Assembly (NCBI RefSeq): GCF_001642575.1
Contig: NZ_LXNG01000045.1
Span: 62,001-126,000, forward strand
Length of the DNA stretch: 64,000 nucleotides
DNA from: Xanthomonas floridensis
Lineage (GTDB): Bacteria > Pseudomonadota > Gammaproteobacteria > Xanthomonadales > Xanthomonadaceae
Direction: 5' to 3'
A model generated the notes under the pieces. The model made no database searches, was not told the DNA's origin, and was given only the letters and a program-made list of their open reading frames with translations. Below, piece after piece: positions 1-64,000 of the stretch; the stretch's first letter is position 1, and every line of letters starts with the position of its first letter. A program made the position numbers and the translations under genes.

Positions 1-418
1 GCTGATAGTAGGGGCGGAATGCGTAGTCCACGCCCACGTTGCTGCGCGCCGCACGCCAGTTGCTGGCTGCCAGCGCGATGCCGTTGCGGTCGATCAGCGT
101 CAACGTGGACGATTGGGTGACATTGTTGGCGCGTTCGAGCTTGCGGTTGAGCGCATCCACCTGGGCCGGCGATAGCGGGCCGGACACGGCGGCGCGCAGC
201 TCCGGGTCCAGCGCCAGGATCTGCGGCAGGGTGCGATAGCGGTCGATGCGCTGCTGCAGCGCCTGCGCATAGAGCCGCAACTGCCGGCGCACGGTGACGC
301 TTTCGTCGCGCAGCGCACTCTGTTCGACAAAATGCCCGGCCGCCAGCATGGCCACGACCATCCCGCCCAGCACGATGGCCAGGGTGAGCAGCAGGCGGCG
401 GCGTTGCGAGGCATACAT
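1..418 (-). CDS. dctB: C4-dicarboxylate sensor histidine kinase DctB, N-terminal part (cut by window edge)
   Basis: The minus-strand frame from the ATG at 418 runs open to base 1, giving the first ~139 residues. A membrane segment (about residues 8-28, LLLTLAIVLGGMVVAMLAAG) is followed by the start of a periplasmic sensor domain. The stretch ending in LIDRNGIALAASNW and the DYAFRPYY motif are characteristic of the double-PAS (Cache) domain of DctB-type sensors, which detect C4-dicarboxylates. The kinase domain and the presumed dctD response regulator lie outside the window. The neighbouring porin and DctA transporter support the assignment. No strong ribosome-binding site is visible at this ATG, so the exact start is less certain than the identity. 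Confidence 0.8.
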   Translation of the reverse strand, partial: MYASQRRRLLLTLAIVLGGMVVAMLAAGHFVEQSALRDESVTVRRQLRLYAQALQQRIDRYRTLPQILALDPELRAAVSGPLSPAQVDALNRKLERANNVTQSSTLTLIDRNGIALAASNWRAARSNVGVDYAFRPYYQ

Positions 419-794
419 GCCGGCAAGTATGGCGGTCTGCTCCCGTACGCGCAGCCATCGCCTGACCGCGTGCATGCCGCCCCAAGCGCCGCAGCGAGCA
501 GTCGTGAGTGGATGTGGATGGCGCGGAGGAACCGGCGTGCATACGTGGCCAATGCCCCCGCGAGCGGGCGCCGCGCAGCTTGCCTTGGCGCCACCAAGCC
601 TGCGCCACGCAGCACCCGCTCCGCACCGCTGACAGCCAACGCATCTCATCTCAAAGTGCATAACACGCTCTAAACGACAACGGCCGCACCCGTAACAGGA
701 TGCGGCCGTTTCGGAACGGCTGCTGCCATTGGCAGCGGCAGCAGCCCAGTGCGCGGCATCGCGTTGCCCGCGCGCTGGAATGCCGCAGCGCTGC
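419..794. other. Intergenic region between porin and dctB
   Basis: I see no convincing gene here. The only clear structure is the hairpin at 679-710. The rest holds short overlapping frames on both strands without motifs or ribosome-binding sites. Confidence 0.5.
679..710 (-). terminator. Terminator-like hairpin downstream of the porin gene
   Basis: A perfect 10-bp inverted repeat, AACGGCCGCA and TGCGGCCGTT, encloses a 12-nt loop just past the porin stop codon. On the minus strand it is followed by GTCGTTTAG rather than a clean T run. It may therefore be a weak or Rho-assisted terminator, or an RNA 3'-end stabiliser that sets porin expression apart from dctB. Confidence 0.5.
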
Positions 795-1967
795 TTAGAA
801 CTGCACCTGCGCGCGCAGCTCCATCACGTGCGGGGTTTCATGCACGCCATTGCGCGAGGAATCCACCCAGCTGTAGTTGGCCTGGAACTTGAAGTGGCTG
901 GTGAGGTACCAGTTGGCGCCGATGGTGGTGTCGTGCTGACGGCCGCCGTGGACGTTGTTGTCTTCCAGGTTCAGGCGGCTGTAGCGGGCAGTCAGTTCGA
1001 CCGCACCGTAGTCGTGCGCCGGCTTGATGTTGCCCGGTACGCCACCGGCATAGCTGCGCGACTCGCCGGTCAGCGACCAGGTGCCGTACACGTACTGGCC
1101 CTGGGCGATGAAGTGCGGCTGGCCGGCGTTACGCGCCACTTCGGCACGCAGCGCTTCGCTCTGCAGCGAGAACGGACCATGGATCCACACCGCTTCCACG
1201 CCGGTGCGGATCACGTGGTCCACATCGAGGATGGTGCCAGTGTCGATCAGGCGCACGTCGGTCAGGCCGGCTTCCGGGCGGGCACGCAGGCGCACGCGCG
1301 GGCTGAAGGACACACCGCGGCCGTCGCTGAAGCCGCGCGGGTTCTCGACCGAGCCGGCGATACCCAGGTGCAGCACGTCGCCCTCGGCCTTGAACGGGGT
1401 CCAGGCCGCATGCACCGCCTGGGTGGTGCCCGGGTTGTCGCCCTGCAGGTCCTTGCCGCCGTACGCGCCGGCCTGCAGCAGGTATTGCTGGCGCTCCAGG
1501 GTCCATTCCACGCCGGTCCGCCGGCCCTGGAACACCGCCTGCACCGGCAGGCCCAGTTCCATGAAGCTGCCCGCACGCGAGCTCTGCACCGCTTCCAGAC
1601 CCACCGGTACCTTCATGTAGCCCATCCGCACGCGGCCATAATCCTGGCCCAGCAGCGCCTTGGTCTCGAAACGGTAGAACACGTCCAGCCACAGCTTGGC
1701 TTCGAAGTCGAAATACACCATGGCGTCGTAGACGCCCTTCTTCTTGATGGTGGCGCCGAATTCCTTGCGGCGGAAATCGGTGCGGTCTTCCAGGCGGTCG
1801 TCGCCGGAGAAGTTGTTGTCGTCGTAGGCGTAGTTGCCGGTCAGGCCCAGCTCGGTGCCATCACCGAAGGTGTACTTGGTGGGCCAGTTTTCGATCGAGG
1901 TGGCTGCATTGGCAGCGGCGGGGACGATGGCAAGAGCCAACGCCAGGACAAGCACATTGAGGCGCAT
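795..1967 (-). CDS. Phosphate-selective porin O/P family outer-membrane protein
   Basis: This gene encodes a 390-residue beta-barrel porin of the OprO/OprP superfamily. The ATG at 1967 gives a clean Sec signal peptide (MRLNVLVLALALAIVPAAANA). A TTG at 1985 would add six residues and is less likely. The mature protein has alternating amphipathic strands with many aromatic residues and ends in ELRAQVQF; a terminal Phe is the usual outer-membrane barrel signature. The gene lies between dctB and dctA. I infer that it serves as the outer-membrane channel for C4-dicarboxylates, whereas the family name reflects phosphate-selective founding members. Substrate specificity cannot be read from the sequence. 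Confidence 0.85.
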   Translation of the reverse strand: MRLNVLVLALALAIVPAAANAATSIENWPTKYTFGDGTELGLTGNYAYDDNNFSGDDRLEDRTDFRRKEFGATIKKKGVYDAMVYFDFEAKLWLDVFYRFETKALLGQDYGRVRMGYMKVPVGLEAVQSSRAGSFMELGLPVQAVFQGRRTGVEWTLERQQYLLQAGAYGGKDLQGDNPGTTQAVHAAWTPFKAEGDVLHLGIAGSVENPRGFSDGRGVSFSPRVRLRARPEAGLTDVRLIDTGTILDVDHVIRTGVEAVWIHGPFSLQSEALRAEVARNAGQPHFIAQGQYVYGTWSLTGESRSYAGGVPGNIKPAHDYGAVELTARYSRLNLEDNNVHGGRQHDTTIGANWYLTSHFKFQANYSWVDSSRNGVHETPHVMELRAQVQF

Positions 1968-2387
1968 AGGAGTGGTCTTCGGCAATGAAAGGGGCCGGGG
2001 CGTCCTGCCATGGCGATCGCGGTGAACAGCTTCAGCAAGCGCGCAGGTTCCGGACGGCGACTACACAGAAACGTCGGTGTCTGCGTTAAACGGAATTAAC
2101 GGCCGGCGGCGGCGCGGCTGAAGTGTAAGACCAGGTTCATCCGACGGACAGTGCTGCAGACCCATGCCCGTGGTGTCCCCGCGAACCCCTGCAGTGGGGC
2201 CGGCCGTGCATAAAGTCCTTATCTGGCGCGGGGTTGCAGCGCGTGCCGCGCGGCGCCCGGCAGGCACGCGCGGCGCCGCGGCGCATCCGTAGTACCAATG
2301 GGTTATCGGCCCGGGCTGTGACGTGCGGCCAGAATGCGGGCACCGGGTACCTGCTCAGGCACCCCCCAGTTTCCTCGGAGTGGCGTC
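1968..2387. promoter_or_regulatory. Divergent regulatory region between porin and dctA
   Basis: This 420-bp spacer separates divergently transcribed porin and dctA. It must hold both promoters. The only element I can point to is a candidate sigma-54 promoter for dctA at 2262-2277. I saw no convincing sigma-70 promoter. Confidence 0.5.
2262..2277 (+). promoter_or_regulatory. Candidate sigma-54 promoter of dctA
   Basis: The sequence AGGCACGCGCGGCGCC has the GG-N10-GC spacing of RpoN promoters and a perfect GGCACG block at -24. The -12 side (GCGC) departs from the usual TTGC. It lies about 110 bp upstream of the dctA start. Known dctA genes are activated by DctB/DctD through sigma-54, which makes the site plausible, but in GC-rich DNA such a match can occur by chance. 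Confidence 0.3.
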
Positions 2388-3734
2388 ATGCACATCAGCA
2401 AGCCTGCCGGCCCGTTGCCGGCGTCCGTGCCCTTCTACCGCCAGCTGTATTTCCAGGTGGTGGTGGCCATCGTCCTCGGCGCCCTGTTGGGCCACTTCGA
2501 GCCAGCGTTCGCCGAAAGCCTCAAGCCACTGGGCGACGCCTTCATCAAGTTGGTGAAGATGATCATCGCCCCGGTGATCTTTCTGACTATCGTCACCGGC
2601 ATCGCCGGCATGACCCATCTCAAGACGGTGGGCCGGGTCTTCGCCAAGGCGATGACCTACTTCCTGTTCTTCTCCACGCTGGCATTGATCGTGGGCATGA
2701 TCGTGGCGCACGTGGTGCAGCCGGGTGCCGGCATGAACATCAACCCGGCCGAGCTGGACCAGAGTGCGGTCAACACCTACGTGCAGAAGTCGCACGAGTT
2801 GAGTCTGGTCGGCTTTTTGATGGACATCATCCCGGCGACGCTGATCAGCGCCTTCGTCGACGGCAACATTTTGCAGGTGCTGTTCGTGGCGGTGTTGTTC
2901 GGTATTGCGCTGGCCCTGGTGGGTGAGCGTGGCCGTCCGGTGCTGAGCTTTCTGGAAGCGCTGACCGCGCCGGTGTTCCGGCTGGTGCATATCCTGATGA
3001 AGGCCGCGCCGATCGGTGCGTTTGGCGCGATCGCCTTCACCATCGGCAAGTACGGGGTGGAATCGCTGGTCAACCTGGCCTGGCTGGTGGGCTCGTTTTA
3101 CATCACCTCACTGTTCTTCGTGCTGGTGATCCTGGGCCTGGTGTGCCGGTTCTGCGGCTTTTCGGTGCTCAAGCTGATCCGTTATCTCAAGGCCGAACTG
3201 CTGCTGGTGCTGGGCACCTCGTCGTCGGAGTCGGCACTGCCGTCGCTGATGGAGAAGATGGAAAAGGCCGGCTGCGAGAAGTCGGTGGTGGGCCTGGTGG
3301 TGCCGACCGGTTATTCGTTCAATCTGGACGGCACCAATATCTACATGACCCTGGCGGCGCTGTTCATCGCCCAGGCCACCAACGTGGACCTGACCCTGGG
3401 CCAGCAGATCACCCTGCTGGCGGTGGCGATGCTCAGTTCCAAGGGCGCCGCCGGCGTGACCGGTGCCGGTTTCATCACCCTGGCTGCCACGCTGTCGGTG
3501 GTGCCGGACGTGCCGGTGGCCGGCATGGCGCTGATCCTGGGCGTGGACCGCTTCATGAGCGAATGCCGCTCGCTGACCAACTTCATCGGCAACGCGGTGG
3601 CCACGGTGGTGGTGTCGCGCTGGGAAAATGCGCTGGACCGCAACCAGCTCAAGCTGGTGCTGGATGGCGGCTCGCCGCCGCTGCAGGCACCGCCGGGTGC
3701 CACCGACGTCGTCGCTCCGGCCAGCGCGCGCTGA
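2388..3734 (+). CDS. dctA: C4-dicarboxylate:cation symporter DctA
   Basis: DctA is an inner-membrane symporter of the DAACS (GltP-like) family that imports succinate, fumarate and malate with protons or sodium. The protein has 448 residues, the normal family length. The serine-rich re-entrant loop is visible as [12 protein letters not shown] near residue 276, and the unwound-helix motif FNLDGTNIY lies near residue 310. Multiple hydrophobic segments fill the first 230 residues. The ATG at 2388 is preceded by GGAG at a good distance, so I prefer it to longer in-frame starts. Together with the porin, dctB and the malic enzyme downstream it forms a dicarboxylate uptake and use locus, probably controlled by DctB/DctD. 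Confidence 0.95.
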
Positions 3735-3742
3735 GGTTTCCT

Positions 3743-3790
3743 ACGGCCCTGTTCTCCGGCGGCGTTGCCGGCGGGGTGCAGGGCCGTTTT
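3743..3790 (+). terminator. Rho-independent terminator of dctA
   Basis: A 9-bp stem, ACGGCCCTG with CAGGGCCGT, starts eight bases past the dctA stop. It encloses a second small hairpin (CCGGC/GCCGG) and runs into TTTT. Confidence 0.7.
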
Positions 3791-3932
3791 GCGTTGATCC
3801 GCTCGCGGGTCGCCACGTGCGCTGCGTTGCAGCATGCAATCTCCCTGCCGCGCTGACAGCTGCGCGACAGGCCCTTGTTCAGGCAGGAGGGTAGAATTCA
3901 GTTCTCCTGCGCCTTCGAGACCCACACAGCCG

Positions 3933-6242
3933 ATGTCCACCGACGACTTCAAACAGGCCGCCCTCGACTATCACCGCCAGCAGCCGGCCGGCAAGATCAA
4001 GGTCACCGCGACCAAGCCGATGCTGACCCAGCGCGATCTGTCGCTGGCGTACTCGCCCGGCGTGGCGTTTGCCTGCGAGGCCATTGTCGAGGACGCCACC
4101 CAGGCCAGCGAGCTCACCGCGCGCGGCAACCTGGTGGCGGTGATCACCAACGGCACCGCGGTGCTGGGCCTGGGCAACATCGGCCCGCTGGCCTCCAAGC
4201 CGGTGATGGAAGGCAAGGGCGTGCTGTTCCAGAAGTTCGCCGGCATCGACGTGTTCGATATCGAAATCAACGAGAACGACCCGGACAAGCTGGTGGACAT
4301 CATCGCCAGCCTGGAGCCGACCTTCGGCGGCATCAACCTGGAAGACATCAAGGCGCCGGAATGCTTCATCGTCGAGCGCAAGCTGCGCGAGCGCATGAAC
4401 ATCCCGGTGTTCCATGACGACCAGCACGGCACCGCGATCATCGTCGGCGCCGCGGTGCTCAACGCGCTGGTGGTCACCGGCAAGAAGATCGAAGAGGTCA
4501 AGCTGGCCACCACCGGCATGGGCGCGGCCGGCATTTCCTGCGTCAACATGCTGGTCTCGCTGGGCCTGAAGCCGGAGAACATCCTGGCGCTGGACCGCGA
4601 TGGCGTGATCCACACCGGCCGCACCGACCTGGACCCGGACAAGCAGCGCTATGCGCGCGATACCGACAAGCGCACCCTGGCCGAGATCGTCGAAGGCGCC
4701 GATATCTTCCTGGGCCTGTCGGCCGCCGGCATCCTCAAGCCGGAAATGGTTGCCAGCATGGCGCGCCAGCCGGTGATCTTCGCGCTGGCCAATCCCAACC
4801 CGGAGATCACCCCGGAAGCGGCCAAGGCGGTGCGCCCGGACTGCATCATCGGCACCGGCCGTTCGGACTACCCGAACCAGATCAACAACGTGCTGTGCTT
4901 CCCTTACCTGTTCCGCGGCGCGCTGGACGTGGGCGCCACCGGCATCAACGAGGAAATGAAAATCGCCTGCGTCAAGGCAATTGCGGCGATGGCGCGGCGC
5001 GAGGCCTCCGACCTGGGCGCAGCCTATGGCGGCGAGACCCCGAGTTTCGGCCCGGACTACCTGATTCCGCGCCCGCTGGACCCGCGCCTGCTGGTGGAGC
5101 TGTCCTCGGCCGTTGCACAGGCGGCGATGGACTCTGGCGTGGCCACGCGCCCGATCGCCGACATGGAGGCCTATCGCGACAAGCTCGGCCAGTTCGTCTA
5201 CCGCACCAGCCTGATGATGAAGCCGGTCTACGACCGCGCGCGCGCCGATAAGCAGCGCGTGGTGTATGCCGAAGGCGAAGAAGAAGTGGTGCTGCGTGCG
5301 GTGCAGAACGTGGTCGACGAAGGCCTGGCCTTCCCGATCCTGATCGGCCGCCCGGACGTCATCGAAGCACGCATCGAACGCATGGGCCTGCGCCTGACGG
5401 CCGGCGTGGACTTCGAGATCACCAACATCCTCGACGACCCCCGCTTCAACGATTACTGGCAGTACTACCACGCGCTCACCGAGCGCCGCGGCGTGACCGT
5501 CACCGCGGCCAAGGAACTGATGCGCTCGCGTCCGACCCTGATTGCCGCAGTCATGGTGGCGCGCGGAGAAGCCGATGCGATGCTGTCCGGCGTGGTGGGG
5601 CGCTTCCACAAGAAGCTGGGCTACGCGCGCAGCGTGATTCCGCTGGAACCGCGCGTAAGTTCCACCTCGGCGATGACCGGTGTGATCAACCAGTTGGGCG
5701 TGTTCTTCTTCCTGGATACGCACGTGCAGGAAGACCCCACGGTGGAGCAGGTGGTCGAAGCCACGTTGCAGGCCGCGTACCGCCTCAAACTGTTCGGTAT
5801 CGAACCGAACATCGCATTGCTGTCGCACTCCAACTTCGGCAGCCACGACTCGCGCGACGCGCTGAAGATGCGCCAGGTGCGCGAGGCGCTGCTCAAGCGC
5901 AAACCCGAGCTCAACATCGACGGCGAAATGCAGGGCGACACCGCCTGGGACGAGGCGCTGCGCAAGCAGATCATGCCCAACAGCACCTTGAAGGGCCGCG
6001 CCAACCTGTTCGTGTTGCCGAACCTGGAAGCGGCCAACATCGCCTACAACCTGGTGCGCGTGTTCACCGACGGCGTGGCGATCGGCCCGATCCTGATGGG
6101 CATCTCCAAGCCGGTGCACATCCTCACCACCAGCGCCACCTCGCGCCGGGTGATGAACATGACCGCGATCGCCGCGGTGGATGCGCAGATCCGCAGGCAG
6201 CGCGATGCGGAAAAGGCGGCAAGCGAAAAAGGCAACGACTGA
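3933..6242 (+). CDS. maeB: NADP-dependent malic enzyme with C-terminal phosphotransacetylase-like domain
   Basis: MaeB decarboxylates malate to pyruvate with reduction of NADP+, linking dicarboxylate uptake to gluconeogenesis and NADPH supply. The 769-residue protein has the hybrid architecture typical of MaeB. A malic enzyme domain occupies about residues 1-425, with the nucleotide-binding motif TTGMGAAG near residue 192. A phosphotransacetylase-like domain follows, from about residue 430 to the end. In characterised MaeB proteins the second domain is regulatory, binding acetyl-CoA, and is not catalytic. The start [14 protein letters not shown] at 3933 matches the conserved family N terminus; longer in-frame starts run into the upstream spacer. 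The gene follows dctA but has its own upstream region. Confidence 0.95.
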
Positions 6243-6719
6243 GAAAGGCAACGCGCGGGAAAGGCAACGAGTGAGTCGACGTGTCGAAAACTTGCGAGGT
6301 GTCCAAGACTTGATTGACAGAGTGTTGCTTGATTCGAAGCGGTAAGCGCTCGGCCGGCCAGACAGCGGCCGAGAAGTGTCTCGCTCGCTACGGTATTGCA
6401 AGGCGCCCAGTCGCTCAGTACCCGGTCCGCAACGAAAACCCAAAAGCCCCTCTCCGCGCGGGAGAGGGGTGAGGGTACGGCTTACCCTTAGCATCGCAAC
6501 GTCCGGGACGTTGTCACTGCAAGGCGCCCAGCAGCTCAGCACCCAGCCTGCAACAACGATTCAAAAACATCTCTCCCCACGGGAGCGGGTTGGGGTGAGG
6601 GTAAGGCCTACCCTTGGCAGCGACTCAGCGTCGACCACCCAAAACGATGACGAGCAACGCAAACAGCAGGCGTCGCGGCTCGTCGTCATCCCAAGCGATC
6701 ACGCCCAAAACCTCAGGCC
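6243..6719. other. Intergenic region with tandem imperfect repeats
   Basis: No gene is visible. The bases just past maeB carry three short copies of AAAGGCAACG. The centre holds two imperfect ~100-bp direct repeats (annotated separately). Confidence 0.6.
6397..6620 (+). repeat. Two imperfect ~100-bp direct repeats, each with a hairpin core
   Basis: Copy 1 begins at 6397 and copy 2 at 6518, both with TGCAAGGCGCCCAG. They share the order TGCAAGGCGCCCAG - GCTCAG(T/C)ACCC - CAAAA - palindromic C/G block - GTGAGGGTA - TACCCTT. In copy 1 the block at 6447-6469 is a perfect 9-bp hairpin (CCCCTCTCC / GGAGAGGGG, 5-nt loop). In copy 2 it is degenerate (TCTCTCCCC / GGGAGCGGG). Confidence 0.7.
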
Positions 6720-9700
6720 TCAGCGCCCCTCCGGCACTGAACCCAGTAACTCAATCTCCGCCACCTGCGCACGCGCGGGCGCCGTCCAGCGCAGCCGATA
6801 CTCCGCATACAAGCCGGGCGTCGCGATCCGGAACGGGCGCGTTTGCAGCGGCCATTGAAAACGCTCCTCGCGGCGCGCATCGACGACGCGCCACGTGCCT
6901 GCTGCAGTGCGTGCTTCCAGCGTCCACGCCGCCTGCGCAATCGCGGCGTTGCCGCTGGTCACGGTGTAAAGCGTGGCCTCACCGCGATCAAGACCGCTCA
7001 ACGTCAGTACCGTGGCCGGCGACACCGCGCTCGCGCTGCCCGCATCGTCGTCATGCAACGCCGCCAGCGCGCGACCATCGGCCTGCGTCACGCGTGCGCT
7101 GGCACCCAGCAGGTCACGCAAGGGAGCAGGGCGGTGCCCGGCGGGCGTCAACGACGGTGGCGCAGCGTCCGGCTCGCTGCCCCAGCGCGATGGCGCTGGC
7201 CCCATCACGAAATCCAGCGTTGCGCCATTGGCAATCGCCGCATGCGGCAACCAGGTCTTGCGCCACGGCTTGCCGTTGAGCGTGAGCGATTGCACGTACA
7301 CGTTCTGCGCTGAATTCTGCGGGGCATTGACGGTCAGCGTGCCGCCGCCAGGCAGTCGCACGCGTGCGTGCCGGAACAACGGCGAGCCGATCACGTACTC
7401 CGGCGCGCCCATGCGCAAGGGGTAAATGCCCAGCGCGGCGAACAGATACCACGCCGACATCTCGCCGTTGTCTTCGTCGCCGGCATAGCCCTGGCCGATC
7501 TCGCTGCCCAGGTATAGCCGCGACAGGATCTCGCGCGTCAGTCGCTGGGTCTTCCACGGCTGCCCGGCGTACAGATACATCCACGGGATGTGGTGCGCCG
7601 GCTGGTTGCTGTGCGCATACATGCCCATGCGCACATCGCGTGCCTCGGTCATTTCGTGGATGGTGCCGCCATACGAACCGGAAAACGCTGCTTCGCCGGT
7701 TTCGGGCGTGGCGAAGAAGCGGTCCAGCTTTGCCGCCAGGGCATCGCGCCCGCCGTAGAGCGCGGCCAAGCCCTGGCCATCGTGCGGTGCAGTGAACGCA
7801 AAGGTCCAGCCGCTGGATTCGGTGTAGTCGTTGCCCCAGACACGCGGGTCGTAGTGCGCGGTATCCACCCGCCATCGGCCCTCTGCGGTGCGGCCCTGGA
7901 AGAAGCCGATCGACGGATCGAACAGGGCCGCATAGCCGGCCGCGCGATGACGGAAGTACATCGCCTCGGTCGCATAGCGCTCACGCTCGTGGGCCGTGGT
8001 TGCCTGCTTGGCTAGAGCCTCGGCCATGTTGGCGATACCGAAGTCGTTGAGTGCACCTTCCATCGACCATGACATGCCTTCGTGCGTGTCGGTGTCCGCA
8101 TAGCCGCGAAAGGTCGAGCGCGCCATGCCCTTGCGGCCCACATGCCGATCCGGCGGCACCACGCTGGCGTTCTTCAGTGCTGCCGCATACGCCTCGGCCG
8201 GGTCGAAGCCGCGCACGCCCTTGAGCCAGGCATCGGCAAATGCCACGTCCGAGCTGGTGCCCACCATCAGGTCGGCGTAGCCGGGCGAGGACCAGCGTGC
8301 GATCCAGCCCCCGGCGCGTGCCTGCTCCACGAAGCCCTGTACCAGCAGTCCGGCATCGTCGGGTGCAAACAGCGCATAGGCCGGCCAGGCGGTGCGAAAG
8401 GTATCCCACAAGCCGTTGTTGACGTACACCCGCCCGTCGCGCACCGGCGCAAAGCTGCGCACCGCGCTGCCATCGACGTTGTCGTCCGACCAGCTGTTCT
8501 GGCTGGCATAGCGCCAGTCCGGCGACTGTGCGCTCCCCACGTTTTCGTGCCCGGAGTTCGGATACAGGTAGAGCCGGTACAGATTGGAATACAGCGTGGT
8601 TTTCTGGTCGGGCGTCGCATCGGCGACCTCGATCCGCCCCAGCAGCGCATCCCAGGCGTCCTGCGCACGCGCAGCGACCTGCTCGACACTCGCCTGCGGC
8701 GCGATCTCCAAGGCCAGGTTGTGCTTGGCCTGTTCGAGCGAAATCAGCGAGGTTGCGATGCGCATCTGTACCTGCCGCGTGCTGCCAGGATCGAACTTGA
8801 TCCAGCCGGTTGGCCGCCCGCTCGCGATGCGGCCGCTGGCTGTCCACGGCCGGTCGAACCTGGCATACACGTACATGCGCGTGGCCCCGGTCGACAGGCC
8901 GCTGCGCACATCGGTGTAACCGGACAGGGTTTGCGTATGGGCATCCAGCTGCAAACCGCCACGCGCATCTACGTTGTCGAACAGCAGGTTGGCATCACCG
9001 TGCTCGGGAAAGCGGAAGCGGAACAGCGCCGCGTGATCGGTGGGCGCAATCTCGGCATGGATGCCGTTGTCCAGCTGCACTGCATAACGATAGGGACGCG
9101 CGACTTCGTTGGCGTGCGAGAACGCCAGCGCGCGTTTACCGCGATCGGCCTCCGGCACACCCGCGCTCAGCGACGGCATCACCTGGAACGTCTGCCGGTC
9201 GCCCATCCACGGACTGGGCTGATGGCTGAGCGACAACGCCTGCAGGCGCGGCCGATTGTCGGCGTCGTTCTGCTCGTTCCAGCGATACAGCCAGGTCAGC
9301 GTCCCCGCATCGGTCACCGGCGTCCAGAAATTGAAGCCGTGCGGCACTGCCGTTGCAGGGAGGTTGTTGCCGCGCGAGAACGTGCCATTGGAGTGCGTGC
9401 CGCGCGTGGTCAACACCCAGTCCGAGGGACGTGCAGGCATCGTCAGTGGCACCTCGCCCAGCACTACATCGTCGATCCAGCCCGCACTGGCGCTACCCGC
9501 AGGCGGGGCAATCTCCAGCTCGATGGCCACCACACGCCGCCCACGCAGCGCGGCGACGTCACCCAACCGCACCTGCTTGCTGGCCCACTGCTGCGGGTAC
9601 AGCGTCTTCGAATCGCCTTGCGCGTGTGCACCGACTGCGATGCCATGCTGGTCGCGTGCAGAACTGGTAGACACGCGCGTACCGTCATCCAATCGCAGAT

Positions 9701-10064
9701 CCAGCGAGACATAGGTGGATGCCACCTGATCGTTGCCGACGCTTTCCGGCAGCACCATCCACGACAAGGTGGTCTGCGCATCGACCACGAGGTTGACGTC
9801 AAACAGGCGGCGCCGGCCGCCGGTATTGCCACTGCGATAGTGCAACGCATGCGCACCGCTGTAGCCGGCAGCCGGCTTGGCCGCATAGGGCGCCACCGGT
9901 CCGGCGCCGAGCGCGATCTGCACATTGCCTCCGGTCAGCTCGACCGGCGTTGGCTGCCCCGGCTCGAACGAACTCGCAAATCCAACCGCCGCAGCGGCGT
10001 GCATCGGCGCGATTGCCAGCGCCACCGCCAATGGCAGATGCCGCACAACGACAGACAGACTCAC
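6720..10064 (-). CDS. Secreted GH92 family alpha-mannosidase
   Basis: This gene encodes a 1114-residue glycoside hydrolase of family 92, whose members are calcium-dependent exo-alpha-mannosidases. The GTG at 10064 is chosen because AGGAGG lies nine bases upstream and the product begins with a signal peptide (VSLSVVVRHLPLAVALAIAPMHAAAA). An N-terminal carbohydrate-binding-like jelly-roll region precedes the GH92 beta-sandwich, which starts near the PRGTHSNGTFSRGNN type motif. The catalytic (alpha/alpha)6 barrel shows the conserved stretches SWSDDNVDGS, LWDTFRTAWPAYAL and GYAGDEDNGEMSAWYLFAALG. About 200 further residues at the C terminus resemble a discoidin-type accessory module. It probably acts in the periplasm or outside the cell on host mannose-containing glycans. 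No transporter or other glycosidase is adjacent. Confidence 0.88.
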   Translation of the reverse strand: MSLSVVVRHLPLAVALAIAPMHAAAAVGFASSFEPGQPTPVELTGGNVQIALGAGPVAPYAAKPAAGYSGAHALHYRSGNTGGRRRLFDVNLVVDAQTTLSWMVLPESVGNDQVASTYVSLDLRLDDGTRVSTSSARDQHGIAVGAHAQGDSKTLYPQQWASKQVRLGDVAALRGRRVVAIELEIAPPAGSASAGWIDDVVLGEVPLTMPARPSDWVLTTRGTHSNGTFSRGNNLPATAVPHGFNFWTPVTDAGTLTWLYRWNEQNDADNRPRLQALSLSHQPSPWMGDRQTFQVMPSLSAGVPEADRGKRALAFSHANEVARPYRYAVQLDNGIHAEIAPTDHAALFRFRFPEHGDANLLFDNVDARGGLQLDAHTQTLSGYTDVRSGLSTGATRMYVYARFDRPWTASGRIASGRPTGWIKFDPGSTRQVQMRIATSLISLEQAKHNLALEIAPQASVEQVAARAQDAWDALLGRIEVADATPDQKTTLYSNLYRLYLYPNSGHENVGSAQSPDWRYASQNSWSDDNVDGSAVRSFAPVRDGRVYVNNGLWDTFRTAWPAYALFAPDDAGLLVQGFVEQARAGGWIARWSSPGYADLMVGTSSDVAFADAWLKGVRGFDPAEAYAAALKNASVVPPDRHVGRKGMARSTFRGYADTDTHEGMSWSMEGALNDFGIANMAEALAKQATTAHERERYATEAMYFRHRAAGYAALFDPSIGFFQGRTAEGRWRVDTAHYDPRVWGNDYTESSGWTFAFTAPHDGQGLAALYGGRDALAAKLDRFFATPETGEAAFSGSYGGTIHEMTEARDVRMGMYAHSNQPAHHIPWMYLYAGQPWKTQRLTREILSRLYLGSEIGQGYAGDEDNGEMSAWYLFAALGIYPLRMGAPEYVIGSPLFRHARVRLPGGGTLTVNAPQNSAQNVYVQSLTLNGKPWRKTWLPHAAIANGATLDFVMGPAPSRWGSEPDAAPPSLTPAGHRPAPLRDLLGASARVTQADGRALAALHDDDAGSASAVSPATVLTLSGLDRGEATLYTVTSGNAAIAQAAWTLEARTAAGTWRVVDARREERFQWPLQTRPFRIATPGLYAEYRLRWTAPARAQVAEIELLGSVPEGR

Positions 10065-10880
10065 GTGATGGTGCCTCCTGGGTTGGGTTGCCGGGCAGCA
10101 TGCTCGATGGCCAATGCTCTTGTGGTGCTTTGGTACTGCTTGCCGGACGGCCCCGTGGTGACTGCCTGGCTGATCGCGCGTTCCCGACGCAGATGCAGCG
10201 CGAAGCAAACCGCATCTCCATCCAGGCCGGGCATGCGCGCCGCTGCTGGGCATCGGCATGTCTCCCGGCCGCGTGGCGCTTGCCTGATGTCGCCTCACGA
10301 CACCAGGCCAGTCAAGTTTCGGTGCCGGCCGATCCTGGGCAAAATGCCGTGCGGACGCAAGCGAGCTGTGCATTGCGCGTGTGCAAGGACGCAGGCAGGT
10401 GCGTCGCCAGGTCAAGAACACCGCGGCAGCCAGACACCGGCGTTTCGCTCAACCCCAAGGTATGGCCCACGACGCGTCACTCGGATGGTGCAAGACAGTC
10501 TGGCTAGTTCTGGGACAGTGCCGCTGACGCCAGAGAGTCACGTCAGGACGCCATGCACCAGGGCCACGCGGATTCGTCATCACCAGGCCAAGCGTTGGTG
10601 GAGCGGCATTGCATTTTCATCACCGGGAGTGTCTGGAGCCGGCGTGCCCGGATCCCACCCCGGCGTCTTGCTTCCCCCAGCCGTCAGCTGTGTCGCTCAG
10701 CCGTGCGCGCCCCCAGGCGCGACACTGCTGCCCTCCACGTCGGCTGCGCTGGTCCTGTCGGCGCGCGCGGCATTGCCGCACCCGTCGGCTGGGCTGGCGC
10801 GCCTTGCGCCGCCGCCGCCCTGCGCAGACAGGCAGGCTGCTAGAATCCGCAGCCTGTCTTCGTTTCCCGATCGCACCGCC
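10065..10880. other. Long intergenic region upstream of the GH92 gene
   Basis: This is 816 bp with no recognisable gene on either strand. Open frames here are extensions of frames opposite the mannosidase and carry no motifs. A possible -10 hexamer TAGAAT lies at 10841-10846, inside an imperfect inverted repeat (AGACAGG / CCTGTCT), just upstream of the zinc-finger gene. Confidence 0.5.
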
Positions 10881-11078
10881 ATGAGCCAGACCGCCACCGC
10901 GCCCGCCAATGCCGAAAAGCGTTACACCGTGCACCGCGGCGATCTGCCGCTGAGCTGCCCGACACCGCAGATGGCGCTGTGGAACTCGCATCCGCGCGTG
11001 TACCTGCCGATCGAGGACGAACCCAACTGCGAAGCCAAGTGCCCGTATTGCGGCGCGTTGTTCGTGCTGGCCGACTGA
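10881..11078 (+). CDS. CHCC-type zinc-finger domain protein
   Basis: This 65-residue protein matches the small zf-CHCC family. Its metal ligands are visible as LSCPTP, NSHPRVYLP and the terminal CEAKCPYCGALFVL, giving one Cys, one His and a CPYC pair. Homologous domains occur in a mitochondrial complex I accessory subunit (NDUFS6), but the role of the bacterial stand-alone form is not established. It is followed after 10 bp by the glycosyltransferase gene, so they are probably cotranscribed. A TAGAAT hexamer 35 bp upstream may be its -10 element. Confidence 0.85.
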   Translation: MSQTATAPANAEKRYTVHRGDLPLSCPTPQMALWNSHPRVYLPIEDEPNCEAKCPYCGALFVLAD

Positions 11079-11088
11079 TCCCGACCGG

Positions 11089-12201
11089 ATGCACCGCCTG
11101 ACCGTGGTGCAACTGCTGCCGGCGCTGCAGTCCGGTGGCGTCGAGCGCTCCACGCTGGAAATCGCCGCTGCGCTGGTGCGCGCCGGCCATCGCGCCGTGG
11201 TCGTGTCGGCCGGCGGGCGCCTGGTCCAGCCGCTGCTGGACGCCGGGGGCGAACACCTCACCTTGGACATCGGCCGCAAGTCGTTGCTGACGCTGCGGCA
11301 TGTGGTTGGCCTGCGCCGGCTGTTCGCCGAGCTTGGGGCCGATATCGTGCATGCACGCTCGCGGCTGCCGGCCTGGCTGGGCTGGTACGCGCTGCGCGGC
11401 ATGCCGGAGGCGACGCGTCCGCGCCTGGTCACCACCGTGCACGGGCTTAACTCGCCCAGCCGCTACAGCGCGGTGATGACCTATGGCGAGCGGGTGATCT
11501 GCGTGTCGCGCACGGTGCGCGACTACGTGTGTACGCACTATCCGCATACCGATCCGGCGCGCCTGCGCACGATTCCGCGTGGTGTGGACATCGCGCAGTT
11601 TCCGCGGCGTCTGCGGCCGGATCCACGTGCACGTGCCTGGGTCCAGACCCTGTTGCCCGGCTTGCCGGCCGAGGCGCCCCTGCTGTTGCTGCCTGGCCGC
11701 GGTACCCGCCTGAAAGGGCATGCCGACGGTCTGCAGCTGCTGGCCGATGTCCGCGCTGCCGGCGTGCCGGCCTGGCTATGGCTGCCCGGGGCGCGCGAGC
11801 CCGGACGCGAGGCGTATCTACGCGAACTGGAGGCCGAGGCGGCCCGGTTGGGGGTGGCAGAGGCGGTCGCGTTCACCGAGCCGACGGCGCGCATCGCCGA
11901 CGCCTACGCCGCCAGCGATCTGGTGCTGCAGCTGTCGCGCAAGCCGGAGGCCTTCGGCCGCACCGTGGTCGAGGCCCTGGCTGTCGGACGGCCGGTGCTG
12001 GGCTGGGCGCATGGCGGGGTGGGCGAATTGCTGGCCGAGCTGCAGCCCGGCGGCGCGGTCACGCCCTTCGATGCCCGGGCCCTGTGCGCGCAGGCGCTGG
12101 TCCTGCTGCAGCAGGCGCCCGCTGCACCGGCCGTGATTCCGTACACGTTGCAGGCCATGCAAGTGGCCACCTTGAAGGTCTATGACGAACTCCGCCGCTG
12201 A
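11089..12201 (+). CDS. Glycosyltransferase family 4 (LPS core type)
   Basis: This 370-residue GT-B fold glycosyltransferase has the GT4 N-terminal glycine motif (ALQSGGVERSTLEIA, residues ~12-26). It also has the C-terminal EX7E nucleotide-sugar motif (KPEAFGRTVVEALAVGRPVLGW, ~residues 286-307). There is no signal peptide, consistent with a cytoplasmic membrane-associated enzyme. Its stop overlaps the start of the O-antigen ligase by 20 bp, and waaA and an lpxL-type gene are close by. I infer a role in lipopolysaccharide core or O-chain assembly; the sugar transferred cannot be told. Confidence 0.85.
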   Translation: MHRLTVVQLLPALQSGGVERSTLEIAAALVRAGHRAVVVSAGGRLVQPLLDAGGEHLTLDIGRKSLLTLRHVVGLRRLFAELGADIVHARSRLPAWLGWYALRGMPEATRPRLVTTVHGLNSPSRYSAVMTYGERVICVSRTVRDYVCTHYPHTDPARLRTIPRGVDIAQFPRRLRPDPRARAWVQTLLPGLPAEAPLLLLPGRGTRLKGHADGLQLLADVRAAGVPAWLWLPGAREPGREAYLRELEAEAARLGVAEAVAFTEPTARIADAYAASDLVLQLSRKPEAFGRTVVEALAVGRPVLGWAHGGVGELLAELQPGGAVTPFDARALCAQALVLLQQAPAAPAVIPYTLQAMQVATLKVYDELRR

Positions 12202-13516
12202 CGCCATGGCGCGCGCGCCCGTGTTGAGCCCCGACGTCGGCCGCTGGGCGCCGCTGTTGGTGATCCTGTTCGTTGCGCTGTGGCCTACGCCGGGCCTGGC
12301 CGAAACGGTGCTGTCACTGGGCGCGGTATTTGCGGCATACCGCTTGTTGCACGCGCGCTTCCGCGGCGGCACCGGTCTGCTCAGCGGAGCGGCCTGGGCG
12401 CTGACCAGTGTGCTGTTCTTCGCCTACTGGCTGCCGCAGATGCTGTCGGCGTTCGATGCGGTGGATGCCGGGCGTGCGCTGCGCAAATCGGCCACCGACC
12501 TACGCTACCTGCCTTTCATGTGGCTGTGCGCGATTGCGGTGGCCAATGCGCAGCGCCGCCGCCGCACCTTCACCGGCCTGGCCGTGATCGGCGGGGTATG
12601 GACGCTGGATGCATTGATGCAGGCTGCCATCGGCAGCAGCCCATTGTTTTTTGCGCTGGATCAACTCAAGCAGCTGATCAGTGGGCACGGGCTATGCACG
12701 CCGCAGGAGCTGGCGCTGGTGGACCGCCTCAGCGGCGTGCTGGGGCCATGCAACCTCAAGTTCGGGCAGACCCTGGCCAGCCTGTCGCCGTTCCTGTTGC
12801 TGGCGCTGGGGCGACGTACTGTCTGGGCCTGGGTGGGCGGGGCGGCGGCGGTCGGGGTGGTGCTGGTCCTGGCCGGGTCGCGTGCCTCGTGGATCACATA
12901 TGCGGTGATCGTCGTGCTGTCCGGCTGGCAGTTGCTGGGCGGTCGCCGCCTGCTGGCGGCGGCGGTGGTGGGGGTATTGCTGGCCGGCGGCGTGGTGGCA
13001 GTGGCGCCGCAGGCGCGCGAGCGTCTCCAACGCACCGCGCTGGCGTTCGATGGTGGCGAACAGGGCGTGGATCAGGCCTTGTCCGGGCGCGCGCAGATCT
13101 GGGGCGCGGCGCTGTGCATGATCCGCGAGCATCCGCTCAATGGGGTGGGCGCGCGCGGCTTCCGGCAGGCCTATCCGGCCTGCAATCCGGCGCCGACCCA
13201 GGTGCCGGCCTGGGGCGATGGCCCGGCGTTCCACGCGCATCAGATCGTGCTGGAAATCCTGGCCGAAACCGGGGCGATCGGGCTGCTGCTCTGGCTGGCC
13301 GGCGCGGCGCAGGCCTGGCGTGCGTGGCGCTACTCGAGCGCTGCTGCGCGCGAGCAGGCGCGCCCGGCGATGATTGCCTTGGTGGCCACTGTCTTCCCGC
13401 TCAACACGCATCTGGCGTTCTATTCCAGCTTCTGGGGAGGGCTGAGCCTGATGCTGGCCGGACTGTATGCCGGCGCGTTGCTCAACGACGACGCAGACCA
13501 GCCGCCGCCGGGCTGA
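12182..13516 (+). CDS. O-antigen ligase family protein (WaaL-like)
   Basis: This 444-residue polytopic membrane protein of the Wzy_C/WaaL superfamily joins O-antigen to the lipid A-core on the periplasmic face. About ten hydrophobic segments are visible. The large periplasmic loop before the last helices contains the family motif (GVGARGFRQAYP, then FHAHQIVLEILAETG) with the conserved His, and an Arg lies in VLAGSRASW, as in characterised ligases. The ATG at 12182 overlaps the end of the glycosyltransferase, implying translational coupling. A Wzy-type polymerase cannot be excluded by sequence, but the position next to LPS genes favours the ligase. Confidence 0.8.
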   Translation: MTNSAADAMARAPVLSPDVGRWAPLLVILFVALWPTPGLAETVLSLGAVFAAYRLLHARFRGGTGLLSGAAWALTSVLFFAYWLPQMLSAFDAVDAGRALRKSATDLRYLPFMWLCAIAVANAQRRRRTFTGLAVIGGVWTLDALMQAAIGSSPLFFALDQLKQLISGHGLCTPQELALVDRLSGVLGPCNLKFGQTLASLSPFLLLALGRRTVWAWVGGAAAVGVVLVLAGSRASWITYAVIVVLSGWQLLGGRRLLAAAVVGVLLAGGVVAVAPQARERLQRTALAFDGGEQGVDQALSGRAQIWGAALCMIREHPLNGVGARGFRQAYPACNPAPTQVPAWGDGPAFHAHQIVLEILAETGAIGLLLWLAGAAQAWRAWRYSSAAAREQARPAMIALVATVFPLNTHLAFYSSFWGGLSLMLAGLYAGALLNDDADQPPPG

Positions 13517-13597
13517 TGCGTTTGCCTCCGGATCGCATCTCGGCGATCGATGGCGCCCGCGCACTGCGTCACCAGCCGTTCGCCCTGTGGCAACGGA

Positions 13598-14518
13598 TCA
13601 GTGATAGAACGCGCTGCGCCCGCCGGGCTGACGCTTGAAGCGGCGATGGATCCACAGGTATTGATCCGGTGCCTCGCGCACCATGTCCTCGATCGCCGCA
13701 TTGACCTGCGTGGTATCGGCGATCACATCCTCTGAGGGAATGCCCGCCAGCGGTGGCGCGATCTTGAGGATGTAGCGGCCGCCTTCGCGGCGATGGAAGT
13801 ACGGCACCACCGCGCAGCCGGTCAGCCGCGCCAGCTGATGGGTTGCGGTGATGGTGGAGGCCGGATGCCCGAAAAACGGCACGAACACGGTGTCCTTGCC
13901 GCGCATGTCCTGGTCCGGCGCGTACCACAGGAAACCGCCGCGCTTGAGATGCTTGATCGTGGCGCGCAGATCCTCGTTGGCGAACATGTGCGTGGCATAG
14001 CGCAGGCGCCCACGCTTGACCGCCCATTCGAACACCGGGTTGCGGTGCTTGCGGTACATGCCGGCCAGCGGCACGTGGTCGCAGAGCAGGCGCCCGCACA
14101 TCTCCAGCGTCATGAAATGGCCGGATACCAGCAGCACGCCACGCTGCTGTTCCTGCAGCTGTTGCAGATGTTCCAGGCCTTCGATCTGTACCCCGGGGCG
14201 AATGGCGTCGATGCTGCCCCACCAGGCGCGCGCAAATTCGAACAGGCCCACGCCCAGCGCATCGAAGCTGTCGCGCAACAGTCGTGCCCGCCAGGCGTCG
14301 TCCTGCTCGGGAAAGCAGAGCTTGAGGTTGACCTCGGCAGCGCGCCGGCGCGTGCCGGCCAGGCGCATCGCGATCCAGCCCACGCCGCGGCCCAACGCAC
14401 GCTGCAGCGTCCAGGGTAAACGCCCGGCCAGCACCATCACGGCCAGGCCAAGGAACATGGGCCAGTGCCTGGGGTTGCGCAGGGAAGGGCGGACGGCGAC
14501 GTTGGCGGACTCGGACAT
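13598..14518 (-). CDS. Lipid A biosynthesis acyltransferase (LpxL/HtrB family)
   Basis: This gene encodes a 306-residue inner-membrane acyltransferase that adds a secondary acyl chain to Kdo-lipid A. The catalytic HX4(D/E) motif is visible as H134-FMTL-E139 in LLVSGHFMTLEMCG, after one N-terminal membrane segment (~residues 20-33). Its stop lies 81 bp from that of the convergent O-antigen ligase gene. Divergently across 76 bp lies waaA, whose Kdo product is the substrate context of LpxL enzymes. Whether it transfers laurate, myristate or a Xanthomonas-specific hydroxyacyl chain is not readable. Confidence 0.9.
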   Translation of the reverse strand: MSESANVAVRPSLRNPRHWPMFLGLAVMVLAGRLPWTLQRALGRGVGWIAMRLAGTRRRAAEVNLKLCFPEQDDAWRARLLRDSFDALGVGLFEFARAWWGSIDAIRPGVQIEGLEHLQQLQEQQRGVLLVSGHFMTLEMCGRLLCDHVPLAGMYRKHRNPVFEWAVKRGRLRYATHMFANEDLRATIKHLKRGGFLWYAPDQDMRGKDTVFVPFFGHPASTITATHQLARLTGCAVVPYFHRREGGRYILKIAPPLAGIPSEDVIADTTQVNAAIEDMVREAPDQYLWIHRRFKRQPGGRSAFYH

Positions 14519-14594
14519 GCGCCAATTCTAAGGGATCGCGTGCGCGCGGCAGCGTGCACATGCGCACGCAGGAGCGCTCCCGTATCCTGCACGG

Positions 14595-15911
14595 ATGCGG
14601 AAAGACCCGATCGAATGGCTGTTGCGTGGGCTGTACTCGGCGCTGTTGTATCTGTTGCTGCCGATCACGGTGTACCACCTGGTGTGGCGCGGTTTCCGCG
14701 TGCGCGAATACTTCAATCGCTGGAACGAGCGCTATGCGTCGTATACGCATGCCTGCGGCCGCCCGCGCGTGTGGGTGCATGCGGTATCGGTGGGCGAGGT
14801 CAACGCGGCCGCGCCGCTGGTCAACGCCTTGCGCGCGCAGCGGCCGGATATCCGTTGGGTCATCACCACCATCACGCCCACCGGCTCCGAACGCGTACGT
14901 GCGGTGTGGGGCGATGCGGTGGATCACGTCTATCTGCCGTACGACGTGCCCGGCAGCGTAGGGCGGTTTCTTGAGCACTTCCGCCCGCGGCTGGCGCTGA
15001 TCCTGGAAACCGAGTTGTGGCCGAACATGTTGTTCGGTTGTCGCGACCGCAAGATTCCGCTGTACATCCTCAACGCGCGGCTGTCGGCGCGCTCGTTGCG
15101 CGGCTATCGCGTGCTGGCGCCGTTGATCAGCCGCGCGCTGCGTACGGTGACCTGCGTGGCGGCGCAATCGCAGGACGATGCCGAACGCTTCCTTACCCTG
15201 GGTGCGCGGCCGGAGCAGGTGGTGGCGCTGGGTAATCTCAAATTCGATATCGCCGCGCCCGACCAATTGCAGGCGATGGTCACGCAGTTCCGCATCCATG
15301 TGCCGGCAACACGGCCGGTATGGATTGCCGCCAGCACGCATGAGGGCGAGGAGGCTGCGGTGGCCGATATCCATGCGCGGCTGCTGGCCGAGTTTCCCGA
15401 TCTGCTGCTGCTCTGGGCGCCACGCCATCCCGAGCGGTTTCCCAAGGTCGAGGCGTTGGCGCGCGAGCGCGGCTGGAGCGTGGCCACACGCAAGGTGCAG
15501 CAGTGGCCGCGGGCGCGCGACACGGTCTTCGTGCTTGATACCCTGGGTGAGCTGATGAGTTTCTATGCATGCGCGCAGGTCGCCTTCGTCGGCGGCAGCC
15601 TGCAGCCGATCGGTGGGCACAACCTGCTGGAGCCGGCAGCAGTGGGTACGCCGGCAGTGACCGGCCCGCATCTGCATAATTTTTCGGAAATCTCGCGGCG
15701 CATGCGCGAGGCCGATGCAGTTGCCATCTGCGAGGACGCCGATTGTGTGTATCGCGATCTGGCCCGGTTGCTGGGCAATCCCGCACAGCGCGAGGCGATG
15801 GCGGCCGCGGGCCTGGCGCTGGTGGCCAATGGCAAGGGCGCGGTGGCGCGGACGCTGGTGCAGATTGCGCCGGACCTGCCGCCGGTGGTTGGCGATGGTG
15901 TGACGTCTTGA
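14595..15911 (+). CDS. waaA: 3-deoxy-D-manno-octulosonic acid (Kdo) transferase
   Basis: WaaA (KdtA) transfers Kdo from CMP-Kdo to the lipid IVA precursor at the inner membrane. The 438-residue protein has the single N-terminal membrane anchor (LLRGLYSALLYLLLPITVY), the GT30 domain with WVHAVSVGEVNAA near residue 57 and ETELWPNM near residue 138, and the C-terminal CMP-Kdo site with GGSLQPIGGHNLLEPAAVGTP. The length is normal. It is transcribed divergently from the lpxL-type gene. Confidence 0.95.
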   Translation: MRKDPIEWLLRGLYSALLYLLLPITVYHLVWRGFRVREYFNRWNERYASYTHACGRPRVWVHAVSVGEVNAAAPLVNALRAQRPDIRWVITTITPTGSERVRAVWGDAVDHVYLPYDVPGSVGRFLEHFRPRLALILETELWPNMLFGCRDRKIPLYILNARLSARSLRGYRVLAPLISRALRTVTCVAAQSQDDAERFLTLGARPEQVVALGNLKFDIAAPDQLQAMVTQFRIHVPATRPVWIAASTHEGEEAAVADIHARLLAEFPDLLLLWAPRHPERFPKVEALARERGWSVATRKVQQWPRARDTVFVLDTLGELMSFYACAQVAFVGGSLQPIGGHNLLEPAAVGTPAVTGPHLHNFSEISRRMREADAVAICEDADCVYRDLARLLGNPAQREAMAAAGLALVANGKGAVARTLVQIAPDLPPVVGDGVTS

Positions 15912-16086
15912 AAGAGATAGCTGCGCATTTTGAATCGTTGCAGTGAATCTGTTGCAGTCATGCCCAATAACGTCATCAAGCGGTATTGGAGCAACCAATG
16001 AAACGTGGCGATCGCGCGGTCGTTTCGTTAGTCGCTGTACGGCGTCATCTGGAGAGTCTCCAGCCGCATTGGTCGAGAGCGCGGAG

Positions 16087-16176
16087 CCCTCACCGCTCGC
16101 GGGACACGCCGTGAATCCGTCCTTGGAGGCTCGGTGGCGGCATCCATGCCGCCACACGGTCCCGCAATCGGTGAGG
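16087..16176 (+). repeat. Hairpin repeat A, copy A1
   Basis: An outer inverted repeat pairs CCTCACCG-N4-CGGGAC at the left end with GTCCCG-N3-CGGTGAGG at the right. Inside, a conserved 5' stretch GGGACACGCCGTGAATCC is followed by a perfect 10-bp inner hairpin with a CC loop at 16134-16155 (arms GTGGCGGCAT and ATGCCGCCAC). Five further full or partial A copies lie at 28.5-29.4 kb and 63.3 kb. Confidence 0.85.
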
Positions 16177-16241
16177 ACACCGCACCAGAGAGTGAGTCGG
16201 TTACTTTGTTGAAAGCAATGCACACCGACCATCTTGACTGG

Positions 16242-16337
16242 TCCTTGCCCGCCCACCGTCGCGGGACCTTACGCGGCATGGATGCCGCGTAAGAGCCTAC
16301 AAGGACGTACTTGGGGCGTGTCCCGCGATGGTGGGCG
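16242..16337 (-). repeat. Hairpin repeat B, copy B1
   Basis: This copy is inverted relative to A1. Outer arms TTGCCCGCCCACCGTCGCGG and CGCGATGGTGGGC are complementary. The inner hairpin at 16269-16292 has perfect 11-bp arms TTACGCGGCAT and ATGCCGCGTAA around GG. Read on the minus strand it starts GGGACACGCC and shares GTCCTTG-AGGCTC and the GCGGCATCCATGCCGC core with element A, so A and B are homologous. Confidence 0.85.
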
Positions 16338-16464
16338 CGCGAGGACTCTGCAGCAAAGCCGCAGAGCCGCCGCTCCGCAATCGGCGCAATCGGCGCATTC
16401 ATAGCCTCAAGCTCCGCGAGCAGCTATCGCATGAAGCCGCCTGCATGCCAGATTGCATCGCGCA

Positions 16465-16494
16465 CAAAAAAGGCGGGCCTTCGCCCGCCTTTTT
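16465..16494 (-). terminator. Bidirectional terminator downstream of tolC
   Basis: An 8-bp GC stem (AGGCGGGC / GCCCGCCT) with a CTTC loop is flanked by A5 on one side and T5 on the other. It lies 19 bp past the tolC stop on the minus strand and could also stop transcription from waaA. Confidence 0.85.
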
Positions 16495-16513
16495 GGTCAC
16501 CTATCCGCTCGCA

Positions 16514-17896
16514 TTACTGCAGCGAACCGCTGCCTTGCAGCTTCGATTCGGCATCCTGCGACAGCAGACGATTGACGTCCTGCAGATCGGTGATGTCCAG
16601 CTTGCCGATGGCCTGGCCGAGCAGCAGGCGATTCTGCAGGAAGGTGTAGCGCGACTGTGCGTAGTTCAACTGCGCCTGGAACAGCGTGCGCTGGTTCTGC
16701 ACCACGTCCAGCACGGTACGCGTACCCACTTCCAGGCCCACCTGCGAGGCATCGTAGGCAGCCTGCGCGGAGACGACGGCCAGGCGGCGTGCTTCCACTT
16801 CGCTGATGCCGGCGACCACGGTCTGGTAGGCATTGCGCGTATTGCGGTCCAGCGCGCGCTTCTGCTGCTCGTAGGTGTCCTGCTGGATATCGCGACGCGA
16901 CAGCGCCTGACGCACGGCCGACTGCGTCGCACCGCCGGCAAAGATCGGGATCGATAGGGTGATGCCTACCGAATCGGTATCGATGTCGCGGCCCGCGGTG
17001 GTGAAGTTGCCTGCGGCCTGATCGACCGTGCCCTGGCCGCCCCAGCTATTGCTGCGGCCGATATTGGCGCCCAGGCTCAGGGTGGGGTAATGGCCGGCAC
17101 GCGCCGCATTGACCTGTGCCTCGGCTGCGCTGACCTGCAACTGCTGCGCCTTCAATGCCGGGTTGTCGGCGATGGCACTGGCCACCAATTGATCGACGTT
17201 GCTGTAAGCCGCCGGTACTTCCGGCCGGAAATCTTCTGGCAGCGCACGCAGGCCCACCACCGGCTGGCCGGTGAGTTCGGTCAACGCCTGGTAGTAATCC
17301 TTCAGTGTATTGCGTGCGTTGATGGTGTCGGCACGCGCCTGGTCGTACTGGGCGCGGGCTTCGTGTACGTCGGTGATCGGTGCCAGGCCCACTTCCAGGC
17401 GCTTATCCGCGTAGTCGAACTGCTTCTTGGCGGCGGCTTCGTTGGTTTCTGCTGCGGCCAACGACTCGATACCCACCAACACCTGGAAATACGCTGCAGA
17501 GGTGCGGGTGATCAGATCGTTGTTGGCCGATTCCAGGGTGAAGTCTGCTGCCTTGGCCACTTCGCGCTGCGCGCGCAAGTTGGCGAACTGCGCCCAGTTG
17601 AAAATGGTCTGGCTGCCCTGAACCGTGTACTGCCGCTGCTTGGTAGTGGAGCGACCATCCACGCCTTCCAGCTCGCGATGTGCCTGGGTATACCCGGCGC
17701 TACCGTCCAGCTGCGGCAACAGCGCCGCACGCGCCTGCACCTGTCCCTCCCGATTCACCAGCCGGGTGGACTCGGCCACGGCCAGCTGCGGATCGCCATT
17801 GCGGGCCATTTCGTAGACCTGCAGCAGATCGGTGGCATGCGCTGCCATCGGTGACAGGACGGCGGCCAGGGCCAGGGCGAGGGATCGGCGGATCAT
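16514..17896 (-). CDS. tolC: TolC family outer-membrane efflux/secretion channel
   Basis: This 460-residue protein is the trimeric outer-membrane channel shared by type I secretion systems and RND or MFS efflux pumps. The ATG at 17896 gives a signal peptide (MIRRSLALALAAVLSPMAAHA) followed by the typical mature start TDLLQVYEMARNGDP. Two repeats of alternating strands and long helices follow; the conserved segments SYTQ-like YTQAHRELEG, AYFQVLVGIESLAAAETN and GTRTVLDVVQNQRTLFQAQ are visible. AGGAAG lies upstream of this ATG, which rejects a longer in-frame start running into the neighbouring gene. The PCMT-like gene lies 20 bp upstream and is probably cotranscribed. Confidence 0.93.
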   Translation of the reverse strand: MIRRSLALALAAVLSPMAAHATDLLQVYEMARNGDPQLAVAESTRLVNREGQVQARAALLPQLDGSAGYTQAHRELEGVDGRSTTKQRQYTVQGSQTIFNWAQFANLRAQREVAKAADFTLESANNDLITRTSAAYFQVLVGIESLAAAETNEAAAKKQFDYADKRLEVGLAPITDVHEARAQYDQARADTINARNTLKDYYQALTELTGQPVVGLRALPEDFRPEVPAAYSNVDQLVASAIADNPALKAQQLQVSAAEAQVNAARAGHYPTLSLGANIGRSNSWGGQGTVDQAAGNFTTAGRDIDTDSVGITLSIPIFAGGATQSAVRQALSRRDIQQDTYEQQKRALDRNTRNAYQTVVAGISEVEARRLAVVSAQAAYDASQVGLEVGTRTVLDVVQNQRTLFQAQLNYAQSRYTFLQNRLLLGQAIGKLDITDLQDVNRLLSQDAESKLQGSGSLQ

Positions 17897-17916
17897 CGGG
17901 GGAGCTTCCTTGGGAA

Positions 17917-18573
17917 TCAGAATTGGAATCGGGGCGTTGGTGCGGCGCCCTGGAGATAGGCGAGGTCGGTTTCGAACAACGATTCGATGCGTGGGGCGTT
18001 GACCTCGCCACGGACCAGGACCGCTTCCATGACCGGATCGTGACCGCGGACGACGAACAGCCGGCCAGTCGGGCGCAGCCACTGCAGCCACTGGGCCGGC
18101 AGCGTATCGACCGCGCCGGTCACGCAGACGGCGTCGAAGCGGCGCTCGCTCTGCCAACCGAAGACATCGGCGGTTTCGATGCGGACATTGCTGCCCAGGC
18201 CGGCATTGTCGAGATTGGTGCGTGCCGCCGCGGCCAGCGCCGGGTCGATCTCCAGGCTGACCACTTCGCGGGCCAGTGCGGCCAGGCAGGCGGTGGAAAA
18301 CCCACTGCCGGTGCCGATTTCCAGCACGTCTTCGCCCGGCTGCAGGTCCAGCGCCTGCAACATGCGGCCTTCGACCACCGGCTTCATCATCTTGTGGCCG
18401 GCCGACAGCGGGATCTCTACATCGACATAGGCCAGGGTCTTGTAGGCCTCCGGCACGAAGGCTTCGCGCGGCAGGCGCGCCAGCACGTCGAGCACGCGCA
18501 GGTCCAGCACGTCCCACGGCCGGATCTGCTGTTCGACCATCTTTTCGCGGGCCTGGGTGAAATCGATCGTCAT
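17917..18573 (-). CDS. Protein-L-isoaspartate O-methyltransferase family protein
   Basis: This 218-residue SAM-dependent methyltransferase belongs to the PCMT family, which repairs isoaspartyl residues by carboxyl methylation. Visible motifs are the N-terminal MVEQQIRPWDVLD, the conserved AYVDVEIPLSAG, and the SAM-binding VLEIGTGSGFSTA. The catalytic stretch of true PIMT enzymes (GxGSGYxT and a Ser/Asp after the first helix) is only partly kept. Family members next to tolC in related bacteria are annotated as PCMT-like of uncertain substrate. The ATG at 18573 is preferred to a TTG five codons upstream. Confidence 0.82.
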   Translation of the reverse strand: MTIDFTQAREKMVEQQIRPWDVLDLRVLDVLARLPREAFVPEAYKTLAYVDVEIPLSAGHKMMKPVVEGRMLQALDLQPGEDVLEIGTGSGFSTACLAALAREVVSLEIDPALAAAARTNLDNAGLGSNVRIETADVFGWQSERRFDAVCVTGAVDTLPAQWLQWLRPTGRLFVVRGHDPVMEAVLVRGEVNAPRIESLFETDLAYLQGAAPTPRFQF

Positions 18574-18701
18574 GGTGCGGTTATCCAACGCGGTGGGGCG
18601 AGCATTTTACCGGTGCACGAGGCAACTGGCGCATCTAGCATCGCCGCGCGCCGATCACCGGCGCAGTGCCGGAAGTCATCGCCACCAAAGGCCGGGGGCA
18701 A

Positions 18702-19355
18702 TCAGCGCGGTGCATACGCCCTCAGGAAGAAATCCACGCTGGACTCGATGTGTTCGTTCACCTGCGCGCGCGTGGGCTGGCCATGCAGGCCGCACATCAT
18801 CAGGGCATACAGCTCGCCCTTGAGCAGGCAGAAGAATTGCGAGGCGGCGCGCGGCAAATCGGCAATGTCCAGCTGGCCATCGGCCACGCGCGCAGCCAGG
18901 AACGCCGTCAGCGCCTGCTGGGTCCGCTTGGGGCCGGCATCCCAGAACATCTCGCGCACATGCACATCGCCGGTACCCGGCGCCATCATCATGCGGTGGG
19001 TGGAGATGGCCGACTCGGTGCTGACCATGGCGAAGAACGCATGGGCGATCTCGATCAATTGGTCGCGCAGCGCGCCCTTGGGGGCATGATCGAACAGGTC
19101 GTCGGGCATCATCTCCTGGCACTGCGCACGGATCGCCTCGGAAAACAGGCTTTCCTTGTCGCCGAAGTGGCTATAGACGGTGAGCTTGGAGACGCCAGCC
19201 AGCGCGGCGATCCCGTCCATGCTTACCCCGGCATAGCCTTGCTCCATGAACAGCGTGCGGGCCGCCCCAAGGATGGCGGCGCGTTTCCCAAGATCCTTGG
19301 GACGTCCAGGGCCGTTGCTCCTGGCCTTGGACTTGAGTGGGGGCGAGCTGGACAT
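18702..19355 (-). CDS. TetR family transcriptional regulator (AefR-like C-terminal domain)
   Basis: This gene encodes a 217-residue repressor-type regulator. The helix-turn-helix lies at about residues 24-70 (AAILGAARTLFMEQGYAGVS...VSKLTVYSHFGDKESLF), the textbook TetR N-terminal domain. The C-terminal half (FFAMVSTESAISTHRMMMA...AARVADGQLDIADLPRAASQFF) matches the AefR-type ligand domain found in regulators of efflux and quorum-related genes. It is transcribed divergently from the propeller-GGDEF gene. Neighbouring tolC is a possible target, but no direct evidence is visible. A possible operator lies just upstream. Confidence 0.88.
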   Translation of the reverse strand: MSSSPPLKSKARSNGPGRPKDLGKRAAILGAARTLFMEQGYAGVSMDGIAALAGVSKLTVYSHFGDKESLFSEAIRAQCQEMMPDDLFDHAPKGALRDQLIEIAHAFFAMVSTESAISTHRMMMAPGTGDVHVREMFWDAGPKRTQQALTAFLAARVADGQLDIADLPRAASQFFCLLKGELYALMMCGLHGQPTRAQVNEHIESSVDFFLRAYAPR

Positions 19356-19702
19356 GCACTCAATACTAGACCATCGGGTTCTATATTTATACTCGGCCTG
19401 CTGAATGCATCAGCGCCGCTACCAGGCCGGGCGGGCGCTCGCCGCCGGCCATGTGATGGCGGGCACGCCTGGCAATCCAGCAAAAGTGCCCTACGCGGCG
19501 CTGTCTTCAGGCCGATCCAGGCGCGGGTAATCGTGGTTGCCTATCACTTGTTTGTCCGGATGCGCCCGGTGTCATGGTGTGCCCGGCAGCTGTGGGGGAT
19601 GTACCTAGGGCGGCGCTAAAACCCCGGTGCTAGATTGGCCCGGCGCTTGCCCGTGCATACCGGCAGGCATCTCCAACGGCACGGACGAGGGGAACGGGGA
19701 GC
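19356..19702. promoter_or_regulatory. Divergent promoter region of tetR and the propeller-GGDEF gene
   Basis: This 347-bp spacer holds the possible operator above and the AT-rich stretch TATATTTATACT, likely promoter DNA. No gene is visible. Confidence 0.5.
19367..19383. promoter_or_regulatory. Possible TetR operator
   Basis: The imperfect palindrome TAGACCATCGGGTTCTA lies 12 bp upstream of the tetR start codon, in an AT-richer patch that continues as TATATTTATACT. TAGA/TCTA and C/G positions pair symmetrically. This fits autoregulation, which is common for TetR proteins, but no second copy was found in the window. Confidence 0.35.
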
Positions 19703-22700
19703 GTGGACAGGGTGGGGGGGCAACCGCAGGCATCCAGCCTCCGCGGCACACGCGTGCTGCGGATGGCGATTGCGTGGCTTTGGTGCGTGGTCTGCTGCGG
19801 CCTGCCCGGCATGCAGCCCGCCGCCGCGCAGCCGCTGGAGCACACCGCCTACCACACCGTCACGCGCTGGAACATGGACGACGGCCTGCCGCATAACCTG
19901 GTGCATGCGGTGGCCCAGGGCGAAGACGGGTTGATCTGGTTGGGAACCTGGGAAGGCGTGGCGCGGTTCAACGGCCGCGATTTCACCGTGTACGACCGCC
20001 AGAACACGCCGGGCGTGGAACTGGGCGGCGTGTTCGTGGTGCTGCGTGACAGCGCGGGCGGCATGTTGTTCGGCACCGCTTTCGACGGCGTCTATCGCTA
20101 CAAGGACGGCAACTGGCAGCAGCTGGGCAATGCCTCGGCACGCCACCTGGCGGTGAGTGCCCTGTTGCGCCGGGCCGATGGCGCGCTGTGGGTGGGCACG
20201 CCGCAGACGCTGTACCGGATCGAGCCGGACGGGCGGCTGGTCGATGTCGGCCGCCAGTCCGGCTTGCCGCGCGCGCGCATCACCGCCTTGTCCACCGACG
20301 ACAGTGGCGATCTATGGGTGGGCACCGAAGCCGGGTTGTTCCTGCTGCCGCGTGCCGGTGGCCCGGCGGTCGCCTGGGGCGAGGCGCACGGCATGCGGAA
20401 GGTGCCGGTGCGCCGGCTTGCCAGCGATCGCCAGGGCGGCTTGCTGGTCGCCGGCGACGACGGCGTGTGGTGGTGGAGCCGCGGCGGCGGGCTGCAACGG
20501 TTTCGTCAGGGCCAGCGGGTGGATGCCTTGTTGCTGGATCGGCGCGGGCATCTGTGGATGAGCATGCCGAGCGGCACGCTGGTGGTACACAGCGGCGCGG
20601 GCGTGCCCGATGAGCAGGTGTCGATCTCCGGGGTCGCCAGCCCGGCGTTGCTGGAAGATGCCGAGGGCCTGATCTGGGTCGGCAGCACGCATGGCCTGTT
20701 CCGCATCGCCGAGGGCGCCGCGCATGGCATCACCCAGGACGACGGGCTTGCCTCGGACTACGTGCGCACGGTGTTGCAGACCAGCGACGGCACCGTGTGG
20801 GTGGGGAGCGCGGTGGGCCTGGATCGCTGGCGCGACGGTCAGATCAGCCGCGTGTCGCTGCTGCCGACCGAAGGTGGCCGCATACTGGAGCAGTCGGTGC
20901 TGTCGCTGGCCGATGCCGGCGATGGCGGGGTGTGGGCCGGCACCTATAGCCAGGGCGTGCTGCGGCTGGATGCGCAGGGCAAGGTGGTAGTGCGCATCGG
21001 TGCGGGCGATGGGCTGCCGTCGCTGTCGGTGCGTGCGGTGCTGCCCGATGGCGAGGATCTGTGGATCGGCACCACCGGCGGGTTGGTGCGCTGGCGCGAC
21101 GGCAAGGCGCGCCGCTACACCGCAGCCGATGGCGTGCCCGACGGGTCGGTGCAGGCGCTGTATCGCGATGCGCAGGGCATCGTGTGGATCGGCACCGACC
21201 GCGGCATGACCGGGCTGTCGCCGGGTGGCAGCACCCGTGCGTGGCTGGGCGAGCAGGATTTCCCCGGTCAGAACGCCTTCGACTTCCTGCGCGATGCGAG
21301 TGGCGACCTATGGATTGCCAGCGATCGCGGCCTGCTGCGCTTGCGCGGTGAGCGCTTCCAGGTCTACGACCACCGTGTCGGGCTGCCACGCGACAAGGTG
21401 TTTCGCGTGATCGACGACGGCCGCGGCTATCTGTGGCTGTCGAGCAACCATGGCGTGTTCCGCATCGCCCGTAGCGACTTCGACCAGATCGATGCCGGCA
21501 CCCGCGAGCAATTGAGCGTGGAGGTGGTGGATCGCAGCGATGGCATGCCCAGCAACCAGGGCAATGGCAGCAGCGCACCGGCCGGCTGGCTGACGCTGTC
21601 CGGACAGTTGCTGTTTCCCACCTCGGCCGGTCTTGGCGTGATCGATCCGGCGCGGGTCGGCACCTTGCAAGGCCATCGCGTGCCGATCGTGTTCGAACGC
21701 CTGCTGGTCGATGGCATGGTGCAGCCGCTGAGCGGCCAGCATCTGCTGGGCGCGGAAACCCGGCGTATCGCCATCGGCTATGCAGGCCTGAATTTTCGCG
21801 GGCCGGACAAGGTGCGTTACCGCTATCGGCTGGAAGGCTTCGACCCGGACTGGGTGGACGCCGACAACGCCACCGAGGCGGTGTATACCAACCTGCCGCC
21901 GGGCCGCTTCCGCTTCCGCGTGCAGGCGATGTCGTTGCCGGTGGATTGGCGGCAGACTGCCTTGCTCGGCGAATCGAGCCTGGTGATCACGCTGGCACCG
22001 CCGTGGTGGCGGCGTCGCGAGGTGATCGCGCTGGGCGTGCTTGCGCTGGGCAGCCTGATCTACGGCTTCTACCTCTGGCGGACGGCCAGCTACCGGCGCC
22101 GTCAGCGCGAGCTCAATACCGTGATCGACCGGCGCACCCGCGAATTGAGCGACAAGAATGTCGCCCTGCAGCAGGCCAGCCAGGAACGCGAAGCGTTGAT
22201 GCGCCAGCTTGAATACCGCGCAAGCCACGACGTGTTGACCGCGCTGCCGAACCGGCGCGAGGCCGAGCGCGTGCTGCAGCAGTGGTTCCAGCAGGCGCGC
22301 AGCGGCGGCGCCACGCTGGCGTTGGCGTTGATGGATATCGATCACTTCAAGCGCATCAACGACGAGTACGGGCATGACGTGGGCGATGCGGTACTCAGCG
22401 CGCTGGGCGAGGCGTTGAGCGACCAGGATCAGGCGCGGTGTTTTGCTGCGCGCCATGGCGGTGAGGAGTTCCTGCTGGCCGCCACCGGGGTGGATGCGGC
22501 GCAGGCACGCGCGCTGTTCGAGCAGATGCGGCAACGATTGGCAGCGATCGAGGTGCAGGCACAGGGCATCGTGGTGCGGTGTACCGCCAGCATGGGCATG
22601 GCGATGAGCGACGAAGCGCCCACCCGGCGCGAACTGCTCGCGTTGGCAGACCGCCGGCTGTACCACGCCAAGCGGCAGGGGCGCGATCGGCTGGTCGATC

Positions 22701-22705
22701 AGTAG
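19703..22705 (+). CDS. Two-component-regulator propeller / Y_Y_Y / GGDEF membrane signalling protein
   Basis: This gene encodes a predicted diguanylate cyclase of 1000 residues. After a signal or anchor segment (~residues 20-48) come about 14 short propeller repeats with the LWVGT and GLIWLGT signatures, forming two seven-bladed periplasmic beta-propellers. A Y_Y_Y domain (YAGLNFRGPDKVRYRYRLEGFDPDWV) follows. A membrane helix lies near residues 773-795 (VIALGVLALGSLIYGFYLW), then a short coiled coil, then a GGDEF domain with DIDHFKRINDEYGH and the active-site variant RHGGEEF near residue 917. The RxxD product-inhibition site is absent (QARC at that position). A GTG start at 19703 follows GGGGAG; an in-frame ATG lies at 19763. 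Ligand unknown. Confidence 0.88.
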   Translation: MDRVGGQPQASSLRGTRVLRMAIAWLWCVVCCGLPGMQPAAAQPLEHTAYHTVTRWNMDDGLPHNLVHAVAQGEDGLIWLGTWEGVARFNGRDFTVYDRQNTPGVELGGVFVVLRDSAGGMLFGTAFDGVYRYKDGNWQQLGNASARHLAVSALLRRADGALWVGTPQTLYRIEPDGRLVDVGRQSGLPRARITALSTDDSGDLWVGTEAGLFLLPRAGGPAVAWGEAHGMRKVPVRRLASDRQGGLLVAGDDGVWWWSRGGGLQRFRQGQRVDALLLDRRGHLWMSMPSGTLVVHSGAGVPDEQVSISGVASPALLEDAEGLIWVGSTHGLFRIAEGAAHGITQDDGLASDYVRTVLQTSDGTVWVGSAVGLDRWRDGQISRVSLLPTEGGRILEQSVLSLADAGDGGVWAGTYSQGVLRLDAQGKVVVRIGAGDGLPSLSVRAVLPDGEDLWIGTTGGLVRWRDGKARRYTAADGVPDGSVQALYRDAQGIVWIGTDRGMTGLSPGGSTRAWLGEQDFPGQNAFDFLRDASGDLWIASDRGLLRLRGERFQVYDHRVGLPRDKVFRVIDDGRGYLWLSSNHGVFRIARSDFDQIDAGTREQLSVEVVDRSDGMPSNQGNGSSAPAGWLTLSGQLLFPTSAGLGVIDPARVGTLQGHRVPIVFERLLVDGMVQPLSGQHLLGAETRRIAIGYAGLNFRGPDKVRYRYRLEGFDPDWVDADNATEAVYTNLPPGRFRFRVQAMSLPVDWRQTALLGESSLVITLAPPWWRRREVIALGVLALGSLIYGFYLWRTASYRRRQRELNTVIDRRTRELSDKNVALQQASQEREALMRQLEYRASHDVLTALPNRREAERVLQQWFQQARSGGATLALALMDIDHFKRINDEYGHDVGDAVLSALGEALSDQDQARCFAARHGGEEFLLAATGVDAAQARALFEQMRQRLAAIEVQAQGIVVRCTASMGMAMSDEAPTRRELLALADRRLYHAKRQGRDRLVDQ

Positions 22706-23144
22706 CGGTGCGATCTCACTGCGGTGCGGTGGAATAGGGCCGGGGCGCAACGTGTCTGCGTTGCGTGCGCGTGCCCGTGCCCGCATCGGATCGATGCGCA
22801 AAGGCGCAAGGCACCGTTGACATTGCAGCCAAGCACGCTGAGATCGTTGTAAACGCTGCACGATGTCCGAGTGCACCTTCGTGCGTCGCCGTGACGCTTG
22901 GTGTCTACACGCGGGCGATCGACCTGCTCGATTGACGAACATCGGCACGTGCATGCCGCGGCATTTTGGATGCGAGGCGCGGCGTGCTCTGCATGCGCGG
23001 ATTCAAACGCGATCAACGCTTGTATTGCTCGAGCGCCGACGGTTCAGCCGTTCCTCCGGCAGCGCCATGACCTGAATCATGCGCGGATTGGCCAGGCAGC
23101 CTCGCAATACCGCATGACGATCGGTCGCCGTCACGTTGACCGCG
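22706..23144. other. Intergenic region between convergent genes
   Basis: These 439 bp lie between the 3' ends of the GGDEF gene and the LysR gene. I see no gene motif, strong hairpin terminator or repeat here. Confidence 0.5.
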
Positions 23145-24023
23145 TCACGGCCGCTCCGCCTGCGCATGCAACAACGCAACAAACGCCTGCGCGGCACGCG
23201 ACAAGGTGCGCCCGCCATGCGTCACGCAGCCCAGCTCGCGCGCTAGCGCGGCATCGGCCAGCGGCAGTGCCACGATCTGATGGTCGATCATGCGCTCGGG
23301 CAACACGCTCCAGGCCAGCCCCACCGACACCAGCATCTTGATCGTCTCCAGGTAGTTGGTGGTCATGCGCAGCTGCGGCGCCAGACCGCGCTCGGCGAAC
23401 AGCCCAGCCACGATGCGGTGGGTGAAGGTGCCTGGGTCCGGCAGCACCGCCGGATGCGCCACGACATCCTCCAGCGCCACCTCGCGCAGGGCGGCCAACG
23501 GGTGATCCGGCGCCACCACGAACTGCAGGCGGTCATGCCAGATCGGCTGCGCGCGCAGCGGCGCACGCGTCTGCGGCGCCAGCGTGGTCACCGCCAGTTC
23601 CACCTCGCCACGCAGCACCGCCGCGTAGGCCAGTTCCGAATCCAGGAACTGGATGTCCAGCGCCGCCTGCGGGTGCTGCGTGGCGAAGTTGCGTAGCAAC
23701 GCAGGAAGCCGATGCAAGCCGACATGGTGGCTGGTGGCTAGGCTAAGCCGTCCGCCGACCGCCGCGCCCAGATGTTCCAGTACGCGGCGAGTGTCTTCCA
23801 GTTCGGCAAGGATGCGTTGGGCGCGCGGCAACAAGGCCTGCCCGGCCTCGGTCAGCACCACCTGGCGGCCCAGGCGATCGAACAGCCGCGCAGACAGTTG
23901 CCCCTCCAGCAAGGCGATGCGTTTGCTCACCGCCGGCTGGGTCAGATGCAAGGCCTCGCCGGCCGCAGAAAAGCTGCCGCTCTCGGCAATGGCCACGAAG
24001 GCACTGAGGCTGGCGAGATCCAT
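23145..24023 (-). CDS. LysR family transcriptional regulator
   Basis: This 292-residue LysR regulator starts with the winged helix-turn-helix (MDLASLSAFVAIAESGSFSA, then LTQPAVSKRIALLEGQLSARLFDR). A periplasmic-binding-protein-like effector domain follows. It is divergent from leuC across 126 bp, the standard arrangement for a LysR regulator and its target, so I infer that it controls the leuCDB operon and possibly its own gene. The effector may be a leucine-pathway intermediate, as in other LysR-leu systems, but this is inference. Confidence 0.88.
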   Translation of the reverse strand: MDLASLSAFVAIAESGSFSAAGEALHLTQPAVSKRIALLEGQLSARLFDRLGRQVVLTEAGQALLPRAQRILAELEDTRRVLEHLGAAVGGRLSLATSHHVGLHRLPALLRNFATQHPQAALDIQFLDSELAYAAVLRGEVELAVTTLAPQTRAPLRAQPIWHDRLQFVVAPDHPLAALREVALEDVVAHPAVLPDPGTFTHRIVAGLFAERGLAPQLRMTTNYLETIKMLVSVGLAWSVLPERMIDHQIVALPLADAALARELGCVTHGGRTLSRAAQAFVALLHAQAERP

Positions 24024-24036
24024 TGCTATTCCTGAA

Positions 24037-24064
24037 ATTCATTTGTTGAATAAACAATATGAAT
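24037..24064. promoter_or_regulatory. Candidate LysR operator between lysR and leuC
   Basis: A near-perfect AT-rich palindrome lies in the divergent leuC promoter region: left arm ATTCATTTGTT, right arm AACAATATGAAT, centre GAATA. The arms match fully if one base is skipped. It stands out sharply from the surrounding ~65% GC DNA, and its position suits binding by the adjacent LysR protein. Confidence 0.45.
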
Positions 24065-24149
24065 TTGCGTTATCCATGACAAGCTCCTAGCATCGAAAAC
24101 AGCCAGGTGGGTGCACCCACCATCCGCCACCCGCTTTCGGATCGCCGCA

Positions 24150-25589
24150 ATGACCGCCAAGACGCTGTACGACAAATTGTGGGAAATGCACGAGGTCACC
24201 CGCCGTGACGATGGCTCGTCGCTGATCTATATCGACCGCCATATCCTGCATGAAGTGACATCGCCACAAGCCTTCGAGGGTCTGCGCCTGGCCGGGCGCA
24301 AGCCGTGGCGCATCGACGCCAACATCGCCACCCCCGACCACAACGTGCCCACCACCCGTGCCGAGCGCCAGGGCGGACTGGAGTCGATCTCCGACGAGGT
24401 CTCGCGCCTGCAGGTGCAGACCCTGGACGAGAACTGCGACGATTTCGGCATCCTCGAGTTCAAGATGAACGACACCCGCCAGGGCATCGTGCACGTGGTC
24501 GGCCCCGAGCAGGGCGCCACGCTGCCGGGCATGACGGTGGTCTGCGGCGATTCGCATACCTCCACCCACGGCGCATTCGGCGCGCTGGCGCACGGCATCG
24601 GCACCTCCGAGGTCGAGCATGTGCTCGCCACGCAATGCCTGATCGCCAAGAAGATGAAGAACCTGCAGGTACGTGTCGAAGGCACTTTGCCGTTCGGCGT
24701 GACTGCCAAGGACATCGTGCTGGCGGTGATCGGCAAGATCGGTACCGCCGGCGGCAACGGCCACGCGCTGGAATTTGCCGGCAGCGCCATCGCCGACCTG
24801 TCGATGGAAGGCCGCATGACCATCTGCAACATGTCCATCGAGGCCGGCGCGCGCGTGGGCATGGTGGCGGTGGACGAAAAGACCATTGCCTACGTACAGG
24901 GCCGCCCGTTCGCGCCCAAGGGTGCCGACTGGGAGGCGGCGGTGGCGTTGTGGCGCACGCTGGTCTCCGACCCGGGCGCGCACTTCGATACGGTGGTGGA
25001 ACTGCGTGCCGAAGACATCAAGCCGCAGGTCAGCTGGGGCACCTCGCCGGAGATGGTGCTGGCGGTGGACCAGCGCGTGCCGGACCCGGCAGCCGAGCAG
25101 GACCCGACCAAGCGCGATTCGATCGAACGCGCGCTCAAATACATGGGCTTGCGGGCCAACCAGCCGATCACCGACATCCGCCTGGATCGCGTGTTCATCG
25201 GCTCGTGCACCAACTCGCGTATCGAAGACCTGCGCGCGGCGGCCGCAGTGGCCAAGGGCCGCAAGGTGGCCTCCACCATCAAGCAGGCGCTGGTTGTCCC
25301 CGGCTCGGGCCTGGTCAAGGCGCAGGCCGAAGCCGAAGGTCTGGACAAGGTGTTTCTGGACGCCGGCTTCGAATGGCGCGAGCCGGGCTGTTCGATGTGC
25401 CTGGCCATGAACCCGGACAAGCTGGGCAGCGGCGAACACTGCGCGTCCACCTCCAACCGCAACTTCGAAGGGCGCCAGGGCGCCGGCGGCCGCACCCACC
25501 TGGTCAGCCCGGCGATGGCTGCCGCGGCGGCGGTGAGCGGGTACTTCGTCGATGTGCGTGAGCTCCAGGGAATCGAGAATCGGGACTAG
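24150..25589 (+). CDS. leuC: 3-isopropylmalate dehydratase large subunit
   Basis: LeuC with LeuD isomerises 2-isopropylmalate to 3-isopropylmalate in leucine synthesis. The 479-residue protein has the aconitase-family fold. Its [4Fe-4S] ligands are visible in [15 protein letters not shown] and [16 protein letters not shown], and the substrate motif is [26 protein letters not shown]. The ATG at 24150 starts [11 protein letters not shown], the conserved N terminus. The last residues (ELQGIENRD) lie beyond the usual family end and are encoded by the left arm of a palindromic spacer repeat (see 25568-25650). Confidence 0.96.
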
Positions 25590-25650
25590 GGAATCGCAAA
25601 GTCCTGCTTCCCGCTCTGCCCATTCCCGACTCCCCATTCCCCATTCCCGG
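25568..25650. repeat. Palindromic GGGAATC-type repeat between leuC and leuD
   Basis: A left arm of tandem GGGAATC/GAGAATC units (25568-25596) is inverted as CCCATTCCCGACTCCCCATT and onward (25619-25650). The arms pair along ~29 bp, with mismatches mainly at C/G positions, around a ~22-nt loop. The leuC stop codon at 25587 lies inside the left arm. The structure may modulate leuC-leuD coupling or mRNA stability. Confidence 0.7.
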
Positions 25651-25659
25651 CCTCTCTCA

Positions 25660-26307
25660 ATGACTCCTTTCACCCAACACACCGGACTGGTGGCGCCGCT
25701 GGATCGCGCCAATGTCGATACCGACCAGATCATTCCCAAGCAGTTCCTGAAGTCGATCAAGCGCACCGGCTTCGGGCCGAACCTGTTCGACGAATGGCGT
25801 TATCTGGATATCGGCGAGCCGGGGCGCGATAACAGCACCCGTCCGCTCAATCCAGAGTTCGTGCTCAATTTCCCGCGCTACCAGGGCGCCAGCGTGCTGC
25901 TGGCACGCGAGAACTTTGGCTGCGGCTCCTCGCGCGAGCATGCGCCATGGGCGCTGGACGAGTACGGATTCCGCGCCGTGATCGCGCCGAGTTTTGCCGA
26001 CATCTTCTACAACAACAGCTTCAAGAACGGCCTGCTGCCGATCGTGCTGGCCGAAGCAGACGTGGATGCGTTGTTCGAGCAGTGCCTGGCCACCGAAGGC
26101 TACCAACTCACCGTGGATCTGGACGCGCAGCGCGTGCGCCGGCCCGATGGTGTGGAGTACGCCTTCGAGGTCGATGCATTCCGCAAGCACTGCCTGCTCA
26201 ACGGCCTGGACGACATCGGCCTGACCTTGCAGGACGCCGAGGCGATCGGTCGGTTCGAACAAGCCCATCGCGTGCGGCAGCCGTGGCTGTTCGGCGCCCT
26301 GCAGTGA
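25660..26307 (+). CDS. leuD: 3-isopropylmalate dehydratase small subunit
   Basis: This is the swivelling small subunit of isopropylmalate isomerase, 215 residues and of normal length. The conserved segments are [32 protein letters not shown] at the N terminus and the substrate loop [19 protein letters not shown]. Its stop codon overlaps the GTG start of the methyltransferase gene by the sequence GTGA, so the two are translationally coupled. Confidence 0.96.
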
Positions 26308-27089
26308 TCGCGGCGGCGTCATCCCCGTGCGCCGACACCCTGGGCGCGCATGTCGCCGCGCAGTTCGGTGCGCAGGCGCAGGCCTATCTGCAGAGCGAGG
26401 TGCATGCACAGGGCACCGAGTTCGCCGAACTGCGCGCTGGCCTGGAGGGGCATCGCAACAGCCGCCTGCTCGACCTGGGCTGTGGCGCCGGGCATGTGAG
26501 TTTCCAGTTGGCGCCAATGATGGCCGATGTCGTGGCCTACGATCTCTCGGCCGAGATGCTGGAGGTCGTGGCGGCCACGGCGACCGAGCGCAACCTGGTC
26601 CAGGTGCGCACCGTGCGCGGTGTCGCCGAGTGCCTGCCGTTCGAGAGCGGCAGCCTGGACGTGGTGGTCAGCCGATATTCGGCGCACCACTGGAGCGACC
26701 TGGGGCAGGCATTGCGCGAAGTGCGGCGGGTCCTGCGGCCGGGCGGCGTTGCGGCGTTCATCGACGTGGTGGCGCCGGGATTGCCCCTGCTGGACACGCA
26801 TCTGCAGGCAATCGAACTGCTACGCGATACCAGCCATGTGCGCGACTACAGCGTGGCGCAGTGGCTGCAGATGCTGGGCGAGGCCGGCCTGCAGGTGCAG
26901 CGCCACCGTTGCCAACGTCTGCAGCTGGACTACCTGAGCTGGGTGGACCGCATGCGCACTCCCGCGGTACTCCGCGCGGCAATCCGCGCGCTGCAGGACG
27001 CAGCGGTGGACGATGTTCGCGACTATTTCCAGATTGCCGCCGACGGCTCTTTCAGCACCGACGTGCTGGTGCTGTGGGTGGCGCGTTGA
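26304..27089 (+). CDS. Class I SAM-dependent methyltransferase inside the leu operon
   Basis: This gene encodes a 261-residue methyltransferase of the Methyltransf_11 type. Motif I is [17 protein letters not shown], motif [16 protein letters not shown], and the post-motif segment [28 protein letters not shown] is typical of the UbiE/SmtA-like group. I place the start at the GTG that overlaps the leuD stop (GTGA), giving the N terminus [22 protein letters not shown]. It lies between leuD and leuB with 37 bp to leuB, so it must be made together with leucine enzymes. No leucine-pathway step needs a methyltransferase. The substrate is unknown. Confidence 0.85.
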
Positions 27090-27126
27090 TTCCCATGGCG
27101 CGGTGGCGCCAACCCACGAGGATTGC

Positions 27127-28200
27127 ATGAGCAAGCAGATTCTGATTCTTCCCGGTGACGGCATCGGCCCGGAAATCATGGCCGAAGCGGTCAAGGTGCT
27201 GACGCGGATCGACGCGCAGCACGGTCTTGGCTACAGCCTGGTGTATGACGAACTCGGCGGTGCCGCCTACGACAAATATGGCAGCCCGCTGGCCGATGAA
27301 ACGCTGGAGCGCGCGCGTGCCGCCGATGCAGTGCTGCTGGGCGCGGTGGGTGGCCCGCAGTGGGACACCATCGACCCGGCATTGCGCCCGGAGCGCGGCC
27401 TGCTCAAGATCCGCTCGCAGCTGGGCCTGTTCGCCAACCTGCGCCCGGCCTTGCTGTATCCGCAACTGGCCGAGGCATCCACGCTCAAGCCGGAGGTGGT
27501 TTCGGGTCTGGATCTGCTAATCCTGCGTGAGCTCACCGGCGGCATCTACTTCGGCCAGCCGCGCGGCAATCGCACCCTGGACAACGGCGAGCGCCAGGCC
27601 TACGACACCTTGCCCTACAGCGAAAGCGAGATTCGCCGCATCGCCAAGGCCGGTTTCGAGATGGCGCGCCTGCGCGGCAAGAAGTTGTGCTCGGTGGACA
27701 AGGCCAATGTGCTGGCATCGAGCCAGCTGTGGCGCGCGGTGGTGGAAGAGGTGGCCAAGGACTATCCGGATATCGCGCTATCGCATATGTACGTCGACAA
27801 CGCCGCGATGCAGCTGGTGCGCGCGCCCAAGCAGTTCGACGTGATCGTGACCGACAACATGTTCGGCGACATCCTGTCCGACCAGGCCTCGATGCTCACC
27901 GGCTCGATCGGCATGCTGCCCTCTGCCTCGCTGGACGCCAACAGCAAGGGCATGTACGAGCCCTGCCACGGCTCGGCTCCGGACATTGCAGGCAAGGGGA
28001 TTGCCAATCCGCTGGCCACCATCCTGTCGGTGGCAATGATGCTGCGCTATACGTTTGCGCAATCTGCTGCAGCTGATGCGATCGAAAAGGCGGTCGGCAA
28101 TGTGCTCGACCAAGGCCTGCGCACCGCCGATATCTGGTCGGACGGCACAACCAAGGTTGGTACCGTGGCTATGGGCGATGCAGTGGTGGCCGCGCTGTAA
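27127..28200 (+). CDS. leuB: 3-isopropylmalate dehydrogenase
   Basis: LeuB oxidises and decarboxylates 3-isopropylmalate with NAD+. The 357-residue protein shows [18 protein letters not shown] at the N terminus, the substrate motif [10 protein letters not shown] with ELTGGIYFG, the metal site [26 protein letters not shown], and the NAD-binding [23 protein letters not shown]. It is the last gene of the leuC-leuD-methyltransferase-leuB unit. Confidence 0.96.
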
Positions 28201-28234
28201 GCGCGATCGTTCGGCTGGTTTTTGTCGAGGAACA

Positions 28235-28267
28235 GCGGTCATCGCTTTATCGGGCGATGGCCGCTTT
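28235..28267 (+). terminator. Probable terminator of the leuCDB operon
   Basis: A 10-bp stem with one wobble (GCGGTCATCG / CGATGGCCGC) and a 10-nt loop runs into TTTCG, 35 bp past the leuB stop. Confidence 0.65.
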
Positions 28268-28490
28268 CGTCTGCGGAGCCCAGCGGTGGCGCGGTGCCGC
28301 TGGTTGATGCCGCTGATCGAAGAACGCTGCGTTCAAGAGGGGAGTCGTGCCTGCGGATTCCTTCTGCCACCGACCGTCACCGAAGGTGCGTGCGCGCATG
28401 CCGATACGCGTGCAAGTGCCCCAGTGGGCGAGGTATTTGCGCAGAACCGCAGGCCTCGTGCGTGGGGATGGTCGATGCGCGGCGCCGCAC

Positions 28491-28562
28491 CCGTGAGCGG
28501 GACACGCCATAAATCCGTCCCTGGAGGCTCGGTGGCGGCATCCATGCCGCCAACGGTCCCGC
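28491..28562 (+). repeat. Hairpin repeat A, copy A2
   Basis: The copy starts GAGCGGGACACGCCATAAAT and carries the inner hairpin GGTGGCGGCAT-CC-ATGCCGCC, ending ACGGTCCCGC. The inner stem has lost one base on the right arm (GCCAACGG instead of GCCACACGG). Confidence 0.85.
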
Positions 28563-28888
28563 CCCCGGGCGCGACACCACGATCCCGGCATTGCTACTGC
28601 TGATCGGCAAGCAATGCGTCAAGCAGGTGTTGATGCCTGCGGACTCGGTGGCCGATGTCATCGGCAAGCCATCCATCTGCTGTCACGCCGCCAGGAATGG
28701 ACGCTTGGAAAAAGTGCAGCTCATCTGGCTGTTCGCAGTTCTTTTCGCAACCGATAGCAACCGGTGGTGCTTGCGCGGGTGCACGCGCAAGCGCCCGCAG
28801 CAGACCGAAGCATTCGCATGGAAACGCGAGCTGTCGTACGCAAGATTGATCGGTATGCGGATTTGGTCGGTAGCGCGCGGCGCCGCAT

Positions 28889-28971
28889 CCGGTGTCGGGA
28901 CACGCCGTAAATCCGTCCCTGGAGGCTCGGTGGCGGCATCCATGCCGCCAACGGTCCCGCCTCCGGACGCG
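28889..28971 (+). repeat. Hairpin repeat A, copy A3
   Basis: Full copy: outer arms GCATCCGGTGTCGGGAC and GTCCCGCCTCCGGACGC pair through TCCGG/CCGGA and GGGAC/GTCCC. The inner hairpin is as in A2, with the same one-base loss on the right arm, so A2 and A3 share a recent origin. Confidence 0.85.
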
Positions 28972-29046
28972 TCACCACGCTCCCGGCATTGCTACTGCTG
29001 ATCGGCAAGCAATGCGTCAAGCAGGTGTTGATGCCTACGGACTCCG

Positions 29047-29078
29047 TCATGCCGCCAACGGTCCCGCCTCCGGACGCG
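29047..29078 (+). repeat. Hairpin repeat A, partial copy (right half)
   Basis: Only the right half, from TCATGCCGCCAACGGTCCCG to CCTCCGGACGC, is present, fused to truncated linker L2. It is identical to the right half of A3 and marks the junction of a duplication or deletion inside the array. Confidence 0.75.
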
Positions 29079-29358
29079 ACACCATCTCCCGGCATTGCTA
29101 CTGCTGATTGGCAAGCAATGCGTCAAGCAGGTGTTGATGCCTGCGGACTCGGTGGCCGATGTAATCGGCAAGCCATCCATCTGCTGTCACGCCGCCAGGA
29201 ATGGTCGCTTGGAGAAGTGCAGCTCATCTGGCTGTTCGCATTTCTTTCCGCAACCGATAGCAAGCGCCCGCAGCAGACCGAAGCATTCGCGTGGAACTCC
29301 AGGTGTCGTGCACAAGATTGATGGGTGTTCGGAGTCGGTCGGCAGCGCGGCGCCGCAT

Positions 29359-29441
29359 CCGGTGTCGGGACACGCCGTGAATCCATCCCTGGAGGCTCGG
29401 TGGCGGCATTCATGCCGCCACACGGTCCCGCCCCCAGACGC
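29359..29441 (+). repeat. Hairpin repeat A, copy A4
   Basis: Full copy with CCGGTGTCGGGACACGCCGT at the left, inner hairpin GTGGCGGCAT-TC-ATGCCGCCAC and CACGGTCCCGC at the right. The inner loop has changed from CC to TC while the arms stay perfectly paired. Confidence 0.85.
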
Positions 29442-29645
29442 GACCCCACGCTCCCAACATTGCCGCCGCTGATCGGCAAGCAATGCTTTAAGCAAAACGT
29501 TGACGCCTGCGGACTTCGTGGCTGATGTAATCGGCAAGCTATTTATCTGCTCACGTCGCCAGGATGGACGCTCCGAAGGACCTCCAGCCCAGCATGCCCT
29601 CTACATTTCTTTCCGCAACCGATAGCAGTTGGTGGTGTTTGCGCG

Positions 29646-29728
29646 GGTGCCGGCGTGGGACCTTGAGCGGCATGGATGCCGCGCCAGAGCCTACATGGAC
29701 GTACTTGCGGCGTGTCCCACGCCGGCAC
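29646..29728 (-). repeat. Hairpin repeat B, copy B2
   Basis: This copy closes the array in the orientation opposite to A2-A4. The outer arms GTGCCGGCGTGGGAC and GTCCCACGCCGGCAC are perfect complements. Compared with B1, C-to-T and G-to-A changes at the same paired position (CGGGAC/GTCCCG becomes TGGGAC/GTCCCA) keep the stem intact. The inner hairpin core is GCGGCAT-GG-ATGCCGC. Confidence 0.8.
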
Positions 29729-29762
29729 ACGTGCAAGCGCCCGCAGCAGATCGAAGCATTCC

Positions 29763-29792
29763 CGCAAGGCCGCAAGGCCGCAAGGCCGCAAG
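29763..29792 (+). repeat. 8-bp satellite (CGCAAGGC)3.75
   Basis: Three perfect tandem CGCAAGGC units and a six-base remainder. Copy number of such repeats often varies between strains. Confidence 0.85.
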
Positions 29793-29981
29793 ACGAATGC
29801 GAGGTCTGGGCCCGGTGTCGGCACGAATGCAAGCCCCTCCACAGACCGACGTATTCGTACGGAACCCGCAGACGTCGCCCGCCAGGCTGGTCCTTCGTGC
29901 AGCGCCGTTTCCAGCATACATATACCCACAGGCGCCGGCAGCAAATCGACACGCCTGCAAAAAATTGAAGCAACAACCACG

Positions 29982-30012
29982 AAAACGGCCGGCAGATCAC
30001 TCTGCCGGCCGT
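29982..30012 (-). terminator. Rho-independent terminator of the ilv-leuA operon
   Basis: A perfect 12-bp stem (ACGGCCGGCAGA / TCTGCCGGCCGT) with a 4-nt loop lies 27 bp past the leuA stop and is followed on the minus strand by TTTTCGTGG. Confidence 0.85.
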
Positions 30013-30039
30013 CAGGTTTGCATCGTCCAGCGTAGGGCG

Positions 30040-31602
30040 TTACGCCACCGCCGCCGTCTTGCCGGCCACTACGCCGCGCTCGCGCTGGCGCAGCAACCGG
30101 TTTGCGACATCCAGCCACGCCAGCGCGCTGGCTTCGATGATGTCCTTGCTGGTGCCGGTGCCTTCGTATTCCACACCGTCGTGGCGCACGCTCAGGCTGG
30201 CTTCGCCACGCGCGTCCGCGCCGATGCCGACGCTGTGTACCTGGTAGCTGTCCAGCTCCAGCTTCACGCCGGTCGCCGACGCCAACGCGCCGAACAAGGC
30301 ATCGACTGGCCCGTTGCCCTGCGCAGTTTCAGCCACGCGATTGCCTTCCGGATCGGACAGCTCCACCAACGCGTTGGCGCGGCTGCCCACATCGCTGATG
30401 GTCATCGATGCCAGGCGATAGCCTTCCTGCACGGTGGCGTCTTGCATCAGCGCCTGCAGGTCGGCATCGGTGACTACGCGCTGCTTCTCGCACAGCGCCT
30501 TGAATTGCTCGAAGACCAGCTTGACCTCTTCTTCCTCCAGCAGATAGCCCAGTGCACGCAGGCGCTGCTCGACCGCTGCACGGCCGCTGTGGCGGCCCAG
30601 CACCATCTGCGACGACTCCCAGCCCACATCTTCTGGGCGCATGATTTCGTAGGTGCCGCGGTGGCGCAGCATGCCGTGTTGGTGAATGCCCGATTCGTGC
30701 GCGAACGCATTGCCACCGACCACCGCCTTGTTGCGCTGCACCGGCATGCCGACCAGGCGCTGCAACAACTGCGAGGTGGAGACGATGCGTGGCGTGTTGA
30801 TTGCCGAATCGATGTTGTAGAACGCACCACGCACCTTCAGTGCCATGGTGATCTCTTCCAGCGCGCAATTTCCGGCGCGCTCGCCGATGCCGTTGATGGT
30901 GCATTCCACCTGGCGTGCGCCGCCTTCGATGGCCGCCAGCGAGTTGGCCACCGCCAGGCCCAGATCGTTGTGGCAGTGCGCGCTGAAGATCACCTTGTCG
31001 GCACCCTCGACGCTGGCGATCAGGCGCGAGAACATGCCGCGGATCTCTTCCGGCGTGGTGAAGCCCACCGTGTCTGGCAGGTTGATGGTGGTAGCACCGG
31101 CGGCGATTGCCACGCGTGTGACCTCGGCCAGGAAATCCTCTTCGGTGCGGGTCGCGTCTTCGGCAGAAAACTCCACGTCATCGATGTAACCGCGCGCCAG
31201 CGTCACGTGCTTGTGCACCGATTCCAGCACCTGCTCACGGCTCATGCGCAGCTTGTGCTCGCGATGCAGCGGACTGGTGGACAGGAAGACGTGCAATCGC
31301 GGATTGGCCGCCAATTCCAGCGCTTTGGCCGAGGTCTCGATATCGGTCTGCAGGCAGCGCGACAGCACAGCCAGCGTCGGCCGGCGCAACTCGCGTCCCA
31401 TCATGGCGACCGCTTCGCGGTCTGAGTGCGAGCTGGCCGGGAAGCCGGTTTCGATGATGTCCACGCCGAGCTCATCCAGCGCGCGCGCCATCACCAGCTT
31501 TTGCTGGGGCGTCATGCTGCAGCCGGGGGATTGCTCGCCGTCGCGCAGGGTGGTGTCGAAAATTCGGATACGCGGGGTCTGGTTGGATACGGTCGTGTTC
31601 AC
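30040..31602 (-). CDS. leuA: 2-isopropylmalate synthase
   Basis: LeuA condenses 2-oxoisovalerate with acetyl-CoA, the first committed step to leucine. The 520-residue protein has the catalytic TIM barrel with [17 protein letters not shown] near residue 14, the metal-binding [16 protein letters not shown], and the C-terminal regulatory domain (about residues 390-510) that mediates leucine feedback inhibition. The GTG start at 31602 is preceded by GAGGAG and overlaps the ilvA stop (GTGA), so leuA is translationally coupled as the last gene of the ilvCGMA operon. leuA is thus separated from leuCDB and faces it. Confidence 0.95.
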
Positions 31603-32777
31603 CAGGAAGACTCCTCTACTGCGATGGCGGTGACAGGCGTTGTAGCGACTGCAGATGGACGGGAAACAGCGGTGGGGTGTGGCGGTGGTTTGACGCTACG
31701 TTCGTTGCGAAGCCGCTCGGTATTGCGGCGGCGCGGTTTGCGTGGCGGACGCGGCCGCACTTCGGACAAGAGCGTGGCCAGAACGGTTGCGTCGATATTA
31801 CCGCCAGAGACCACCGCACATTTGCGTTTGCCCGCAACGCGGCGACCAGCGGCCAGGGCGAGGGCACCGGCGCCCTCGGCAATGACATGTTCTTCCAGTG
31901 CCAGCCGCACCAGTGTTTCGCGCAATTCGGCCTCGCGCACGATGACCACATCGTCCAGCAGGCTCGCGCAGAGGCGGCGGGTGAGGAAGCCGGGAATCTT
32001 GACCTTGACGCCGTCGGCGAGCGTGGCAACGGGCGTGATCTCGCGCACATCGCCGCGCACGGCACGGGCCATGGAGTCCACGCCTTCCACTTGCGCGCCC
32101 ACCACCCGCACGCCCTGCGACTTCAGCGCAAGCGCAACGCCGGAGGCCAGGCCACCGCCGCCGATCGGCACGATCACCACGTCCGGTGCATGCGCCGCCA
32201 GCTCGATGCCCACCGTGCCCTGGCCGGCGATCACGTCCGGGTCGTCGAAGGCGGACAGGAAGCGGTAGCCGTTCTGGTCAGCCAGCTCGCGGGCGAAGGC
32301 AAATGCTTCGTCGTAGCTATTGCCATGCTGGCGCACGGTGGCGCCCCAGTGCGCCACGCCGGCGATCTTGGTCTGCGGTGCGCCATGCGGCATCACCGTG
32401 ATGGCCTGCACGCCCAGCCGATAGGCCGACCACGCGACGCCTTGCGCATGATTGCCGGCCGAGGCACAGATCACCGGGCGCTCGTCGCCGCGCTCCAGGC
32501 CGGCCAGCAGCGCGTTCAAGGCGCCGCGCACCTTGTAGGAGCCGGTGCGCTGCAGGTTTTCCAGTTTCAGCCAAACGCCGAAGCGCTCGGCGTAGTGCAG
32601 CGGGGTGGGCGACAGATACTTGCGCAGGCGTGCCTGTGCAGCCAAGACATCGGCCACGCTAACGGCCACGTCGCCTACGTCTGGCTCCTGCGGGGCGGGG
32701 CGGCCTGAATCAGGCATTGCGGCACGCGCACGGCCGACCCGGAAGAAGACACCTCCGGACGGCGTTGTGGTGATCAC
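31599..32777 (-). CDS. ilvA: Threonine dehydratase (short, no ACT regulatory domain)
   Basis: This PLP enzyme converts threonine to 2-oxobutanoate for isoleucine synthesis. The PLP lysine is in [19 protein letters not shown], and the phosphate-binding glycine loop is [16 protein letters not shown]. The catalytic domain ends near residue 340. There are no ACT domains, so isoleucine feedback of the E. coli IlvA kind is not expected. Instead a ~50-residue basic, proline-rich tail ([20 protein letters not shown] and onward) follows. I use the GTG at 32777, 30 bp after ilvM; an in-frame ATG at 32717 is possible and neither has a strong ribosome-binding site. The stop overlaps the leuA GTG. Confidence 0.88.
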
Positions 32778-32807
32778 GCGAGGTCTGCATGCTGGACATC
32801 AGTACGT

Positions 32808-33065
32808 TCATGCGGCGGCCTCGACCGATTCCAGTGCGGTGATCGCAACGGATTCGCAGTCGTACACTTTCTCCAATTGCAGGCGCAGCGTTTCCGGCGG
32901 ACGGCTGCTGTCCACATCGAGTTGCAGGTGCCAGCGGCCTGACCCATCCGGTTGGGCAGCACCCTGGATGGCGCATGGACGAAAGCCGCGGCGTTCGGTC
33001 ATGCCGATCACGCGCACCAGTGCGCCTTCGGCCGGCTTCAGCACCAGGTCAAGCCGGTAACGCAT
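32808..33065 (-). CDS. ilvM: Acetolactate synthase small subunit (ACT domain)
   Basis: An 85-residue single ACT-domain protein begins MRYRLDLVLKPAEGALVRVIG. This is the IlvM-size regulatory subunit rather than the larger IlvH/IlvN type. It starts inside the end of ilvG (17-bp overlap) with AAGGAG seven bases upstream of the ATG. It should bind valine-type effectors and activate the IlvG catalytic subunit. Confidence 0.85.
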   Translation of the reverse strand: MRYRLDLVLKPAEGALVRVIGMTERRGFRPCAIQGAAQPDGSGRWHLQLDVDSSRPPETLRLQLEKVYDCESVAITALESVEAAA

Positions 33066-34770
33066 GTGTCGTCTCCTTGGCCGCGTGTGCGGGATTGCTG
33101 TCCAGCATGGTGCTGTTGGCGTTGTTGGGCGGCACCAGTGGCCAGACGTTGGCGCGTGCGTCGATGGCCACATGCAGCAGGCCGGGGCCGGGCTGGGCCA
33201 GCAACTCGGCCAGCGCCGCGTCCACGTCGCCACGCGCGATGATGCGCTTGGCCGGGATGCCGAACACTTGCGCCAGCGCGGCAAAATCCGGGTTGTCGGA
33301 CAGATCGATCTCGCTGTAGCGCTCGGCAAAGAACAGTTCCTGCCATTGCCGCACCATGCCTAGCGAGCTGTTGTCCAGCAGCACGATCTTCACCGGCAGC
33401 TTGCAGCGCGCAATGGTCACCAGCTCCTGCACGTTCATCATGAAACTACCGTCGCCGGAGACCAGCACCACGGTGCGGTCCGGGCAGGCGAACTGCGCGC
33501 CCATCGCAGCCGGCAGGCCGAACCCCATGGTGCCGAGCGCACCGCTGGTGAGGTGGTTGCGCGGATCGTTGAAGCGGCAATGCTGGGCCACCCACATCTG
33601 ATGCTGGCCCACATCACAGGCAATGATGGTGTCGGCCGGGGCCACTTCGCTCAGGCGCTTCAGCAGCGCCGGTGCATAGATGTCAGTACCGGGCGCGTCG
33701 TAGCGCGCACCGAATTTTTCACGGTTGGCAAAACAGCGTGTGCGCCAGCCCTGGCAGTTGGCCCGCGCTGCGCTCAGTGCCTTGAGGCTGGTCGCCACAT
33801 CGCCGGGCACCGCAATGTCGGCGGTGCGCAGCTTGGAGATTTCATACGCGTCAGCATCCAGATGGATGACGCGCGCAAACGGAGCGAACTCGCTCAGCTT
33901 GCCGGTGGCACGGTCGTCGAAGCGTGCGCCCACCACCACCAACAGATCGCATTCCTGGATCGCCATATTGGCCGCACGGGTGCCGTGCATGCCCAGCATG
34001 CCCAGGTAATCCGGATGCGCATGCGGCAATGCACCCAGGCCGCGCAAGGTCAGCGCGGTCGGGATGCCGGTCGCCTCGACGAAGCGCCGGAAGGCTTCCA
34101 CCGCTCCGGCCAATGCAATCCCGCCACCGCCGTATACCACCGGGCGCTCGGCGCTGGCGATGGCGGCCAGTGCCTCGGCCAATTTCGCATCCGCCGGTGC
34201 CGGTGGCGGCAGCACCGCCGCCGGCACATGGTCTGGCAGATGCGAGGCATCGGCGATCTGCACGTCCTTGGGCAGGTCGATCAACACCGGGCCCGGGCGT
34301 CCCTCGCGTGCAATACGGAACGCTTCGCGCACCATCTCCGGCAACTGGTCCACGCTGCGCACCAGGAAGCTGTGCTTGACGATCGGCATGGTCATGCCGA
34401 ACACGTCCAGTTCCTGGAACGCATCGGTGCCCAGCAGGGGCGTGGCGACCTGGCCGGTCAGGCAGATCATCGGCACCGAGTCGAGCATCGCATCGGCGAT
34501 GCCGGTGACCAGGTTGGACGCGCCCGGGCCGGAGGTGGCCACGCATACGCCGACCCGGCCGCTGGCACGGGCGTAGCCGTTGGCGGCGAGGGCGGCGCCC
34601 TGTTCGTGACGGACCAGGATGTGCTTGAGCCTGGAATCCACCAGGGCGTCGTAGAACGGCATGATGGTGCCGCCCGGATAACCGAACAGCGTTTCCACGC
34701 CTTCGGCTTCCAGGGCCTGCGTCAGCCAGCGCGCGCCGTTGCGGGGCGTGCTGTGTGCGGAGGTGTTCAT
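33049..34770 (-). CDS. ilvG: Acetolactate synthase large (catalytic) subunit
   Basis: This TPP-dependent enzyme forms acetolactate or acetohydroxybutyrate for valine, leucine and isoleucine. The 573-residue protein has all three domains. The catalytic Glu region is FGYPGGTIMPFYDAL...RHEQGAALAANGYARASG, the FAD domain is central, and the C-terminal TPP motif is GDGSFMMNVQELVTIA...LLDNSSLGMV. The start MNTSAHSTPRNGARWLTQAL at 34770 is chosen because a longer frame would run a proline-rich artefact into the ilvC spacer. It lies 46 bp after ilvC in the same operon. Confidence 0.94.
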   Translation of the reverse strand: MNTSAHSTPRNGARWLTQALEAEGVETLFGYPGGTIMPFYDALVDSRLKHILVRHEQGAALAANGYARASGRVGVCVATSGPGASNLVTGIADAMLDSVPMICLTGQVATPLLGTDAFQELDVFGMTMPIVKHSFLVRSVDQLPEMVREAFRIAREGRPGPVLIDLPKDVQIADASHLPDHVPAAVLPPPAPADAKLAEALAAIASAERPVVYGGGGIALAGAVEAFRRFVEATGIPTALTLRGLGALPHAHPDYLGMLGMHGTRAANMAIQECDLLVVVGARFDDRATGKLSEFAPFARVIHLDADAYEISKLRTADIAVPGDVATSLKALSAARANCQGWRTRCFANREKFGARYDAPGTDIYAPALLKRLSEVAPADTIIACDVGQHQMWVAQHCRFNDPRNHLTSGALGTMGFGLPAAMGAQFACPDRTVVLVSGDGSFMMNVQELVTIARCKLPVKIVLLDNSSLGMVRQWQELFFAERYSEIDLSDNPDFAALAQVFGIPAKRIIARGDVDAALAELLAQPGPGLLHVAIDARANVWPLVPPNNANSTMLDSNPAHAAKETTHALPA

Positions 34771-34816
34771 GCGTTGCGGACCTTCGGTGTTAAGCGGTGG
34801 GGGATGCGGCGGCGAG

Positions 34817-35818
34817 TTACGCCGCTTGTTGGTTCGCCGGTGCGGCAGCGGCCTGCTGTTCGCCATTGAGCCATACCATCTTGGCGCGCAGCTTCTTGCC
34901 CACTTCTTCGATCGGGTGCTCCAGATCGGCCTGCTTGAACTTGGTGTAGTTCGGCAGGCCGGCTTCGTATTCGGCCACCCAGTTCTTGGTGAAGGTGCCG
35001 TTCTGGATGTCGGTCAGCACGTCCTTCATGCGCGCCTTGGTGCTGGCGTCGATCACGCGCGGGCCGCTGACATAGTCGCCGTATTGCGCGGTTTCGGACA
35101 CGAATTCCAGCATGCGGGTGATGCCGCCTTCGTAAAACAGGTCCACGATCAACTTCAGTTCGTGAAGGACTTCGTAGTACGCGATTTCCGGCTGGTAACC
35201 GGCTTCCACCAGCACCTCGAAACCGGCCTGCACCAGCGAGGATGCACCACCGCACAGCACGGCCTGCTCGCCGAACAGATCGGTTTCGGTCTCTTCCTTG
35301 AAGGTGGTCTTGATGATGTTGGCACGCGCGCCGCCCAGGCCGCCGGCATAGGTCAGCGCGAACTGCTCGGCCTTGCCGCTGGTGTCCTGATACACCGCAT
35401 AGATACACGGCACGCCGCGGCCGATCTCGTATTCGCGACGCACCAGTGCGCCCGGGCCCTTTGGCGCCACCAGCACCACGTCCAGATCGGCGCGCGGGGT
35501 GATCATGTCGAAATGCACGTTCAGGCCATGCGCGAACAGCAGGCAGGCGCCTTGCTTCATGTTCGGGGCGATGACGTCTTCGTAGAGCTTCTTCTGCACC
35601 ATGTCCGGGGTCAGGATCGCGACCAGATCGGCGCTCTTCACCGCCTCGGCCGGCGCCACCACGGTGAAACCGTCTGCCTGCGCCTTGGATTCGGTCGGGC
35701 CACCGGGACGCAGGCCGACGGTGACGTCGAAGCCGGAATCGCGCAGGTTCAGCGCATGCGCGCGGCCCTGGCTGCCGTAGCCGATGATCGCGATTTTCGG
35801 TTGGGTGTCATTGCTCAT
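34817..35818 (-). CDS. ilvC: Ketol-acid reductoisomerase
   Basis: IlvC converts acetolactate to dihydroxyisovalerate (and the isoleucine equivalent) with NADPH and Mg2+. The 333-residue protein is the short class I form. The Rossmann motif [18 protein letters not shown] lies near residue 12, and the metal site residues are in [12 protein letters not shown] and [19 protein letters not shown]. It is the first structural gene of the ilvCGMA-leuA operon and is preceded by a transcription attenuator. Confidence 0.96.
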
Positions 35819-35857
35819 GAAGTAATCCTTGCGGGGTTGGCAGTAGAGATGGGCGGA

Positions 35858-35992
35858 TCAGCCGGCGGTGCGCGCACGGGCCGGCTGAGTAACGCGGGGA
35901 CGAGCGATGGCACGACGCCGCCAGCCACTGGCGCCCGCGCCTGGATGGGCGCCGGTGGACCGTGGTGTGGAGGTGGTCGTGATGTCGTTCAT
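35858..35992 (-). CDS. Short open frame in the ilvC 5' leader (doubtful)
   Basis: A 44-codon frame begins MNDITTTSTPRSTG between the attenuator terminator and ilvC. Its first 13 residues contain five Thr and one Ile. No ribosome-binding site is evident. It could be a second leader peptide responsive to threonine, the substrate of ilvA in the same operon, or simply chance. Confidence 0.25.
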   Translation of the reverse strand: MNDITTTSTPRSTGAHPGAGASGWRRRAIARPRVTQPARARTAG

Positions 35993-36029
35993 GTCATTCG
36001 AAACTTTTGGTGGTCCCTGAAACGCGAAA

Positions 36030-36053
36030 CCCCGCGCCGTTGCCGGTGCGGGG
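36030..36053 (-). terminator. ilv attenuator terminator
   Basis: On the minus strand: CCCCGC-A-CCG, GCAA loop, CGG-C-GCGGGG, followed by TTTCGCGTTT. It lies 28 nt past the leader peptide stop and 211 bp before ilvC. The 5' arm can instead pair with 36098-36107 in the leader (antiterminator). Confidence 0.8.
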
Positions 36054-36107
36054 TCTGATCGAAGCCTTGTGTGTCTGTTGCCTACACGAAGCCGCGTCCC
36101 GCACCGG
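36043..36107 (-). promoter_or_regulatory. ilv antiterminator pairing
   Basis: CCGGTGCGGG at 36107-36098 (inside the leader peptide codons) and CCCGCACCGG at 36052-36043 (the 5' arm of the terminator) are perfect 10-bp complements. Terminator and antiterminator are therefore mutually exclusive, as attenuation requires. Confidence 0.75.
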
Positions 36108-36171
36108 TTGGCGAGGTAATAAGTACGAGCACGAGAAGCGACGCTGCCGTCGCGCCGAGGGGCGCGGACAT
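36082..36171 (-). CDS. ilv operon leader peptide (attenuation)
   Basis: This 29-codon frame has a central run SLLVLVLIT (residues 11-19), seven consecutive branched-chain codons plus Thr, and the C terminus SPTGAGRGFV, which resembles the PCGAALGRG end of enterobacterial ilv leader peptides. It is followed by the terminator at 36030-36053. Ribosome stalling at scarce Leu-, Val- or Ile-tRNA would free the segment CCGGTGCGGG (36098-36107) to pair perfectly with the terminator's 5' arm. An in-frame ATG at 36204 would give 40 residues but lies at the predicted transcription start. No strong ribosome-binding site is visible at either ATG. Confidence 0.8.
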   Translation of the reverse strand: MSAPLGATAASLLVLVLITSPTGAGRGFV

Positions 36172-36211
36172 CAGAGCGTTCGAGGTGGCATGGCGGTGCG
36201 GCATGGGATTG

Positions 36212-36241
36212 AGATAACCATCGCCGCCGGTGAGGTGTCAA
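36212..36241 (-). promoter_or_regulatory. Promoter of the ilv operon
   Basis: A perfect -35 hexamer TTGACA (36241-36236) is followed after 18 bp by TTATCT (36217-36212), giving a predicted start near 36205. The -10 is a weak match, so the position rests mainly on the -35 and on the leader peptide downstream. Confidence 0.5.
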
Positions 36242-36464
36242 CCCTTGCGGATGAAACATCGGTGGGCCGACTGCACGCACCGTGCGAAGCCGCATGGCAG
36301 CAGCATGGTTACCGCTGAAACCGCATCGCCTGATGGCCGGCAGAGCCGACCTGGATCACCAACTGCGCGGGTTTATCGCAACTCGCACTGTTGGTCGGGC
36401 ACTGCGCCCCGGGCCACTGGTATGGTGGGTCATCCACTGTCGTGTCTTGGGGAGTTGCCTGCAC

Positions 36465-38174
36465 ATGCGTCGCGTACCTGTCTTGCTGGTGTCTGTTCTG
36501 GCGCTGCTCGCGCCGCCCCTCGGCGCCGCCGACCGCATCACCGGGCAGCCTTTCGCCACCCGCTCGGAAGTCATCGCGCCGCATGCCATGGCCGCCACCT
36601 CGCAGCCCTTGGCCACCCAGATCGCGCTGGATGTGATGAAGAACGGCGGCTCGGCGGTGGATGCGGCGATCGCCGCCAATGCGGCGTTGGGCCTGATGGA
36701 GCCGACCGGCAACGGGGTGGGTGGGGATCTGTTCGCCATCGTCTGGGACCCCAAGACCAGCAAACTTTATGGCTACAACGGCTCAGGTCGTTCGCCCAGG
36801 TCGCTGACCCTGGCCGAGTTCCAGCGCCGCGGGCTGAAGGACATTCCGCCGACCGGCCCGCTGCCGGTGTCGGTGCCCGGGGCAGTGGACGGCTGGTTTG
36901 CGTTGCATGCGCGCTTCGGCCGCAAGCCGATGGCGCAGAACCTGGCCCCGGCGATCCGCTACGCGCGCGAAGGCCATCCGGTGGCCGAAACCATTGCCTA
37001 CTACTGGGACCGCTCGGTGCCGCGGTTGTCGCAGTACCCCGGCTTCAAGGAACAGTTCACCATCGACGGGCGCGCCCCGCGCAAGGGCGAGCTCTGGAAG
37101 AACCCGAACCTGGCCAACACCCTGCAGCAGATCGCCGACGGCGGCCGCGATGCGTTCTACAAAGGCGAGATCGCGCGCACCATCGGCGCCTACTTCAAGG
37201 CCAATGGCGGCTACCTGAGCTATGAGGACATGGCCAGCCACCAGGGCGAGTGGGTGGAGCCGGTCAGCACCAATTACCGCGGCGTTGATGTGTGGGAGCT
37301 GCCGCCCAACAGCCAGGGCATCGCGGCATTGCAGATGCTCAACATCCTGGAAGGCTACGATTTCTCCAAGATCCCGTTCGGCTCGGCCGAGCACGTGCAT
37401 TTGTTCACCGAAGCCAAGAAGCTGGCCTTCGCCGACCGTGCGCGTTTCTACGCCGACCCGGCCTTCCAGCCCGCGCCGCTGGCCAAATTGGTGTCCAAGG
37501 AGTACGCGGCCCAGCGCCGGTCGCTGATCTCGATGGACAAGGCCTTGAAGGAAGTGCAGCCCGGCACGCCCAGGCAGCTGGAAGAAGGCGACACCATCTA
37601 CATGACCGTGGCCGATGCCGACGGCATGATGGTGTCGCTGATCCAGTCCAATTACCGCGGCATGGGCAGCGGCATGGCGCCACCGGGGCTGGGCTTCATC
37701 CTGCAGGACCGCGGCGAAATGTTCGTGTTGAAGAAGGACCACCCCAACGGCTATGCGCCGGGCAAGCGGCCGTTCCAGACCATCATCCCCGCCTTCGTCA
37801 CCAAGGATGGCAAGCCCTGGCTGAGCTTCGGCGTGATGGGCGGGGCGATGCAGCCGCAGGGTCACGTGCAGATCGTGATGAATCTGGTGGACTTCCACAT
37901 GAACCTGCAGGAGGCCGGCGATGCGCCGCGCATCCAGCATGAAGGCTCCACCGAGCCGACCGGCCAGGCCACCGCAATGAGCGATGGCGGCGAGGTCAAT
38001 CTGGAAACCGGCTTTTCCTACGACACCATCCGCGCGCTGATGCGCAAGGGCCACCGGGTGATCTTTGCCGACGGCCCGTACGGCGGCTATCAGGCAATCG
38101 CGCGCGACCCGGCCAGCGGCGTCTATTACGGTGCCTCGGAAAGCCGCAAGGACGGGCAGGCGGCTGGTTACTGA
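36465..38174 (+). CDS. ggt: Gamma-glutamyltransferase family hydrolase
   Basis: This 569-residue Ntn-hydrolase proenzyme transfers or hydrolyses gamma-glutamyl groups, for example of glutathione, in the periplasm. The ATG at 36465, after GGGGAG, gives a signal peptide ([21 protein letters not shown]). The family N-terminal motif is [38 protein letters not shown]. Autocleavage should occur before the Thr of [15 protein letters not shown] (about residue 379), the new N-terminal nucleophile. The oxyanion and substrate region is [17 protein letters not shown]. It is divergent from the ilv operon. Confidence 0.9.
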
Positions 38175-38254
38175 GCAGACCGCCACAGTCGAGCCTGCCG
38201 CTCAACTCCCGCCGCCGCGCGCCGCTAACAATACGGATGGATCAGGAACTCCCC

Positions 38255-40093
38255 ATGAGCTCGATGCAACAGCCCGATTCGCCGTCGCAAACCCAGGCGG
38301 CCTTGCTTCCCGATGCACCGGTGGCCTTGTTGCGCCTGTCGGCCGAAGCCTGCGTGGTGGCCTGCAATCGTGCCGGCCTGGATGTGCTGGGCAAGACCGC
38401 CGGCGAGTTGGCCGGTGCACCTGCCAGCGTGTTGTGGGGATTAGGTGTGACCGACCTGGTCGGCGAAGAAGGCGTGTGGGCCGCGCCGGGCGATGATCCG
38501 GCCCGGCGTGTGCGCTATCTGCGCGACCGCGCGCATGGTGGCTGGATGCTGTCGCTACCGCACGTGGAAACCGCGATTTTGCTACGCGAGGCCACGCGTC
38601 TTGCCGAAGACAGCCGCCCGGTGCCGATTTCGCCGCTGTTGCAGCCGCTGGTCGCGCGTCTGCAGGCCGAGCATGAAGACCGCACCGTGCTGGAGCGCAC
38701 TGCGCAGGCGCTGGCCGGTTGCGAACTGGAACTACTGTTGCCGCCCGGTCTGGCCGACACCGAGATGGGGCGTCGGCTGCAGGCCGGCTTCGGCAATCTG
38801 GCCGAAGCGATCCGCCAGGCGGTCGCACTGTCGGTGCAGATCGCCGCCGAGGTGCCGCCGCTGGTGGCCGAGAACGATGAGATGGTGCGCCAGTCGCAGG
38901 CGCAGACCGACGCCCTGGATGGCGCGCGTACCGCCGTGGAGCGGCTCTCGTCCAGCCTGCAGGACGTCAATGCCGAACTGGCGCAAGTGATTGCGCTGGC
39001 CGCCAGCGCCGATGACAGCGCACGCCAGGGCGTGGCCGCGGCGCATGCGCTTGGCCAGGCCATGCACGAGGTGGAACGCCGGGCGGCACGTGCCGGCGAA
39101 GTCATCGAGGTCATCGACTCGGTGGCGTTCCAGACCAATATCTTGTCGATCAACGCCAGCATCGAAGCGGCGCACGCCGGCGATGCCGGGCGCGGCTTTG
39201 CGGTGGTCGCCACCGAGATCCGCCGCCTTGCAGAGCGCGCTGCCGCCGCCGCCCGCGACGTGCGCGCGATCCTGGCCGAAACCAGCGCTGCGGTGGGCGA
39301 GGGTGCGGCCTCCGCGCGCGGCACCGAAGCCGTGCTGGATGGCATTACCCGCGTGCTCGGCCAGGCCAGTGCCGCAATGACCACGGTGGCCGGGCGCATC
39401 CAGGCGCAGGACGGGGAAATTCGCGGTATCGAGCATGCGGTGGATGGCGTGGTTGCGCTGGGTCGCAGCAATCTGCAGCACGCCGCACATGTGGCCGAGC
39501 GCAGCGAAGCCCTGGAGCGCGGCACCGAAACCCTGCGCGATTGCGTGGGCCTGTTCCGGTTGCCGGCAGATCCGTTGCAAGTGCCGCGGCACGCCCGCGT
39601 CAAGGAGCTCGCCGTTGCCACGGCGGGCAAGATCGGCGCGGCGTTGGCGCAGGCCATCGCACTTGGCCAGATCGACGAGGCGTCGCTGTTTGCACGCACC
39701 TATACCCCGATCCCCGGCGTGGAGCCGGCCAAGTTCAGCACCGACTTCGACGTGGTCTGCGATCACGTGCTTCCGCCGCTGCAGGAGCCGCTGCTGGAAG
39801 CGCATCCGTGGATCGTGTTTGCGATCTGCGCCAATCCCGACGGCTATGTGCCCACCCACAACCTGCGCTTCACCCAGCCATTGACCGGCGACCCCAAGCG
39901 CGACCTGGTCGGCAACCGCACCAAGCGCAAGTTCACCGACCGCGTTGGCCGCAGCGTCGGCGCGCATACCGATCCGTATCGGCTGCAGGTCTACCGCCGC
40001 GACACCGGCCAGATCATGTTCGATCTGTCCGCACCGATCTTCGTTGGCCGCAAGCACTGGGGCGGACTGCGGGTGGGATACACCCTGGAGTAA
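38255..40093 (+). CDS. Soluble methyl-accepting chemotaxis-type protein with C-terminal sensor domain
   Basis: This 612-residue cytoplasmic chemoreceptor-like protein has no transmembrane segment. An N-terminal PAS-like part (about residues 18-105) precedes long helices. The signalling hairpin with the conserved tip appears as [44 protein letters not shown]. After it, residues ~450-612 form a further domain ([51 protein letters not shown]) often found C-terminal in soluble MCPs. AGGA upstream favours the ATG at 38255 over one six codons earlier. No che genes are adjacent, and its ligand is unknown. Confidence 0.85.
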
Positions 40094-40288
40094 TCCTCGC
40101 GCGGGCGGGCATGGCACGTCCAAAGCGAGTAACTGCTCCGGCACTGGCCACAGTGTCTGCTCAGGGCCGGTCCCGTCGCCGTTGGAACCGCGCATGCAGC
40201 ACGCAGCAGCTTGCAGGCCGTGGCGAGACAGGACTCCAGTGCGACAGTGGTGCTTCCGAGGCCGCGACCATGCGTGCCGTGCGTGGAT

Positions 40289-40939
40289 TCAGCGCAGTGG
40301 CGACTGGCCTGCCCAGAGTGCACTGCAGACGCTGTCGACATCGAGCGTGTCATCCTGCAATACGGCCTCGACGAAAGTCTCGCGCAACTGCTGGGAGGCC
40401 ATGCCGGCGCGGAAATCGCGGGCGATGCGCGCATGTTTCGGCAGAATGATGAGGTTGGATTCCGGCGCGATCAGGTCGGCCTCGAATGTCCCGACGAAAT
40501 CGAAGGTATGCGCGTCCTCGATCAGCGTGCCCACGCGGGCATGCCCGGTGCAGCCGAAGACGCGATCGCCGTAGGAAAGGCCGACCAGCGTCTGGCAGTC
40601 CAGATCGCCGAACACGTACAGGCCGCCATTGGCAATGATTGCGCGGGCGCGCAGGTCTCCGGCGACGATCAGGCTGGCAATATCGTTGACGAACAGAATG
40701 TCGCATTCGACGTCGCCCAGCACCACGAGCACGTCCTGCTCGATCTCCAGCGCGCCATCGATCCGCAGTGGGCCGTCGCAGCACTCCTCGCCTGCATGGA
40801 AGTGCAAATACTCCCAGTTCGGTGGGCAGCGCGCCTGCAACGCTGCTGCCTCGGCACCGGTCAATGGGCGGCGTGCGATTGTCGAGCGCATGGTCGGTGA
40901 CATCCAGGCGGAAGGTGGCGAATCATGGTCTATCAGCAT
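40289..40939 (-). CDS. Conserved hypothetical protein with beta-helix-like repeats
   Basis: I do not recognise a named family. The central ~110 residues (IDGALEIEQDVLVVLGDVECDILFVNDIASLIVAGDLRAR and onward) show the short periodic hydrophobic-glycine pattern of a parallel beta-helix, like bactofilin or polymer-forming cytoskeletal proteins. There is no signal peptide or membrane segment, so it is probably cytoplasmic. The start is uncertain: ATG at 40939 (MLIDHDSPP) or 40903 (MSPTMRSTI) are both possible and neither has a clear ribosome-binding site. Confidence 0.6.
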   Translation of the reverse strand: MLIDHDSPPSAWMSPTMRSTIARRPLTGAEAAALQARCPPNWEYLHFHAGEECCDGPLRIDGALEIEQDVLVVLGDVECDILFVNDIASLIVAGDLRARAIIANGGLYVFGDLDCQTLVGLSYGDRVFGCTGHARVGTLIEDAHTFDFVGTFEADLIAPESNLIILPKHARIARDFRAGMASQQLRETFVEAVLQDDTLDVDSVCSALWAGQSPLR

Positions 40940-41054
40940 GAACGCGTCTAGGTGGCTCCAAGAAACGCTCACTACCCAGACAGGCCATGGCGTCCCACGC
41001 ATTCGCTTATCCGTTTCACGAAAAAATAACGGGTTGCGGCAGCTGCCGGCTCGC

Positions 41055-41079
41055 AAAAAAAACCGCCGAAGGTCGGCGG
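41055..41079 (-). terminator. Orphan minus-strand rho-independent terminator
   Basis: On the minus strand, a 7-bp stem CCGCCGA/TCGGCGG with a 3-nt loop is followed by eight T. No annotated minus-strand gene ends here. Upstream on that strand is only the thiC promoter region, with a tiny frame MHRHFHGMPPG. Confidence 0.75.
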
Positions 41080-41267
41080 TAGGGAGAGAGAGCAGTTTCT
41101 TGTCGTTATGCGGGCAGGCTAGCCAGGGGGCATGCCGTGGAAATGTCGGTGCATGTCAGGGGCGCGGGGTGTGTTCAGCTGTGGCGAGGCGGGCCGTATG
41201 GGTGGCACGCACGCCCAGGCGGCATTAGCGCATGCCGCATGTCTTGGCGATGTGGTTTAATCGCCGC

Positions 41268-41351
41268 CGAAGTGGGGGTACCGCAGCACCGTTGCGGTTG
41301 AGATAGTCCCTTGGAACCTGATCCGGCTCATACCGGCGTAGGGAAGCTTCG
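41268..41351 (+). promoter_or_regulatory. TPP riboswitch (THI element) of thiC
   Basis: The conserved thiamine pyrophosphate aptamer is readable: P1 arms CGAAG and CTTCG, GGGGGTA, TTGAGATAGTCCCTTGGAAC, then CTGATCCGGCTCATACCGGC and GTAGGGAAG. It lies 124 bp upstream of the thiC start. In this position the riboswitch normally represses thiC when TPP is abundant. No clear terminator is seen in the expression platform, so control may act on translation. Confidence 0.95.
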
Positions 41352-41355
41352 TTAG

Positions 41356-43353
<1,998 letters not shown>

Positions 43354-43756
43354 CCGGGTCATTCGGTTGCACGGCAGCCTGCGTGAGGCGCGGGCTGCTT
43401 AGGAACAGTTCAGCAAGTTTTTGTGCAGATTGCAGCGGCCCCCGCAAGTGCCGCGCTGCAGCCAAGTTGCAAGCGGTTACATAATTCAAGGCTTGTGGGC
43501 CGTCTAACTGAATCGCAGATAAAAAAATCGCGCCAGAAGGCGCGAAGGGAATATCGTAATTATTTGAATTCGTCGGCGAGAGAGAGAGAGCCTGACGTCA
43601 CTGCCTGTCATAGGAAGCAACGGGCCATAGAGTAAAATTTGCACCAAATGGATGCATGACACAGTCGGTCGTCGTCCTTTGCTGAATTTGGCGCTTCGCA
43701 GCTTTCGGGTGTTGCGTCTTCTGTGGTTCTTGCATGCCGATGCCTGTTTTTTGCCG
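43354..43756. other. Intergenic region between thiC and the winged-helix regulator
   Basis: It contains a GC hairpin (GCAGCC...GGCTGC, 43373-43398 region) soon after thiC, an orphan minus-strand terminator at 43521-43545, and a short GA run (43581-43590). No gene is recognised. Confidence 0.5.
43521..43545 (-). terminator. Orphan minus-strand rho-independent terminator
   Basis: On the minus strand, TCGCGCC, TTCT loop, GGCGCGA is followed by seven T. Both flanking genes run on the plus strand, so no known transcript ends here. It may terminate a small RNA that starts between 43546 and the regulator gene. Confidence 0.75.
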
Positions 43757-46108
43757 ATGAGTGTTTCTCCCACTACTGCGATGTCCTCTGGCCGGCTGCG
43801 TGTCGGGCAGTGTGTGGTCGACGTTGCCTCGCGCGAAGTGCATGCACCGGGCGCCAAGCGCGTGCTGCGGCTGGCGCCGAAATCCCTGGCAGTGTTGCTG
43901 ACCCTGGCCAGGCAGCCGGGGCAGGTGGTCACGCGCGAACAACTGTTGGCCGAGGTCTGGCCCGACACCTTGCCCACCAACGATGTCGTCACCCAGGCCG
44001 TCACGCAGTTGCGCAAGGCGCTGGGCAGCCATGGCAGCCAGCGTTCGGAGCATATCGAGACGATTGCCAAGACCGGCTACCGCCTGTTGGCGCCGGTGGC
44101 GTGGGATCTGCATGCCGAGCCACCCATGGTGCAGCTGCCAGAAACAGACGTGCCTGCCGGCGAGCCGCTGTCCGAGCACGCGGCGCCAGTCGCAACCCAG
44201 CCAATGCATGCCGGGTCGGACGCGGGCCAGCAGGCAAACGCGCAGCGCTTGCCTGCGACACCAATGGCGCAGCATCGGCGCCGCTTTATGGCCTTGGCCG
44301 TTGCCAGTCTGGCATTGCTGGTGGTGTTGGGGCTTGCGGCGCGCACGCTGTGGCTGCGACCGCAGGCCACCGACACTGCTGCGTCGGCACCGGCGGTGCC
44401 AGGTAGCCCCAAGCGGCCGTACCAGGTGATCACTGCAGGCGGTGGGTTCGATCTGACTCCCAGTCTCTCGCCCGATGGCGCGATGGTTGCCTATGCCTCG
44501 CTGACCAATGATCGCGTGGGCACCTCGATCCTGGTCAAGACCACCGACAACGCCTACCCGCGTGTGCTGGAGACGCCTGCACCCGGCGTCTCGGATCGCT
44601 TGCCGGCCTGGTCGCCGGATGGACGCGAAATTGCGTTTGCGCGGCAGGCACCGGACGGTAGCTGCAGGATCATGATTGCGGCGGCGGCCGGCGCGGCCGC
44701 CTCGCGCGAAGTCATGCGTTGTGATGGCGCCGACATGCTCAGCTTCAGCTGGTCGCCCGACGGACGCGCCTTGCTGTTCGGCAGCATGACCGGCGCGCAG
44801 GGCGCTCCGCGGATCCGTCGCCTGGACCTTGAAACCGATCAATGGCAGGAGCTGGCCTACAACGCGCAGCCGACCGATTTCGACTACGCGCCGCGCTATT
44901 CCCCGGATGGGCGCTGGATCGTGTTCCTGCGCAACCCCCAGCTCGGCGATCTCTGGCGGATTCCTGCACACGGTGGCACCGCCGAACGCTTGACCCATGA
45001 CAATGCCGACATCCGGGGCTGGAGTTGGCTGCCCGACGGCAGCGGCCTGATCTTCGGTCGCCGCGTCGATAGCGAGGCGCGGCTGTATCGGCTCGATCTG
45101 GTCGACCGCAGCCTGCACGATCTGGGCGTGGACGACGCGCAGGCGCCGGACGTGGCTCAGGGCCATCTGGTGTTCGTCCAGCGCAAGCCGCAATTCGGCG
45201 TGCATCAGGTCATCCATGACCCGATGAATGGTGGCTACATCCGGCGCAGGTTATTCGCCTCCAATGGACGCGACGACCATCCGATGATTGCTCCTGATGA
45301 GCGCCAACTCATCTTCGCCTCCAATCGCTCCGGTGCTTATGGCCTGTGGTGGGGTGATGTCACCCAGCCTGGCTCGGTGCGCTTGATCGAAGGGGTACGG
45401 CCGGACGCGCGACAGGCCGCGGATTGGTCAGCCGACTCGCGGCAGGTCCTGGTCAACGGGAGCGATGCAGAGGGACACGCAGCGCTGTTCGAAGTGACGC
45501 CGGCTACCGGCAAGGCGGTCCGACTGCCGGTACCGCTGGCACGGCCACTGCAAGCCATCTATCTGCCTGATCCCAACCAGGTGATGGTTGTTGCCGCCGA
45601 TGACGATGGGCACACCTTCGCCACGCTCTACGACCGGCGCAGCCGGCCCTGGCGCGCGCTGGCCAGCTTGCAGGATGTCTCGCAACTGCGCCTGGATCGC
45701 GACAGCGGACACGTGTTGTTCACGCACCTGAGTGGCGCAGGCTTGTGGCAGATCGCACCGACCCTGGCCGCCGACAGCGTGCGATCGGTGGATCCACAGC
45801 AGCCATCGCGTTGGCGCTATCGCAGTTGGGCACCAGGTGCGGATGGCCGGGTGCATTACCTGTCGTCCACTGACAGCTGTGCGGCCTACGACAGTGAGCT
45901 TCGCAGCAGGCGTGCGCAGTGCCTGGATGCGGATAAATTCACCACCATCAATGGTTTCAGCGTGGACCAGCGCAGCGACGCGATGTATGTGGCACTGGCT
46001 GAGGAAGACGGCAGCTCGATTGCCTACATGGCGCTGCCGGAACGGTCTTCGGTTGCCCCCGGCTTTATCTCCAGCATGTTGATAATACTGAGGAAAATGA
46101 CCTCGTAA
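43757..46108 (+). CDS. Membrane winged-helix regulator with C-terminal TolB/PD40-type beta-propeller
   Basis: This is a ~783-residue one-component regulator of ToxR/CadC architecture. The OmpR-type winged helix occupies about residues 12-110 (LRLAPKSLAVLLTLARQPGQVVTREQLLAEVWPD). A single membrane helix follows near residue 180-197 (FMALAVASLALLVVLGLAA). The periplasmic part is a propeller with repeated LSPDGAMVAYAS, WSPDGREIAFAR and YSPDGRWIVFLRN blades. It would sense something in the periplasm and bind DNA directly. It is followed by an AraC regulator and a TonB-dependent receptor, suggesting it governs uptake through that receptor. The start is uncertain: ATG at 43757 or 43781, or further upstream. 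Confidence 0.8.
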   Translation: MSVSPTTAMSSGRLRVGQCVVDVASREVHAPGAKRVLRLAPKSLAVLLTLARQPGQVVTREQLLAEVWPDTLPTNDVVTQAVTQLRKALGSHGSQRSEHIETIAKTGYRLLAPVAWDLHAEPPMVQLPETDVPAGEPLSEHAAPVATQPMHAGSDAGQQANAQRLPATPMAQHRRRFMALAVASLALLVVLGLAARTLWLRPQATDTAASAPAVPGSPKRPYQVITAGGGFDLTPSLSPDGAMVAYASLTNDRVGTSILVKTTDNAYPRVLETPAPGVSDRLPAWSPDGREIAFARQAPDGSCRIMIAAAAGAAASREVMRCDGADMLSFSWSPDGRALLFGSMTGAQGAPRIRRLDLETDQWQELAYNAQPTDFDYAPRYSPDGRWIVFLRNPQLGDLWRIPAHGGTAERLTHDNADIRGWSWLPDGSGLIFGRRVDSEARLYRLDLVDRSLHDLGVDDAQAPDVAQGHLVFVQRKPQFGVHQVIHDPMNGGYIRRRLFASNGRDDHPMIAPDERQLIFASNRSGAYGLWWGDVTQPGSVRLIEGVRPDARQAADWSADSRQVLVNGSDAEGHAALFEVTPATGKAVRLPVPLARPLQAIYLPDPNQVMVVAADDDGHTFATLYDRRSRPWRALASLQDVSQLRLDRDSGHVLFTHLSGAGLWQIAPTLAADSVRSVDPQQPSRWRYRSWAPGADGRVHYLSSTDSCAAYDSELRSRRAQCLDADKFTTINGFSVDQRSDAMYVALAEEDGSSIAYMALPERSSVAPGFISSMLIILRKMTS

Positions 46109-46218
46109 ATTTTTCGGAAAAGTTTCGTAGCGATTTCGGCACAGTTTCGTCAGAACTTCCTGATTCGCGCCAGATTCGGCAAAACACTACGCCCTCTTTT
46201 GTATACAGGGCTGCCAAC

Positions 46219-47112
46219 ATGCAACAGGTCATCACTGCCGATCGCGGCCTCGCACTCTCATTGGATGGTGCCAGCGAATCGACCTCGACCACATGTCTGG
46301 CAGTCTCGCGGTTGGGCAGCATCCGCACCACGTCTGCGACGTTCACGCTATGGGTGCAGTTGCGCGGGCGCGCATGGGTGGAATCCAAGGAAGGGCGTTT
46401 CCGCCTGCGTGCCGGCGACTGGATTGCCTTCGACAAGGACTCCCATCCCGCCGTGCAGGCCGACCGGAGCGCGCTGTGCGTCGGCGTCAGCCTCGATGGC
46501 GACAGCCTGCAGTCCCTGGCCGAGCTGACCGATGCCACGCTGTATCCGGGACGCAGCCATCTGTCGCGCAGCGATCTGCGTATCGCATTGCGGCTGTGGC
46601 GCAACGCGGCAGTGCAGAGTGGCAGTGCCTCGGCACGTCCGCTGTTGCTGCACCTGGCAGCAATGCAGCGCGACTTCATCGAGCAGGAGCAGCGTTGCCC
46701 AGGTCGCTCACGCAGCCGTCGTCGCCAGGTCTTCGGTCGCATGCAGCGCGCCCGGCTTTACCTGGAAGGCAACAGCGACCGCGTCGTGCGCATCAGCGAA
46801 CTGGCGCAGCTGACCAACTTCTCCAGCTGGTATGTCTCCAAGACGTTTCAAAGCCTGTACGAGGAAAGCCCACAGGCGTTGTCGGCGCGCCTGCGACTGG
46901 AGCGCGCCTCCGATCTGTTGCGCGACACATCGATGATGATTGGTGAGGTTGCGGCCGCCAGCGGCTTCGATAATTGCTGCAGTTTTGCGCGTGCGTTTCG
47001 TGCGCGCTTCGGGGTCTCCGCATCGCATTACCGGGACCAGACGACCAATCCGCCAGATTCGGCAAAGCCACGGAACGTGACGCGCAAAGCGACGGCGTTC
47101 ACGCAATCGTAA
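46219..47112 (+). CDS. AraC family transcriptional regulator
   Basis: In this 297-residue protein the C-terminal ~100 residues form the double helix-turn-helix of the AraC/XylS family (RISELAQLTNFSSWYVSKTFQSLYEESPQALSARLRLERASDLL, then IGEVAAASGFDNCCSFARAFRARFGVSASHYR). The N-terminal half is an effector or dimerisation domain with a cupin-like pattern (FRLRAGDWIAFDKDSHPAV). It is 48 bp upstream of the TonB-dependent receptor gene and likely controls it. Confidence 0.88.
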   Translation: MQQVITADRGLALSLDGASESTSTTCLAVSRLGSIRTTSATFTLWVQLRGRAWVESKEGRFRLRAGDWIAFDKDSHPAVQADRSALCVGVSLDGDSLQSLAELTDATLYPGRSHLSRSDLRIALRLWRNAAVQSGSASARPLLLHLAAMQRDFIEQEQRCPGRSRSRRRQVFGRMQRARLYLEGNSDRVVRISELAQLTNFSSWYVSKTFQSLYEESPQALSARLRLERASDLLRDTSMMIGEVAAASGFDNCCSFARAFRARFGVSASHYRDQTTNPPDSAKPRNVTRKATAFTQS

Positions 47113-47160
47113 TTTGCACAGGGGCGCTTAACGCGCCACTAACGAACCCTGGAGAGATTG

Positions 47161-50049
47161 ATGAACCTTCGCACCTCCGCAGTGCGGCTGGGCCTGTTGC
47201 CCGCCGGTATTGCGATCGCGTTGACGCCGGCTTTTGCCGCCAATGCACAAGAGCAGTCCGCCCCGTCGACCACGACCCTGGACCGCATCGAAATCACCGG
47301 CTCGCGCATCCGCTCGGTCGACGTCGAAACCGCACAGCCGGTGTTCACCGTCTCCCAGCAGGACATTCAGAAGTCCGGCCTGGTCAGCGTTGGCGACATC
47401 CTCCAGAACCTGTCGATTGCCGGTACGCAGACCTACAGCAAGGCTGCCGTGCTGACCTCCGACCCGGAACAGGGCGGCCAGTACGTCAATCTGTACAACC
47501 TGGGTGAGAACCGTACCCTGGTGTTGGTGAACGGCAAGCGTTGGACCAGCAGCCTGTCCGGCCTGACCGACATGTCCACCATCCCGAGCTCGCTGATCGA
47601 GCGCATCGAAGTCCTGAAGGACGGCGCCTCGGCGATCTACGGCTCCGACGCCGTGGCCGGTGTGGTCAACATCATCCTGCGTCAGAACTACGACGGTGCA
47701 GAAGCCTCGGCGTACTTCGGCCAGAACGGTCGTGGCGACGGTTCCAAGGAGCAGTACTCCTTCACCGCCGGCACCACCACCGACCGCTCCTCGCTGGTGT
47801 TTGGCGTCAACTACACCAACGAAGATCCGGTGTGGGCCAAGGATCGCACGCTGACCCGTTACTCGGCCGGTCCGAACCACATCGAAGATGGCCTGAGTGC
47901 AACCGGCCCGTGGGGTCGCTTCACCTCCAACGACCAGACCTACATCCTCAACCACACCGGCTCGTTCGACGGTAAGGGCGTGGGTGCGGATTCACGCAAT
48001 CTGGCCAACTACCACAACGACATCACCACCGACGATTACTTCAATTCCGTCGACCAGATGATGTTGCAGCAGTCCAGCCGCAACAAGTCGATCTTCACGA
48101 CCGGCAGCTACAACCTGACCGACAGCCTGACCTTCAAGTCGACCGCGATGTACTCCGAGCGCGACTCGAACCGTCAGATCGCCGGCTACCCGCTGCAGGC
48201 CTCGTCGCAGCCGCAGTTCCCGGTCGCCATCAGTGGCAGCAGCTACTACAACCCGGTTGGCCAGGACATCACCAGCTGGTTCCGTCGTACGGTTGAATTG
48301 CCGCGCACCACCGAAAGCAACGTCAAGACCCTGCACTTCGATGCAGCGCTGGAAGGCGTGTTCGACGTCGGCAGCCACGGCTGGAACTGGGACGTGGGCT
48401 TCAACTACAACAAGTACGATGTGACGCAGGTTTCCCGCGGCAACATCAACCTGCTGGCATTGCAGAAGGCACTGGGTCCTTCGTTCCTCAATGCACAGGG
48501 TCAGGTGCAGTGCGGTACCGCAGCGGCTCCGATCGCGCTGGGTACCAGTAATGCGCTGGGCCAGTGCACCCCGTTCAATATCCTGGGTGGCCCGTCGGCG
48601 TCCACGCCGAACGCGCTGCAGTACATCAATGCGCTGGGTCAGTCCACGCAGCAGAGCCTGAGCAAGCAGTGGACCGCCAATGTCACCGGCGGCCTGTTCG
48701 ACCTGCCGGCCGGTGAGCTGGGCTTCGCTGCAGGTGTCGAGCACCGCGAAATCAGCGGCTACGACTACCCGGACCAGCTGTCCAGCGCCGGTTACACCAC
48801 CGATCTGGCTGCACAGGCCACCGAAGGTCGCTACCAGACCAACGAAGCCTACCTGGAGCTGTTGATTCCGGTACTGAAGGATCTGCCGGGCGCCAAGGAA
48901 CTGTCGTTCGACGTGGCTGCGCGCTACAGCAACTACAGCCGTTTCGGCGACACCACCAACAGCAAGTTCAGCTTCACCTGGAAGCCGATCGACGACCTGC
49001 TGGTGCGTGGTACCTACGGCACCGGTTTCCGTGCGCCGACGCTGTCGGACACCTTCGGTGGCGGCTCGCAGACCTTCGATACCTTCACCGATCCGTGCGA
49101 CGCGACCTTCGGTTCGCTGGGCAACGCAGGTGTGGCGGCGCGCTGTGCCGGCGAAGGCTTGCCGGCCGGTTACCGTCAGACCGACACCGCAGGCAATCCG
49201 GTGACCCGTCGCGACGTGCAGGGCAACGCGCCGTTCAATTCGGGCGTGGGTAATGCAGAGCTGGAGCCGGAATACAGCATCACCCGGACCGTGGGCATGG
49301 TGTACAGCCCGCATTGGGTGCAGGGCCTGGACTTCTCGCTGGATTGGTACCGCATTTCGATCTCCAACATCATCACCGCGCTGACGGCCAATGATGTGTT
49401 GAACAACTGCTATCTCAACAACCTGGCCAGCTACTGTGCCGACTACGGTCGCGACCCGATCAGCGGTCAGGTCACCACGCTGAGCCGCGGCAACGTCAAC
49501 CTGGGTCGTCTGGAAACCGAAGGCTACAACTTCGGCGTGCGTTACCGCATGCCCGAAACCGCCTACGGCAAGTTCGCCGTCAACCTGGACACCAACTACC
49601 TGGCGACCTACAAGTCGCAGGCTGAAGCCGGTGCCGATTGGGCCAACGCAGCTGGCTACTGGAACTACCCGCGCGTGCGCGCCACCCTGGGTCTGGACTG
49701 GTCGCTGGGTTCGCTGTCGGCCAACTGGAACCTGCGCTACTACGGCGGCTTCCGCGATTACTGCTGGGATGCATCGGCAGGCATCGAGTGCAACGACCCG
49801 AACTACCAGACCCCGAACCCGGGTTGGGGCGGCGGTACCGGTTCCAACAAGAAGGGCTCGATCTCCTACCAGGACGTCTCGGTTACCTGGCAGGCTCCGT
49901 GGGACGGCAGCGTGACCGTCGGCGCCCGCAACATCTGGAACAAGCAGCCGCCGGTGACCTACTCGATCACCAACAGCAGCACCGCGGCGATCGATCCGAT
50001 GCTGGATTACGACCGCTTCCTGTTCGTGCAGTACAACCAGCGCTTCTGA
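47161..50049 (+). CDS. TonB-dependent receptor
   Basis: This is a 962-residue outer-membrane active transporter. A signal peptide (MNLRTSAVRLGLLPAGIAIALTPAFAANA) and a TonB-box region lead into the plug domain (TGSRIRSVDVETAQPVFTVS, LVNGKRW, IERIEVLKDGASAIYGSDAVAGVVNIIL). A 22-strand barrel follows, ending in LFVQYNQRF with terminal Phe. It belongs to the large TBDT group typical of Xanthomonas. There is no N-terminal signalling extension of the FecA type, so regulation is presumably by the adjacent regulators. Its substrate (plant carbohydrate, peptide or siderophore) cannot be told. Start ATG at 47161 after GGAGAG. Confidence 0.94.
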   Translation: MNLRTSAVRLGLLPAGIAIALTPAFAANAQEQSAPSTTTLDRIEITGSRIRSVDVETAQPVFTVSQQDIQKSGLVSVGDILQNLSIAGTQTYSKAAVLTSDPEQGGQYVNLYNLGENRTLVLVNGKRWTSSLSGLTDMSTIPSSLIERIEVLKDGASAIYGSDAVAGVVNIILRQNYDGAEASAYFGQNGRGDGSKEQYSFTAGTTTDRSSLVFGVNYTNEDPVWAKDRTLTRYSAGPNHIEDGLSATGPWGRFTSNDQTYILNHTGSFDGKGVGADSRNLANYHNDITTDDYFNSVDQMMLQQSSRNKSIFTTGSYNLTDSLTFKSTAMYSERDSNRQIAGYPLQASSQPQFPVAISGSSYYNPVGQDITSWFRRTVELPRTTESNVKTLHFDAALEGVFDVGSHGWNWDVGFNYNKYDVTQVSRGNINLLALQKALGPSFLNAQGQVQCGTAAAPIALGTSNALGQCTPFNILGGPSASTPNALQYINALGQSTQQSLSKQWTANVTGGLFDLPAGELGFAAGVEHREISGYDYPDQLSSAGYTTDLAAQATEGRYQTNEAYLELLIPVLKDLPGAKELSFDVAARYSNYSRFGDTTNSKFSFTWKPIDDLLVRGTYGTGFRAPTLSDTFGGGSQTFDTFTDPCDATFGSLGNAGVAARCAGEGLPAGYRQTDTAGNPVTRRDVQGNAPFNSGVGNAELEPEYSITRTVGMVYSPHWVQGLDFSLDWYRISISNIITALTANDVLNNCYLNNLASYCADYGRDPISGQVTTLSRGNVNLGRLETEGYNFGVRYRMPETAYGKFAVNLDTNYLATYKSQAEAGADWANAAGYWNYPRVRATLGLDWSLGSLSANWNLRYYGGFRDYCWDASAGIECNDPNYQTPNPGWGGGTGSNKKGSISYQDVSVTWQAPWDGSVTVGARNIWNKQPPVTYSITNSSTAAIDPMLDYDRFLFVQYNQRF

Positions 50050-50072
50050 TCATCGAAGCCTCGTGAAAGAAG

Positions 50073-50099
50073 AAGCGGGCCGAAAGGCCCGCTTTTTTT
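50073..50099 (+). terminator. Rho-independent terminator of the TonB receptor gene
   Basis: A 7-bp GC stem (GCGGGCC / GGCCCGC) extended by AA/TT, with GAAA tetraloop and seven T. Confidence 0.95.
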
Positions 50100-50423
50100 A
50101 TGCCTGTCGTCGACGCGTCCACGGTGTGGTCTGTGCATGTGAGTCGCCACGGTTGCCGTGTGGCGCGGAGGGCTGGGACGCTCCAGGACGAGCTTGACGC
50201 GCTGCAACCGGAGCCTGGCTGCCGGCGCATGCCGAAAGTTTCTCTGCGCGTGCGTGGTCTATGACGTTCTCACCACGGAGTCTTGAGTCGACCGCCATCA
50301 CCTTTAGTCTGGTTCGGACCGCAGATGTTCCAGGTCTGGATCCGTCGCCGTGGATCTCCCGTTGCGCGGCGCCTGACGTTACAGCCCATCCCGCGCCCCT
50401 CATCGCGCCCTGCAAGGCGGCAA

Positions 50424-50455
50424 AGAAAAAGGCGCGATGCCATCGCGCCTTTTCG
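50424..50455 (-). terminator. Terminator of the HDOD gene
   Basis: Stem GGCGCGAT/ATCGCGCC flanked by AAAAA and TTTT; on the minus strand it reads into CCTTTTTCTTTG. It lies just past the HDOD stop. Confidence 0.9.
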
Positions 50456-50488
50456 CTACTTCGATCGCTGCCCCTGACGGCCCGCCGC

Positions 50489-51604
50489 TTACGCCTCGGC
50501 AAGGCCCAGCAAGGTGTCGGCCTGTTCGCGCCAGGTCGGCAGGCGGGAGATCACGCCGACCTTGGACAAATACTCTTCGTCCACGGTTTCGCCGCTGGCC
50601 AGTGCCGTGGCCACATGCACCGCGCCGGTGACCCAGAAGCTGCGCAGGCTGGAACGCTGCGGGTGGCGATGGAAAGCCACTGCCTCGATGATCGGCATCG
50701 GCAGGCCCCACAGGCCGAGCAGATAGGCGCCGGCTTCGGTATGGCCCAGGCGCTCGTCGCCGCCTTCCGGCAGCGGCTCGCGCTCATCGCGTACGCCCGG
50801 CAGGAGCAGGCCGATGTCGGCCAGCAGTGCGGCGGTGGAACCCAGCTCCGCGCTGGTCGGTGGCAATACCTTGGCCGCCAGACGCGAGGAGAGCAGGGCG
50901 CGGCGCTGCATCGCGCTGCGCTCTGCCGGGGTCAGGGTCTGCACCGAGAACACTTCGCTGGCCAGTACCAGGTCGCGCAGCGTCGCCACGCCCAGGCGGG
51001 TCACGGCCGTGCGCAGATCGGTGATGCTGCGGCCGCCGGAAAAGAACGCCGAATTGCATAGCTGCAACACCTTGGCCGCGATAGCCGGATCGCCCGAGAT
51101 GAGCTTGGCGATATCGGCCGCATCGGCGCCATCGTCTTCTTCCAGCGCATGCATCAGGCTCAGATACAGATGCGGCGGCGACGGCAGCTTTTCGATCCGG
51201 CCGATGGCCGCGCGCAGGCGCGGATTGCTCAGCAGGTCGCGCAGCTCTTCCAGGCTGGTGACGGCTTCGAGCAGCACTTCCGGCGCCAGCGGCATCGGCA
51301 GGAAGCGATGGGCCACGCCAATGATGCGGGCCGGCGGCGTGCGCTGGCCATCCTGGGCATCGATCAATGCAATCCGGATCGTGTCCGGACGCAGCGTCCG
51401 GATCTGCCCCAGCAAGGTGGCGGCTGTCAGGTCGGGCAGGATCGGTGCAACGATGACCGCGTCGAACGGCGACAGCGCGGCAGCCTCGATCGCCGAATTT
51501 CCATCGGCCACCTGCTGCGCCTGCCATTGGTCGCCGAGATCGGAGACGTAATCGACCAGGTCGGACGGAAGGCTGGCTTCGTCCCCAACAAACAGAATAC
51601 GCAA
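50489..51604 (-). CDS. HDOD domain protein with degenerate receiver domain
   Basis: This 371-residue signalling protein has at its N terminus (1-~120) a response-regulator receiver fold (MRILFVGDEASLP). The phosphorylation Asp is replaced in FDAVIVAPILPDL, and the conserved Lys-Pro is changed to FLPMPL, so it is unlikely to be phosphorylated. Residues ~138-330 form an HDOD domain (LPSPPHLYLSLMHALEEDD, LISGDPAIAAKVLQLCNSAFFSG, AVTRLGVATLRDLVLASEVF), a catalytically inactive HD relative used as a signalling scaffold. No strong evidence of partners nearby. Confidence 0.88.
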   Translation of the reverse strand: MRILFVGDEASLPSDLVDYVSDLGDQWQAQQVADGNSAIEAAALSPFDAVIVAPILPDLTAATLLGQIRTLRPDTIRIALIDAQDGQRTPPARIIGVAHRFLPMPLAPEVLLEAVTSLEELRDLLSNPRLRAAIGRIEKLPSPPHLYLSLMHALEEDDGADAADIAKLISGDPAIAAKVLQLCNSAFFSGGRSITDLRTAVTRLGVATLRDLVLASEVFSVQTLTPAERSAMQRRALLSSRLAAKVLPPTSAELGSTAALLADIGLLLPGVRDEREPLPEGGDERLGHTEAGAYLLGLWGLPMPIIEAVAFHRHPQRSSLRSFWVTGAVHVATALASGETVDEEYLSKVGVISRLPTWREQADTLLGLAEA

Positions 51605-51753
51605 GACACTTCCCCAGAAGTCACCGGCGGCAAGGCGCCGGCCAAACGCAGTCCGGCAATGTACCCAATCTGCCGACGGCGGTCACCGGGATCACGGCAA
51701 AAGCGTGATCCCGGTCGCTCCATGCTCACGGAGCAAAGGTGACGGCCAACGGC

Positions 51754-52290
51754 TCAGGGCGCGTCGGAATTATAGCGTTCCACCGATTCGACCAGGATGC
51801 GCTTGGCCTCGGCAGCGCCGCCCCAACCGTCCAGCTTCACCCACTTGCCCTTCTCCAAGTCCTTGTAATGCTCGAAGAAATGGCCGATGCGCTCCATCCA
51901 GTGGCTGGAGACCTGATTGATGTCCTCGATGTGCGCGTAGCCGGAGAAGATCTTCTCGATCGGCACCGCCAGGATCTTTTCGTCGCTGCCCGCCTCGTCG
52001 CTCATGCGCAGCACGCCGACCGGACGGCAGCGCACCACCGAGCCCGGGACCAGCGGCAGCGGCAGCACCACCAGCACGTCGGCCGGATCGCCATCGCCGC
52101 ACAGGGTGTTGGGCACGTAGCCGTAGTTGCAGGGGTAACGCATCGGGGTCGACAGGATGCGGTCGACGAAGATCGCGCCGCTGGCCTTGTCCACTTCGTA
52201 CTTGACCGGCTCGGAATCCTTGGGGATTTCGATGACGACGTTGATTTCTTCCGGCAGATTCTTGCCAGAGGTGACCAGTTCAAGACCCAT
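51754..52290 (-). CDS. ppa: Soluble inorganic pyrophosphatase
   Basis: Ppa hydrolyses PPi to phosphate in the cytoplasm and drives biosynthetic reactions forward. The 178-residue family I enzyme has the signature DGDPADVLV with its metal-binding Asp residues, the N-terminal [21 protein letters not shown] and [20 protein letters not shown]. It lies ~1.1 kb from the membrane pyrophosphatase gene and ~5 kb from a PPi-dependent phosphofructokinase. Confidence 0.96.
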
Positions 52291-52486
52291 GCGCGTAGCT
52301 CCGAGGCGTCAGCAGTGTGTGGAGCGCGATTCTACGCGTTCGGCTGTTGCGCTGCAGCGACACTGAATAGGCAATGTTCTGACGGCCGAATACGGCATAG
52401 CCTGCATTCATCACAGGCAACCGCCCGATCCCGGCGGGTTGGCCCCGGGCGCACGCTGCAGGCTCATCCACCGTCCGGAAACCGCC

Positions 52487-52969
52487 ATGCCCAGGCTCAC
52501 GCGCTTGCTCGTCGTCTTGCTGCTTTCGCTCACCGCCCATGCCGCCGCCGCGGCAGCGCCACCGCCGACCTATGTGGACGCCGTGGACTGGCCGGCCAAT
52601 GGAGAGGGCTGGGAGGCCTTCATCGATCTGGAGCAACGGCTGGACCGTGACTTCGACAACATCTGCGGCGACACCTTCTGCGGCGGCGAATTCAGCGATT
52701 ACCAGCCGCTGCGCTTTCGCTGCTCGGTCCATCGTGTCACCGGCGTGGTGCGTAGCTGCATCTGGACCTTCGGCGCCAGCGAGGTCAGCGTCGACCCACG
52801 CAGTGGCTACCTGCGCTCGGACAGCCGGGTCTGGCGGTGCACTGCGCCACTGAAAGCCGGAACCCGTCTGGAGGAGATGTATCGCGTGCTTGCCGTGACC
52901 AACCCCCTGTTCGAACCGCTGCCCGGCGGTGCGCCGCCGATCTACGATGGCTTGATCGGCTGCCTGTGA
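52487..52969 (+). CDS. Secreted hypothetical protein
   Basis: This 160-residue protein has a signal peptide (MPRLTRLLVVLLLSLTAHAAAAAA) and no recognised domain. The mature part contains five or six Cys (CGDTFCGGEF, RFRCSVH, RSCIWTF, WRCTAP, GLIGCL), suggesting disulfide bonds in the periplasm. It is divergent from ppa. Function unknown. Confidence 0.75.
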   Translation: MPRLTRLLVVLLLSLTAHAAAAAAPPPTYVDAVDWPANGEGWEAFIDLEQRLDRDFDNICGDTFCGGEFSDYQPLRFRCSVHRVTGVVRSCIWTFGASEVSVDPRSGYLRSDSRVWRCTAPLKAGTRLEEMYRVLAVTNPLFEPLPGGAPPIYDGLIGCL

Positions 52970-53422
52970 TCAACGACGAGGCCAATCACCTGGTTCGAGG
53001 ATTGATGGCCGGCACGACACGGTCAGCGCCAGCGCCAGCGCTCGCAGGCGAGTCGCTGCCTTGCAGGTGGGCGTTGGTTGTACAGCGTGCAGCGTTGCGG
53101 GGTCCGATGCCGTGCAGGTTTTGCACGGCAGCGGGCTCGGCGAAATCCGAGAGGCGATGGTCCATACACTCGCCGTTGTCGCTGCCATGCACCCACCGCG
53201 AGGTCCCCGCGCGGGTTTGGCCAACGCTCGACTGGATTGCAGCTCATCCTGCGCCGGAGCCCATGCGGTAGCCGGCGCAGGATGTTGCAGGCAGCAGGCC
53301 TGCGAGAGCCGGGTGCGGTTCGCTGCCCCGCACTGGGTCAGAGTGTCGGCCTGGCTGCGTTACCTGCCGTTGGGTCCGCATCGCGAGCCGCCGGAGGATC
53401 CCGGCGGCGTGGCCTGCGCCGC
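52970..53422. other. Intergenic region upstream of the hppA 3' end
   Basis: It contains a perfect 10-bp inverted repeat at 53248-53281 (CCTGCGCCGG / CCGGCGCAGG, 14-nt loop) lying beyond hppA. No T run follows on either strand, so it is not a classical terminator. No intact gene is recognised. Confidence 0.5.
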
Positions 53423-55450
53423 TCACAGCAAGGGCACCAGCAGCAATGCCACGATGTTGATGATCTTGATCAAGGGGTTGATGGCCGGCCCTGCAGTGTC
53501 CTTGTACGGGTCGCCCACGGTGTCGCCGGTGATCGCCGCCTTGTGCGCTTCGCTGCCCTTGCCGCCGAAGTGACCATCCTCGATGTATTTCTTGGCATTG
53601 TCCCAGGCGCCGCCGCCGGTGGTCATGGAAATGGCCAGGAACAATCCGGTCACGATCGTGCCGATCAACAGGCCGCCCAGTGCGCGCGGCCCCAGCAACA
53701 GCCCCACCACAATCGGCACCACCACCGGCAATAGCGAGGGCACGATCATTTCGCGGATCGCCGAGCGGGTCAGCATGTCGACCGCACGGTCGTATTGCGG
53801 CTTGGCGGTGCCGGCCATGATGCCGGGAATCTCGCGGAACTGGCGGCGGACTTCCTCCACTACTGCGCCCGCCGCGCGGCCCACGGCCTCCATTGCCATG
53901 GCGCCGAACAGATACGGAATCAGGCCGCCGATGAGCAGGCCAATGATCACCGTGTGGTCGGACAGGTCGAAGGCAAACACCTCGTTCGGATTGGCGGCCT
54001 GCAGGTTGTGGGTGTAGTCGGCAAACAACACCAGCGCGGCCAGCGCCGCCGATCCGATCGCATAGCCCTTGGTCACCGCCTTGGTGGTGTTGCCGACCGC
54101 ATCCAGCGGGTCGGTGATCGCACGCACTTCCGGCGGTAGTTCGGCCATTTCGGCAATGCCGCCGGCGTTGTCGGTGATGGGGCCATAGGCATCCAGCGCC
54201 ACGATCATGCCGGCCATCGACAGCATGGCGGTGGCCGCGATGGCGATGCCGTACAGGCCACCGAAATGGAATGCACCCCAGATCGCAGCGCACACCGCGA
54301 TCACCGGCAGTGCGGTGGACTTCATCGAAATGCCGAGACCGGCAATGATGTTGGTGCCGTGCCCGGTGGTGCTGGCCGATGCCACGTGCTGCACGGGTGT
54401 GTATTGGGTGCCGGTGTAGTACTCGGTGATCCATACGATCAGGCCGGTAAGGACCAGCCCGATCAAGGCGCACACGTACAACGACGTGGCGCCATGGCTG
54501 TTGTCGCGCATCAGCGCCTGGGTGATCGGCCAGTAGGCCAGTGCGGCCAGGACGCCGGAGACGATCACGCCCTTGTAGAGCGCTCCCATGATCGAGCCGC
54601 CCGCCTTCACCTTGACGAAGGCCGCACCGACGATCGACGCGATGATCGACACCCCGCCAAGCACCAGTGGATACAGCACCGCATGCGGCCCGGTCTCGGT
54701 CAGTGTGAGGCTGCCGAGCAGCATCGTGGCGATCACGGTGACCGCATAGGTCTCGAAGAGGTCCGCTGCCATGCCGGCGCAGTCGCCCACGTTGTCGCCC
54801 ACGTTGTCGGCGATTACCGCCGGGTTACGCGGATCGTCTTCGGGGATGCCGGCTTCCACCTTGCCTACCAGGTCTGCGCCCACATCCGCGCCCTTGGTGA
54901 AAATACCGCCCCCCAGGCGCGCGAAGATCGAAATCAGCGACGACCCGAACGCCAGCCCGACCAGGGCATGCAGGTTCTGCTCCAGCGGAAGCCCCAGGCG
55001 CTGCAGCACGGCGTAATACCCGGCCACACCCAGCAGGCCCAGGCCCACCACCAGCATGCCGGTAATCGCGCCACCGCGAAACGCCACATCCATCGCCTTG
55101 CCGATCCCGTGGCGTGCGGCCTCGGCGGTGCGCACATTGGCGCGCACCGAGACATTCATTCCGATATAGCCGGCCAGCCCGGAGAGCACTGCACCCAGTG
55201 CAAACCCGATTGCGGTGTACCAGCTCAGGAACAGCCCGACCAGCACAAACAACACACCGCCGGCGATCGAGATCGTGAGGTATTGCCGGTTGAGGTAGGC
55301 ACGTGCGCCTTCCTGGATCGCAGCGGCGATCTCCTGCATGCGCGCGTTACCGCTGGGCTGCGCCACCACCCAGCGCGCCGACACGATTCCGTAGACGATT
55401 GCCAGGACCGCACATCCCAGCGCAAGCGATAACCCGTAATGTTCCAGCAT
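53423..55450 (-). CDS. hppA: Membrane-bound proton-translocating pyrophosphatase (K+-independent type)
   Basis: HppA couples PPi hydrolysis to H+ pumping across the inner membrane. The 675-residue protein has ~16 membrane helices. The substrate motif is [43 protein letters not shown]. The subtype-diagnostic motif reads [21 protein letters not shown]; the Lys in GNTTK is the hallmark of K+-independent enzymes (K+-dependent ones have Ala). The ATG at 55450, after GGAGGGG, gives [21 protein letters not shown]. Together with ppa and pfp it suggests active PPi-based energy handling. Confidence 0.96.
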
Positions 55451-55698
55451 GACCCCTCCCAGAGAATGGATGTCATCCGGTCGGGATGAACCAGGGGGCG
55501 ATGCACGACGAGTAGACGGCGAATACGAACTCGACGGCCGCAAGGGCCACAATGCGCGTCGCGATGTTCAAGTGGCCGGATCGCGGCCGAGTATGCGCCG
55601 CAGCGTGCGTGGCTGCCAGCATCGCGGCTTTGGCATGTCGTTCAGTTGCCGCGTGACAGCCTGCGGCCCATCCGTATCGAGCGATCCAAGGAGTGACC

Positions 55699-56223
55699 AT
55701 GTCCCACCATGCCGCGTGCAGCCATGCTGCCCTGCTGAGCGCCCTGCTGCTCACCGGCAGCGCGTTTGCTGCAGACCCCACGCCGGAGCTGAAGGCGCGT
55801 GCACCCGGGACCGCGCAGGCGGTTGGGGCGGTACACACCTTGCGCCAGATTCCGGAAGCCTGCGCGCGGCTGGAAGGCGTGTTCACCGGCAATGCCGCGC
55901 AGCCGTATACCTTCTCGGTGGTGCGTAGCAGCCCCACGTGTCAGCCGCGTGCACGCTTCGTGGACTATGCCAAGGCCGCGCCCAGCGTGGCGTCCGGCTG
56001 GATCTTCAATGATGTGATCCGCGTCCCCAGCGCCACCTGTCCGGGGCAGCAGGCGGTCGTGCGTGTCTGGCGCAAGCCGGTGGATGCCAAGCCGCAGCTC
56101 GATGGGCAAGGCCAGTCGCGTATCTATTTGGAAGACGCCAAGCAGCAGGCCGCCGCCGGCAAGATCCCGCAGGTGCCGATGTTCGCCGCGCAGCAAACCA
56201 TGGAAGGCAAGGCCTGTCGGTAA
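55699..56223 (+). CDS. Secreted hypothetical protein
   Basis: This 174-residue protein has a signal peptide (MSHHAACSHAALLSALLLTGSAFA when counted from the second Met) and four mature Cys. AAGGAG lies five bases before the ATG at 55699, fixing the start. Residues such as GVFTGNAAQPYTFSVVRSSPTCQPRARFVDY recur in uncharacterised proteins of this group as far as I recall, but no function is known. It is divergent from hppA. Confidence 0.75.
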   Translation: MSHHAACSHAALLSALLLTGSAFAADPTPELKARAPGTAQAVGAVHTLRQIPEACARLEGVFTGNAAQPYTFSVVRSSPTCQPRARFVDYAKAAPSVASGWIFNDVIRVPSATCPGQQAVVRVWRKPVDAKPQLDGQGQSRIYLEDAKQQAAAGKIPQVPMFAAQQTMEGKACR

Positions 56224-56471
56224 CGGCGGCAGGTCATCGTTCTCGGTGATCCCGCCACCAGCATGTCGATGGAGAATGGGGCGTGCTTGGGCGGCTGACC
56301 TCTCCTCATGCGGACGCCGCGCTAGCAGGGCATGTCCGATGAGCTGCCGGTGCCGTGCAAGGCCTGACAAACATCGATGCGTCTGGACGTATCCATCGCG
56401 CAGCTGTCGCACTGTCGATCCGGCAATTTAAGTCGCTTCGGTCGCGAATTCCTGATCATTTGAATAAACGC

Positions 56472-57143
56472 ATGAAGCGATTTCGTCATTCTCCCGGGCT
56501 GCTGGTAGCTCTTGTCCTATCGAACCCGCTATCGGCGCGCGCGGCGGCCAGCATGGTCGTCGACGATGCGAGCGTCACGCCGCGTGGTCAGTGTCAGCTG
56601 GAGGCATGGTCGCGTGCAATGCCGGCCACGGCGTTTAGCACACTGGTGCCTGCATGCAATGTTGCGGGGACGGAAATCGCTTTGGGGCTGACCGATGTTC
56701 GGCATGGCACCACGTCCATGGACCTTGGCGCCAAGCGTGTCCTGCGTGATCCTGAGCAACATGTGCTGGGGGTTGCAGTGTCAGTGGGCGTGCAGCGCTC
56801 CTGGCAGGGGGCGCGACAACGCGCACGCTACATCACGTTGCCCTTGACCTGGTCGTTCGGCGACGCAGCGGCTACCCGCCTTCATGTCAACGCCGGCGTC
56901 ACAGCAACCCATGCCGGACCCGACACGACCAATGCCGGCATCGGGATCGAGCACGCGGTCACCGCCTCATGGACCCTGCTGGGCGAAGCATTCGGCGACG
57001 ACCATCGAGGCCAGGGAGGCCAGGCGGGAATGCGCAGGATGGTTGGCAAGGCGTCCAGCATCGATCTGCTTGTGGGCCGCGACCGACTCAACGCACCGCG
57101 CGGATGGATCACCCTCGGGATCAACCTGGCGATGGCGCCGTAG
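56472..57143 (+). CDS. Secreted, probably outer-membrane beta-barrel, hypothetical protein
   Basis: This 223-residue protein has a signal peptide (MKRFRHSPGLLVALVLSNPLSARAAA). Alternating strands follow (RYITLPLTWSFGDAAATRLHVNAGVTATH, GWITLGINLAMAP), which look like a small transporter or sensor beta-barrel. Base composition upstream (56400-56470) is AT-richer than the surroundings and probably holds its promoter. No family recognised. Confidence 0.65.
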   Translation: MKRFRHSPGLLVALVLSNPLSARAAASMVVDDASVTPRGQCQLEAWSRAMPATAFSTLVPACNVAGTEIALGLTDVRHGTTSMDLGAKRVLRDPEQHVLGVAVSVGVQRSWQGARQRARYITLPLTWSFGDAAATRLHVNAGVTATHAGPDTTNAGIGIEHAVTASWTLLGEAFGDDHRGQGGQAGMRRMVGKASSIDLLVGRDRLNAPRGWITLGINLAMAP

Positions 57144-57493
57144 CAGCGCTGGCCACCGAGCTGGATGAACTCACTTGACGAGCAGCGTCGCCAGTGTTTC
57201 GGCATGTGACGCAGGCTGCGGGCCGTTCTCGTGCATCATTCTGCCGCAAGCCGCAAGCCGCAAGCCGCAAGCCGCAAGCCGCAAGCCGCAAAGCCGCAGC
57301 ACCCCGCGACAGGCAGCCCCAATTGCAGCAGCTGCTGCTCCCATGTCGCATCGATGTCGATGCCAGCTATTACGCACATTTTCCGGTGCCGCCGCCATGT
57401 CATCGGGCTGGAGCGGGGATGCGGCTGCATGCCATCGTTTGCCTGTCCAGGTGCTGATGCGTCACCACCTGGAGCGTGGCCGCCCGGCTGGGC
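57144..57493. other. Intergenic region between convergent genes with a 7-bp satellite
   Basis: It holds the CCGCAAG tandem repeat at 57244-57291. No gene and no T-run terminator is seen for pfp. Confidence 0.6.
57244..57291 (+). repeat. 7-bp satellite (CCGCAAG)6
   Basis: Six perfect tandem CCGCAAG units (57244-57285) plus a partial unit. It resembles the CGCAAGGC satellite at 29763 and is a likely variable-number locus between strains. Confidence 0.95.
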
Positions 57494-58750
57494 TCAGCCT
57501 TCCCAGGCCGCCAGCTTCTTCGCCACCGCGATGTTCTTCAGGCTGACGTATTTGGGCAACCCATCGCTGCCGTAGGCCAGTGGTGCTTCGCCCTTGATCA
57601 GTGGGGCGAAATAGCGGCGGGCGCGTTCGGTGATGCCGAATCCGTCCTTGCGCAGGAAGCTGGGCGGCATCTTCTTTTCATGGTTGGCCACCTTGTGCAG
57701 CGGGGCCGGCACGATCTTCCAGCGGTACGGCGCGTCGCTGACGCGTTCGATCACCGGAATCACCGCGTTCATGCCCTTGAGTGCGTACTGCACGGCGGCC
57801 TTGCCGACAGCCTGGGCCTGTTCCCAATCGGTCTTGGAGGCGAGGTGGCGTGCCGAGCGCTGCAGGTAATCCGGCAGGGTCCAATGCACCTTGTAGCCGA
57901 GTTCCTGCTTGACCTGCGCGGCCAGGAACGACGCCACGCCACCGAGTTGTGCGTGGCCGAAAGAGTCGGCTGCGCCGCCTGCGTCGGCGACGAATTTTCC
58001 GTGCGCGTCCTGGATGCCCTCGCTGGCAACCACCACGCACCAGCCGACGTTTTCCACCACCTGCTTCACCTTGGCCAGGAACACCGCCTGCTCGTAGGCG
58101 CGCTCGGGCAGCAGGATGATCTGCGGTGCGTCGTCCGGGCCTTGCCCCGCCAGGCCTGCCGCTGCGGCCAGCCAGCCGGCGTGGCGGCCCATCGCCTCGT
58201 AGATGAAGACCTTGGTGGAGGTATCGGCCATCGCGGCGACATCCAGCGCAGCCTCGCGCACCGACACCGCGGTGTACTTGGCCGCCGAGCCGAAGCCGGG
58301 GCAGGTGTCGGTCACCGCCAGATCGTTGTCGATGGTCTTGGGCACGCCGATGCAGTGCAGCGGGTAGCCATAGGCCTTGGCCAGCTGCGAGACCTTCCAG
58401 GCGGTGTCGGCCGAATCGTTGCCGCCGTTGTAGAGGAACCAGCGCACGTCGTGCGCGCGCAACACCTCGAGCAGGCGTTCGTACTTGGCGCTGTCTTGTT
58501 CCAGCGATTTGAGCTTGTAGCGGCACGAGCCGAATGCACCGCCGGGCGTCTGCGCCAGAGCGGCGATTGCGGCGGCCGACTCCTTGGAGGTATCGATCAG
58601 CTCTTCGCGCAATGCGCCCAGGATGCCGTTGCGCGCGGCCAGTACCTTGATCTTGCGCGCGCGTGCTTCGCTGATCACGCCGGCGGCAGTGGCGTTGATG
58701 ACGGCGGTGACGCCGCCAGACTGGGCATACAACAGATTGCCGGTGGTCAT
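57494..58750 (-). CDS. pfp: Pyrophosphate-fructose 6-phosphate 1-phosphotransferase
   Basis: This enzyme reversibly phosphorylates fructose 6-phosphate with PPi instead of ATP. The 418-residue protein shows the PFK fold with AQSGGVTAVINATAAGVI at the N terminus, LYNGGNDSADTAW at the donor site (ATP-PFKs have GGDGS; an Asp or Asn at the second position marks PPi specificity), the catalytic PKTIDNDLAVTDTCPGFGSAAKY and MGRHAGWLAA. The ATG at 58750 follows GAGGAG at 10 bases. Xanthomonas relatives lack ATP-PFK and use this enzyme, as far as I know. It is divergent from adk. Confidence 0.92.
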   Translation of the reverse strand: MTTGNLLYAQSGGVTAVINATAAGVISEARARKIKVLAARNGILGALREELIDTSKESAAAIAALAQTPGGAFGSCRYKLKSLEQDSAKYERLLEVLRAHDVRWFLYNGGNDSADTAWKVSQLAKAYGYPLHCIGVPKTIDNDLAVTDTCPGFGSAAKYTAVSVREAALDVAAMADTSTKVFIYEAMGRHAGWLAAAAGLAGQGPDDAPQIILLPERAYEQAVFLAKVKQVVENVGWCVVVASEGIQDAHGKFVADAGGAADSFGHAQLGGVASFLAAQVKQELGYKVHWTLPDYLQRSARHLASKTDWEQAQAVGKAAVQYALKGMNAVIPVIERVSDAPYRWKIVPAPLHKVANHEKKMPPSFLRKDGFGITERARRYFAPLIKGEAPLAYGSDGLPKYVSLKNIAVAKKLAAWEG

Positions 58751-58906
58751 AGGGGACAGGCTCCTCACAGGGCGATGGCGCAAGGGACAGTGCCGGGACA
58801 TTCCCCGGATGCGGTAAGCTGCACGACCATACGGTCAGCGCTGGCGAAGACCTGAGTCTAACGCCGCCAACCGCAACGCGTTTTTCTTCGAAAGTGGAGT
58901 CCACTG

Positions 58907-59470
58907 ATGCGATTGGTTCTGTTGGGACCGCCCGGTTCGGGCAAGGGCACCCAGGCGACACGTCTCAAAGACACGTTTGACATCCCGCACATTTCCACCG
59001 GCGACCTGTTGCGCGCCGAAGTGGCCGCCGGCTCGCCACTGGGCCTGAAGGCCAAGGAAGTCATGGCACGCGGCGACCTGGTGTCCGATGACATCCTGCT
59101 CGGCATGCTGGAAGCGCGACTGGGTCAGCCCGACGTCGCCAAGGGGTTCATCCTCGATGGCTATCCGCGCAATGTGGCCCAGGCCAATGCGCTGGACAGC
59201 CTGCTCAGCAAGATCGGTCAGCCACTGGATGCAGTGGTGCAGTTGGACGTCGCCAGCGAATTGCTGGTCGAACGCATCGCCGGGCGCGCCAAGGCCGAAG
59301 GCCGTGAGGACGACAACCCGGAGTCGGTGCGCAAGCGTCTGCAGGTCTATACCGATTCCACCGCACCGGTGATCGGCTTCTACGAGCAGCGCGGCAAGTT
59401 GGCGCGCGTCGATGGCGTTGGGTCGCTGGACGAAGTGCTGGAGCGCATCAGCAAGGCGCTCGGCCGCTGA
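58907..59470 (+). CDS. adk: Adenylate kinase (short-lid form)
   Basis: Adk interconverts AMP + ATP and 2 ADP. The 187-residue protein has the P-loop GPPGSGKGTQATRL at residue 7, the AMP site DGYPRNVAQANAL and the Arg-rich RAKAEGREDDNPESVRKRL. It lacks the ~30-residue zinc or insertion lid of the 214-residue E. coli enzyme. It is divergent from pfp across 156 bp. Confidence 0.96.
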   Translation: MRLVLLGPPGSGKGTQATRLKDTFDIPHISTGDLLRAEVAAGSPLGLKAKEVMARGDLVSDDILLGMLEARLGQPDVAKGFILDGYPRNVAQANALDSLLSKIGQPLDAVVQLDVASELLVERIAGRAKAEGREDDNPESVRKRLQVYTDSTAPVIGFYEQRGKLARVDGVGSLDEVLERISKALGR

Positions 59471-59550
59471 GTCACCCGGGCCGGGCGCAATGCCCGGTCC
59501 TGTTCATCGCGCGCCCGTTGGCCGCGTCGTCTGCAGGTCCAGACCCCAGC

Positions 59551-59690
59551 AAAGAAAAACCCCGGCCATACGAGATGACCGGGGCAGAATAACGCCAGTA
59601 GTGAGCTTGCTCAGAGCCCCGACAGCATGAGCTCCCTGGGGATTTGGCCTCTTGGGGAGTAGGACCAAAGGGATGCTGCGACTGGCGTTC
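59551..59690 (-). ncRNA. Candidate small structured RNA with terminator
   Basis: Read on the minus strand, 59689-59591 folds into nested helices: P1 AACGCCAGT/ACTGGCGTT (9 bp), P2 CAGCAT/ATGCTG, P3 CCCT/AGGG, P4 TTTGG/CCAAA closing a C-rich loop (CTACTCCCC), and a side hairpin TGAG-CAAG-CTCA. Six bases later a terminator follows: CCCCGG + CAT / ATG + CCGGGG with one mismatch, then TTTTTCTTT (59551-59584). A possible -10, TATGCT, lies just upstream of P1. It has no open frame. C-rich loops in Xanthomonas sRNAs such as sX13 are known to pair with G-rich ribosome-binding sites, so a similar role is possible. I cannot match it to a named RNA. Confidence 0.7.
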
Positions 59691-59722
59691 AGCATAGTGA
59701 TGGATGTGACGCAGTTCGCATA

Positions 59723-59761
59723 TCGGGAAATTCCCGACAGTACGGTAGGTGTTTCCCGACA
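59723..59761. promoter_or_regulatory. Operator-like cluster of TCGGGAA/TTCCCGA half-sites
   Basis: A 15-bp palindrome TCGGGAA-A-TTCCCGA (59723-59737) is followed 22 bp later by a second TTCCCGACA (59753-59761), identical over nine bases to 59731-59739. The sites lie between the small RNA and mpl, suitable for control of either or both. The binding protein is unknown. Confidence 0.5.
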
Positions 59762-59821
59762 CTGGGGCCGGGAGTGGATTGGAATGTCCCGCAACTCCGG
59801 TGATCGGCGACAATGTGCGGC

Positions 59822-61180
59822 ATGACCAAACTCCACATCCTCGGCATCGCCGGGACTTTCATGGGCGGTGTGGCCGCCCTGGCGCGCGAGCTGGGCTGGC
59901 AGGTGGAGGGCAGCGACCAGGCCATCTATCCACCGATGTCCACTCAGCTGGAAACGCTCGGCATCGCGCTGGCGCAAGGCTACGCGCCGTCGAACATCGC
60001 GCCCGATGCCACTGACGTGGTCATCGGCAATGCCTTGTCGCGCGGCAATCCGGCGGTGGAAGCGGTGCTCGATGCCGGCCGTCGCTACACCTCCGGCGCC
60101 CAGTGGCTGGCCGAACAGGTATTGCCGGGCCGCGACACGCTCGCGGTGGCCGGCACCCATGGCAAGACCACCACCACCACCATCCTGAGCTATCTGCTCG
60201 AAGCTGCCGGGCGGTCGCCCGGCTTCTTGATCGGTGGGGTGGCCGAGGACTTCGGCGTCTCCGCACGGCTGGGCCAGGGCCGCGAATTCGTGGTGGAGGC
60301 CGACGAGTACGACACCGCGTTCTTCGACAAGCGCAGCAAGTTCGTGCACTACCGGCCGCTGGTGGCGATCCTCAATAACCTGGAGTACGACCACGCGGAT
60401 ATTTTTCCTGACGTGGCCGCCATCCAGCGGCAATTCCATCATCTGGTGCGCACCGTGCCGGCGCGCGGGCGCTTGATCGTCAACGGCGACGACGCGCGGC
60501 TGGCCGAGGTGCTGGCCATGGGCTGCTGGACGCCGGTGGAACGCTTCGGCTTCGATGCCGGGCTGGAGTGGAGCGCGCGCCTGATCGCTGCCGATGGCAG
60601 CGCGTTTGCGGTGGCCCACCGCGGTGTGGAGATCGGCCAGATGCAGTGGCCACTGGTGGGCCGGCACAACGTGCTCAACGGGCTGGCCGCATTGGCCGCA
60701 GTGCATGCGGTGGGCGTGGATCCGGCGACGGTGATGCCGGCGCTGGCGCAGTTCCAGAGCGTCAAACGGCGACTGGAAGTGCTGGGCCAGGCGCGCGATA
60801 TCACCGTCTACGACGACTTTGCGCATCACCCCACCGCGATTGCGACCACGCTGCAGGGACTGCGTGCCAAGGTGGGTGCGGCGCGCGTGCTGGTGGCGAT
60901 GGAGCCGCGCAGCAATTCGATGCGCCTGGGCGCGCATGCGCAGGCACTGGCGCCGTCGCTGCACGATGCCGATGCGGTGGTGTTCCTGCACCGGCCAGAG
61001 TTGCCCTGGGACGCGGCGCCGATCATCGCGCAGGTGCGTGGCGATGCGCGCGTGGCGCATGACGTCGATGGATTGCTGCACACCTTGGGAGAGCTGGCGC
61101 AGCCGGGCGACCATGTGGTGTTCATGTCCAATGGCGGTTTCGATGGCGCGCCGCGTCGCTTCCTGGCGCAGCTGTCCTGA
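59822..61180 (+). CDS. mpl: UDP-N-acetylmuramate:L-alanyl-gamma-D-glutamyl-meso-diaminopimelate ligase
   Basis: Mpl reattaches recycled murein tripeptide to UDP-MurNAc. The 452-residue Mur-ligase family protein begins MTKLHILGIAGTFMGGVAALAR and shows the ATP P-loop AGTHGKTTTTTILSYLLE near residue 110, EADEYDTAFFDKRSKFVHYRP and the C-terminal DDFAHHPTAIATTL. ATG 59822 is used; an ATG three codons upstream is equally possible. The stop overlaps the next start (TGATG). Confidence 0.95.
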   Translation: MTKLHILGIAGTFMGGVAALARELGWQVEGSDQAIYPPMSTQLETLGIALAQGYAPSNIAPDATDVVIGNALSRGNPAVEAVLDAGRRYTSGAQWLAEQVLPGRDTLAVAGTHGKTTTTTILSYLLEAAGRSPGFLIGGVAEDFGVSARLGQGREFVVEADEYDTAFFDKRSKFVHYRPLVAILNNLEYDHADIFPDVAAIQRQFHHLVRTVPARGRLIVNGDDARLAEVLAMGCWTPVERFGFDAGLEWSARLIAADGSAFAVAHRGVEIGQMQWPLVGRHNVLNGLAALAAVHAVGVDPATVMPALAQFQSVKRRLEVLGQARDITVYDDFAHHPTAIATTLQGLRAKVGAARVLVAMEPRSNSMRLGAHAQALAPSLHDADAVVFLHRPELPWDAAPIIAQVRGDARVAHDVDGLLHTLGELAQPGDHVVFMSNGGFDGAPRRFLAQLS

Positions 61181-61776
61181 TGGCGCCGGTCCCCGCCACT
61201 GCCGATACCAGCGCGTTGCCGCTGTTCCCTTTGCACAGCGTGCTGTTGCCGGGCGCGGCGATGGGCTTGCGCGTGTTTGAACGCCGCTATCTGGATCTGG
61301 TACGCGAATGCGGCCGCAACGGCACCAGCTTCGGCGTATGCCTGATCCTGGAAGGCAACGAAGTCGGCGTGCCCGCTACGCCGGCCGCGTTCGGTACCGA
61401 AGTACGCATCGAGGATTTCGATGTGGGCGCCGACGGTGTGCTGGTGCTGCGCTTGCGCGGCACGCGGCGTTTCCACGTACAGCGCTCGCGCATTCGCGAC
61501 AACGGTCTGGTAGTGGGAGATGTCGCCTGGCGCGAACCGGATCCGGATGACGAACTGCGGCCCGAGCACGGTCTGCTGTCCACGGTGCTGGAGCGCATGC
61601 TGGAGCAGGTGGGTGGCGAATTTGCATCGGTGGGGCCGGGGTTGATGGATCAGGCCGCCTGGGTTGGTTGGCGATTGGCCGAGCTGCTGCCATTGACCGA
61701 GCAGCAGCGGCTCTCTCTGTTGCAGCAGGACGATCCGCATCGGCGGCTGGATCAATTGCTGGCCTGGATGCCTTAG
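61180..61776 (+). CDS. LON substrate-binding (N-terminal) domain protein
   Basis: This 198-residue protein consists only of the LON/PUA-like N-terminal domain of Lon protease (LPLFPLHSVLLPGAAMGLRVFERRYLDLVRECGRNGTSFGV), without AAA or protease parts. Stand-alone forms of this kind are widespread but of unknown function; binding of proteins or peptides is presumed. It is translationally coupled to mpl. Confidence 0.9.
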   Translation: MAPVPATADTSALPLFPLHSVLLPGAAMGLRVFERRYLDLVRECGRNGTSFGVCLILEGNEVGVPATPAAFGTEVRIEDFDVGADGVLVLRLRGTRRFHVQRSRIRDNGLVVGDVAWREPDPDDELRPEHGLLSTVLERMLEQVGGEFASVGPGLMDQAAWVGWRLAELLPLTEQQRLSLLQQDDPHRRLDQLLAWMP

Positions 61777-62064
61777 GTGCGACTCATAAAACGACCGCGC
61801 CCGCTACACGGGTGCGGGCTGCGCTCCGAACTTTCATGCGCCACGTGTGCACTGTGTTCCCGCACGCCGTGCACACCCAATTGACTGCCGCTCGCTACGC
61901 CTTTTCATCACTCCGGTCGCGTGGGGCAATGGTTTCGATCGGCCCCATCACCGTGCTTGCACCGTGGCAACGGCACACTGCGCACGCTTGAGTGCGCTAC
62001 CGACCGCATCCATGCACTGGATGCGCGCAATGGCGTCACTCGTTTCTTTTGATGGAGTGTGCCT

Positions 62065-62949
62065 TTGATTGTCGATGTAAAGCCGCGTGTGGCAGATGTG
62101 ATCAGCCAGGTCTGGCGGACCCTGGCGGTGTTGTTCGTATGGGATGTGTTGATCACCATCATTTACTACGTGCTGCCGTTCCGTGCGCCGGCGTTGCCGC
62201 TGACCATCTTTGGTTCTGCGCTGGCGTTGTTCCTGGGCTTTCGCGCCAATTCCACCTATCAACGCTGGTGGGAGGGGCGGGTGCTGTGGGGCCAGATGAT
62301 CAATGCCTCGCGCAATCTGGTGCGTCTGAGCGTCAGTATCCTGTCTGCACCGGAAGCCGGCGATCTTGGGCGCACCATTGCGCTGCGGCAGATTGCCTAC
62401 GTCAATGCACTGCGCTGCCAACTGCGCCGGCTGCCGGTGGCGATGGCGTTGTCCCCGCATGTGGACGCCGACGAAGCAGCGGCGGCGGTGGTGCGCACCA
62501 ACGTGGCGAACGGCTTGCTCGACACCACCGGGCGCAGCGTCGAACAGGCGCGTCGCGAGGGCTGGATCGACAGCATCCAGCAGGCCAGCGTCGAACGCAT
62601 CCTGGTGGATATCGCCAACGCGCAAGGCGGCATGGAGCGCCTGAAAAATACGCCGCTGCCGTATCAGTATCGCTTCTATCCGAACCTGTTCACGCGGTTG
62701 TTCTGCGTGCTGTTGCCAATCGGCCTGGTGGAAACGCTGCAGTACGCCACGCCGGTGGGATCGACGGTGGCCGGCCTGATGTTTCTGGCGGTGCTGAAGA
62801 TCGGCGATGAACTGGTCGACCCGTTCGCCAACACCATCCACGACCTGCCGCTGGATACCATGTGCCGCACGGTGGAGATCGATGCGCTTCAGGCCATTGG
62901 TGAGCAAGCGCCGGAGCCGATGCAGCCGGTGGATGGCGTGTTGTGGTGA
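62065..62949 (+). CDS. Bestrophin family (YneE/UPF0187) membrane protein
   Basis: This 294-residue membrane protein is homologous to bestrophin ion channels. Bacterial homologues studied form pentameric cation-selective channels. Typical segments are LFVWDVLITIIYYVLPFRAPALPLTIFGSALALFLGFRANSTYQRWWEGR and the C-terminal KIGDELVDPFANTIHDLPLD. I favour the TTG at 62065, with GGAG seven bases away; a GTG two codons upstream is the alternative. A 288-bp spacer without features precedes it. Confidence 0.88.
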   Translation: MIVDVKPRVADVISQVWRTLAVLFVWDVLITIIYYVLPFRAPALPLTIFGSALALFLGFRANSTYQRWWEGRVLWGQMINASRNLVRLSVSILSAPEAGDLGRTIALRQIAYVNALRCQLRRLPVAMALSPHVDADEAAAAVVRTNVANGLLDTTGRSVEQARREGWIDSIQQASVERILVDIANAQGGMERLKNTPLPYQYRFYPNLFTRLFCVLLPIGLVETLQYATPVGSTVAGLMFLAVLKIGDELVDPFANTIHDLPLDTMCRTVEIDALQAIGEQAPEPMQPVDGVLW

Positions 62950-63082
62950 GGCATTGCGTGTTAGGCCAATGCGGCCTTTGCATCGCCGAATTGCGCTGAC
63001 TCGCAATCTCCCGGTCGCCTTGAGAGGCGATTGAACGATGCAGGCAGTTGTGGAGCGGCCAACCTGCGAGTGTTCTGCAGGG

Positions 63083-63186
63083 CCCTTGCCCGCCCACCGT
63101 CGCGGGACACGCTGCAAGTACGTCCTTGTAAGCTCTTACGCGGCATCCATGTCGCGTAAGGTCCCGCGCCGGTGAGCGGGCAAGGA
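63083..63186 (+). repeat. Hairpin repeat B, copy B3
   Basis: Near-complete copy in the opposite orientation to B1: CTTGCCCGCCCACCGTCGCG at the left, CGCGCCGGTGAGCGGGCAAG at the right. The inner hairpin TTACGCGGCAT-CC-ATGTCGCGTAA has one mismatch. Confidence 0.85.
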
Positions 63187-63331
63187 CCAGACGAGGGTGT
63201 CGGTGCGCATGGTGCAAGCAGTGCATGACGTGCGTTGTTTGGATAGTGGCGCTTTGGGTCTGCATCTCACTGCAGGCAGAGCAATAGGCGGAGGTCTCAA
63301 CAAAGCAGCCAGCAAACTGTCTGGTGCGGTG

Positions 63332-63422
63332 TCCTCATCGCTTGCGGGACCGTGTGGCGGCATGGATGCCGCCACCGAGCCCCCAGGGACGGGTTGACGG
63401 CGTGTCCTGCAAGCGGTGAGGG
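63332..63422 (-). repeat. Hairpin repeat A, copy A5
   Basis: Copy inverted relative to A1. The inner hairpin arms GTGGCGGCAT / ATGCCGCCAC are perfect, and the outer arms CCTCATCGCTTGCGGGAC and TCCTGCAAGCGGTGAGG pair. Flank GACACCGCACCAGA matches the flank of A1 on the linker side. Confidence 0.85.
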
Positions 63423-63581
63423 CACCGCGCGCTCAACTAGCCAGGCGTTTGACCTAAACATTCCGCTGCATTTAGAGAGGCCAACAAACCGTGGCGAGCG
63501 CCCCGCCTGACGGCCGCGCAGTAGCTTTGTTAGCCGCTCTTCAGCGTGTGCCGCCAAAGATCGCCGCCATTGCCTGATCGA

Positions 63582-64000
63582 TCAACGGCGCTGTTGTAAC
63601 GGACCTGGCGCAGCCGGATCAGACGCAGTGGTTTCCGTCTGCGGCGTATCATCGACCTCTCCCCGCACCGCATTTCCCGAAGTGCTGTCGATCAGGATCA
63701 CCGGCACCTGCGAGCGGCGACGTTGCTCCACGCGGTGCGGCAGCGGGCCGAGCGCGTCGCGCAATGCGCTGAGTGCAGGGTCCACACCGCGTAGCGGATA
63801 CCACAGACCGATGAGGCTGAAGTGGCGGCTGTAGCGCAGGGTCTGCGTGCTGCCTACCCACAGTGGCTGCGCATCGGGTTGCAAGCGCGCGGCTGCCGGC
63901 CACAAACGCAATACATGTACATGGCCGGGAGCGGCGTGACGCACCATCAGCAAGGCTTCGACCTGGGTGTCCAGCGTGGCCGGCAGGATCGGCACTTCGT
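63582..64000 (-). CDS. LssY C-terminal-domain-like protein, C-terminal part (cut by window edge)
   Basis: The minus-strand frame is open to base 64000 and ends at 63582. Visible residues EVPILPATLDTQVEALLMVR, HVLRLWPAA, QPLWVGSTQTLRYS and FSLIGLWYPLRGVDPAL resemble the LssY_C domain often fused to PAP2/DedA-type membrane proteins. The last ~40 residues are low-complexity (TPQTETTASDPAAPGPLQQ). The N-terminal part lies outside the window. Confidence 0.6.
   Translation of the reverse strand, partial: EVPILPATLDTQVEALLMVRHAAPGHVHVLRLWPAAARLQPDAQPLWVGSTQTLRYSRHFSLIGLWYPLRGVDPALSALRDALGPLPHRVEQRRRSQVPVILIDSTSGNAVRGEVDDTPQTETTASDPAAPGPLQQRR

What the first reader, a model, noticed from the sequence alone, without database searches (positions are those of the whole stretch)
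16076..16365. Inverted pair of homologous hairpin repeats (A then B) around a linker
Elements A1 (forward) and B1 (reverse) are homologous: both read GGGACACGCC-GTCCTTG-AGGCTC-hairpin-GGTCCCGC in their own orientation. They bound a ~65-bp linker, making a composite with ~90-bp inverted termini. A second composite with the same A-linker-B order lies at 63083-63422 in reverse orientation. Its linker shares GAGGACACCGCACCAGA, CTTTGTTGA and CTGGTCCTTGCCCGC but is ~80 bp longer. Conserved order and inversion argue that the pair, not the single hairpin, is the unit that spreads. This resembles REPINs or MITEs but is much larger than a typical REPIN.
Basis: partly seen in the sequence, partly recalled or inferred. 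Interest (0 to 1): 0.78.

Follow-up and report, generated by a model that had tools for sequence, protein, structure and literature searches.

The report
Paired hairpin repeats, RsmA-like loops
A bacterial DNA repeat made of two large facing hairpins, present in many copies in Xanthomonas and found in some related genera, carries on one strand two copies of the RNA shape that the global regulator RsmA/CsrA is known to grip, which makes a spreading source of regulator-binding sites worth testing.

Summary
Observation confirmed. The window holds eight homologous units, each a ~116-nt three-way junction (25 of 42 pairs show compensatory change in 42 units). They form facing pairs, A-> linker <-B, at 16073-16352 and 63076-63436, and an array at 28472-29746. 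In this genome 34 of 46 neighbouring pairs face each other, 8 are divergent, 4 same-strand. All 35 held genomes of the genus match (0 to ~230 exact-pattern copies); 25 of 114 other sampled family genomes do too.

They are not ordinary REPINs: no GTAG head, far larger, and the Y1 transposase genes examined have no unit beside them. No plasmid or phage match and no clean empty site was found.

New observation: on the strand complementary to the A/B orientation both hairpins carry a C-G-closed ANGGAN hexaloop, the CsrA/RsmA/RsmE site. CANGGANG occurs twice, about 23 nt apart, in 196 of 212 Xanthomonas units and 80 of 91 units of other genera, while stems covary. Composites lie mostly between converging genes (17 of 27; none divergent).

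Best reading: a REPIN/BIME-like repeat that spreads two-site RsmA-type modules into 3' untranslated RNA. Binding, transcription and the mobilising enzyme are untested; the transcript-orientation test was not significant.

The parts
16073..16189 (+). Unit A1 (three-way-junction hairpin, A orientation); the strand with the GGA loops is the minus strand
   Evidence: CATGGATG and CAAGGACG on the complementary strand
16190..16236 (.). 47-nt linker of composite 1
16237..16352 (-). Unit B1 (inverted homologue); the strand with the GGA loops is the plus strand, sense for the gene at 14595-15911
16471..16486 (.). Terminator-like stem-loop with T-runs on both strands, downstream of composite 1
   Evidence: consensus scan, (2 found, shuffles 0.6); sequence
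28472..28584 (+). Unit A3 of the array
28871..28984 (+). Unit A4 of the array
29048..29073 (+). Fragment of an A unit (3' end only), place approximate
   Evidence: L026 1183-1208
29339..29455 (+). Unit A5 of the array; only one of the two CANGGANG sites is intact
29631..29746 (-). Unit B3 that closes the array
63076..63191 (+). Unit B2 of composite 2
63192..63319 (.). 128-nt linker of composite 2
63320..63436 (-). Unit A2 of composite 2

Best explanation
A dispersed repeat family of the family Xanthomonadaceae, arranged like REPINs/BIMEs (facing hairpin pairs, alternating arrays) but built from ~116-nt three-way-junction units. On the strand complementary to the A/B orientation each unit is a two-site CsrA/RsmA-type RNA module: two C-G-closed ANGGAN hexaloops about 23 nt apart, which one RsmA dimer could bridge. 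Because the two units face each other, a transcript entering a composite from either side contains one unit in the GGA-bearing orientation. Composites lie mostly between converging genes, so both genes' 3' untranslated RNAs could carry an RsmA module; together the copies could titrate RsmA or tune the host mRNAs. Shown here: architecture, fold, loop pattern, 3' placement, distribution. Inferred: transcription, RsmA binding, titration or mRNA effect. Unknown: what copies the element.
For: Fold: 25 of 42 pairs have compensatory changes (shuffle mean 17.6, 0 of 500 reach it); 13 of 31 in the first eight units. Loops on the complementary strand fit ANGGAN: small 204 of 212 and apical 206 of 212 Xanthomonas units; 90 of 91 and 82 of 82 (9 more have gaps) units of other genera; position 2 of the small loop shows all four bases while A and GGA stay fixed. 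CANGGANG twice per unit in 196 of 212 and 80 of 91, start to start 23 nt in 192 and 66 of these; absent from the A/B strand in 197 of 212 and 80 of 91. A review gives RUACARGGAUGU, six-nucleotide loops and ANGGAN with variable N for CsrA/RsmE (PMC7652899, passages). Wobble: A.C outnumbers G.T on the A/B strand (A 176:22, sign p=0.004, B 90:35; G097 36:5, p=8e-5), so the complementary strand is the one that tolerates G.U. Of the 100 ACANGGANGT sites listed for this genome (117 in all) 24 lie in the units, 0.18% of it. Placement: 17 of 27 composites between converging genes against 80 of 413 background gaps (p=2.5e-6), 0 of 27 divergent against 97 of 413 (p=0.001). ACAAGGACGT of B1 also lies downstream of comEA here, where the RsmA-binding sRNA RsmU was mapped in X. 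campestris (PMC7694677).
Against: In G097, with solitary units, the GGA strand agrees with the transcript in 26 of 40 tandem cases (p=0.08); among Xanthomonas one-orientation clusters 1 of 3 tandem cases agrees. The wobble asymmetry is absent in the 30 units of the other non-Xanthomonas genomes (G.T 32, A.C 21) and by pair not significant for B (p=0.38). Minimum-energy folds show both GGA loops in only 57 of 212 Xanthomonas units (at least one in 203) and in 51 of 91 others; B units have a competing pairing. Very stable stems may weaken CsrA binding (PMC7652899, passages). In RsmU, GGA->AAU changes did not abolish binding or function (PMC7694677, passages). ACANGGANGT is not enriched genome-wide (117, reversed control 148). 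No promoter-like site near composite 1. A DNA-binding protein could also hold the loops constant.
Confidence: 0.5

Rival explanations
1. DNA-level mobile repeat only: a larger REPIN/MITE-like element whose hairpins fold as single-stranded or cruciform DNA and are copied by an unknown trans-acting nuclease or transposase; the conserved loops are its recognition sites.
For: REPIN/BIME-like order and arrays; 0 to ~230 exact-pattern copies among 35 congeners; matches in 14 of 53 other sampled genera; the best 150 matches of G023 all score 115-133 bits.
Against: No clean empty site or target duplication; no match in the plasmid or phage collections. Among mapped neighbours less than 6 kb apart in three 400-kb stretches one A->..<-B pair lies 891 nt apart, and its interior reads as a methyltransferase-like host gene, not a transposase (by eye). 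Y1 genes carry other repeats. It does not predict ANGGAN with free N on one strand.
Confidence: 0.3
2. Two-way transcription terminator or 3'-end protector: the large hairpins stop or shield converging transcripts, and the loops are incidental.
For: 3' placement, 17 of 27 convergent and 0 of 27 divergent; very stable folds, z down to -7.7.
Against: The terminator scan of 15900-16600 finds no site at the units, only the separate stem-loop at 16471-16486. Loop identity and the one-strand GGA pattern would not be needed.
Confidence: 0.15
3. Old, now neutral repeats kept alike by gene conversion and tandem duplication, with no present role.
For: Orthologous sites hold B only, one, two or more composites, or remnants; one site has a short linker in G020 and a long one in G021 (47 and 124 nt); A and B units exchange small-hairpin sequence.
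Against: Compensatory pairing and nearly invariant loops across genera while stems change imply constraint.
Confidence: 0.05

Closest known systems
REP/REPIN doublets and BIMEs (RAYT-associated)
   Same: Extragenic hairpin repeats in facing pairs with a linker, arrays in alternating orientation, up to hundreds of copies
   Different: ~116-nt three-way junction instead of ~20-30-nt REP; no GTAG head; the Y1 gene read closely carries its own GTAGGAGCGCACC REPINs; loops fixed as ANGGAN on one strand
CsrB/RsmX/Y/Z-type RsmA-sequestering RNAs, and RsmU of Xanthomonas campestris
   Same: Repeated GGA-loop hairpins; RsmU lies in a 3' UTR, and ACAAGGACGT of B1 also occurs downstream of comEA here
   Different: A dispersed repeat rather than a single sRNA gene; no covariance-model match at the comEA locus; transcription and binding not shown; no Rfam family above its threshold
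MITEs
   Same: Short, non-coding, inverted ends, many copies
   Different: No target duplication and no parent transposon found, and the inverted ends make up most of the element

Membership tests
REP/REPIN | 5' GT(A/G)G head next to the palindrome | tested here: not met
   A units start mostly TCGAG and B units C(A)GGG; the internal GTAGG of B is mostly GGAGG/GGGGG in A (the head rule: PMC2817692, passages)
REP/REPIN | Inverted pairs with a linker | tested here: met
REP/REPIN | Repeat flanks a RAYT (Y1) transposase gene | tested here: not met
   no match in L091-L098 (Y1 gene plus 1.5 kb each side where the contig allows); in L259-L272 the A/B units lie about 5 kb or more from the Y1 matches, and GTAG REPINs flank the gene read in L259. 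Other Y1 genes of the 58 matches were not inspected
REP/REPIN | Extragenic | tested here: met
   0 of 35 clusters and 0 of 61 units lie inside a predicted gene (home-made gene finder, units masked)
BIME | Arrays in alternating orientation | tested here: met
   (C13 +-+-+-+, C34 +-+-+-); same-strand arrays also occur (+++-, C45 and C55)
MITE | Target-site duplication and empty sites | tested here: inconclusive
   sites without the element keep remnants or unrelated sequence; no duplication recognised
MITE | Related autonomous transposon with the same ends | tested here: inconclusive
   none among pairs seen; no genome was searched exhaustively for it
CsrA/RsmA-binding RNA module | ANGGAN in a hexaloop of a C-G-closed stem | tested here: met
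   (sequence and covariation; minimum-energy folds agree only in part)
CsrA/RsmA-binding RNA module | Two or more sites spaced for one dimer | tested here: met
   two sites 23 nt start to start in 192 of 212 Xanthomonas units; that this spacing suits a dimer is recalled
CsrA/RsmA-binding RNA module | Transcribed on the GGA strand | tested here: inconclusive
   3' placement, orientation bias not significant; no RNA data
CsrA/RsmA-binding RNA module | Binds RsmA/CsrA | not testable with these tools
   needs a binding assay
Rfam families | Match above a curated threshold | tested here: not met
   Searches (whole window; 15900-16600, E up to 1): best overlap 26.7 bits (Ysr224, threshold 70)

The most novel reading that the evidence does not exclude
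A mobile or amplifying repeat family has dispersed hundreds of two-site RsmA-binding modules through Xanthomonadaceae genomes. Placed mostly at 3' ends, they form a distributed, genome-encoded RsmA sponge that rewires post-transcriptional control as copy number changes, and they could supply part of the RsmA antagonism for which CsrB/RsmB homologues are missing in Xanthomonas.
Probability: 0.35. Interest if true: 0.88.

Novelty: new variant of a known kind. Interest (0 to 1): 0.7.

Why it matters
Papers on Xanthomonas state that RsmB/CsrB homologues were not found there and that RsmA control may use an undiscovered mechanism (PMC3937308, passages; PMC7694677, abstract, passages and section 2.4). 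A repeat with up to ~230 exact-pattern copies per genome, each unit bearing two RsmA-type hairpins, makes that question directly testable. It would also be a case of a repeat spreading binding sites for an RNA-binding regulator rather than for a DNA-binding factor.

Tried and rejected
RAYT as mobiliser: PF01797 in 35 genomes does not track copy number: four genomes without a match (G010, G012, G029, G033) still have 72-95 model matches (these counts include opposite-strand images and are capped at 106), and G024 with one Y1 match has 2. Weak model matches (27-31 bits) near Y1 genes in L259 are GTAG REPINs. Horizontal carriers: composite 1 (window 16050-16390) has no blastn match (E 1e-5) in 72,556 plasmid and 50,697 phage records. 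Empty sites: kdtA-tolC in 24 named Xanthomonas loci L099-L122, read by eye: full composite in five (L099, L101, L104, L108, L109), cut by the contig end in L102, B only in L103 and L112, decayed in L107, L110, L113, absent in ten, L105, L106 and L111 not comparable. A second site in 21 genomes fetched, 17 with both flanks matched. petC-sspA in 20 fetched, 18 compared because G020 and G021 lacked an anchor match. None shows a clean junction. Collinear starts of three genomes: not collinear. The first gene finder was poor (24:14 in the orientation test) and was replaced. A default consensus fold of 212 units failed; the structure was used. double-counted A.C cells; one search gives the right numbers. 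RsmU as a family member: no match at the comEA locus. Literature: ten searches, seen as listings except the papers cited with passages, found no description of this repeat; most subscription papers are not held. A 2026 preprint on Csr/Rsm regulons does not mention Xanthomonas (PMC12889724, passages). No structure prediction was run, as no protein is involved. While checking this report I found my draft wrong that every pair is A-> <-B, and that linkers fall in two classes; and a recount replaced those statements.

Full report
The window lies at G000:C45:62001-126000 of a 5.25-Mb genome in 58 contigs. It is Xanthomonas by its nearest named relatives (inference).

Anatomy. The reported pair is real: A1 and B1 are homologous, inverted and separated by 47 nt; the pair at 63076-63436 has the same order on the other strand with a 128-nt linker; a third cluster at 28472-29746 has three A units, a fragment and one B. 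Each unit folds as a three-way junction: a long outer stem that continues into the flanks, a small hairpin, and an apical hairpin. In 42 units 25 of 42 pairs carry compensatory changes and 93.4% of cells pair, against 36-39% when partners are slid. The structure was derived from these same sequences, so the slide control favours it; the shuffle control (0 of 500) and the units of other genera rest less on that.

Order and number. In this genome the model lists 118 rows; I used 84 and dropped 34 (33 opposite-strand images, one weak singleton). They form 38 clusters, six of them single units. Of 46 neighbours 34 face each other, 8 are divergent (mostly joints inside arrays), 4 lie ++, none --. 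The 34 linkers measure 45-47 nt (10), 76-98 nt (11), 117-143 nt (9) and 175-283 nt (4). In three 400-kb stretches of G020, G021 and G023 neighbours within 700 nt are 31 +-, 11 -+, 2 --, 2 ++; all 31 facing pairs join an A and a B. In G023 as a whole, of which only the best 150 matches were listed, neighbours within 500 nt are 35 +-, 8 ++, 5 -+, 3 --. All 35 held genomes of the genus match. An exact core pattern counts 0 in G018 and G024, 173 in G031, and 194-232 in G020-G023. In a sample of 119 family genomes 30 match, of which five are listed as the same genus, so 25 of 114 others, in 14 of 53 other genera (strict filters and at most 31 candidates scored per genome; 69 genomes without a match were not listed by name). 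G079 shows facing pairs, several with about 50-nt linkers; G097 has 61 units, none closer than 535 nt, several of them set inside another palindrome.

History at fixed sites. One intergenic site holds a lone B, one composite, two, 2.5 or 3.5 composites in different species. At another the linker is 47 nt in G020 and 124 nt in G021. At kdtA-tolC the composite is intact in five species, reduced to B in two, decayed in three and absent in ten of 24 loci. Partial tandem copies of B break at or near the small hairpin. A and B units exchange hairpin sequence. So expansion, deletion and conversion are visible, insertion is not: I found no clean empty site.

What it is not. The Y1 (PF01797) gene read in L259 is surrounded by GTAGGAGCGCACC REPINs, and no A/B unit lies beside the Y1 genes in eight loci; not every Y1 match was inspected. 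Nunvar and colleagues list that REP type for Xanthomonas (PMC2817692, passages). The GTAG head is missing from A/B units.

The loops. Read on the complementary strand, the small hairpin is UAC/UCC/CCC-ANGGAN-GUA/GGA/GGG and the apical one ends C-AUGGAU-G. ANGGAN fits 204 and 206 of 212 Xanthomonas units and 90 of 91 and 82 of 82 scorable units of other genera. In the small loop of Xanthomonas the free position shows T, C, G and A in 73, 56, 44 and 31 of the 204 fitting units. The octamer CANGGANG occurs twice per unit in 196 of 212 units, at a 23-nt start-to-start distance in 192; the A/B strand has none in 197. This is the CsrA/RsmE consensus as reviewed in PMC7652899 (passages). In the window seven of eight units have both sites and A5 has one. 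Minimum-energy folds of the complementary strand put GGA in at least one hairpin loop in 203 of 212 units and in two in 57 (83 and 51 of 91 in other genera); the A/B strand does so in 0 of 212 and shuffled sequence in 18 of 212. So the double-loop form is supported by covariation more than by folding energy.

Strand. If the complementary strand is the one selected, G.U should be tolerated there, seen as A.C on the A/B strand. Counts: A units 176 A.C to 22 G.T (sign test over pairs p=0.004), B units 90 to 35 (p=0.38); G097 36 to 5 (p=8e-5); the other 30 non-Xanthomonas units 21 to 32. Related copies are not independent, so I treat this as suggestive. G.T is also the milder mismatch in DNA (recalled), so it does not by itself exclude a DNA hairpin.

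Placement. In three 400-kb stretches, with a home-made gene finder, 17 of 27 composites lie between converging genes against 80 of 413 gaps of 150 nt or more, and none between diverging genes against 97 of 413. The background gaps are not matched for length beyond that cut. Solitary units of G097 are convergent in 14 of 61 and divergent in 7 of 61, and the GGA strand is the sense strand in 26 of 40 tandem settings (p=0.08): a direct test of transcript orientation that did not reach significance. At composite 1, B1's GGA strand is sense for the 14595-15911 gene, probably kdtA (name inferred from its sequence), and lies between its stop codon and a terminator-like stem-loop at 16471-16486. No promoter-like site was found there. 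Where one unit was lost at this site, B was the one kept (L103, L112): two cases, an anecdote.

Link to known biology. RsmU, processed from the comEA 3' UTR, binds RsmA in X. campestris (PMC7694677, abstract, passages and section 2.4). The comEA-like locus here carries ACAAGGACGT downstream of the gene but no A/B match. In this genome 24 of the 100 listed ACANGGANGT sites fall in the units (0.18% of the sequence); the 117 sites in all are not more than the reversed-pattern control of 148, so the excess is local to the repeat.

Verdict. The fold, pairing and loop pattern are shown. RsmA binding is a specific inference that one gel shift can refute. How copies arise is open.

Noticed in passing
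L065 1731, L087 1781, L191 19381 (+ strand): The end TGAAGTGACCCCCAAAAGCTGG of an IS-like element occurs three times in the loci held, each time inside the small hairpin of an A unit (beside GTCCC/TGG): a possible insertion sequence that targets this repeat. Two of the three loci were fetched because they hold units.
   Followed up: partly
L259 8680-8752, 9033-9100, 9197-9262, 10015-10085: GTAGGAGCGCACC..GTGCGCTCCTAC doublets (REPINs) crowd around a Y1 transposase gene; the covariance model scores two of them 27-31 bits, false matches.
   Followed up: yes
window 15985-16035 and 63480-63540: A different palindromic repeat (like AGCGACCAACAAAACG...CGTTTTGTTAGCCGCT) lies just outside both composites and near others, read by eye.
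   Followed up: no
L284, L287, L290 (G097): In another genus several units sit inside a second palindrome GTCATCCCG...GAGGAATCTGCTTT / AAAGCAGATTCCTC...CGGGATGAC, so one repeat is nested in another.
   Followed up: partly
L030 1805-2033, L081, L068, L373 (G016): Tandem partial B units break at or near the small hairpin and carry flanking DNA with them, suggesting a recurrent breakpoint.
   Followed up: partly
L184 7260-8150 (G023): An A and a B 891 nt apart bracket a methyltransferase-like gene: a lone A and a lone B or a stretched composite.
   Followed up: partly
G000:C23:83588-83741: Four ACANGGANGT sites at exactly 48-base spacing outside the repeat family.
   Followed up: no
window 41264-41362, 43528-43621, 59551-59688: TPP riboswitch, Xoo1 sRNA and sX11 sRNA matches.
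   Followed up: no
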